The notes under the pieces were generated by a model. It saw nothing but the letters and a program-made list of their open reading frames with translations. It was not told the origin of the DNA and did no database searches. The translations under genes and the position numbers were made by a program. Source: Chloroflexota bacterium (lineage in GTDB: Bacteria; Chloroflexota; Dehalococcoidia; Lucifugimonadales; Australimonadaceae). Taken from it: a stretch of 33,851 nucleotides of DNA. Shown here piece after piece: positions 1 through 33,851 of the stretch. The stretch lies in contig JADFRC010000007.1 in NCBI GenBank assembly GCA_022561455.1, forward strand, positions 1 through 33,851, given 5' to 3'. How positions within the stretch are numbered: the stretch's first letter is position 1; the number at the start of each line of letters is the position of its first letter.

Positions 1-1
1 G

Positions 2-772
2 CTGTTCGTCCGCTCGGGGTTCTTGGAGCGCCGTTTCTCCTACGCCCCCGCGCGCGAGGTCGAGTACTCACCGTCCGACGTCGGCCTGGCCTACGAAGAG
101 GTCTGGATGGAGTCGGCCGACGGCGTGGCGCTGCACGGCTGGTTCGTGCCGGGGAAGCGTGACGTGACCTTCCTGTGGCTGCACGGCAACGGGGGGAACA
201 TCGCCTACCACCTCGAGCACCTCCGTGACCTCCACGCGAACCTCGGCGTCAACGTGCTGCTGTTCGACTACCGCGGCTTCGGCCGCAGCAGCGGCATCCC
301 CGCCGAGAAGGGCCTTTACCGCGACGCCGCGGCCGCGCTCCGTTACCTCAAGGACCGCCCCGGCGTCCAGCCAGACCGCATCGTCTACTTCGGCCAGTCG
401 CTCGGCACCGCACTCGCGGTGGAGCTTGCCACGCACGAAGCGCCGCTCGGCCTGGTCCTCGAGGCGCCGTTCCCCTCCGGCCCCTACATGGCGCACCGGA
501 TGCTGCCGTTCCTGCCCATGTGGTTCCACCGGTACTTGGTGCCGAACCGCTTCGACACCGCTGCCCGCATCGGCCGCGTCAAGGCGCCTCTGCTCATCGT
601 GCACGGCGAGCTCGACATGACGGTCCCGCACGAGGCGGGGAAGGTGGTGCTCGAAGCGGCCAACGAGCCGAAAGAGATGCTCTCCGTCCCCCACGCCGCC
701 CACGTCGACGCGCACGCCGTCGGCGGCAGCGCCTACTACGAGGCGCTCCTGCGCTTCGTGGACGGGCTGTGA
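2..772 (+). CDS. alpha/beta hydrolase (BEM46/DUF1749-like serine hydrolase), 5' end truncated by the window edge
   Basis: Frame is open to the window start. Motifs WLHGNGGN (oxyanion region), GQSLGTALAVELA (GxSxG nucleophile), HGELDMTVP and HAAHVD (acid/His). Confidence 0.85.
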   Translation: MFVRSGFLERRFSYAPAREVEYSPSDVGLAYEEVWMESADGVALHGWFVPGKRDVTFLWLHGNGGNIAYHLEHLRDLHANLGVNVLLFDYRGFGRSSGIPAEKGLYRDAAAALRYLKDRPGVQPDRIVYFGQSLGTALAVELATHEAPLGLVLEAPFPSGPYMAHRMLPFLPMWFHRYLVPNRFDTAARIGRVKAPLLIVHGELDMTVPHEAGKVVLEAANEPKEMLSVPHAAHVDAHAVGGSAYYEALLRFVDGL

Positions 773-894
773 CCGCGAGCCGATCCGCAGTACCGCTCTA
801 AGCGGTTGCGCCGCTGGCATCCCGCCCCGGTTGCAGGCATCCGGCCGGAGTGCCACAATCACGCTCAGGCGCAGATCTCCTGAGGAGGCCAACG

Positions 895-1689
895 ATGACG
901 CAGCACACCCCAACACGCGGCGTCCGCAACCCCGGCCACCACGTCTGGGTGGAGCCGAGCCCGAAGTGGGTCCGCGTGCTCGCGGGCGGCGAGACGATCG
1001 TCGACACGAAGCGTGCGCTGCTCCTGCGCGAGACGGGCCACACACCGGTCTACTACCTCCCCATGGACGACGTGCGCATGGAGTTCCTCGAGCCGACCGG
1101 CCACGGCACGCACTGCCCGTATAAGGGCGATGCCACCTACTGGACGCTCAAGGTGGGCGGCAAGGTCGAGGAGAACGCCGTCTGGAGCTACCCGGTCCCC
1201 CTCGATGCCGAGGCCCCGGACCTCTCGGGGTACGTCGCCTTCTACTGGAACAAGTTCGATGCGTGGTACGAGGAGAACGAGCAGGTCTACGTGCACGCGC
1301 GCGACCCGTACAAGCGGATCGACATCCTCCCCAGCACGCGCCACGTGAGCGTCGCCATCAACGGCGAGACGGTCGCCGACACCCACGCGCCGACGCTGCT
1401 TTTCGAGACCGGGCTGCCCGTGCGCTACTACATACCGGTGCTCGACGTACGCCAGGACCTGCTCACGCCAACCGAAAAGCAGACCGCCTGCCCGTACAAG
1501 GGCCAGGCGGCGTACTACTCCGTACGCGGCGGTGGCGAGCTCCTCGACGACGTGGCGTGGTACTACCGCTACCCGATCGCTGAAGCCCACGGCATCGCCG
1601 GGATGGTCGCCTTCTTCAACGAGCTCACCGACATCACCGTCGACGGCGAGCTCCAGGAGCGCCCCAAGACCAAGTGGTCGCGCTCCTAA
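895..1689 (+). CDS. DUF427 domain protein with two tandem DUF427 repeats
   Basis: Two repeated modules (VRVLAGGETIVDTKRALLLRETGHTPVYYLPMDDVR..CPYKGDATYW and VSVAINGETVADTHAPTLLFETGLPVRYYIPVLDVR..CPYKGQAAYY). ATG at 895 preceded by GAGGAGG. Confidence 0.85.
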   Translation: MTQHTPTRGVRNPGHHVWVEPSPKWVRVLAGGETIVDTKRALLLRETGHTPVYYLPMDDVRMEFLEPTGHGTHCPYKGDATYWTLKVGGKVEENAVWSYPVPLDAEAPDLSGYVAFYWNKFDAWYEENEQVYVHARDPYKRIDILPSTRHVSVAINGETVADTHAPTLLFETGLPVRYYIPVLDVRQDLLTPTEKQTACPYKGQAAYYSVRGGGELLDDVAWYYRYPIAEAHGIAGMVAFFNELTDITVDGELQERPKTKWSRS

Positions 1690-1756
1690 CGCCGCCCAGC
1701 CGGCGCCCGCCGCAAGTGGGCAGACGCCGGCCGGTTCTTCGCGCGCGAGGCTGCGG

Positions 1757-2473
1757 CTAGCTGAGGTGCTTGCCGAACCAGGCGAGCACGTCGGCCCACG
1801 CGGCCTCCGCCTGCACCGCGTTGTAGCGCTCCGCAGAGTTGTGGTTGATGAACGCGTGGCCGGCACCGGGATAGAGCTTGTGCTCGTGCGTGATGCCCGC
1901 GCCGTCGAGCGCCTTGTTGACGTCGTCGATCCCGGCGTTGATGCGCTCGTCCGTCGCGCCGTAGACCGCGAAGACCGCGGCCTTCGTGTTCGGCACCTGC
2001 TCGAGCGGCGGGTTCGAGCCGTAGCACGGCACCGCCGCCGCTATGTCCGCGCTCTCCGTCGCCACCCGCCACGTCACACCGCCCCCGAAACAGAAGCCTA
2101 TGATGCCAACGCTCGTCACCTCGGGCAGCCCCTTGAGGTACTTGATCACCGCCTGAGCATCGGCCGAGAGCCGTTCCTTCGGGATGGCGCCGATCATCGC
2201 CGGTATGTCTTCGATCGAGTCGGTGCCGCCGTCGCGGGTCAGCAGGTCCGGCGCCACCGCCAGGTACCCGGAGCTCGCCAGCCCGTCGGCCACGTCGCGG
2301 ATGTTCGCCACGAGGCCCCTGTTCTCGTGGATCACCACCACCGCCGCGCCTTTCGTGAAGCCCTGCGGCCGGGCCATGTGGGCCTTGATCTGGACCCCGT
2401 CCGCGGGGATCTCGATCTGGCTCACCTCGGGCTCGGGACCACCGATCAATGGGTTCGTCGCAGCCTGTGTCAT
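1757..2473 (-). CDS. dienelactone hydrolase family protein
   Basis: MTQAATNPLIGG..VVVIHENRGL..GFCFGGGVTWRVA..AVYGATDERINAGID..YPGAGHAFIN. DLH-type C nucleophile context (GFCFGG) and C-terminal His. Start at 2473 with upstream GGAGGAGCG. Confidence 0.88.
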   Translation of the reverse strand: MTQAATNPLIGGPEPEVSQIEIPADGVQIKAHMARPQGFTKGAAVVVIHENRGLVANIRDVADGLASSGYLAVAPDLLTRDGGTDSIEDIPAMIGAIPKERLSADAQAVIKYLKGLPEVTSVGIIGFCFGGGVTWRVATESADIAAAVPCYGSNPPLEQVPNTKAAVFAVYGATDERINAGIDDVNKALDGAGITHEHKLYPGAGHAFINHNSAERYNAVQAEAAWADVLAWFGKHLS

Positions 2474-2505
2474 CGCTCCTCCTCCTGTTCTTGTTCTCCC
2501 GCCGC

Positions 2506-3300
2506 TCACGCCAACCGGACGTTCTTCGAAAAATCGTAGCCGGGCGAGACGTCGCTCGCGAACTCCCACACCACGTGGCCGCTGTCCCACTCCCCCGCGA
2601 ACGTGCCGCGTAGGAACGACGTCAGCTCCGACCAAGCCGCCTCCGCAGCCTCCCGACGATACCTCCCCGGCATGGTGTCGTTCAACCACCCGTGGGGAGC
2701 ACCCCGGTAGATGCGCATACGATAGCTCTTGTTGGCCCGCTCCAGCTCGTCCCGGAACCGCCGCACGTTCTCGATGGAGACGACGTGGTCCTCCTCGCCG
2801 AAGAGGCCGAGCACCGGGCAGTCCAACGCCTTGATGAAGTCGCCCACCGAGGAGGGACGCCGCTCGTCCGGCTCCCAGTCCCGGTCTCCGACGCCACCGT
2901 AGAGCACCGCGACCGACGCCACATCGTGCCGGTGGGCCGCGAACAGCAGCGGCTGCCGCCCGCTCTGGCACACGCCGATGATGCCGATCTCGCCGGTCGT
3001 ATGCGGAAGGCCGCGCAGGAAGGCGACCGCCTCGTCGAGGTCCGCGAGCGCTTCGTCGTCCGCCATCTCCGCGCGCTCCTCGCCCCGGCGCAGCGCCTCG
3101 CGGTCGCCGCCGAAGCGGTGGAACATATCCGGCAGCAGCGCCACGAACCCGTCCGCGGCAAGCTTCTCCCCGAGGTCTCTCGTGTGCTGGTCGATCCCGT
3201 AGCGCTCATGGAGCAGCACCACGCCGGGGCGCCGTGCCCGGCCCTCCGGCCGCGCCTCCAGCACCTTCATGCCGCTGGTCAACTCGTGCTCCGTGAGCAT
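2506..3300 (-). CDS. dienelactone hydrolase family protein (second paralogue)
   Basis: GVVLLHERYGIDQHTRDL..GIIGVCQSGRQPLLFAA..GLFGEEDHVVS..YRGAPHGWLND; DLH family layout. Confidence 0.85.
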   Translation of the reverse strand: MLTEHELTSGMKVLEARPEGRARRPGVVLLHERYGIDQHTRDLGEKLAADGFVALLPDMFHRFGGDREALRRGEERAEMADDEALADLDEAVAFLRGLPHTTGEIGIIGVCQSGRQPLLFAAHRHDVASVAVLYGGVGDRDWEPDERRPSSVGDFIKALDCPVLGLFGEEDHVVSIENVRRFRDELERANKSYRMRIYRGAPHGWLNDTMPGRYRREAAEAAWSELTSFLRGTFAGEWDSGHVVWEFASDVSPGYDFSKNVRLA

Positions 3301-3385
3301 CGCCGCGGACTATATCACGAGCGAGGCCACGAGCGAGCGCGATCGAGGCTCTGAGCGAGACGTTGAGCGAGTGGCCCGCGCCGCC

Positions 3386-4273
3386 TCACCGGCTCGCCAC
3401 GATGTCCCCCAAACGGTCGACCTGGTCGAGGTCCGCGTGCCCCGGCTCGAGGATCAGCTCGTCGGCGCCGATGGCTTCGAACACGCCGATCGCATCGAGG
3501 ATCGCCTCGGGCGTCGACGGGACAGAGAGGTCCATGCGCGCCGCAGCCTCGCCGCGGAAGGCATAGTAGGAGCGCATCGACTCGCGCGTCCGCTCCGCCG
3601 CGTACTCACCGACCGCGCACGATAGCGCCACGACGAGCCGGGGCCGCCCCGGCTTCCCCGCCTCCTTCCACGCCGCCTCGACGGCCTGGTAGTAGCCCAC
3701 GACCTCCTTCGACTGGTTCGACACGCCAGCACCCGCGGCCCCCGCGACGTAGCCATCGCCGAGGCGTCCCGAGCGCTCCAGCGCCAAGGCCGAGCGGCCG
3801 CCGATCAGCAGCTCGGGCCCGCCCGGTCGCGCCGGGGCTGGGCCGATCGGGCCGGCGCCCTCGGCCGCCGGCCCGCCCGACCAGATGCGCCGCAGCGTCG
3901 CCACCTGCTCGTCGAGCCGCTTGCCGCGCCCCTTCATGGAGACGCCGGCCGCGGCGAAGTCGTCGGCCCGCGAGCCGACGCCCACACCGAGGGAGAAGCG
4001 TCCGCCGGAGACCGCGTCGATGCTGGCGACCTGCTTCGCCACGATGGCGGCGTTGCGCAGCGACAGCAGGAGGACCGTGGGCATCAGGCGGATGCGCGAC
4101 GTCACGGCCGCCGCCACGGCGAAGACGATCAGCGGGTCGTGGTTCCCATACACGAGCCGGTCGACCATCGCCAGCGACGAGAACGGACCGTCGTCGGCGC
4201 GCTCCGCCCATTCGATGATGCGGGCGCTATCGCCGGCCGGCATGACCTTGGGAAAGGCGATCCCTATCTCCAT
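3386..4273 (-). CDS. LLM class (luciferase-like) flavin-dependent oxidoreductase
   Basis: MEIGIAFPKVMPAGDSARIIEWAERAD..RIRLMPTVLLLSLRNAAIVAKQVASIDAVSGGRFSLGVGVGSRADDF..LLIGGRS. Typical LLM motifs. AAGGAG upstream of ATG. Confidence 0.9.
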   Translation of the reverse strand: MEIGIAFPKVMPAGDSARIIEWAERADDGPFSSLAMVDRLVYGNHDPLIVFAVAAAVTSRIRLMPTVLLLSLRNAAIVAKQVASIDAVSGGRFSLGVGVGSRADDFAAAGVSMKGRGKRLDEQVATLRRIWSGGPAAEGAGPIGPAPARPGGPELLIGGRSALALERSGRLGDGYVAGAAGAGVSNQSKEVVGYYQAVEAAWKEAGKPGRPRLVVALSCAVGEYAAERTRESMRSYYAFRGEAAARMDLSVPSTPEAILDAIGVFEAIGADELILEPGHADLDQVDRLGDIVASR

Positions 4274-4326
4274 GTTTCGCTCCTTGTTGTCCCGTCCCGG
4301 CCACGCCGGGAACCACCGTCTCCGAA

Positions 4327-4405
4327 GGGCGCACGCCGTGCGCCCCTACAGCATGTCCCTGCTTCGGCTTCGCTCCGCCCCCGTAGGGGCGCATGGCATG
4401 CGCCC
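4327..4405. repeat. inverted repeat (GGGCGCACGCCGTGCGCCCCTAC / GTAGGGGCGCATGGCATGCGCCC)
   Basis: Two near-perfect inverted 23-bp arms at 4327-4349 and 4383-4405 in an intergenic position. Confidence 0.7.
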
Positions 4406-4455
4406 TGGTTCCGCGCCATCCTGAGCCGTTCGGCCGCTCCGAAGGGCCTGCGGCC

Positions 4456-4860
4456 TCAGATGAAGGGCGACACCGCGTTCCAGGCCATCATCACCGCGAT
4501 CAGCAGCAGCGTGGCCGGGCCGATGTATTCGCTGTTGAAACGGCCCTCCTGCGGCGAGAGCCACGTCTCACCCCGGAGCAGGTTCCGCGTCCAAAGCAAC
4601 GCCCCCACCAGCAGGAACGCAGCCACTACCCCGTACGAGGCCTGCCGGACGCTCAGCCGCCACGCCAGCAGCAGGACCAACGGGATGAAGGCCGCCATCA
4701 CGAGCTTGTCCCGCCCGCTCGGCGGTCTGTCCAATACGTGGGCCGCGAGCTCGAGGGCGAGCCGCCCGAGGTAGCCCAAGAGTATCAGCCCGGCGGCCCC
4801 GAACAGCGCCGTGAGCAGAATCCAGGCAAGGCCGCCCGGCCAGTCGCTGAAGATGCTCAT
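4456..4860 (-). CDS. small integral membrane protein of unknown function
   Basis: 134 aa with several hydrophobic segments (ILLTALFGAAGLILLGYLG; LVMAAFIPLVLLLAW; GVVAAFLLVGALL; ATLLLIAVMMAW). Confidence 0.6.
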   Translation of the reverse strand: MSIFSDWPGGLAWILLTALFGAAGLILLGYLGRLALELAAHVLDRPPSGRDKLVMAAFIPLVLLLAWRLSVRQASYGVVAAFLLVGALLWTRNLLRGETWLSPQEGRFNSEYIGPATLLLIAVMMAWNAVSPFI

Positions 4861-4895
4861 CCTCCGAGCCCCGCAGCCGGCTCGCAGCCCCGCGG

Positions 4896-5306
4896 CTAGA
4901 TACTGCCGTAGACGCGCTCCGGTGTGATGAGGACGACGTTGCGCTGCTCCTCACGCATCCGGCTCTCGAAGTCGCCGGCGCCGGTCTCCCGGCCCGCGGC
5001 CCCGTATGCGCCCCGCAGCAGCGACAGCAGCTCGTCGGCTGGCGTGTCGTCCCACCCCTGGGCCACGGCGGGCCCTTCGATGGTGACGTAGCGCGTGTCG
5101 TGCGGGCGGATCAGCGTCACACTGCACCGGCCGCTCCGGCGCACGTTCTTGACCTTCAGCGTGCGGGCCCGCGACACGAACGACATCTTCCCGTCGTAGA
5201 AGGCGGCGCTGACGACCGTCGATTGTGCTTTACCCGACGCGCCGATGGTCGTGACAACGGCGAGATGGTTCTCCTCCAGGAACGGCATGACTTCACTGAG
5301 CTCCAC
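4896..5306 (-). CDS. pyridoxamine 5'-phosphate oxidase / F420-dependent split-barrel family protein
   Basis: LEENHLAVVTTIGASGKAQSTVVSAAFYDGKMSFVSRARTLKVKNVRRSGRCSVTL; PPOX split-barrel pattern. Start uncertain: GTG at 5306 or ATG at 5288, rather than the 5441 ORF start. Confidence 0.8.
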   Translation of the reverse strand: MELSEVMPFLEENHLAVVTTIGASGKAQSTVVSAAFYDGKMSFVSRARTLKVKNVRRSGRCSVTLIRPHDTRYVTIEGPAVAQGWDDTPADELLSLLRGAYGAAGRETGAGDFESRMREEQRNVVLITPERVYGSI

Positions 5307-5476
5307 GCTTACCCCCCAGTGGCGACGAGATAGGATGCCGGCCCGCCTGGTCCAGTCCGGTGCTGCGGAGGATTCTACCCGCCTCCGGCTTCGCGTGCGC
5401 TTAGGAGCGGTGACGCCACGATTCGGCGTATGCTGCGCCACGCTGGCAGCGGGACCGGCACGGAGGAGGAAGCGCC

Positions 5477-5848
5477 ATGGAACAGCCGTTCAGCGCCGCG
5501 GGGATCGCGCACTTCGTGCTCAACGTTCGCGACCTCGAGAAGTCCGTCGCCTTCTACCGGATGTTCGACCCCAAGGCCGGCGAGGACCTCGACCGCGTCC
5601 GCGTGGCGCTCGGCGGAGGGACTCGGCTCCTGATCCGCCACGGCCCCGATCTTGCCCCACAGGGTCAGGGGAACCTCGATCACTTCGCGGTGGTCCTCGA
5701 AGGCGCCGCGGACGTCGAGTCCGTGCTCGCCTTCATGCGGGCCCACGGCGCCGAACCCTACGACGGGCCGAGGACGAACACCTCGGGCCGCACGCAATTC
5801 CGTGTGAAAGACCCCGACGGGAATGAGGTCGAGGTCCAACTGAAGTAG
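5477..5848 (+). CDS. VOC family (glyoxalase/bleomycin-resistance-like) protein
   Basis: GIAHFVLNVRDLEKSVAFYRMF..DHFAVVLEG..FRVKDPDGNEVEVQ; GGAGGAAGCGCC upstream of ATG. Confidence 0.9.
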   Translation: MEQPFSAAGIAHFVLNVRDLEKSVAFYRMFDPKAGEDLDRVRVALGGGTRLLIRHGPDLAPQGQGNLDHFAVVLEGAADVESVLAFMRAHGAEPYDGPRTNTSGRTQFRVKDPDGNEVEVQLK

Positions 5849-5879
5849 GCGCCGTCAGGAACGCGAGAGGAGGTCCGCA

Positions 5880-6863
5880 CTGGCAACCAACGTCGTCATG
5901 CCTGATTGGGGCATTGCCCCCGAGACGTGCACGCTCGCCCGCTGGCTCAAGGCCGAGGGCGAGCGGGTCGTCCACGGCGAGCCGCTCGTGGAGATCGAGA
6001 CCGGCAAGGTGACGGTCGAGGTCGAGGCGCCCGCCTCCGGGACGCTAGCCTCGATCAGCGCCGCCGAGGGCGACGACGTCACTCTGGGCCAGAGCCTCGC
6101 GCTCATCCTGGCCGAAGGCGAGGCGCCCTCCGACATCCCGCCCATGCAAGCAGCCCCGCCTCCTGCGCCCGCGGGAGAGCAGACGAGCGTCAGCAACGTC
6201 TGGCGCGTCATGGCGGAGCGGCTGACCAGGAGCTGGGCCGAGGTGCCGCACTTCTACTTGGTGCGTGAAGTGAACACACGCGCCATCCGGACCTGGCGCC
6301 AAGAGCGCCGGAGGAGTGGCGCGAGCGTCCCGAGCGTCTCCGATCTGCTCGTCCGGGTGTCCGCGGCCGCTCTCGTCGAGCACCCGCGGATGAACGCTTC
6401 GTGGACCGACGGGACGATCACGCTCCACCCCAGCGTGAACATAGGCCTCGCCGTCGCGATCGACGATGGTCTGATCGTGCCGGTGATCCACGGCGTCGAG
6501 CAGATGAGCCTGGAGGAGATCACCGCCCGCCGGACGGAGCTCGTGGAGCGGGCCCGTTCCGGCAAGCTCCGGCCCGAGGACATCGCGGGCGGCACGTTCA
6601 GCATCACCAATCTGGGCATGTACGGCGTGGACGCTTTCGACGCTATCGTGAACCCGCCGCAAGCGGCCATCCTCGCCGTCGGCCGCATCTCCGACCGCGT
6701 GGTCGCGGTGAAGGGCGAGCCCAGCGTGGAGCCGATGATGACGCTCACGCTCTCGGTGGACCACCGCGCTGCCGACGGAGCCAGAGCCGCCCCGTTCCTC
6801 GACACGCTCGCATCGCTGCTAGAGGACCCCACAAGGGCACTGCCCTTGACCCTTAAGGGGTAG
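5880..6863 (+). CDS. 2-oxo acid dehydrogenase E2-like acyltransferase (lipoyl domain plus catalytic domain)
   Basis: N-terminal lipoyl domain (VVMPDWGIAPETCTLARWLKAEGERV..VEIETGKVTVEVEAPASG), C-terminal catalytic domain with DHRAADGA (HxxxDG). Start proposed at CTG 5880, ~6 nt after AGAGGAGGT; first ATG is 5898. Confidence 0.85.
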   Translation: MATNVVMPDWGIAPETCTLARWLKAEGERVVHGEPLVEIETGKVTVEVEAPASGTLASISAAEGDDVTLGQSLALILAEGEAPSDIPPMQAAPPPAPAGEQTSVSNVWRVMAERLTRSWAEVPHFYLVREVNTRAIRTWRQERRRSGASVPSVSDLLVRVSAAALVEHPRMNASWTDGTITLHPSVNIGLAVAIDDGLIVPVIHGVEQMSLEEITARRTELVERARSGKLRPEDIAGGTFSITNLGMYGVDAFDAIVNPPQAAILAVGRISDRVVAVKGEPSVEPMMTLTLSVDHRAADGARAAPFLDTLASLLEDPTRALPLTLKG

Positions 6864-7025
6864 CGCCGCTGACTTGCGCGGAGCGGATCACCCATCGCAT
6901 CCGCTCAGTGAATGCGCACCACCGCGACCGTGGCCACGAGCCGGTGAGGCTGGCTCCCCCCCTTCGCGTGCCCCTTTGCCCGCAGGCGCAATCCTCGCAC
7001 AGTACCGCTGCGGATCCTGTCGGTC

Positions 7026-8192
7026 CTACACGCGGGGTGCGAGGTTGGCCCTGTCTTGTCTTATCTGCCGCACGCCTTCGTCGACGTTCGTATCGATCAT
7101 GGGGTGGTCGGGGTCACGCTGGTAGCCCAGGGGGTCTTCTCCGCGCTGGACGCGCTCGATCTGTTCCTTCATGTGGCGGCGAAGCAGGACGACGCCGCGG
7201 TCGGAGTAGCTGAGGTGCTCGGCGGCGCGGTTCGAGATCGGGCCCTGCGTCTCCCAGGCCATCTGGTCCTGCGAGTTGACGCTGTGCAGGATGAACTTGG
7301 TCTCTGGGTGCGATTTCTCGGGGTCCTCCTTGATCGGGTCTTCGAAGGTGATCTCAGGATCGAAGGCGTCCTCGGGCTCGCTACCATCCTCCGTGGGATA
7401 GAAGAATATGCGCATGTGGAGGGTATGGGTGTCGTCGATGGGGACACGGAACTGCGAGCTGGCGCCCTGGCGCAGGATGTTCGGGAAGAGGACAGGGTGC
7501 TCGTCCACCATCCCGTTGACGTAGGTGCGCTTCTTCATGAGGGCGCCGTAATCGGTGACGTAGAACTCGTAGGATTCAACGTCGTCGGTGAAGCCCCGAG
7601 TGGTGCTCGGGGGGGTCCGTCCGCGCCCGATGAACTCCTGGTGCAGGATCTGGAGATGGGCCGGGTCCATGGAGTTCTCCATGGCCTGGAACCAGTTCGC
7701 GTTGAGCTTCGGGTGGATCAGCCAAACGCGCTTGCCGTCCTTCCGGAACAGCGTGTCGTAGTGGACCATGGGCGGCGCTGGCAGCGGGCCCATGTAGGCC
7801 CAGACCATGCCCAGGTAGATCTGGACCGGGTAGGCCGTGTGCTTGACGCTCTTCATGATCGCGTCGTTGCGCTCCGGCGGCGTCTCGAGGATGTTGCCCT
7901 CGCAGTCGTACAGCCAGCCGTGGTACGCGCACGAGATGCCGCGCTCCTCGACGCGGCCGTAGAGCAGCGAGGCGCCGCGGTGGGAGCAGTGGTCGGCCAG
8001 CAATCCGTGGCGTCCCGACTTGTCACGGAAGATGACGAGGTCCTCGCCGAGGATACGCACGAACTTGGTCGGGTGCTCTTCGTCGATATCCCGCGCTAGC
8101 GAGATAGGGTGCCAGTACATGCGGAGCACCGCTCCGGCAGGCGTGCCGGGGCCGATCCTGGTGAGCAGGTCGTTCTCTTCCTGAGTCAGCAT
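7026..8192 (-). CDS. Rieske [2Fe-2S] aromatic ring-hydroxylating oxygenase, alpha subunit
   Basis: Rieske motif CSHRGASLLYGRVEERGISCAYHGW; mononuclear Fe region ENSMDPAHLQILHQEF. Confidence 0.93.
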   Translation of the reverse strand: MLTQEENDLLTRIGPGTPAGAVLRMYWHPISLARDIDEEHPTKFVRILGEDLVIFRDKSGRHGLLADHCSHRGASLLYGRVEERGISCAYHGWLYDCEGNILETPPERNDAIMKSVKHTAYPVQIYLGMVWAYMGPLPAPPMVHYDTLFRKDGKRVWLIHPKLNANWFQAMENSMDPAHLQILHQEFIGRGRTPPSTTRGFTDDVESYEFYVTDYGALMKKRTYVNGMVDEHPVLFPNILRQGASSQFRVPIDDTHTLHMRIFFYPTEDGSEPEDAFDPEITFEDPIKEDPEKSHPETKFILHSVNSQDQMAWETQGPISNRAAEHLSYSDRGVVLLRRHMKEQIERVQRGEDPLGYQRDPDHPMIDTNVDEGVRQIRQDRANLAPRV

Positions 8193-8292
8193 CCGTTCAC
8201 CCCTCTTTCAAGCGACTAAGCACCGTCAACTATCAGATAACTATCCCGACAGGCTCGGCCATTACCTGGCAATCTCAACTCTACCATGTGAC

Positions 8293-8340
8293 CTTGGTGG
8301 AGCCGAGGGGATTCGAACCCCTGACCCCCTGCTTGCAAAG
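8293..8340 (-). repeat. orphan 3' half of tRNA-Ala(UGC); candidate attR
   Basis: 48 bp identical to 19790-19837 (3' part of the intact tRNA-Ala from the anticodon loop to CCA). No 5' half present. Confidence 0.9.
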
Positions 8341-8354
8341 TAGCTCGAGCGCTT

Positions 8355-8389
8355 CGCTATGCGATTAGTCGCGCGACGCTATGCGATTA
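8355..8389. repeat. direct repeat CGCTATGCGATTA x2 (8355-8367, 8377-8389) around palindrome GTCGCGCGAC (8369-8378)
   Basis: Two exact 13-bp copies with start-to-start spacing of 22 bp, immediately inside the tRNA fragment. Confidence 0.8.
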
Positions 8390-8568
8390 CCGCGCAGTTA
8401 GGGGGTCAGTTGTTCCTGGCGAGTGAGTGCCGGGCCGAGAGCGCCACCTGCGCCGAATCACGACCATTACCCCCCATCCGCGAGGCCGTGGTGCGGTACC
8501 CCCCTGCAGCGCAGGTTTGCGCTCGCCAGGGGGCTGTCGGCTGGGCCGCGGATGGAGACGCTGGTTCG

Positions 8569-9552
8569 TTACACGGCGACGGCCCGCTTGGCCTCCACCT
8601 CGGGGCGGTACTTCTCGCACAGCGTCAGCCAGTGCTCCGCCTGCTTGCGTGCCTTCGCCTCGTTCTTCGGACCTTCCTCTGGGTCCTCGCAGATCCAGGA
8701 GAAGGGCGGCCGCGGCGAGCCCATCTCGATGTAACCGGCGTACTCGTACGACTCGTGGCCGGCGCGTCCTCCATCGCCGTCGCCGCCACCGGTCCGGCCC
8801 GCGCTCATGTCGGCGAGGATCGCCGCCGCCTTCAGGTGCTCGCCCTCAGCGACCGCGTTGTAGGCTGCGAGGACGGGCCACGGTCCCGACCAGATCGCGT
8901 GCGACCAGCAGCCGACCGCGCCCATCATGTAGTAGGGGTAGAGCTGCGTCTGGTTGCAGAAGTGGGCGATCTTGCCGTCGATGATGTCGTGCAGCCGCTG
9001 GAACTCCGTCGGGTTCCGGTGGCTGTCCTTCATCGCCACGATGTTCGGGAGCTTGACGAGCTCCTTGAACGCCGACACAGGGATGTGGACGCGGTGGTTC
9101 GGGGGGTTGTGATAGATCATGATCGACAGGTCCGGGAAGAGCGCCGATATCCGCTGGTAGAAGGTAACGACGTCGCGGATCGGCAGCTTGTAGTAGTACG
9201 GCACCCCCAGCAGGACGCCCTGGCCGCCCGCTTCGCGCACGAAATTCATCTTCTGGACGACGAGCCGCGGGTTCGCCGCGGTGACGCCAAGCATCAGGGG
9301 GACCCGGTCGTCGACGGCCTCGATGCTCGCCCGCACGATCGTCCGCCACTCATCCTCGAGCAGGTTCCAGACCTGGCCGAACGTGCCCGTCGTCGCGAAC
9401 ATATGCACGCCGTCCTTGATCGCACGGTCGAGGCCCGCTTGCAGGTGGCCAACGTCGATCGTGTCGGTCGCGGTCATGTCGCCCGCATCGGCGGTCGCGA
9501 ACGCCGGCATCATGCCGCAGATCCCGTGGAGGTCGGCTGCTAGGTATGACAT
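8569..9552 (-). CDS. DapA/NAL superfamily lyase, possible aromatic hydratase-aldolase (NahE/PhdJ-like) rather than DHDPS
   Basis: TTGTFGQVWNLLEDEW, IMIYHNPPNHRVHIP (catalytic Tyr context), NIVAMKDSHRNPTEF (Schiff-base Lys). Confidence 0.8.
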   Translation of the reverse strand: MSYLAADLHGICGMMPAFATADAGDMTATDTIDVGHLQAGLDRAIKDGVHMFATTGTFGQVWNLLEDEWRTIVRASIEAVDDRVPLMLGVTAANPRLVVQKMNFVREAGGQGVLLGVPYYYKLPIRDVVTFYQRISALFPDLSIMIYHNPPNHRVHIPVSAFKELVKLPNIVAMKDSHRNPTEFQRLHDIIDGKIAHFCNQTQLYPYYMMGAVGCWSHAIWSGPWPVLAAYNAVAEGEHLKAAAILADMSAGRTGGGDGDGGRAGHESYEYAGYIEMGSPRPPFSWICEDPEEGPKNEAKARKQAEHWLTLCEKYRPEVEAKRAVAV

Positions 9553-9803
9553 CGATTCGTCTCCTCATCGGGTCGACTACCACGCACCATAGGCCAGTTG
9601 TCCGGGCGAAGCAACGTGTCCTGACGACTACCAGCGTTCTACATCCCTATGATGAAGCTTTTCTCGGTGCGCCTGGGCATCCTGGACGGGTCCTCGTGGC
9701 TCATGGACCGAAACACCGCACTTACCGTTAGAGCGGAATGAACCGAGCGGCAACGAACGGGCGGCCCCATGGGTGCTCGCTGCGCTCTCTTGCCCCCCCT
9801 GCT

Positions 9804-10901
9804 CTAGAACTCCTCGTAGTAGAAGTTGCCCGTGAGCCGCTGGAGAGGCCAGTCGGTCCAGCCGGCGAGGAACGCGTCCTCCTGGTGCGGGTTCTCGTGG
9901 TGATGGGCCATCCACGCGGGGAGCTCGATGAAGTCGCCCGCGGACCATTCGAACCGCTCCCCCTCGACGACGAGGACGCCGCTGCCCTGGAAGCAGTAGT
10001 AGATCACCGAGCTGTTGTGCCGGTGGTCACGGCCCTTGAAGCCCGGGACCAGCATCGTCATCTCCCACGCCGCGGTGGGGAGGGTCGGACCGCCCGTAAG
10101 CGGGTTCCGGTAGGTGAGCGTGTAGCAGTCGAACGGGTTCGGCTCATCCTCCTTCTGCTTCATCCTTGCGAAGGCCGCCGACGTCTGATGCCACGGGTAC
10201 CGGAATGCGGGCGGGTGGATGGTGGACTCGTCGTTCTTGACCTGGGGGCCCGCTGGATGGACTACCTCATGGTAGGGCCGCGCCTCTCCGCCGCGGCCCG
10301 GGAGGCCAAGATTGCCCCCCCAGATCCGCATGGCCTCGTCGACCCGGTCGGTCTGCAGGGCCTCCTTGACCTCGGGCCATTCCTCGGTGAACGTCGCCCC
10401 CACACCCGCACCGTGCAGGCCGTCCAGCCATAGCACGTAGGTATCCGAGTTGTTGATGTGGCCGTGGAAGTTCAGGTGCGGCGTGATGACGAGGTCCCCG
10501 TCATTGAGCGGGAAGGGCTCCCCGTTCACGAGCGTATAGGCATCCGGTGAGCCCTTGATGACGAACCTGGTGGCCTGGGCGCTGTGCCGGTGGGAGATCG
10601 CCTGCTCGCCGGGCCCAACGTACTGGATGCCGAGGCGCAGGGGGAAGTTCGCGTTCGGGGAGTTCCGGGGGTTGTGGAAGTGCGTGTCGCGCCGGAGGAC
10701 GCCGCCTTTGTCCTCGAAATTCTCGGCCAGACGGACCAGCTTGCCCGAGGCCACAACGGCAGGCTCGATATCCTCCCACTTCCACTGGAACGGCTTCAGC
10801 ACCTTGCTCTGCCGCCCCGCTCCCATCTCCATCTGGAGCGCGAGGTTCTGCTCCTCGAGGTACTTCTTGAGCGCATCGATGTCCGGAATCTCTACTGCCA
10901 T
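9804..10901 (-). CDS. bicupin dioxygenase, gentisate 1,2-dioxygenase / 1-hydroxy-2-naphthoate dioxygenase-like
   Basis: Two cupin modules: ISHRHSAQATRFVIKG..LNDGDLVITPHLNFHGHINNSDTYVLWLDGL and DHRHNSSVIYYCFQGSGVLVVEGERFEWSAGDFIELPAWMAHHHEN. Confidence 0.85.
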   Translation of the reverse strand: MAVEIPDIDALKKYLEEQNLALQMEMGAGRQSKVLKPFQWKWEDIEPAVVASGKLVRLAENFEDKGGVLRRDTHFHNPRNSPNANFPLRLGIQYVGPGEQAISHRHSAQATRFVIKGSPDAYTLVNGEPFPLNDGDLVITPHLNFHGHINNSDTYVLWLDGLHGAGVGATFTEEWPEVKEALQTDRVDEAMRIWGGNLGLPGRGGEARPYHEVVHPAGPQVKNDESTIHPPAFRYPWHQTSAAFARMKQKEDEPNPFDCYTLTYRNPLTGGPTLPTAAWEMTMLVPGFKGRDHRHNSSVIYYCFQGSGVLVVEGERFEWSAGDFIELPAWMAHHHENPHQEDAFLAGWTDWPLQRLTGNFYYEEF

Positions 10902-10938
10902 GCTGCCCCTCCCCTCTTGATGGAGACTGATGCCCCCC

Positions 10939-11322
10939 CTAGCCCAGACGCGCCGGCGAGGCGGCGGTCATCACCTCGAAGCTGTGCCCGTCAGGAGTGG
11001 TGAAGAAGGTGCGACGGCCACCGTTCAGTTCGTTCCACTGCATGTTCATATCACGGGTGCTCGTCCCGTACTTGAGGCCCTCAGCGACCACGCGACCCAG
11101 GATCGCGTCGAACTGGTCGTCGCCGACGTGGAACGCGAAGTGGAGCGGCTTATGCTCGCTGGCCGCTTCCTTGTCGTCGAAACGCATCACCAGGGTGTCG
11201 TTCACGCGAACGTGTCCTTGGTAGTTGCGCACGCCCAAGAACTCCCACCCCATGACGCGCGCCATGAGCTGGCTCGCCGCTTCCTTGTCCTTCACCGGGA
11301 TGACCGTGTGATCCAGATCCAT
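10939..11322 (-). CDS. VOC family protein (extradiol dioxygenase-like fold)
   Basis: LDHTVIPVKDKEAASQLMARVMGWEF..LHFAFHVGDDQFD..FFTTPDGHSFEVM; GGAGG upstream of ATG at 11322. Confidence 0.82.
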   Translation of the reverse strand: MDLDHTVIPVKDKEAASQLMARVMGWEFLGVRNYQGHVRVNDTLVMRFDDKEAASEHKPLHFAFHVGDDQFDAILGRVVAEGLKYGTSTRDMNMQWNELNGGRRTFFTTPDGHSFEVMTAASPARLG

Positions 11323-11620
11323 GGCTGCCTCCGCTGATATGACATCGTGGCTTCGGCAGCATGCTCCCATCATCGTTTCGAGTCAAACGTCGGTGAGGGC
11401 AGCGGGGAACTGCCGCAGCCTGGGAGCTCGCTCGAGCGGCCTCACTGCCTCGATGCGATTGCGGGCCGCTATCTCAAGCGTGACTATCCCAGGTGCCGCG
11501 CCGATGAGCCAGAGCACCATTCCCCGGGGTCTTATACTGGCGTCCACTCCCAACACTCCTATAGAAAGGGTCCCATGCTGGTGGTGCGATTCACGACCGT
11601 GGTTCGCTAAGGAGATCGGA

Positions 11621-12574
11621 TTGGCCAACCCCAAGCTTCGTCTCGGCTTTCGAGAGCCAGAGATCGACACCAACCGGCCCTTCGTGGATGGCACGGTGAA
11701 GGTCGAGGGCTTCGATCTCGAGATCTCCGACTATCGCGGCTGGGAGTACATCGACGCGTGGGACGCCAGCTTCGGCGGACTCATGCAGACCAAGGGGAAG
11801 GGCGATCACCCGTTCGTGTCGATCCCCGCTTTCCCGAACCGCAAGTTCCGCCTGTCCTACATATTCGTGAACGGCAGGGCAGGGATCGAGTCCCCGAAGG
11901 ACCTTGAGGGCAAGCGCGTCTACGTCAGCGGCACAGCCGGCATCTGGGCGCGGGGTGCTCTACTGAACTACTACGGGGTCGATTTCACCAAGGTCCACTG
12001 GCTGATGACAGGCGCTTCCGCGAAGAGCTGGGGCCCCGGCATCGACGTCGAGAGCCTGCCAGGGATCGCAGGACCCCTGGACGTGAAACTGGATACGATG
12101 CTGTTAGAGGGAGCTCTGGACGCGGTGATCGAACCGAACGTCCTGCCCTCCATCAGCCGCAGGGACCCGCGCGTGCGCCGGCTCTTTCCTGATTACCGGA
12201 CGGAGGAGCAAGACTACTGGAAGCGGACGGGCATCTTCCCGATCAGCCACGTTGTCTCGCTGACTCAGGAGTTCGTCGACCGCCACCCCGAAGCGCCGGT
12301 GGCCCTCTTGAAAGCCTATCGCCAAGCCCGTGACGTGGCCTTCGACCGGCTCTACGGGACGGACCCAGAGATCCTGGCGATCTCATGGGTCGCCTCGTTC
12401 ATCGACGACCAGCGCGCTCTCATGGGAAACGATTACTGGGCCTACAACATCCAGGGCAACGTGCGCGCGCTGGAAGCGATGATGCTGTTCGCGTATCAGA
12501 TGGGAGCCACTCCCACCCAGCTCGACTACACGAGCTTCTTCGACCCGGACGCGGCCGCGCTCCCGGGCTCCTAG
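11621..12574 (+). CDS. 4,5-dihydroxyphthalate decarboxylase (Pht5)-like / periplasmic-binding-fold protein
   Basis: RPFVDGTVKVEGFDLEI, YIFVNGRAGIESPKDLEGKRVYV, YWKRTGIFPISHVV, RALMGNDYWAYNIQGN; recalled Pht5 family pattern. TTG start with AAGGAGA upstream; no signal peptide. Confidence 0.78.
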   Translation: MANPKLRLGFREPEIDTNRPFVDGTVKVEGFDLEISDYRGWEYIDAWDASFGGLMQTKGKGDHPFVSIPAFPNRKFRLSYIFVNGRAGIESPKDLEGKRVYVSGTAGIWARGALLNYYGVDFTKVHWLMTGASAKSWGPGIDVESLPGIAGPLDVKLDTMLLEGALDAVIEPNVLPSISRRDPRVRRLFPDYRTEEQDYWKRTGIFPISHVVSLTQEFVDRHPEAPVALLKAYRQARDVAFDRLYGTDPEILAISWVASFIDDQRALMGNDYWAYNIQGNVRALEAMMLFAYQMGATPTQLDYTSFFDPDAAALPGS

Positions 12575-12755
12575 CCGGGCTGCCGGCATTTGCGGATTCG
12601 GGCCGTCCATTCCGGGCGCCCCACGGTGAAGCGCCCCTGGCCTCGGATCTTTTCCGTCTTCCTTTACGCGGCGCCGCGACTATGGAGTGCCGCGTTGACA
12701 GCAAAGATGGGCGGACATAGCATCGCGGACGACCGACCGACTGAAGGAGGCGCTC

Positions 12756-14048
12756 ATGCTTGCCATCCGCTCGGGAGAGACGGAGCAGAACGATGGACGG
12801 GGTTGGCCGGGCCAACGGACCTGGGGAACGATGAGACTGGCCATCGGCGTATCCGTGTTCTTCCTCTTCCTCGCCGCTGCCTGCGGCAGCGAGGAACCCA
12901 CGGCCACGCCTGTTCCGGACCAGCCAACCGGTGACCTGACCTTCGAGCAGGAGTGGGCCCAGCTGATCGCCGCCGCCCAAGAAGAGGGCGAGCTGCTGAT
13001 GTCGGTTGGTCCTCTGGGTGAGTACCGCGATCTGCTGGACCTTTTCCAGGAGACGTTCGACGTGGAATTCAAGGCGCAGACGGGAAGGGGCGCCTACCTG
13101 GCGGACCGGATCCTCGCGGAGCGGCAAGCCGGGAAGAAGCTGGTCGACATTGGCTTGATCAGCGTCGCTTCGACGTCCCGGAGACTCGTGCCCGCGGGGT
13201 CCACCGTTTCCATCCCAGACCTGCTGATCGACCCAGAGGTGGCGGACGAGTCGCTCTGGCACGACGGTCAGTTCTGGTTCGCCGACTGGTTCGTCGACGG
13301 AGCCGGGGACCATTCGTTCATCTACGCGGCGCGCGTGAACGATGGATACCAGTTCTGGTACAACACCGACAAGGTCAGCGAGGCGGAAGCGAACGCCGTC
13401 ACCGACCTGTGGGAGTTCGTTCAAGACCCGAAGTGGAGAGGGCTGCTCGGGGACCGGTCCTGGCAGGACCCAGGCCGGCTCGGTGGCCTGATTCGAGCCT
13501 ATTTCATGCCGGACCTAGGCCCGGAGTGGATAACGGCCTACTTCCAAGCGGGGCTGGTGACATTCACGGACGACGACAGGCTCGTGGACGACTGGGTGGC
13601 CCAAGGGGTCTATCCGATCCAGGTTGCCACGAGCGGCGGGTCACCGTCCGGTGACTTGCTGGAGCTGAGGGAGGCTGGCCTCCCCCTCAACGTCCGCCAG
13701 CTGGAGTCGGAGAAGGGCTGGATGGAAGCCCGTGGGTCAGGCTGCTGCATCGTGGCCTTCGAAGGCGGTCCCAACCCGAACGCACAGAAGCTGTTCGTGA
13801 ACTGGTGGCTCTCCCAGGACGTGCAGACGCGCATCAATGCGATCGAGCCCGGTATCACGCGGGTGTCGCTCAGGAACGACGTCCCGCTCGGCAACGTCGA
13901 CCCGTCCTATGCACGGACGCCGGGAAAGAACTACGTGTTCCGCGACGGCGACCCCAGGTACAGCGGAGAGGAACAGGAGATCGCACGACAGTTCATCGTC
14001 GAGACCTTCCTCAGGGAGACGGGTTGGGCAGGGGAGCAGCGGAACTGA
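12756..14048 (+). CDS. extracellular solute-binding lipoprotein of an iron/organic-acid type ABC importer
   Basis: Signal peptide and lipobox (MRLAIGVSVFFLFLAAACGSEEPTATPVP); family-1 SBP-like body. AAGGAGG before ATG 12756; alternative start ATG 12831. Confidence 0.82.
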   Translation: MLAIRSGETEQNDGRGWPGQRTWGTMRLAIGVSVFFLFLAAACGSEEPTATPVPDQPTGDLTFEQEWAQLIAAAQEEGELLMSVGPLGEYRDLLDLFQETFDVEFKAQTGRGAYLADRILAERQAGKKLVDIGLISVASTSRRLVPAGSTVSIPDLLIDPEVADESLWHDGQFWFADWFVDGAGDHSFIYAARVNDGYQFWYNTDKVSEAEANAVTDLWEFVQDPKWRGLLGDRSWQDPGRLGGLIRAYFMPDLGPEWITAYFQAGLVTFTDDDRLVDDWVAQGVYPIQVATSGGSPSGDLLELREAGLPLNVRQLESEKGWMEARGSGCCIVAFEGGPNPNAQKLFVNWWLSQDVQTRINAIEPGITRVSLRNDVPLGNVDPSYARTPGKNYVFRDGDPRYSGEEQEIARQFIVETFLRETGWAGEQRN

Positions 14049-14112
14049 TCGGCCCGCCGCACAACGACGGAAGAGCCGGAGCCAGCCGATCCTTGGGCAT
14101 GCGAAGGAGCAC

Positions 14113-15261
14113 ATGGAAATCAAGTTCGGACTGATCAGCGCAGACTCGCACGCGGCCTTCGACCGTGACGACTTCACGTCACGGATGTCGGTCAGCAAGT
14201 GGGGGGACCGCATCCCGCACGTCGCGGAGCATGAGCGCGACGGGGAGCGCGTGGACGGCTGGGCGATCTACGATAGGCCCCCGCGGGGTGACGTGTGCAA
14301 CTGCCCCGCCGTCATGGGCGACCCGTTCCCCCACTGGCCCAAGCGGTGGGAGGAAGTGCCCAAGATGGTCTACGATCCGCACGAGCGCCTCAAGGCCCTC
14401 GACATCGACAGGGTCGACGCGGAGGTGCTCTTCCCCAATCCGCCGGGGGGCAGCTACTACCAGTTCGGGGACGTCGAGTTCGAGCTGGACGCGATACGAG
14501 CGTACAACGACATCCTCTCCGACTGGGTGCGGGTCAGCGACCGGTACCTGCCGCTCGTGGCCATCCCGTACCTGAGCAGCCCGAAGACCATGGCGGGCGA
14601 GATCCAACGGGCGGTGGAGGGGGGCCACCGCGGGATCAACTTCGCCGGACGGACGCCGGAGTCGCTCCCTCATCTCACCGACCCCCACTGGGACCCGGTC
14701 TGGGATGTGTGCCAAGAGCTGGGGTTCCCGGTCCACTTCCACGGCTCGGCGGGGATCAACGTGGGGAAGAGCTCCAAGGAGTGGAGCGGCTATTCGACGC
14801 GCCAGGCCCACTCGGCGTCCACCAGCACGTCGGCGGTCACGCCCGCGCAGATCATGCCGCAGCTCATCTTTTCGGGGGTGACGGAGCGCTTCCCCCGCCT
14901 CAAGTTCGCGTTCGCGGAGGCCGGCATCGGCGGGCTCAACTACGTGGTCGCGGCATGCGACCACGAATGGGAGCGGCGCCATCTGTGGACCGAGGGCATG
15001 AGCACCCGTCCCAGCGAGATCGTGCACCGGCAGGTCTACGTGAACTTCTGGTTCGAGGCGGAGGGCATCAAGCTCCGCGATGAGATCGGCGTCGCCAACC
15101 TCATGTGGGAAGCGGACTACCCCCACGTGGCCTCGTACTACCCGAACTCATGGGAGGCGGTCGAGAGGGTGCTCGACGGAGTGCCTGAGGACGACCGCCG
15201 GAAACTGCTCTACGAGAACGCCCTCCGGGTATACCAGATCAAGGAGACGGTTCCCGCATAG
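14113..15261 (+). CDS. amidohydrolase family 2 (ACMSD/LigW-like metal-dependent hydrolase or decarboxylase)
   Basis: LISADSHAAF, RGINFAG, FPVHFHGSAG, LKFAFAEAGIGGLNYV..CDHEWERR, LMWEADYPH, ENALRVYQ. Confidence 0.88.
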   Translation: MEIKFGLISADSHAAFDRDDFTSRMSVSKWGDRIPHVAEHERDGERVDGWAIYDRPPRGDVCNCPAVMGDPFPHWPKRWEEVPKMVYDPHERLKALDIDRVDAEVLFPNPPGGSYYQFGDVEFELDAIRAYNDILSDWVRVSDRYLPLVAIPYLSSPKTMAGEIQRAVEGGHRGINFAGRTPESLPHLTDPHWDPVWDVCQELGFPVHFHGSAGINVGKSSKEWSGYSTRQAHSASTSTSAVTPAQIMPQLIFSGVTERFPRLKFAFAEAGIGGLNYVVAACDHEWERRHLWTEGMSTRPSEIVHRQVYVNFWFEAEGIKLRDEIGVANLMWEADYPHVASYYPNSWEAVERVLDGVPEDDRRKLLYENALRVYQIKETVPA

Positions 15262-15285
15262 GGGACCATCGCCAGGGAGGTCCCT

Positions 15286-16413
15286 TTGGCACCGAGATAC
15301 CCGTTGATCAGCACGGACGACCACGTCCAAGAGCCGCCGGACCTCTGGTCCTCCCGGCTCTCCAAGAAACGGTGGGGCGACCGCGTTCCACACCTGGAGC
15401 GGAGCGCCAAGGGCGCGGAACGGTGGATGGTCGACGGGCAGGTGCTCCTTGACGGGCATTCCGCCCGGGCTGGTGCCCTGATGCCCGACCGCAACGTCGA
15501 GCCGGCCCGATGGGACGAGGTCCCGCCGGCGGCGTACCAGCCGGCGGAACGGCTCAAGGTCATGGATACTGCGGGCGTCAGCTATTCGGTTCTCTTCCCC
15601 ACCGTCGCAGGGATGGCCGGAGAGACCTTCGGGCGGCTCAAGGACCCGGAGCTCGAGGTCGCCTGCGTGCAGGCCTACAACGACTGGCTGATCGAGGAGT
15701 GGGCCGCGGCAAGCGACCGCTTCGTCCCACAGTGCATCGTCCCCATCTGGCCGCCCGAGGCCACCGTGGCGGAGATCCGGCGGGCCGTGGACATGGGCCA
15801 CCGCGGCGTGGTCTTCCCCGCGGTGCCCATGGACCTGCGCGACGTGCCCCACGTGGCCGGCCCCGAGTACGACCCGGTATGGGCCGTCTGCGAGGAGCTG
15901 GACGTGCCCCTCTGCCTCCATGCGGGATCGGCGCCGGGGCTGCAGTACCCCGTGTCTCCGGCGATGGCACCCGCCCTGGCCGGAGCACTCGACGCCGTGA
16001 CGAAGCCCGTCTCCAGCGTGTTCGTCCTCTCCCTGCTCCTGTTCTCGCGGATGCTGATCCGGCACCCGAAGCTGCGCGTGGTGTTCGCGGAGAGCGCGCT
16101 CAGCTGGAGCATGCTCTTCCTGGAGTGGGCCGACCATCAGTTCGAGCACGATGGCCTCGAGCGTGAGGGATACGAGCTAACGCCGTCGCAGATGTTCCAC
16201 CGCCAGTGCTACCTGAACGCGTGGTTCGACAAGGTCGCGCCGTTCGCCCCCTACGTGGGGACGGACCGCGTTCTGTGGTCCACGAACCTCCCACTGGCGA
16301 CATCCACCTGGCCGGGGACGCAAGAGACGATCGAGCATTGCTTCCGGGGCGTCTCCGAAGAGGACACGAAGCTGGTCTTGTGGGAAAACGCGGCGAGCCT
16401 CTACCGGCTCTGA
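15286..16413 (+). CDS. amidohydrolase family 2 paralogue with altered C-terminal metal-site motif
   Basis: LISTDDHVQEPPDLW, VPLCLHAGSA, LRVVFAESALSWSMLFLEWADHQFEHD, VLWSTNLPLATSTWP (SDYPH expected), ENAASLYRL. TTG start with AGGGAGG upstream. Confidence 0.85.
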   Translation: MAPRYPLISTDDHVQEPPDLWSSRLSKKRWGDRVPHLERSAKGAERWMVDGQVLLDGHSARAGALMPDRNVEPARWDEVPPAAYQPAERLKVMDTAGVSYSVLFPTVAGMAGETFGRLKDPELEVACVQAYNDWLIEEWAAASDRFVPQCIVPIWPPEATVAEIRRAVDMGHRGVVFPAVPMDLRDVPHVAGPEYDPVWAVCEELDVPLCLHAGSAPGLQYPVSPAMAPALAGALDAVTKPVSSVFVLSLLLFSRMLIRHPKLRVVFAESALSWSMLFLEWADHQFEHDGLEREGYELTPSQMFHRQCYLNAWFDKVAPFAPYVGTDRVLWSTNLPLATSTWPGTQETIEHCFRGVSEEDTKLVLWENAASLYRL

Positions 16414-16564
16414 TGAAGCACTCACTTTTCCATCCAGGACGGTCCGGGAGTGCGCTCGGCAGGCGGGCACATCTGAGTAGCTGGCAGGGCCGTCATGCGG
16501 CGGGTCCAAGCCAGTTGGTCTGCCGCAGAGGCAGGGGAGCCTGACGCGCGTGAGAGGGTCAGCG

Positions 16565-18373
16565 ATGGCGGACACAGAGGTAGGGCGCGCGGGCCTGGCT
16601 CGTAAGCGCCCACGATTCCGGCCCGGCACGGGCCACTTCGTCATGGCGGCCGTGCTGCTGCTGCTGGGCTTCTACCTCATCTGGCCGGTCCTCATCCTGC
16701 TGGTCAATAGCTTCAACACGGCCCGCGACATGTTCGTCGATCCGCGCGTCTGGGGTCTGGACCACTGGCGAGCCGCATACGCCGAACCCAGCAGGTTGCT
16801 ACGGCCCATCACGAACTCGCTGCTGATCTGGGGTCTGACCGTCCTGATCAGCTTTCCCATCGGGATAGTCATCTCCTGGGTGCTGGCGCGGACGAAGGTT
16901 CCCTTCAGTCACTCCCTCGAATTCATGTTCTGGATCGCGTATATGGTGCCTGGACTGCCGGTGACCATCGCGTGGATGACGCTGCTGGACCCATCCATCG
17001 GTTTCATCAACCAGGCGCTCGTCAAGCTGCCGTTCATCGATCAGGGGCCGTTCAATATCTTCAGCGTGGCCGGCATCGTGTGGGTCGGGCTGATGGGCAA
17101 CGGCATCGCCATCAAGGTCATGCTGCTGACGCCGGCCTTCCGGAACATGGATGCCGCCATGGAGGAGGCCGCGCGGATCAGCGGCGCCAACAACCTCCGC
17201 ACCATGCTCCGCGTCACGCTGCCCTTGATGATCTCCCCCATCACGCTCATCTTTGCGCTGCAGCTGCTCCGCGTCTTCCAGTCCTTCGAGACCGAGTGGC
17301 TCCTCGGGCTGCCGATCGGGTTCTTCGTCTACTCCACGAAGATCTATGCGCTCGTCCGCACCGAGATCCCCAACTATGGCGAGGCGACCGCGCTGGCGAG
17401 CCTCACGCTGATCGTCATCGCCTTCATCATCCCGCTGCAGCGCTGGATCCTACAGCGGCGCCGGTACACGACCGTCACGGGGAGCTTCAGGCCCGGCCTC
17501 ATCGACCTGGGGCCCTGGAACCAGATCTCGTTCGTCCTCATCGGCACCCTGTTGCTGCTGCTGACGATCATGCCTGTCCTCGTGCTGTTCGTTGCAGGCC
17601 TGATGAATAGGATCGGGTATTTCCAGCTGGGCTTCACCATGGACCACTGGATCTTAGTGCTGGGCGACCGGGCGTTCCTGGGAGCGTTGAGGACCACCCT
17701 GCTGCTCGGCTTCATGGCCGCCGTCGGAAGCCCGCTCCTGTTCTCGTTGCTCGCCTACATCTTGGTGCGGACGCGCCTGCCGGGACGTACGTTGCTAGAC
17801 ATGGTCATCTGGGGATCGGGAGCGATCCCGGGCATCCTCTCCGGACTGGGGCTGCTGTTGGTGGTCCTTGGCACCCCTGGCCTCACCCTGCTCTACGGCA
17901 CCATCTGGATCCTGTTCCTCGTGGTGATCATCTCGGGGAACACCACGGGCGTGAACATCATGAAAGGCGTCTTCGTCCAGGTCGGGCAGGACATGGAGGA
18001 CGCCGCGCGGGTCGCCGGGGCTGGGTGGGTCAGGACGTATTTCAGGATCTGGATCCCGCTGCTCATGCCCATGCTCGTTCTCCTGGCAGTGATGAATTTC
18101 ACTGCGGCCGCCACAGCAACCAGCTCGGTCATTCTGCTCGCCTCGCGGGATACCTGGACGCTCTCCATCCTTGCGCTGATCCAGGCCGGACAAGGCGGCG
18201 AGGGCCGAGAGGTCGCGAGCATCATCAGCATTTTCATCGTTATGATTTCGGTGATCGGAGCGCTCGTAGTGAGGACGATAGGCCTGCGCCTCGGTCTGCG
18301 GCACAACATGCGTGCAGGCGAGACCCGCGGAGCCCAGGCAGCCGCCGTGGCTCCCGTCGGACGGTCGACGTGA
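16565..18373 (+). CDS. ABC transporter permease, two fused permease domains (FbpB/ThiP-like)
   Basis: ~12 hydrophobic segments; two EAA-type loops: EEAARISGANNLRTMLRVTLPLM and EDAARVAGAGWVRTYFRIWIPLL. Confidence 0.9.
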   Translation: MADTEVGRAGLARKRPRFRPGTGHFVMAAVLLLLGFYLIWPVLILLVNSFNTARDMFVDPRVWGLDHWRAAYAEPSRLLRPITNSLLIWGLTVLISFPIGIVISWVLARTKVPFSHSLEFMFWIAYMVPGLPVTIAWMTLLDPSIGFINQALVKLPFIDQGPFNIFSVAGIVWVGLMGNGIAIKVMLLTPAFRNMDAAMEEAARISGANNLRTMLRVTLPLMISPITLIFALQLLRVFQSFETEWLLGLPIGFFVYSTKIYALVRTEIPNYGEATALASLTLIVIAFIIPLQRWILQRRRYTTVTGSFRPGLIDLGPWNQISFVLIGTLLLLLTIMPVLVLFVAGLMNRIGYFQLGFTMDHWILVLGDRAFLGALRTTLLLGFMAAVGSPLLFSLLAYILVRTRLPGRTLLDMVIWGSGAIPGILSGLGLLLVVLGTPGLTLLYGTIWILFLVVIISGNTTGVNIMKGVFVQVGQDMEDAARVAGAGWVRTYFRIWIPLLMPMLVLLAVMNFTAAATATSSVILLASRDTWTLSILALIQAGQGGEGREVASIISIFIVMISVIGALVVRTIGLRLGLRHNMRAGETRGAQAAAVAPVGRST

Positions 18374-18394
18374 CATCAAAGAGGGGGTAGCAAA

Positions 18395-18931
18395 TTGAAG
18401 AGCTTGACTCGACCTCGAACGATAGTCTGGATGGTTCTGTTGCTTGTTGCAGTGGGCGTGGTCGGCGCTTGCGCGTCGGCGACGCCGACGGCGACCCCGA
18501 CGCCGACGGTTCCACCAACGGCGACCCCGTTCCCGCTGGGGGAGCTCAGGATCGAGCCACCCGTGCTCCTCTGGCCTGATGGGCGCGTGCGTAACTCAGG
18601 CATCTGGGTCTATGCATCGGGTCTCCAGCCGGGCCAGTGGTTCGAGTTGTCCTTCGACGTCCGCGGCAAGAAGGCGACTCCCACGCTCGCCGGCCTCGTT
18701 CTGCCACAGGCCGACGAGACGGGAGCGTTCGCCGGCGCTTTGCTGGTCGATGGCCGGGAAGGCCGGGACTTCTTGAGCACCGAAATGACGGCAACCTCCG
18801 GCCCGGTTACGATTGAGCTCACCGATCTGGATACGGGGCAAGTGATGGCGACCGCTTCCTGGGTCCTTTGCGGCCTCGATCGGGATCCAGCGGTCTGTGG
18901 CCCTGCGGAGGAGCTACTGCCGCTGGAATGA
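18395..18931 (+). CDS. putative lipoprotein of unknown function
   Basis: Signal peptide and lipobox (VWMVLLLVAVGVVGACAS) followed by a TPTATPTPTVPPTATP linker. TTG start. Confidence 0.65.
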   Translation: MKSLTRPRTIVWMVLLLVAVGVVGACASATPTATPTPTVPPTATPFPLGELRIEPPVLLWPDGRVRNSGIWVYASGLQPGQWFELSFDVRGKKATPTLAGLVLPQADETGAFAGALLVDGREGRDFLSTEMTATSGPVTIELTDLDTGQVMATASWVLCGLDRDPAVCGPAEELLPLE

Positions 18932-19617
18932 CCGGCGCAGCTGGCGAGATTCCAAGATCGTCCGGCCCACAGCACGCCGATTCGGGCACGTTCCTGCGCA
19001 TATGGCTCCCAGGCATCGTGCTGATGACTGGGTGGAACGTGGCCTGGGTGCTCGCCTGGCAGAACTTTCTCTTCGACGCGTTCGCTCATGGCTCCAGCGC
19101 GGGCGTCACGGTGTTCGCAAACACGGACGGCCGCGGCCCGGAGGTCTGGATCACGGCCGCCGTGGGGTTCGTGCTCGGAGCCGCCGGCCTCGCGTTATGG
19201 GCAAGCAGCGCCCAGGTCTTTCCGGCTCGTGAGCCGCTGCTTGCCAGTCGCCTCTGGCGCATCAGCGGGATAGCGCTCACGCTCATCGGGCTCTCGTTGA
19301 TCATCTTGTTCCCATCGACCGTCAGCGTCGTCATCGACGAGGGCGCAGCGCGCGTTGCCGTGGAGACCCGCTGGCTGTACTGGAAGACGACCGAAGGGCT
19401 CGCGGCGGACGATGTCGATAGAGTTTCGTTCAGAGACTACCGGCTTTCCGTCGGGCCGCGGCCCGAAGACTGCAAGGTCCAGACGGGCCTCAGCATCGTC
19501 GATCGCCACAGGAACGCGCTCGCGATCCCAGCCGGCTTCGATCATGAGGCGGTAGCGAATGGCATCGCCGACAAGCTCGGCATCCGGCTCGAAGTCATCG
19601 GCGTGCAAGAGTGCTGA
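18928..19617 (+). CDS. membrane protein of unknown function
   Basis: ATG overlaps the TGA of the preceding gene (ATGA at 18928-18931). Hydrophobic segments IVLMTGWNVAWVLAW, AAVGFVLGAAGLALWASS, GIALTLIGLSLIILFPSTVSVVI. Confidence 0.6.
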   Translation: MTGAAGEIPRSSGPQHADSGTFLRIWLPGIVLMTGWNVAWVLAWQNFLFDAFAHGSSAGVTVFANTDGRGPEVWITAAVGFVLGAAGLALWASSAQVFPAREPLLASRLWRISGIALTLIGLSLIILFPSTVSVVIDEGAARVAVETRWLYWKTTEGLAADDVDRVSFRDYRLSVGPRPEDCKVQTGLSIVDRHRNALAIPAGFDHEAVANGIADKLGIRLEVIGVQEC

Positions 19618-19791
19618 TGCGAGAACCGGCTCTGCTGGGTCACCTCGTCCCTGCCAGGGCCCCCGTTCGTCGTCGACGACGGTGGGTCAAGCTTGTCGTC
19701 GCCCTGCCACGGCGGGGCTGACTGCCGGCAAGCGGGCCAAGGGGCGCTGGGCTACGTCGAGAAAGCTCGTTTTACCGGTCTATCATGCGCT

Positions 19792-19867
19792 TGGTGGAGC
19801 CGAGGGGATTCGAACCCCTGACCCCCTGCTTGCAAAGCAGGTGCTCTCCCAACTGAGCTACGGCCCC
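19792..19867 (-). tRNA. tRNA-Ala(UGC)
   Basis: Reverse complement GGGGCCGTAGCTCAGTTGGGAGAGCACCTGCTTTGCAAGCAGGGGGTCAGGGGTTCGAATCCCCTCGGCTCCACCA: cloverleaf, anticodon TGC, G3:U70 alanine identity pair, encoded CCA. Confidence 0.97.
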
Positions 19868-19908
19868 ACGGCGCGCCCACGCGCGTCGGCAGTATAGCGC
19901 GCGGCCGC

Positions 19909-21774
19909 TTACGTCCCGGTCAGGTCGAGGCCGGCGAGTGTCTCGCCGACGACCTCGTAGCGATCGAACGGCGGCATGAAGTAGACGCCCGCGATCCGGC
20001 CCCGGACGGCCCGCAGCAGCTCCCGGCTCACGGCGATGCCTTCGGCCGCCGCACCGTCACCGGCGGTGGCGAGCCTTTGGAAGACCGCGTCCGGCACGGA
20101 GATACCCGGCACTTCATTGTGCAAGAAGCGGGCGTGCCGCTCGCTGCGCAGCGGTAGCACGCCGAGGAGCACCGGCAGCGGGAAGCCGCCGAGCCGCTCC
20201 GCCACGCGCTCCACCGCCTCCGGTTCGTACACGGGCTGCGTCAGCAGGAAGTGGGCGCCAGCCGCGACCTTGCGCTCGAGCACGCGGAGCTCGCGGTCCA
20301 TGTCCGGTGCGTTCAGGTTGAGCGCCGCCCCGATGAAGAAGGACGTCGGCCCCTCGAGCGCGCGGCCGTTCGCATCGACCCCCTGGTTGAAACCCGCCAT
20401 CAGCTTGATCAGGCCGGAGGCCGTGATGTCGCTGACGGCGGTCGCCTGCGGGTAGTCGCCGGTGAGCGGCACGTCGCCCATGACGGTGAACACGTTCCGC
20501 ACGCCGAGCGCGTGGGCGCCGAGGAGGTCCGAGTGGAGCGCCAGCAGGTTCCGGTGGCGCAGCGACATGTGCATGATCGTCTCGACGCCCAGCTTCGACT
20601 GCACGAGGCTGCACATGGCGAGCGCGCTCATCCGGCCCTGCGCCCGTGGGCTGTCCGTGACGTTGATCGCGTGGACGGCCCCGACGATGGGCCGCAGCTT
20701 CTCAAGCGACGCGCCTGCGTCGAAGCCGCGGGGGGGCGCGAGCTCCGCCGTGACCACGAAGTCGCCGGCCGCGAAGAGCTCCGCGAGGCCCGTCGCCGAC
20801 GGCTTCGGCGCTTCGGACGGGGCTATGGACGGAGCGGCTGGGCGCGCGGGCGTCGCGACGGCGGCCGGGCGGCCAGCCGAACCACCATCCAAGGGCTCGA
20901 CGCCCCGGAGCGCGTCGCGCACCTTCGCGATGTGCTCGGGCGTCGTGCCGCAGCAGCCGCCCAGGAGCCGGGCGCCGGCCACCGCGATCTGGCGGACGGC
21001 GTCCGAGAAGTACTTGGGGTCGGCCGAGTATTCGATCCGTCCGTCCACGTAGGCCGGCAGGCCGGCGTTCGGCTGCGCCGCGATGGGCAGCTCAGCGACG
21101 CGCGCCATGCGCTCGACCACGTCGCGTATGAGGTCGGGGCCGACGCTGCAGTTCGCGCCGAACGCTGCGAGGTCCAGCTCGCCCAACGCGGCCGCGACCT
21201 CCTCCGGCGTATCGCCGCCAAGGGTCACGCCCTCCTCGTCGAACGTCATCTGGGCAACGATCGGCAGCGGCGAGACCGACCGGACGGCTGCCACCGCCAA
21301 TCTCACCTCGGGCAGCGACGAGAACGTCTCCAGCATGAAGAGGTCGACGCCCGCGTCCGCGAGCGCCGCGGCCTGCTGAGCGAAGGCGTTGTGCCCCGTC
21401 GCCGAGTCCAGCGCGCCGAACGGGGAGGAGTCGCGCCCGAGCGGCCCGATGCCACCCGCGATCCAGATGCTCTGCCCGACGAGCCGCCGCGCCTGCTCGG
21501 CGATCGCCACGGCGGCGCGGTTGATCTCCTCGACCCGGCCCTCGACGCCCGCGGCTGCGAGCCGGAGTGCGTTCGCACCGAAGGTGTTGGTCTGGATGAC
21601 CTCGGCGCCGGCGCGCAGGTAGTCGAGGTGGATCGCCTTGACCACGTCGGGGTGCGTCAGGTTGGCGAGGTCCAGCGGGTCGTCCTCGACGCCGCGCTCG
21701 TAGAGCTGTGTGCCCATCGCGCCGTCGCAGAGCAGCGCTCCGTGGGCAAGGCGTTCGGTGAAGGAGAGGGGCAT
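19909..21774 (-). CDS. bifunctional homocysteine S-methyltransferase / 5,10-methylenetetrahydrofolate reductase
   Basis: N-terminal DGAMGTQLYERG..QTNTFGANALRL..FGANCSVG..LLGGCCGTTPEHI; C-terminal MTHFR domain (TAELAPPRGFD..FNQG..GAALNLN..LLTQPVYEPE..LLGVLPLRS). Confidence 0.93.
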   Translation of the reverse strand: MPLSFTERLAHGALLCDGAMGTQLYERGVEDDPLDLANLTHPDVVKAIHLDYLRAGAEVIQTNTFGANALRLAAAGVEGRVEEINRAAVAIAEQARRLVGQSIWIAGGIGPLGRDSSPFGALDSATGHNAFAQQAAALADAGVDLFMLETFSSLPEVRLAVAAVRSVSPLPIVAQMTFDEEGVTLGGDTPEEVAAALGELDLAAFGANCSVGPDLIRDVVERMARVAELPIAAQPNAGLPAYVDGRIEYSADPKYFSDAVRQIAVAGARLLGGCCGTTPEHIAKVRDALRGVEPLDGGSAGRPAAVATPARPAAPSIAPSEAPKPSATGLAELFAAGDFVVTAELAPPRGFDAGASLEKLRPIVGAVHAINVTDSPRAQGRMSALAMCSLVQSKLGVETIMHMSLRHRNLLALHSDLLGAHALGVRNVFTVMGDVPLTGDYPQATAVSDITASGLIKLMAGFNQGVDANGRALEGPTSFFIGAALNLNAPDMDRELRVLERKVAAGAHFLLTQPVYEPEAVERVAERLGGFPLPVLLGVLPLRSERHARFLHNEVPGISVPDAVFQRLATAGDGAAAEGIAVSRELLRAVRGRIAGVYFMPPFDRYEVVGETLAGLDLTGT

Positions 21775-21885
21775 GGCGTCGGCGAGCTCCGGTCCGGGCT
21801 CAAGACTCCCGGGCCGACATTGTACCGTGGGCACGCGCTCCTCAAAGTGTCGACCGCCCCCTCCGAACCACGGGCCGCCCTCCCC

Positions 21886-21979
21886 CCCTGTCATTCCGAG
21901 CGGAGCGAGGAATCTCTCGGGCGCGGCCGGTGAGAGATTCCTCGTCGGCCTTCGGCCTCCTCGGAATGACAGGGGGAGG
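21886..21979. repeat. imperfect palindromic intergenic repeat (CCTGTCATTCCGAGCGGAGCGAGGAATCTCTC ... GAGAGATTCCTCG..CCTCGGAATGACAGG)
   Basis: Long inverted arms in the gap between a panE-like gene and the methyltransferase/MTHFR gene. Confidence 0.75.
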
Positions 21980-21988
21980 GGCGCGCGC

Positions 21989-22972
21989 TCAGCCCGCGGC
22001 GCCCTCGACAGCCTTGGCGCCCAGGAGCTTGGCGCAGGCGTAGACCGCGCTGGTGTACGGCATGGGCCGCCCGAGCATCCCGCCGAGCTCGAGCACCGTC
22101 CCGACGAGGCCGTCGACCTCCAGCGGCTTGGCCGCCTCGACGTCTTGGAGCATGGACGTCTTGTGCGCGCCCACTGCCTCCGCGCCCGCCATGCGCGCCT
22201 CGATGCTCACGGGGATGTTGATGCCGAGCTCCGCCGCGACGCCGTACGTCTCCTCCATCATGGCGCGCACGACGGCACGCGCATCCACGTCGGCCGCGAT
22301 CTCGGCCAGGCTCGCCCTGGTGAGCGCGCTGACGGGGTTGAAGGCGCTGTTGCCCAGCAGCTTCACCCAGATCTCCTCCCGGATGTTCTTGCGGATCGGC
22401 GCCCGCAGCCCGGCGCGGCCGATGGCCGCGGACAGCGCGCGGGCGCGTTCGGACGTCGAGCCGTCGAGCTCGCCGATCGAGAAGCGGTCGCCCTCGGTGT
22501 GCTCGATGACGCCGGGCTCCACGATGGCTACGGCCGGGTAGACGACGCAGCCGATGATGCGCTCGGGGGGGATGTGGGCAGCGATCACCCCGCCGGGGTC
22601 CGCGCTCTCCAGGCGCGTCCCCTCCCAGGGCCCACCGTGGCGCAAGAAGTACCACCACGGGATGCCGTTCTGCGCGGGCACGACAGCCGTGGCCTCCCCG
22701 AGCAGCGGCGCGAGCAACGGGGCGATGGCCGTAAGTCCGTGCGCCTTGACCGCGAGGACGAGGTAGTCGACCTCGCCGACCTCGCGCGGGTCGTCCGTCG
22801 CGAACGGCTTGGCCTCGAAGTCGCCGTCGGGGCTGCGGACGCGCACGCCGTGCTCCTGCATCGCGCGCAGGTGCGGGCCGCGCGCGATCAACGACACGTC
22901 CTCGCCGGCCGCGGCTAGCTTCGCGCCGAGGTATGCGCCGATGGCGCCCGCGCCGTAGATGGCGAACCGCAT
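21989..22972 (-). CDS. panE: 2-dehydropantoate 2-reductase (ApbA/PanE family)
   Basis: MRFAIYGAGAIGAYLGAKLAAAGEDVSLIARG..VLAVKAHGL..QNGIPW..KLLGNSAFNPVSALT. Confidence 0.88.
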   Translation of the reverse strand: MRFAIYGAGAIGAYLGAKLAAAGEDVSLIARGPHLRAMQEHGVRVRSPDGDFEAKPFATDDPREVGEVDYLVLAVKAHGLTAIAPLLAPLLGEATAVVPAQNGIPWWYFLRHGGPWEGTRLESADPGGVIAAHIPPERIIGCVVYPAVAIVEPGVIEHTEGDRFSIGELDGSTSERARALSAAIGRAGLRAPIRKNIREEIWVKLLGNSAFNPVSALTRASLAEIAADVDARAVVRAMMEETYGVAAELGINIPVSIEARMAGAEAVGAHKTSMLQDVEAAKPLEVDGLVGTVLELGGMLGRPMPYTSAVYACAKLLGAKAVEGAAG

Positions 22973-22974
22973 CG

Positions 22975-24498
22975 CTACGACGCGGTGCCCTGGCCTGAGA
23001 AGGCTTCGGCGACGAAGCGGCGCTGTATCTTGCCCGTGGCCCCGCGGGGTATCTCGTCGACGATGTGGATGGTGCGCGGCACCTTGTAGTCGGCCAGCCG
23101 CGTCCGGCAGTACGCCACGAGCTCGGCAGCGGTCGCCTCGCCGGAGAGCACGACGGCCGCCACGGGCTCCTCGCCGTGCGTGGGGTGCGGCACACCGAAG
23201 GCGACGGCCTCCGCAACCGCGGGGTGGTCGCCGAGCACCTCGTCGATCTCGCGTGGTGAGATCTTCTCGCCGCTGCGGTTGATGATCTCCTTGAGGCGGC
23301 CCGTGAGCGTCAGATACCCGCTGGCGTCGATCACGCCCTCATCACCGGTGCGGAACCAGCCGTTCGTGAACGACGCCGCGTTGGCCTCCGGGTTGTTCTC
23401 GTACCCGGTGATGACGTTCGCTCCCTTGATGACGACCTCGCCCTTCGTGCCGGGCGAGAGCAGGTCGCCGTCCGCGTCCATGATGGCGACCTCGACGCCG
23501 GTGCCGGGGCCAACAGAGCCGGCCTTGCGGTCGGCGGGCGGCAGCGGGTTCGACGCCATCTGGTGGGCAGCCTCCGTCATGCCGTATGCCTCGAGCACCG
23601 GCGCGCCGAAGGCCTCCTCGAGGTCGTGCATCAGGCTCGGTGCGAGCGCGGCGCTGCACGAGCGGATGAAGCGCAGGGTCTCCGCGCCCGGCGGCGGATC
23701 GCCGGCCCCGCGGCTCTTCGCGCGAGTCAGCAGCGCCTGGTGCATCGAGGGCACCGCCGAGTACCACGTCACGCCGTGGTCCTTCACGACCGGCCAGAAG
23801 TTCAAGGGATTGAACTTCGGCGGCACGACGACCGTCCCCCCGGACTGGAAGGTCGCGAGCGTCGAGGCGACCAGCCCGTGGACGTGGAAGAGCGGCATGA
23901 TGCAGAGCGAGACGTCGTCCGGGCTGAGGTCGTAGGTCGCGGCGACGTTGCGCAGCGAGGTCGTCAGGTTGCCGTGCGTGAGCGGTACGCGCTTGGGACG
24001 CGACGTCGTGCCGCTCGTGTGCAGGATGAGCGCGACGTCCGACGGCTTCGGAGCCGTGCCCGCGCCGCCGTCGCCCCGGGGGGGGCCTATGAAGTTCATC
24101 CCGCCGGTTGAGTCCATCGTGATGGTGATGTGCAGCACGTCTTCGCCCGCGGCCTCGACCGCCTCCAAGCCCTCCTTGGGGCCGGTGATGATGGCCTTCG
24201 CGCCGGTGTCGTCGAGATAGAACTCGAACTCCTCCGGCTTGTACGCGGCGTTGAGCGGCGCGGCGATCGCCACTCCGGAGACGGCTAGGAAGGAGGCGAT
24301 GACCTCGATGCCGTTCGGCAGCACGATGGCGACGCGGTCGGTGCGCGTGAGTCCGAAGCCCCGCAGCTGGGCCATCAGCCGCCCGATCTGCCGGCGGAGG
24401 CCGTCGTATGTGAGCGTCGGGCCGTCCGGCGAGATCACGGCCGGGTGGGAGCCCTCCCCTCTCTTGAGGACCTCAATCAGTGTCTGCGCGTCAGCCAT
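22975..24498 (-). CDS. AMP-binding acyl-CoA synthetase/ligase
   Basis: LILHTSGTTSRPKRVPLTH, EAYGMTEAAHQMASNP, GWFRTGDEGVIDASGYLTLTGRLKEIINRSGEKISPREID, PRGATGKIQRR. Confidence 0.93.
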   Translation of the reverse strand: MADAQTLIEVLKRGEGSHPAVISPDGPTLTYDGLRRQIGRLMAQLRGFGLTRTDRVAIVLPNGIEVIASFLAVSGVAIAAPLNAAYKPEEFEFYLDDTGAKAIITGPKEGLEAVEAAGEDVLHITITMDSTGGMNFIGPPRGDGGAGTAPKPSDVALILHTSGTTSRPKRVPLTHGNLTTSLRNVAATYDLSPDDVSLCIMPLFHVHGLVASTLATFQSGGTVVVPPKFNPLNFWPVVKDHGVTWYSAVPSMHQALLTRAKSRGAGDPPPGAETLRFIRSCSAALAPSLMHDLEEAFGAPVLEAYGMTEAAHQMASNPLPPADRKAGSVGPGTGVEVAIMDADGDLLSPGTKGEVVIKGANVITGYENNPEANAASFTNGWFRTGDEGVIDASGYLTLTGRLKEIINRSGEKISPREIDEVLGDHPAVAEAVAFGVPHPTHGEEPVAAVVLSGEATAAELVAYCRTRLADYKVPRTIHIVDEIPRGATGKIQRRFVAEAFSGQGTAS

Positions 24499-24516
24499 CG
24501 TTCCTCCGCTCGCTAC

Positions 24517-26220
24517 CTAAATGGCATCTGGGGCGGCGGCGATCGCCGCCAGGTCGTCCCGGGTGTAGGAGCCGAGGCTCCTGAAGTCGTACTCAGTGTA
24601 GTTCTTGATCCACTGCATCGTGACTTTGGCGGCCTGCCGGTAGCGCTCCTGGGCCGCCTCGCTCGGCGCCTCGATCCGGCTCACGATGTCCGCTTCTTCA
24701 GCGATCAGCATACGCTTCACGAGGGCCAGGCCGTGCGCCTCGCCCGTGTCCGCATCCTCGGCCGCGTGCACGATGCGCTGGGCGGTCTGGGCGACGGAGA
24801 TGCGCGCGGTGGCCAGGTCCTCCATGAGCGCCGGGTGGAGTCCGGGCCGCCCGGCGAGGCTGTCGATGCCCTTGGCGCCCCGGCCGCCGAGCCACCCCTC
24901 GACGTACTCGATGAGCGTCCGCAGGTTGCGCCGCGTGCCCTCGAGCGTGATCTTACCCTCCGGGCGCTCGATGGCGATGGGATAGCGCTCGGGGTCGGCC
25001 ATCTCGGCGCTCGGGGTCCAGCCGGAATCCGAGCGCTCCTTGAAGGGAGCCGCGGCAACGCCCATATGGAAGATGTGGGCGACCCACCCGCGCGTGAAGC
25101 CCTGGGCGGCCTCCCACTCCTTGTCGGCCCGGATCGAGGCCGCGGCCGCTTCGTTGACCTCTTCGTCGCGGCTGGGCAGCGCGGTCGCCATGCCGCCGAT
25201 CGCGACCGCGCCATGCTTGAGGCAGACCGCGACGAGCCTGCGGAAGATGTTGGACAGAAAGTCCGTTGTCTTGATGTCCACGCCGAAGCGGTCCGGCCAG
25301 ACCATATCCGGGTCGGCCATGACGAACTCTAGGATGCTCGCCTTGAGGTCCCAGCGCGCCGCGTTGAGCCCGGCCGCGTATGGGCCAAGCGCGTGCAGCA
25401 TCTCCTCCATCTCGTAGACCGCCGGCAGCGATTCGACGAGCGGGATGCCACGGATCACGGCGTCGCGCAGGTGCTCGAGGGACGCCTGGCTCTCGGCGAA
25501 GAAGTCGTGCCAGAACGCGGCCTCGGTGGCCGACTCCATCTTGGGCAGGTAGAAGTAGATGCCCTGCCCGGCCTCGGCCTGAGCGCGGCCCGCGTGGAAG
25601 AGCGTGAGCGCCGTCCCGAGGATCGCCGCCGAGACCGGCTTCTGGTCGATCGTCACCTCCGGCTCGTCGAGGTGCAGGCCGCGCTCGCGGTGCATGAAGA
25701 AGGGCAGCGGGCCGTCTTGGATCGCGTAGTCGCGGTTGCGCTCGGCGTCGTGGTACGCGAGCTCGCGCCGCACGGCAAGCGTCCGGTTGTGGGCGGCCCG
25801 GACGGTATCGACGAGACGGTGGCCGGCCGAGTCCTCGTCGTCGTCCAGATCGCCCTCGGCGCGGGCCCCCTCGGGGCCGGGGTTGAGCGCGTTGATGAAC
25901 ATGGGCGTGATGGAGACCGGGCCGGTGATCTCGATGCCCGGCTTGCGCAGCTCCTCCGGCACCGGCGGGACCTGCCACGGCTCGGTGGTGATGGCGCTCT
26001 TTGGTGGGCTCGTGGGCAGCTGGAGGCCGCGCCGGGCCGAGCGCGCGGCGTCCGCTCTTGCCTCGCGCGCAGCGGCGACGCGCGGTGCGAAGGCATCGTG
26101 CATGTGCGTGAGGTAGTCGCAGAACGCGGGTGTGAACAGCTCCGCCGCGCCGCCGCCTTCACCTTCGCCCTGGCCTTCACTCTTTATGGAAGCGAATGTC
26201 ACCCGGCCAACGGTCGGCAT
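24517..26220 (-). CDS. aceB: malate synthase A-type
   Basis: PLPFFMHRERGLHLDEPEVTIDQKPVSA, IYFYLPKMESATEAAFWHDFF, PLVESLPAVYEMEEMLHAL, YAAGLNAARWDLKASI. ATG at 26220; the upstream ORF extension runs into a repeat element. Confidence 0.9.
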   Translation of the reverse strand: MPTVGRVTFASIKSEGQGEGEGGGAAELFTPAFCDYLTHMHDAFAPRVAAAREARADAARSARRGLQLPTSPPKSAITTEPWQVPPVPEELRKPGIEITGPVSITPMFINALNPGPEGARAEGDLDDDEDSAGHRLVDTVRAAHNRTLAVRRELAYHDAERNRDYAIQDGPLPFFMHRERGLHLDEPEVTIDQKPVSAAILGTALTLFHAGRAQAEAGQGIYFYLPKMESATEAAFWHDFFAESQASLEHLRDAVIRGIPLVESLPAVYEMEEMLHALGPYAAGLNAARWDLKASILEFVMADPDMVWPDRFGVDIKTTDFLSNIFRRLVAVCLKHGAVAIGGMATALPSRDEEVNEAAAASIRADKEWEAAQGFTRGWVAHIFHMGVAAAPFKERSDSGWTPSAEMADPERYPIAIERPEGKITLEGTRRNLRTLIEYVEGWLGGRGAKGIDSLAGRPGLHPALMEDLATARISVAQTAQRIVHAAEDADTGEAHGLALVKRMLIAEEADIVSRIEAPSEAAQERYRQAAKVTMQWIKNYTEYDFRSLGSYTRDDLAAIAAAPDAI

Positions 26221-26318
26221 GGATACGGTCCTTCGGCTCAAGCGGTGCCCGGAGCTCGCCGCGCCGGCGGTCGCCACCGGCTCGGCGGCGGGGCTCGGAC
26301 GACCCACGGACGATAGTG

Positions 26319-26559
26319 GGCCTTGCCTCAGAACCTTCGCCCCGCTCCTGTAACGTCGGTGCCCCACGACCGTTCCGACCATCCCCCCAGCCCCCTTCCC
26401 TTCGACAGGCTCAGGGCAGGCTCTGGCCAGGAAGGGGGTGATAAAGCCAAATACGGGGGACACCCCTGTATCCCCGACAGTGGGCGTGCCCCCGGCAAAG
26501 GGGCTTCACCCCTCTGCACACCCTGTCCGGTGCATGAAAAGGGGTTTTGAGGCAAGGCC
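26319..26559. mobile_element. MITE-like element, copy 1
   Basis: Terminal inverted repeats GGCCTTGCCTCAGAACC / GGTTTTGAGGCAAGGCC (1 mismatch in 17). Flanking direct repeat ACGATAGTG (26310-26318 and 26560-26568). No ORF with recognisable transposase. Related copies at 30801-31266. Confidence 0.75.
26398..26426. repeat. small dispersed repeat (CCCTTCGACAGGCTCAGGGCAGGCTCTGG) nested in the MITE hairpin
   Basis: Absent from the equivalent hairpin of the 30.8 kb copy (CCCCCTTCCTGCCAGGAAGGGGG). Confidence 0.7.
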
Positions 26560-26619
26560 ACGATAGTGGGCGCGGCCGCATGCCGTCAACCGCGCCGCGT
26601 GGGCTACGGGGCCGCCGGT

Positions 26620-27855
26620 CTACTCGCGGACGCGCTCGGCGTCCGGAGGGGCGTGCCCGATCTGCAGCTCGAGGATCTCGCCGGTCGATGGGTCGACGAT
26701 CAGGACGGCGGCCTGGTCCAGCCTCAGCTGCTTGATGCTCCCCGGCCGGCCATCCACGATCAGCTTGGTGCCCCGCCGCGTGAGGTGAGCGACGTGCCTC
26801 GTGCCGTCCTCGACGGCGACCACGCTCACGTCGACGCCGAGGAGGTTCCGGCCGTCGTGGATGACCTTGATGCCATCGATGCGCGCCGCGACGTGGACCA
26901 TGCCAACGTCGGTGGGGGCGCCGCCCTGCGCATCCGTCGTGCCCCCCTCTGGGCCCGCGTCCGTCCCGCGCACCTGATGGGCGACATCGGTTCTGCTGAG
27001 CAGCTCCTCCAATCCCTGGTGGCTCCGTTCCATCGCCTCCCGGAGCCGCTGGAGCTCCCGCCTGCTCGGCCCTTCACCGACCATGCTCTCGAATCTCGCG
27101 ATGCGCTCCCGGAACGCTTCTATCTGGGTGCTCAACAGCACGATCCGCCGCATGGACACCTCGCGCCGCGACGGCGATCCGGGCGTCATGCTCGGCGGCT
27201 CGTGGTCCGGTCCGGCGGCCGGCGCCGAGTCGTCGAGGGCCGGCAGCGTTTCGACGATCGAGCGCACGCGAGCGACCGCGAGGCCCTGCGCACGGGCCCG
27301 GTGGCGCTCGATCTGCTCGACCAGGTCGGGCACGAACCGCCCGCGGCCGGTGCTCGTCACGGCCTCGAGCTCACTCATCCTGCGCTCCATGAACCGCGCG
27401 TGCAGCCTCGACTTGCGCTCGTCGGTGACGGCGAGGGCAAGCTGAGCGCGCTCGCCGGCGCGCATCACCGGATAGAGGAGCTCGCCCGGAGCGCTGTCCT
27501 GGGCCGCGAGGACCGTGCCCGTGCTCGAGCCGGCGACGACGAGCAGCACCACGAGCGCGACGGTCGCCAGGCGCGGTGCGCGGCCGGCCCCGGCGAACGG
27601 CAGGCGCCACCAGGCCCGCCGGCTACGCTTGCGGTCGATAGCGTCGTGAAGCCGGAGGCGGGCCGCGCGCTTGCGGTCCTGGTCCGGGAGGAAAGCGAAC
27701 GCCTCAGCGGCCGCAACGCCCGCGGACAGCGCGTCGCGGAGCTCGGCCGCGTGCTCGGGGAAGTCGCGGACGCAATCCTCGATGCTCTCGCCGCGCGCGA
27801 GCACGCGGTCGATGCACCCATCGAGTATCTCTGCGAAGGACCGGCGCTCCGTCAT
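26620..27855 (-). CDS. DUF5667-type membrane protein, putative sigma-factor-associated
   Basis: FAEILDGCIDRVLARGESIEDCVRDFPEHAAELRDAL, one TM (LATVALVVLLVVAGSSTGTVLA), SAPGELLYPVMRAGERAQLALAVTDERKSRLHARFMERRMSELE. ATG overlaps the stop of the upstream sigma gene. Confidence 0.75.
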   Translation of the reverse strand: MTERRSFAEILDGCIDRVLARGESIEDCVRDFPEHAAELRDALSAGVAAAEAFAFLPDQDRKRAARLRLHDAIDRKRSRRAWWRLPFAGAGRAPRLATVALVVLLVVAGSSTGTVLAAQDSAPGELLYPVMRAGERAQLALAVTDERKSRLHARFMERRMSELEAVTSTGRGRFVPDLVEQIERHRARAQGLAVARVRSIVETLPALDDSAPAAGPDHEPPSMTPGSPSRREVSMRRIVLLSTQIEAFRERIARFESMVGEGPSRRELQRLREAMERSHQGLEELLSRTDVAHQVRGTDAGPEGGTTDAQGGAPTDVGMVHVAARIDGIKVIHDGRNLLGVDVSVVAVEDGTRHVAHLTRRGTKLIVDGRPGSIKQLRLDQAAVLIVDPSTGEILELQIGHAPPDAERVRE

Positions 27856-28502
27856 CGTCCACCTGCTTCTTGGGAGGGCCCGTGATCCTCCGGGTGAGGG
27901 GGCGCCTCCGGATGAGCGGCCCCGGGAACCATCAGCGCTCGCAGCGCCTTGAGCGCCGTGCGCTGGAGCTCGCGGACCGCTCCTGGCGTGCGCCCCATCA
28001 CGGCGCCCGTCTCCTCGGCTGAGAGCTGACCCGAGAATCGGAGCGAGATGACTTCCTGCTGGGCCTGGTTCAGGTGCTCCATCATCTGCCTGACACGTTC
28101 CATGGCGAGGCGCTGCTCGACCTCCGCGGCCGTGTCGGCGGAGCCCGCGATCTGCATCGCGTCGTCCAGGACGACGGCGGGGCGCCGGGTGCTCCGCCGG
28201 TAGTGGTCCACCACCAGGTTGTGGGCGATGCGGAACAGCCACGCCTCGATGGGCGCGCCGCGGTCCCGGAAGGAGCCGATGGACTCGACGGCGCGGACGA
28301 AGACCTCGGCGGCGAGGTCCTCGCCCAGGTCGCGGCTGCCCGTGCGCGCGGTGACGTAGCGCGCGACGCGGTCGTAGAGCTCTTCGTAGAGATCGGTGAG
28401 GATCTGGGCGTCGGGTCGGGCCCGGTCGGAGCCGGTGGGGCGCACGGCGGCGTGCTCCTGGCCAGGTGGGTATCTGAGGGCTGGCGCACCTGAGTATACC
28501 AT
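27852..28502 (-). CDS. ECF-type RNA polymerase sigma factor
   Basis: LYEELYDRVARYVTARTGSRDLGEDLAAEVFVRAVE..WLFRIAHNLVVDHYRR (region 2) and LNQAQQEVISLRFSGQLSAEETGAVMGRTPGAVRELQRTALKALR (region 4). Confidence 0.92.
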   Translation of the reverse strand: MVYSGAPALRYPPGQEHAAVRPTGSDRARPDAQILTDLYEELYDRVARYVTARTGSRDLGEDLAAEVFVRAVESIGSFRDRGAPIEAWLFRIAHNLVVDHYRRSTRRPAVVLDDAMQIAGSADTAAEVEQRLAMERVRQMMEHLNQAQQEVISLRFSGQLSAEETGAVMGRTPGAVRELQRTALKALRALMVPGAAHPEAPPHPEDHGPSQEAGGR

Positions 28503-28676
28503 TCGATCTTCCGCGTCCACCTGGTACCGACGCCCTTCCGAGCGCCCCCACCGCTCTATCCGCTACCCCCTGCACTTGAGCACAACGACGCGGCGGCCGG
28601 AACGTCAGGGCGCGCGGGGCTCCCCGCCCCTGAGCTCTTGGTAGAATCGTGCGGTCCACACGCCAAGGGAGCCAAC

Positions 28677-29468
28677 ATGGCCGTGCGCCCCGACGGAACG
28701 ACGCCCGTGAGGAGCGCCGGCGAGCAGTTCGGGCGTATGGCGTCACGCTACCGCACAAGCCGCACGCACGCCGCACCCGGACGCCTCGTCGACCTCGGCG
28801 CGCTCGTGGCCGGGCGGCGCTACGGCACCGCGGTGGACGTCGGCACCGGACCAGGCTTCACGGCCTTCGCGGTCGCCCATTTCTGCGACCGCGTCGTCGC
28901 GACGGACGTGGCCGGGCCCATGCTTGCGCAGCTGCTCGAGCTGCGCGACGAGAACGGCATGCGCGGCGTGGAGCCGGTGCTCGCGGCGGCCGGATCGCTG
29001 CCGTTCGCGGACGGCTCGGTGGACCTCGTGACCTGCCGGACGGCCGCCCACCACTTCGCCGACGTCCCCGGCTGGCTCGCGGAGTCCCACCGCGTGCTCG
29101 CACCGGACGGCGTGCTTGCCATCGCCGACACCATCGCGCCCGCCGACCCCCAGACCGCCGCGTGGATGCACCGCATCGAACGCGAGCGCGACCCGAGCCA
29201 CGTCCGCAACCTGCCGGCGGCCGAGTGGCGAGCGGCCCTCGATAACGCCGGGTTCCGGATCGTCCAGGAGGCCGCGTCGGTGGTTCTGCTCCAGTTCCCG
29301 GACTGGGCGGAGCGCGCCGGGATGGAGGCGGACGCGATGGAGGCGCTTCGCGGCGAGCTGCTGGGCGCCCCCGGCGACGCGAAGCGCGCGTTCGGCATCG
29401 AGCCGCAGGGCGACGGGAGCATCGACTTCCACTGGGACGTGCTGGCGCTCGTGGCCGCGAAGGCCTAG
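28677..29468 (+). CDS. class I SAM-dependent methyltransferase
   Basis: AVDVGTGPGFTAFAVAHFCDRVVATDVAGPML..LPFADGSVDLVTCRTAAHHFADVPGWLAESHRVLAPDGVLAIAD; AAGGGA upstream of ATG. Confidence 0.92.
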   Translation: MAVRPDGTTPVRSAGEQFGRMASRYRTSRTHAAPGRLVDLGALVAGRRYGTAVDVGTGPGFTAFAVAHFCDRVVATDVAGPMLAQLLELRDENGMRGVEPVLAAAGSLPFADGSVDLVTCRTAAHHFADVPGWLAESHRVLAPDGVLAIADTIAPADPQTAAWMHRIERERDPSHVRNLPAAEWRAALDNAGFRIVQEAASVVLLQFPDWAERAGMEADAMEALRGELLGAPGDAKRAFGIEPQGDGSIDFHWDVLALVAAKA

Positions 29469-29480
29469 GCGGGCGAGGTC

Positions 29481-30656
29481 TTAGGCCAGGTGCTCACGGA
29501 CCGAGCGCTGGGCTGCCGCGACCCCGGCGCCAACGGCGACCTCGAACCCCTGGGCGGCCAGCGCGTTCTCCAGGCCCGAGAGGAACGTGAGGACGTTCGA
29601 GACGGTGCTGTTGTGGCCCATCAGGCCCACCCGCCACACCTTCCCGGCAAGATCGGACAGCCCGCCGCTGACCTCGATGCCGTGGTGGGCGAAGAGGTAC
29701 TTCCGGACGTCGGCCTCGGGCACGCCATCGGGTGAGCGGACGGCGGTCAGACTCGGCGCGCGGTGGTCCTCTGGCGCGACGATCCCAAGACCCATCGCGT
29801 CCAAGCCCGCATAGAGCGCGGCGGCACTGTGCGCGTGCCGTGCCCAGCGGGCCTCCAGCCCCTCCTCCAGCACGAGCCGGAGGGCCTCGTGCAGCGCATA
29901 GATCATCAAGACGGGCGCGGTGTGGTGGTAGACGCGCTGGGCCCAGTAGTCCTGGAGCATCGTCAGGTCTAAGTAGAAGCTCTGGACCTTGGTCTTGCGG
30001 GCGCGCATGACCTCGATCGCCCGCTCACTCAAGGTGATGGGAGCGAGACCGGGAGGTGCGCCGATGCACTTCTGCGTGCCGCTGTAGCAGACGTCCACGC
30101 CCCATCGATCGGCGCGGAACTCCATGCCGGCGAGCGACGTCACGGCGTCCACCACGAGCAGCGCCCCCGCGTCGTGCGCGATCGCCGCCAGCGGCTCCAG
30201 AGGCGTGAGCACGCCGGTGGAGGTCTCGGCGTGCACGACGGCGACGGCCTTGACGCGCTTGAGCGAGGCCACACGGGCCTTGACGGCGTCGGGGTCCACG
30301 GGGGAGCCCATCGGGTGCTCGACCGTGATGACGTCGGCACCGCAGCGCCGCCCGATCTCCGCGAGCCGCTCTCCGAAGTAGCCGTTGGTGCCGATCACGA
30401 AGGTGTCGCCCGGCTCCAGCACGTTGACGAGGGCGGCTTCCATGCCGGCCGTACCGGTGCCGGATACGGGGAGCGTCGCCGCGTTCTTGGTCTGGAAGAC
30501 CTCCCGCAGCATCTCGCGGACGTCGTCCATCATGCCGAGGAAGTCGGGGTCCAGGTGCCCGAGCAGCGGGGCCGTCATCGCGTTGGCCACCCGGGGGTGG
30601 ATGTTGGAAGGGCCGGCGCCCATGAGGAGGCGCATCGGTGGGTTGAAGTCGTCCAT
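29481..30656 (-). CDS. alanine-glyoxylate / serine-pyruvate family aminotransferase (class V)
   Basis: LLMGAGPSNIHPRVANAMTAPLLGHLDPDFLGMMDDVREMLREVFQT..SGTGTAGMEAALVNVLEPGD..DAVTSLAGMEFRADRWGVDVCYSGTQKCIGAPPGLAPI (PLP Lys). Confidence 0.93.
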   Translation of the reverse strand: MDDFNPPMRLLMGAGPSNIHPRVANAMTAPLLGHLDPDFLGMMDDVREMLREVFQTKNAATLPVSGTGTAGMEAALVNVLEPGDTFVIGTNGYFGERLAEIGRRCGADVITVEHPMGSPVDPDAVKARVASLKRVKAVAVVHAETSTGVLTPLEPLAAIAHDAGALLVVDAVTSLAGMEFRADRWGVDVCYSGTQKCIGAPPGLAPITLSERAIEVMRARKTKVQSFYLDLTMLQDYWAQRVYHHTAPVLMIYALHEALRLVLEEGLEARWARHAHSAAALYAGLDAMGLGIVAPEDHRAPSLTAVRSPDGVPEADVRKYLFAHHGIEVSGGLSDLAGKVWRVGLMGHNSTVSNVLTFLSGLENALAAQGFEVAVGAGVAAAQRSVREHLA

Positions 30657-30800
30657 GTCGCCTGTCACGGGTCCCTGAAATGTGCTGGGCAGGGGCGGAG
30701 TCGCCAGGCAGCGGGCTCGTGCCCCGCGCGAGGGTGGGGGCGATCGGGAGCGTGCGCCAGGTAACGGTCTGCATTATAGCGTTGCGCCGGCATGGCGGGC

Positions 30801-31266
30801 GGCTTTGCCTCAAAACCTGCGCCCCGCTCCCGTAACGTCGGTGCCCACGACCGTTTCGACCATCCCCCTGGCCCCCTTCCTGCCAGGAAGGGGGAACTGT
30901 ATCCGGATACGGGGGACACCCCCGTGCCCCCGGCAAAGGGGCTTTGCCCCTCTGCACTCCCGGTCCGGTGGATGAAAAGAGGTTTTGAGGCAAGGCTCGT
31001 CAGGGCGGGGGTGGTCAAGCCCAATACGGGGGACACCGGTATCCCCGGACAGTGGGCATGCCCCCGGCAAAGGGGCTTCGCCCCTCTGCACTCCCTGTCC
31101 GGTGGATGAAAAGAGGTTTTGAGGCAAAGCTCGTCAGGGCGGGGGTGGTCAAGCCCAATACGGGGGACACCGGTATCCCCGGACAGTGGGCGTGCCCCCG
31201 GCAAAGGGGCTTCGCCCCCCTGCACACCTCGTCCGGTGGACGAAAAGGGGCTTTTGAGGCAAGGCC
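30801..31266. mobile_element. MITE-like element, copy 2, with its right half tandemly amplified
   Basis: Left end GGCTTTGCCTCAAAACC at 30801-30817 and right ends GGTTTTGAGGCAAGG / GGCTTTTGAGGCAAGGCC. Repeat units at 30996-31129 and 31130-31264 (period ~134 bp), homologous to the 26.3 kb copy. Confidence 0.8.
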
Positions 31267-31529
31267 CGTCAGGGCGCCGGGGATGAAGCAGACGGTTCAG
31301 GAGAACAAAATTGGTCGCAATTCGAGATTATTACCATATTTAGTGGCCTCGGATCGCTCAGATACCACCTCTACTGGAAACGAGTGCCTCGGCACATGGG
31401 GCAATAGACGGCTTCCAGGGCTTGGAGAACGCCCCGAACGGCTTACAGATGTCTGAATAAAGTATTGCTAAGTTCTTAAACAAACTCTAACGTTCATGCG
31501 ATCTGCCCGTACCAGAACAGCGATCAGCG

Positions 31530-32402
31530 ATGCATCAACCCACCTATCACCAACCCGTCATGGTCGGCCGCGTGGTCGAAGGGCTCGCCGTGCGCCCTGG
31601 CGGCGCGTACATCGACTGCACGCTGGGCGACGGTGGCCACGCCACGGCCATCCTCGAAGCGGCGGCCCCCAGCGGCCGCCTGCTCGGCATCGACGCCGAC
31701 CCGGAGGCGACCGCCGCCGCCCGCGACCGATTGGCGCCCTACGGCGCCGCGGTGACGGTCGTCGACGGCAACTTCAGGGCGCTGGAATCGCTCGCCGCGG
31801 CGCACGGCTTCGTGCCCGCCGACGGCGTGCTCTTCGACCTGGGCATCTCCTCGCGCCAGCTCGACGCCGAGGAGCGCGGCTTCAGCTTCCGCAGGCCCGG
31901 GCCGCTGGACATGCGGTTCACCCCCGGCGAGGGCCCCACGGCCGCGGACCTGGTGAACACCCTCGACGAGAGCGAGCTCGCCGACCTGATCTACCGGTTC
32001 GGCGAGGAGCCGCGCTCGCGGCGCATCGCGCGGGCCATCGTGGCGGCCCGGCCGATCGACGACGCCGCGAAGCTCGCGGACGTCGTCCGCCGTGGGTCCG
32101 GCTACCCGCGCGGGCGCACGCACCCGGCCACGCGTACCTTCCAGGCGCTAAGGATCGCCGTGAACGACGAGATGGACAGCCTGGAGGCTGGCCTGGAGCA
32201 GGCTCCACGCGTGCTCGGGCCAGGCGGGCGCCTCGTCGTCATCGCCTACCACTCCCTGGAGGACCGCCGGGTCAAGCGCTTCATGAACGCGGGGCCGATG
32301 CACCCGCTCTCCAAGAAGGTCACGAAGCCTTCCGCCGAGGAGATCGAGGCCAACCGCCGCAGCCGGAGCGCGCGCCTCCGCGTGGCGGAGCGCCCGGAGG
32401 AC
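31530..32402 (+). CDS. rsmH: 16S rRNA (cytosine(1402)-N(4))-methyltransferase RsmH; end coordinate approximate, frame lacks a stop before ftsA
   Basis: YHQPVMVGRVVEGLAVRPGGAYIDCTLGDGGHA..VLFDLGISSRQLDAEERGFSFRRPGPLDMRF..RTFQALRIAVNDEM..LVVIAYHSLEDRRVKRFM..NRRSRSARLRVAER. The ORF as given continues to 33011. Confidence 0.92.
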
Positions 32403-32403
32403 C

Positions 32404-33645
32404 ATGAGCCGGTCCAAGGAGCAGCTCTACGCCGGCGTCGACGTGGGGACCACCAAGATCGCGACGGTCGTGGCGCGGGTCGCCTCGTCCGGCATCGAGG
32501 TCGTCGCGCTCGGCCACGCGCCCTCAACCGGCATGCGCAAGGGGCTCGTCGTCGATGCCGCGGCCCTCACGGACGCCGTCCGGAGCTCCGTCTCGGAGGC
32601 CGCCGCGGCGTTGGGCAAGCGGCTGCCGCCCGCGTACGTCAGCGTCACCGGCGCCCACGTCGCTTCCGTGAACGCGACCGCCTCGATCACGCGCACGGCC
32701 GGCGAGAAGGAGCTCCGGGCGTTCACGGAAGGCGACGTCGACGAGGTGCTGGCATCCAGCGTCCCCGAGATGGACCCCTCCAGCGTGCTGCTCCACGCCG
32801 TTCCCCGACGCTTCGCCATCGACGGCCACAGCATCGTGCACGACCCCGTGGGTCTCTGCGGCGAGACGCTCGCCGTCGAGACCCACGTGGTCTCCGGCGA
32901 CCGGCGCGCCGTTGCCGAGCTCGCAGGCGTGGTGGGCGACGCGGGCGTCAAGGTACGGGGGATGGTCCTCCAGCACCTGGCGAGCGCGAGCGCGGTGCTC
33001 AGCGCGGATGAGCGAGAGCGGGGCGTCGTCCTGGCGGACGTCGGCGGTGGCACCACCGACATCGCTGTCTTCGAGGACCGCGCCGTCCGGCACACCAGCG
33101 CCATCGGGGTCGGCGGGGAGCAGTTCACGAGCGACCTGGCGGTGGGGCTCGGCATCTCTCCGGAGGTCGCCGAGCGCGTCAAGCTCGCTCTCGGGCCCGC
33201 CGAGACCCACGGGACCGAAGCGCGACTCGAAGTGGGCGGCGTCTCCGAGGGCGGAACGCAGCTCGTGTCCCGGCACCGTGCCCACGAGCTGCTGCGCGAC
33301 CGCTCCCTCGAGCTGGTGCGGCTCATCCTGCACCGCGTGGGGGAAGCGGGGACCGACCGCATGCCAGCGTGTGGCCTCGTGCTCACGGGGGGCGCGAGCA
33401 AGCTCAGCGCCCTGGCCGAAGCGGCGGCCGAGTACGCCCGGTACCCCGTGCGCGTCGCCGCGCCTTCGAGCGCGCTCACGCTCCCCGCGGAGCTGGACGA
33501 TGCGTCCTTCTCCACCGCCGTCGGCCTCGTCCTGTGGGCCGTCGAGCACCAGCGCGCCCGGAAGGCCGTTGCGCCGGTCCGCGAATGGCCGCGCAGGCTG
33601 GCGAGCGCGCTGCGCCTCCGCAGGCCGCAAGGAGCCTCCGCATGA
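32404..33645 (+). CDS. ftsA: cell division protein FtsA
   Basis: YAGVDVGTTKIATVVA..YVSVTGAHV..GVVLADVGGGTTDIAVFEDRAVRHTSAIGVGGEQFTSDLAVGL..GLVLTGGASKL; actin-fold motifs. Confidence 0.93.
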   Translation: MSRSKEQLYAGVDVGTTKIATVVARVASSGIEVVALGHAPSTGMRKGLVVDAAALTDAVRSSVSEAAAALGKRLPPAYVSVTGAHVASVNATASITRTAGEKELRAFTEGDVDEVLASSVPEMDPSSVLLHAVPRRFAIDGHSIVHDPVGLCGETLAVETHVVSGDRRAVAELAGVVGDAGVKVRGMVLQHLASASAVLSADERERGVVLADVGGGTTDIAVFEDRAVRHTSAIGVGGEQFTSDLAVGLGISPEVAERVKLALGPAETHGTEARLEVGGVSEGGTQLVSRHRAHELLRDRSLELVRLILHRVGEAGTDRMPACGLVLTGGASKLSALAEAAAEYARYPVRVAAPSSALTLPAELDDASFSTAVGLVLWAVEHQRARKAVAPVREWPRRLASALRLRRPQGASA

Positions 33646-33765
33646 GCAGCGCCGCTCATGCCGGGGTCCGCCACCGGTGGATCACAGGCAGCGTCGGAGG
33701 CATACCTCGGGTCGCGGGGATCGGACCAGCGGCCCGTCAGTCCCAAGAACAAGGAGGATAGAGCC

Positions 33766-33851
33766 ATGGATATGTTCGGAGCGAACCAAGCGCCACAGCT
33801 AGATGGTCTGGCCCAAGTCAAGGTGATCGGTGTCGGCGGGGGAGGCTGCAA
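33766..33851 (+). CDS. ftsZ: cell division protein FtsZ, N-terminal fragment (truncated by window end)
   Basis: MDMFGANQAPQLDGLAQVKVIGVGGGGC(N), FtsZ N-terminal VIGVGGGG(C)N motif; strong AAGGAGG SD; directly downstream of ftsA. Confidence 0.9.
   Translation, partial: MDMFGANQAPQLDGLAQVKVIGVGGGGC

Follow-up and report, generated by a model that had tools for sequence, protein, structure and literature searches.

The tRNA-Ala locus and its features

The window, i.e., the whole stretch of 33,851 nucleotides that was analysed, is the entire contig C30 of a Chloroflexota genome (G000, 2.10 Mb in 196 contigs). Its sole tRNA gene, as called by ARAGORN, is a minus-strand tRNA-Ala(TGC), which lies next to the gene of a homocysteine S-methyltransferase/MTHFR fusion protein (MetHF), while a second, partial copy of the tRNA lies next to a Rieske oxygenase gene. 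The genomes G001 and G002, to which the features below are compared, belong to the same genus as G000; most of the genomes compared are draft assemblies.

7026..8192, minus strand: Rieske oxygenase of the left flank, native (PF00355; 95% identical orthologues in G001 and G002; adjoins a tRNA array in G002)
8293..8340, minus strand: displaced tRNA-Ala 3′ half (positions 31-76 plus 2 nt), attR-like end (48/48 to 19790-19837; same fragment in G001 and G010)
8341..8417, no strand: element arm adjoining the fragment (86-88% identical to G001 C150:35774-35847; hairpin-forming, z -3.6)
8569..9552, minus strand: DHDPS-family aldolase, closest in PDB to trans-o-hydroxybenzylidenepyruvate hydratase-aldolase/PhdJ (PF00701, E 1e-22; PDB 6dao, E 4e-28)
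9804..10901, minus strand: bicupin dioxygenase, gentisate/5-aminosalicylate 1,2-dioxygenase-like (PF07883; NF049978 and TIGR02272 below equivalog cut-offs; PDB 2d40, 3bu7)
10939..11322, minus strand: glyoxalase/extradiol-dioxygenase superfamily protein (PF00903, E 6e-7)
11621..12571, plus strand: NMT1/SsuA-like solute-binding protein, start codon uncertain (PF09084, E 4e-5; Binatia homologues 70-72% identical)
12756..14045, plus strand: ABC solute-binding lipoprotein (PF13416, E 1e-5, just under the curated cut-off)
14110..15258, plus strand: amidohydrolase-2 family protein 1, PtmU3/DitZ-like (PF04909; PDB 6omp, 8uyr)
15286..16410, plus strand: amidohydrolase-2 family protein 2 (PF04909, E 1e-30)
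16550..18370, plus strand: fused two-domain ABC permease (PF00528; TIGR03262 below cut-off)
18395..18928, plus strand: putative lipoprotein, no family in Pfam or NCBIfam
18868..19614, plus strand: putative membrane protein, no family in Pfam or NCBIfam
19790..19837, minus strand: right copy of the 48-bp repeat, attL-like end (3′ half of the intact tRNA)
19792..19867, minus strand: intact tRNA-Ala(TGC) with encoded CCA, candidate integration target (ARAGORN; adjacency of MetHF and tRNA-Ala kept in the other family genomes examined)
19909..21894, minus strand: homocysteine S-methyltransferase/MTHFR fusion (MetHF) of the right flank, native (PF02574, PF02219; adjacency to tRNA-Ala conserved)

An Rfam tmRNA match at 19792-19867 scores below the gathering threshold and is the tRNA-Ala itself.

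The duplicated tRNA-Ala end

The segment 8293-8340 is identical to 19790-19837 in 48 of 48 positions, both copies being in the same orientation; over a slightly longer span (8293-8343 and 19790-19840), 50 of 51 positions match. This is the second-ranking exact direct repeat of the window, the longest being a 63-bp unit that belongs to an unrelated local repeat. In the right flank, 134-bp repeats that are up to 97% identical are found in interspersed and tandem form at 26319-26620 and 30801-31254. About 2.5e-18 repeats of this type are expected in random sequence of the same composition, and an expectation of the order of 1e-18 excludes a chance origin. When the tRNA was searched against the whole G000 genome, only these two copies were found at the level of the 48-bp repeat, all remaining matches being different tRNAs.

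On the right, the repeat covers the 3′ half of the intact tRNA-Ala(TGC). In the left copy, 8295-8340 corresponds to tRNA positions 31-76, which run from the final base on the 5′ side of the anticodon stem through the loop and the remaining 3′ half, and 8293-8294 are two bases past the CCA. Thus, the initial annotation was right in describing an intact minus-strand tRNA-Ala(UGC) on the right and its 3′ half alone on the left, as well as in seeing here the geometry of an island, with an intact tRNA at one end and a displaced 3′ fragment at the other, on the correct side and in the correct orientation. The extent that it proposed, 8293-19867, holds for the ends of the repeats and has to be shortened on the right: the tRNA has its 5′ end at 19867, and the interval therefore takes in the tRNA 5′ half. 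The cargo proper occupies 8341-19789, or 11.4 kb.

Cargo genes and composition

The Pfam, NCBIfam, and PDB matches of the cargo genes bear out an earlier proposal that the segment carries a catabolic cassette. They support its reading as an uptake and degradation cassette for aromatic-type compounds that would have been acquired horizontally; its likely role is to import an aromatic acid, the presumed substrate, and to cleave its ring. No ATPase gene for the ABC permease is present in the island. The gene order solute-binding protein, amidohydrolase 1, amidohydrolase 2, permease is repeated on alphaproteobacterial contigs, with the amidohydrolases and permease 65-73% identical and the solute-binding protein 40-44%. 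Binatia share the aldolase, both amidohydrolases, and the NMT1-type solute-binding protein, but with other cupins. A single contig scan with amidohydrolase 1, which may leave out records near G000, returned no identical island and found related cargo in Alphaproteobacteria, Deltaproteobacteria/Binatia, and Chloroflexi MAGs. Amidohydrolase 1 has close homologues in just two other genomes of the family, G001 (70%) and G006 (65%).

The composition of the island is mildly unusual and lends weak support to a foreign origin. Comparison of k-mers inside and outside, as suggested initially, gave a raised tetranucleotide distance for the island (0.18-0.19 vs 0.135 +/- 0.021 for 7-kb windows of the same genome, or 2-2.5 SD above), while its GC content (65.1%, vs 68.5% in the left flank and 71.0% in the right flank) falls inside the range of own-genome windows. 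An older boundary at 6.9 kb, where low GC begins, was considered and rejected because the Rieske gene is equally GC-poor (64%) and yet native in both G001 and G002.

A cargo-free site in a congener

Both flanks of the island are found in G002. Contig C36 of this genome carries ftsA, mraW, AGAT, malate synthase, AMP ligase, PanE, and the start of MetHF, and contig C12 carries the rest of MetHF and tRNA-Ala, followed by the genes for the Rieske protein, E2, glyoxalase, PNPOx, and DLH. Most flanking proteins are 89-98% identical to those of the window, the lowest value being 85%. None of the cargo genes (8.5-19.6 kb) lies between the G002 flanks, and the 11.4-kb island is considered real because a close relative is devoid of the block. 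The window sequence that separates the left fragment from the Rieske gene can be aligned, as far as the CCA, with the G002 sequence that separates the last of the tRNA copies from the Rieske gene, and the left-flank homology ends at the fragment.

The search for an empty site in relatives, proposed at the outset, has thus yielded a site with both flanks and no cargo, although not a pristine one: tRNA-Ala is separated from the Rieske flank by about 480 bp, which hold a GIY-YIG gene and two further tRNA copies. In this small tandem tRNA/GIY-YIG array (C12, L015:1487-2130), the GIY-YIG gene is also present as a partial second copy, and a truncated copy lies upstream. The two extra tRNA copies have the tRNA-Ala body and the same 3′ end with a different anticodon stem-loop; they are called Pro(CGG) and have no T33.

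Such an array shows that tRNA copies can arise at this locus by another route, and it might be supposed that an unrelated duplication of this kind placed the tRNA 3′ half at 8293, the cargo being native. We regard this as very improbable. The cargo is missing from both congeners at orthologue-level identity: no amidohydrolase is found in G002 at E<=1e-80, the nearest one in G001 is 70% identical, and the nearest permease in the congeners is 63-64% identical, vs about 95% for most flanking genes. Relatives carrying the same genes in place, which would have spoken against an insertion, were not encountered in G001 or G002. Moreover, the left-flank homology stops at the fragment, and the sequence that follows the fragment is common to G001.

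The arm adjoining the left fragment

The arm at 8341-8417 contains two 12-bp direct repeats, GCTATGCGATTA, at 8356-8367 and 8378-8389 (a 22-bp period), and the sequence AGGGGGTCAG at 8400-8409, which is inverted with respect to CTGACCCCCT at 8321-8330 within the tRNA fragment. In G001, the same fragment and arm are found near a Rieske gene 95% identical to that of the window, with different cargo inside; this copy of the arm keeps both direct repeats and the inverted AGGGGGTCAG. Beyond the arm, G001 has genes for an aldo/keto reductase, a luciferase-like monooxygenase, and a GAF protein. Among 250 genomes of the order, the arm is present in G000 and G001 only; IMG/VR gave 0 matches, and a search for the arm repeats in integrase-bearing elements gave no convincing match. 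The arm is a candidate recombinase binding site. The fragment and arm could also fold together into a long hairpin (8321-8409) closed by a 10-bp CTGACCCCCT/AGGGGGTCAG stem, in the window and G001 alike.

The recurrence of the left junction in the separate G001 assembly bears on the possibility of an assembly artefact, i.e., of an unrelated contig joined to the tRNA contig via the common tRNA sequence. The window is one of 196 contigs, false joins are possible at short repeats, a common repeat of about 56 bp terminates two G010 contigs, and the right junction (19789|19790) is seen without an independent copy. Nevertheless, fragment and arm occur together in G001, both flanks are syntenic with G002, and the layout and orientation match an island exactly, so that a false join appears highly improbable.

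The G001 copy also raises the question of timing. A single insertion could have preceded the split of G000, G001, and G002, with the arm and fragment kept in G000 and G001, the cargo replaced later, and the element lost from G002 by recombination between the repeats. The identity of fragment and arm between G000 and G001 (86-88%) is not far from the overall divergence of these genomes, and both fragments are near the Rieske orthologue. On the other hand, 2.8 kb of other DNA separate the fragment from the Rieske gene in G001, the genes inside are wholly different, and no cargo orthologue is common to the genomes at congener-level identity. Such an ancestral insertion is a possibility that we hold only tentatively; since it differs from the preferred reading, an integrated island, in timing, the confidences in the two overlap. 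The insertion of the island may be recent, or it may be older in the genus with subsequent cargo turnover, and both timings are allowed because the arm is common to G000 and G001. The 2.8-kb stretch in G001 (C150, L147:12980-15700) holds small ORFs of unknown function and a methyltransferase gene, possibly as the remnant of a tandem second element.

tRNA-Ala as a recurrent integration site

The pair MetHF-tRNA-Ala is conserved in more distant genera, and the sequence after the tRNA varies. A tRNA search in 16 genomes of the family found isolated tRNA-Ala 3′ halves in G000, G001 (C150:35728-35776), and G010 (C155:22060-22109) only; seven genera with an intact tRNA-Ala have none (G003, G004, G005, G007, G008, G014, G015). 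Of the two G010 contigs that end in the same approximately 56 bp, one enters an intact tRNA-Ala and MetHF, and the other enters a different element. The assembly may have broken at a repeat present at both ends of an island, or empty and occupied alleles may coexist. In G009, which represents another genus of the family, tRNA-Ala is followed after 110 bp on its 3′ side by the start of a gene that encodes a 304-aa tyrosine integrase and is directed away from the tRNA. tRNA-Ala is reused by other elements in the family. In G006 (C345), a tRNA-Ala(CGC) gene is followed downstream by two integrase genes.

Integrases at other tRNA genes

A search of the whole G000 genome with the tyrosine integrase profile PF00589 gave no match on contig C30, and no recombinase, excisionase, relaxase, conjugation, or phage/virion gene was found in the cargo with Pfam and NCBIfam. 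Accordingly, the conjugation or virion genes that define an ICE or a prophage are absent among the annotated cargo genes.

A homologue of the G009 integrase, 62% identical, is present elsewhere in G000 (C128:12953-13888) and starts about 110 bp 3′ of tRNA-Arg(TCT), while an isolated 48-nt tRNA-Arg 3′ half (positions 29-76), 100% identical, lies at C4:3162-3209. Thus, this anatomy occurs in the host at a second tRNA, where an integrase accompanies it. Besides the integrase, the tRNA-Arg(TCT) element (C128:12782-16769) encodes a DUF499 protein with a match (E 3e-172) to HmaC, the Hma defence ATPase, and the tRNA-Arg 3′ half on C4 adjoins a LigB-like dioxygenase gene. A further decayed tRNA island is seen on C143 (L165:30-441), where a C-terminal integrase remnant lies about 150 bp downstream of tRNA-Leu(TAA).

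Farther away in the order, the close homologues of the G009/C128 integrase nearly all adjoin a tRNA. Start positions 108-179 bp from the tRNA 5′ end, with the gene pointing away, were noted for 10 of the 14 homologues examined. For one such tRNA, a tRNA-Val, there are fragments in the form of 5′ halves that end at position 42 and a 3′ half that begins at position 31, limits that bracket the crossover region at the anticodon loop. The isolated tRNA-Val 5′ halves (positions 1-42) are present in the genomes of two of those homologues; in Islander, islands with 5′ tRNA fragments account for 159 of 3919 (PMC4383910). Since the anatomy matches, an integrase of the G009/C128 class may have inserted the window island.

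Proposed origin of the island

The claim that the segment is an integrated element is strengthened by the cargo-free flanks in G002, the reuse of the tRNA, and the integrases adjacent to tRNA genes. We hold it very probable that 8341-19789 is a genomic island integrated at tRNA-Ala, with a catabolic cassette and an insertion of the tyrosine-recombinase type. In the mechanism proposed, a tyrosine-recombinase-type event would have targeted the tRNA-Ala(TGC) gene that lies downstream of metH/metF, in its anticodon-loop region, by recombination inside the 46-48 bp common to target and element and with the crossover presumably in the anticodon loop. An intact tRNA would have been rebuilt at 19792-19867, the displaced 3′ half would have been left at 8293-8340, and the cassette for aromatic compounds would have come in horizontally.

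As no recombinase, relaxase, or phage structural gene is found, the island should today be either decayed or non-autonomous, in the latter case perhaps as a cis-mobilizable-type island that needs an integrase from an element of the same class. Its own integrase would have been lost or would be supplied in trans; circumstantially, candidate helper elements exist in the lineage, namely that of G009 at tRNA-Ala and that of G000 at tRNA-Arg. A bolder extension, which we think unlikely, is that the tRNA-Ala site of the genus hosts a family of non-autonomous islands sharing only the att arm, swapping whole catabolic cassettes, and moved in trans by anticodon-loop integrases located at other tRNAs. 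If this were true, arm-sharing islands moved in trans would contribute to the very extensive catabolic paralogy of these genomes; G000 has 60 Rieske matches in 2.1 Mb.

Comparison with known systems

The window island is a new example of an already known kind of mobile DNA. Like the tDNA islands of Islander with anticodon-loop subsite A, it has an intact tRNA and a displaced 3′ fragment in the same orientation and on the correct side, its length is within the range of 2-200 kb, and its crossover region fits the anticodon loop (PMC4383910). Islander demands an integrase gene inside the island and rejects candidates without one (PMC4383910). Unlike the islands of that collection, the window island has no integrase inside; it is therefore incomplete by these criteria and would escape island finders that require an integrase.

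With cis-mobilizable elements (CIMEs; PMC3146451), the window island appears to share the att-like ends kept without integration or transfer genes: the 48-bp repeats are intact, no integrase was found by profile, and no relaxase or conjugation domain is present among the annotated ORFs. Mobilization in tandem or in trans characterizes CIMEs, and the window island is likened to them by its gene content and ends.

The nearest published parallel that it resembles is the set of integrase-less ssrA islands of Dehalococcoides, where 15 islands without an integration module have been discussed as possibly cis-mobilizable or fixed in the chromosome (PMC3146451). In both cases, catabolic (in Dehalococcoides, respiratory) cargo is bounded by an RNA gene and the direct repeat of that gene, and the cargo at one hot spot is exchangeable, with many islands devoid of an integration module. 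The systems differ in that the serine recombinase DsiB and tmRNA operate in Dehalococcoides, and tRNA-Ala and candidate tyrosine integrases are found here. An integrase-less island at a tRNA used by other elements of the family is a candidate case of mobilization in trans. With its exact boundaries and the site that is free of cargo in a congener, it also illustrates how catabolic cassettes enter a lineage rich in oxygenase and transporter paralogues.
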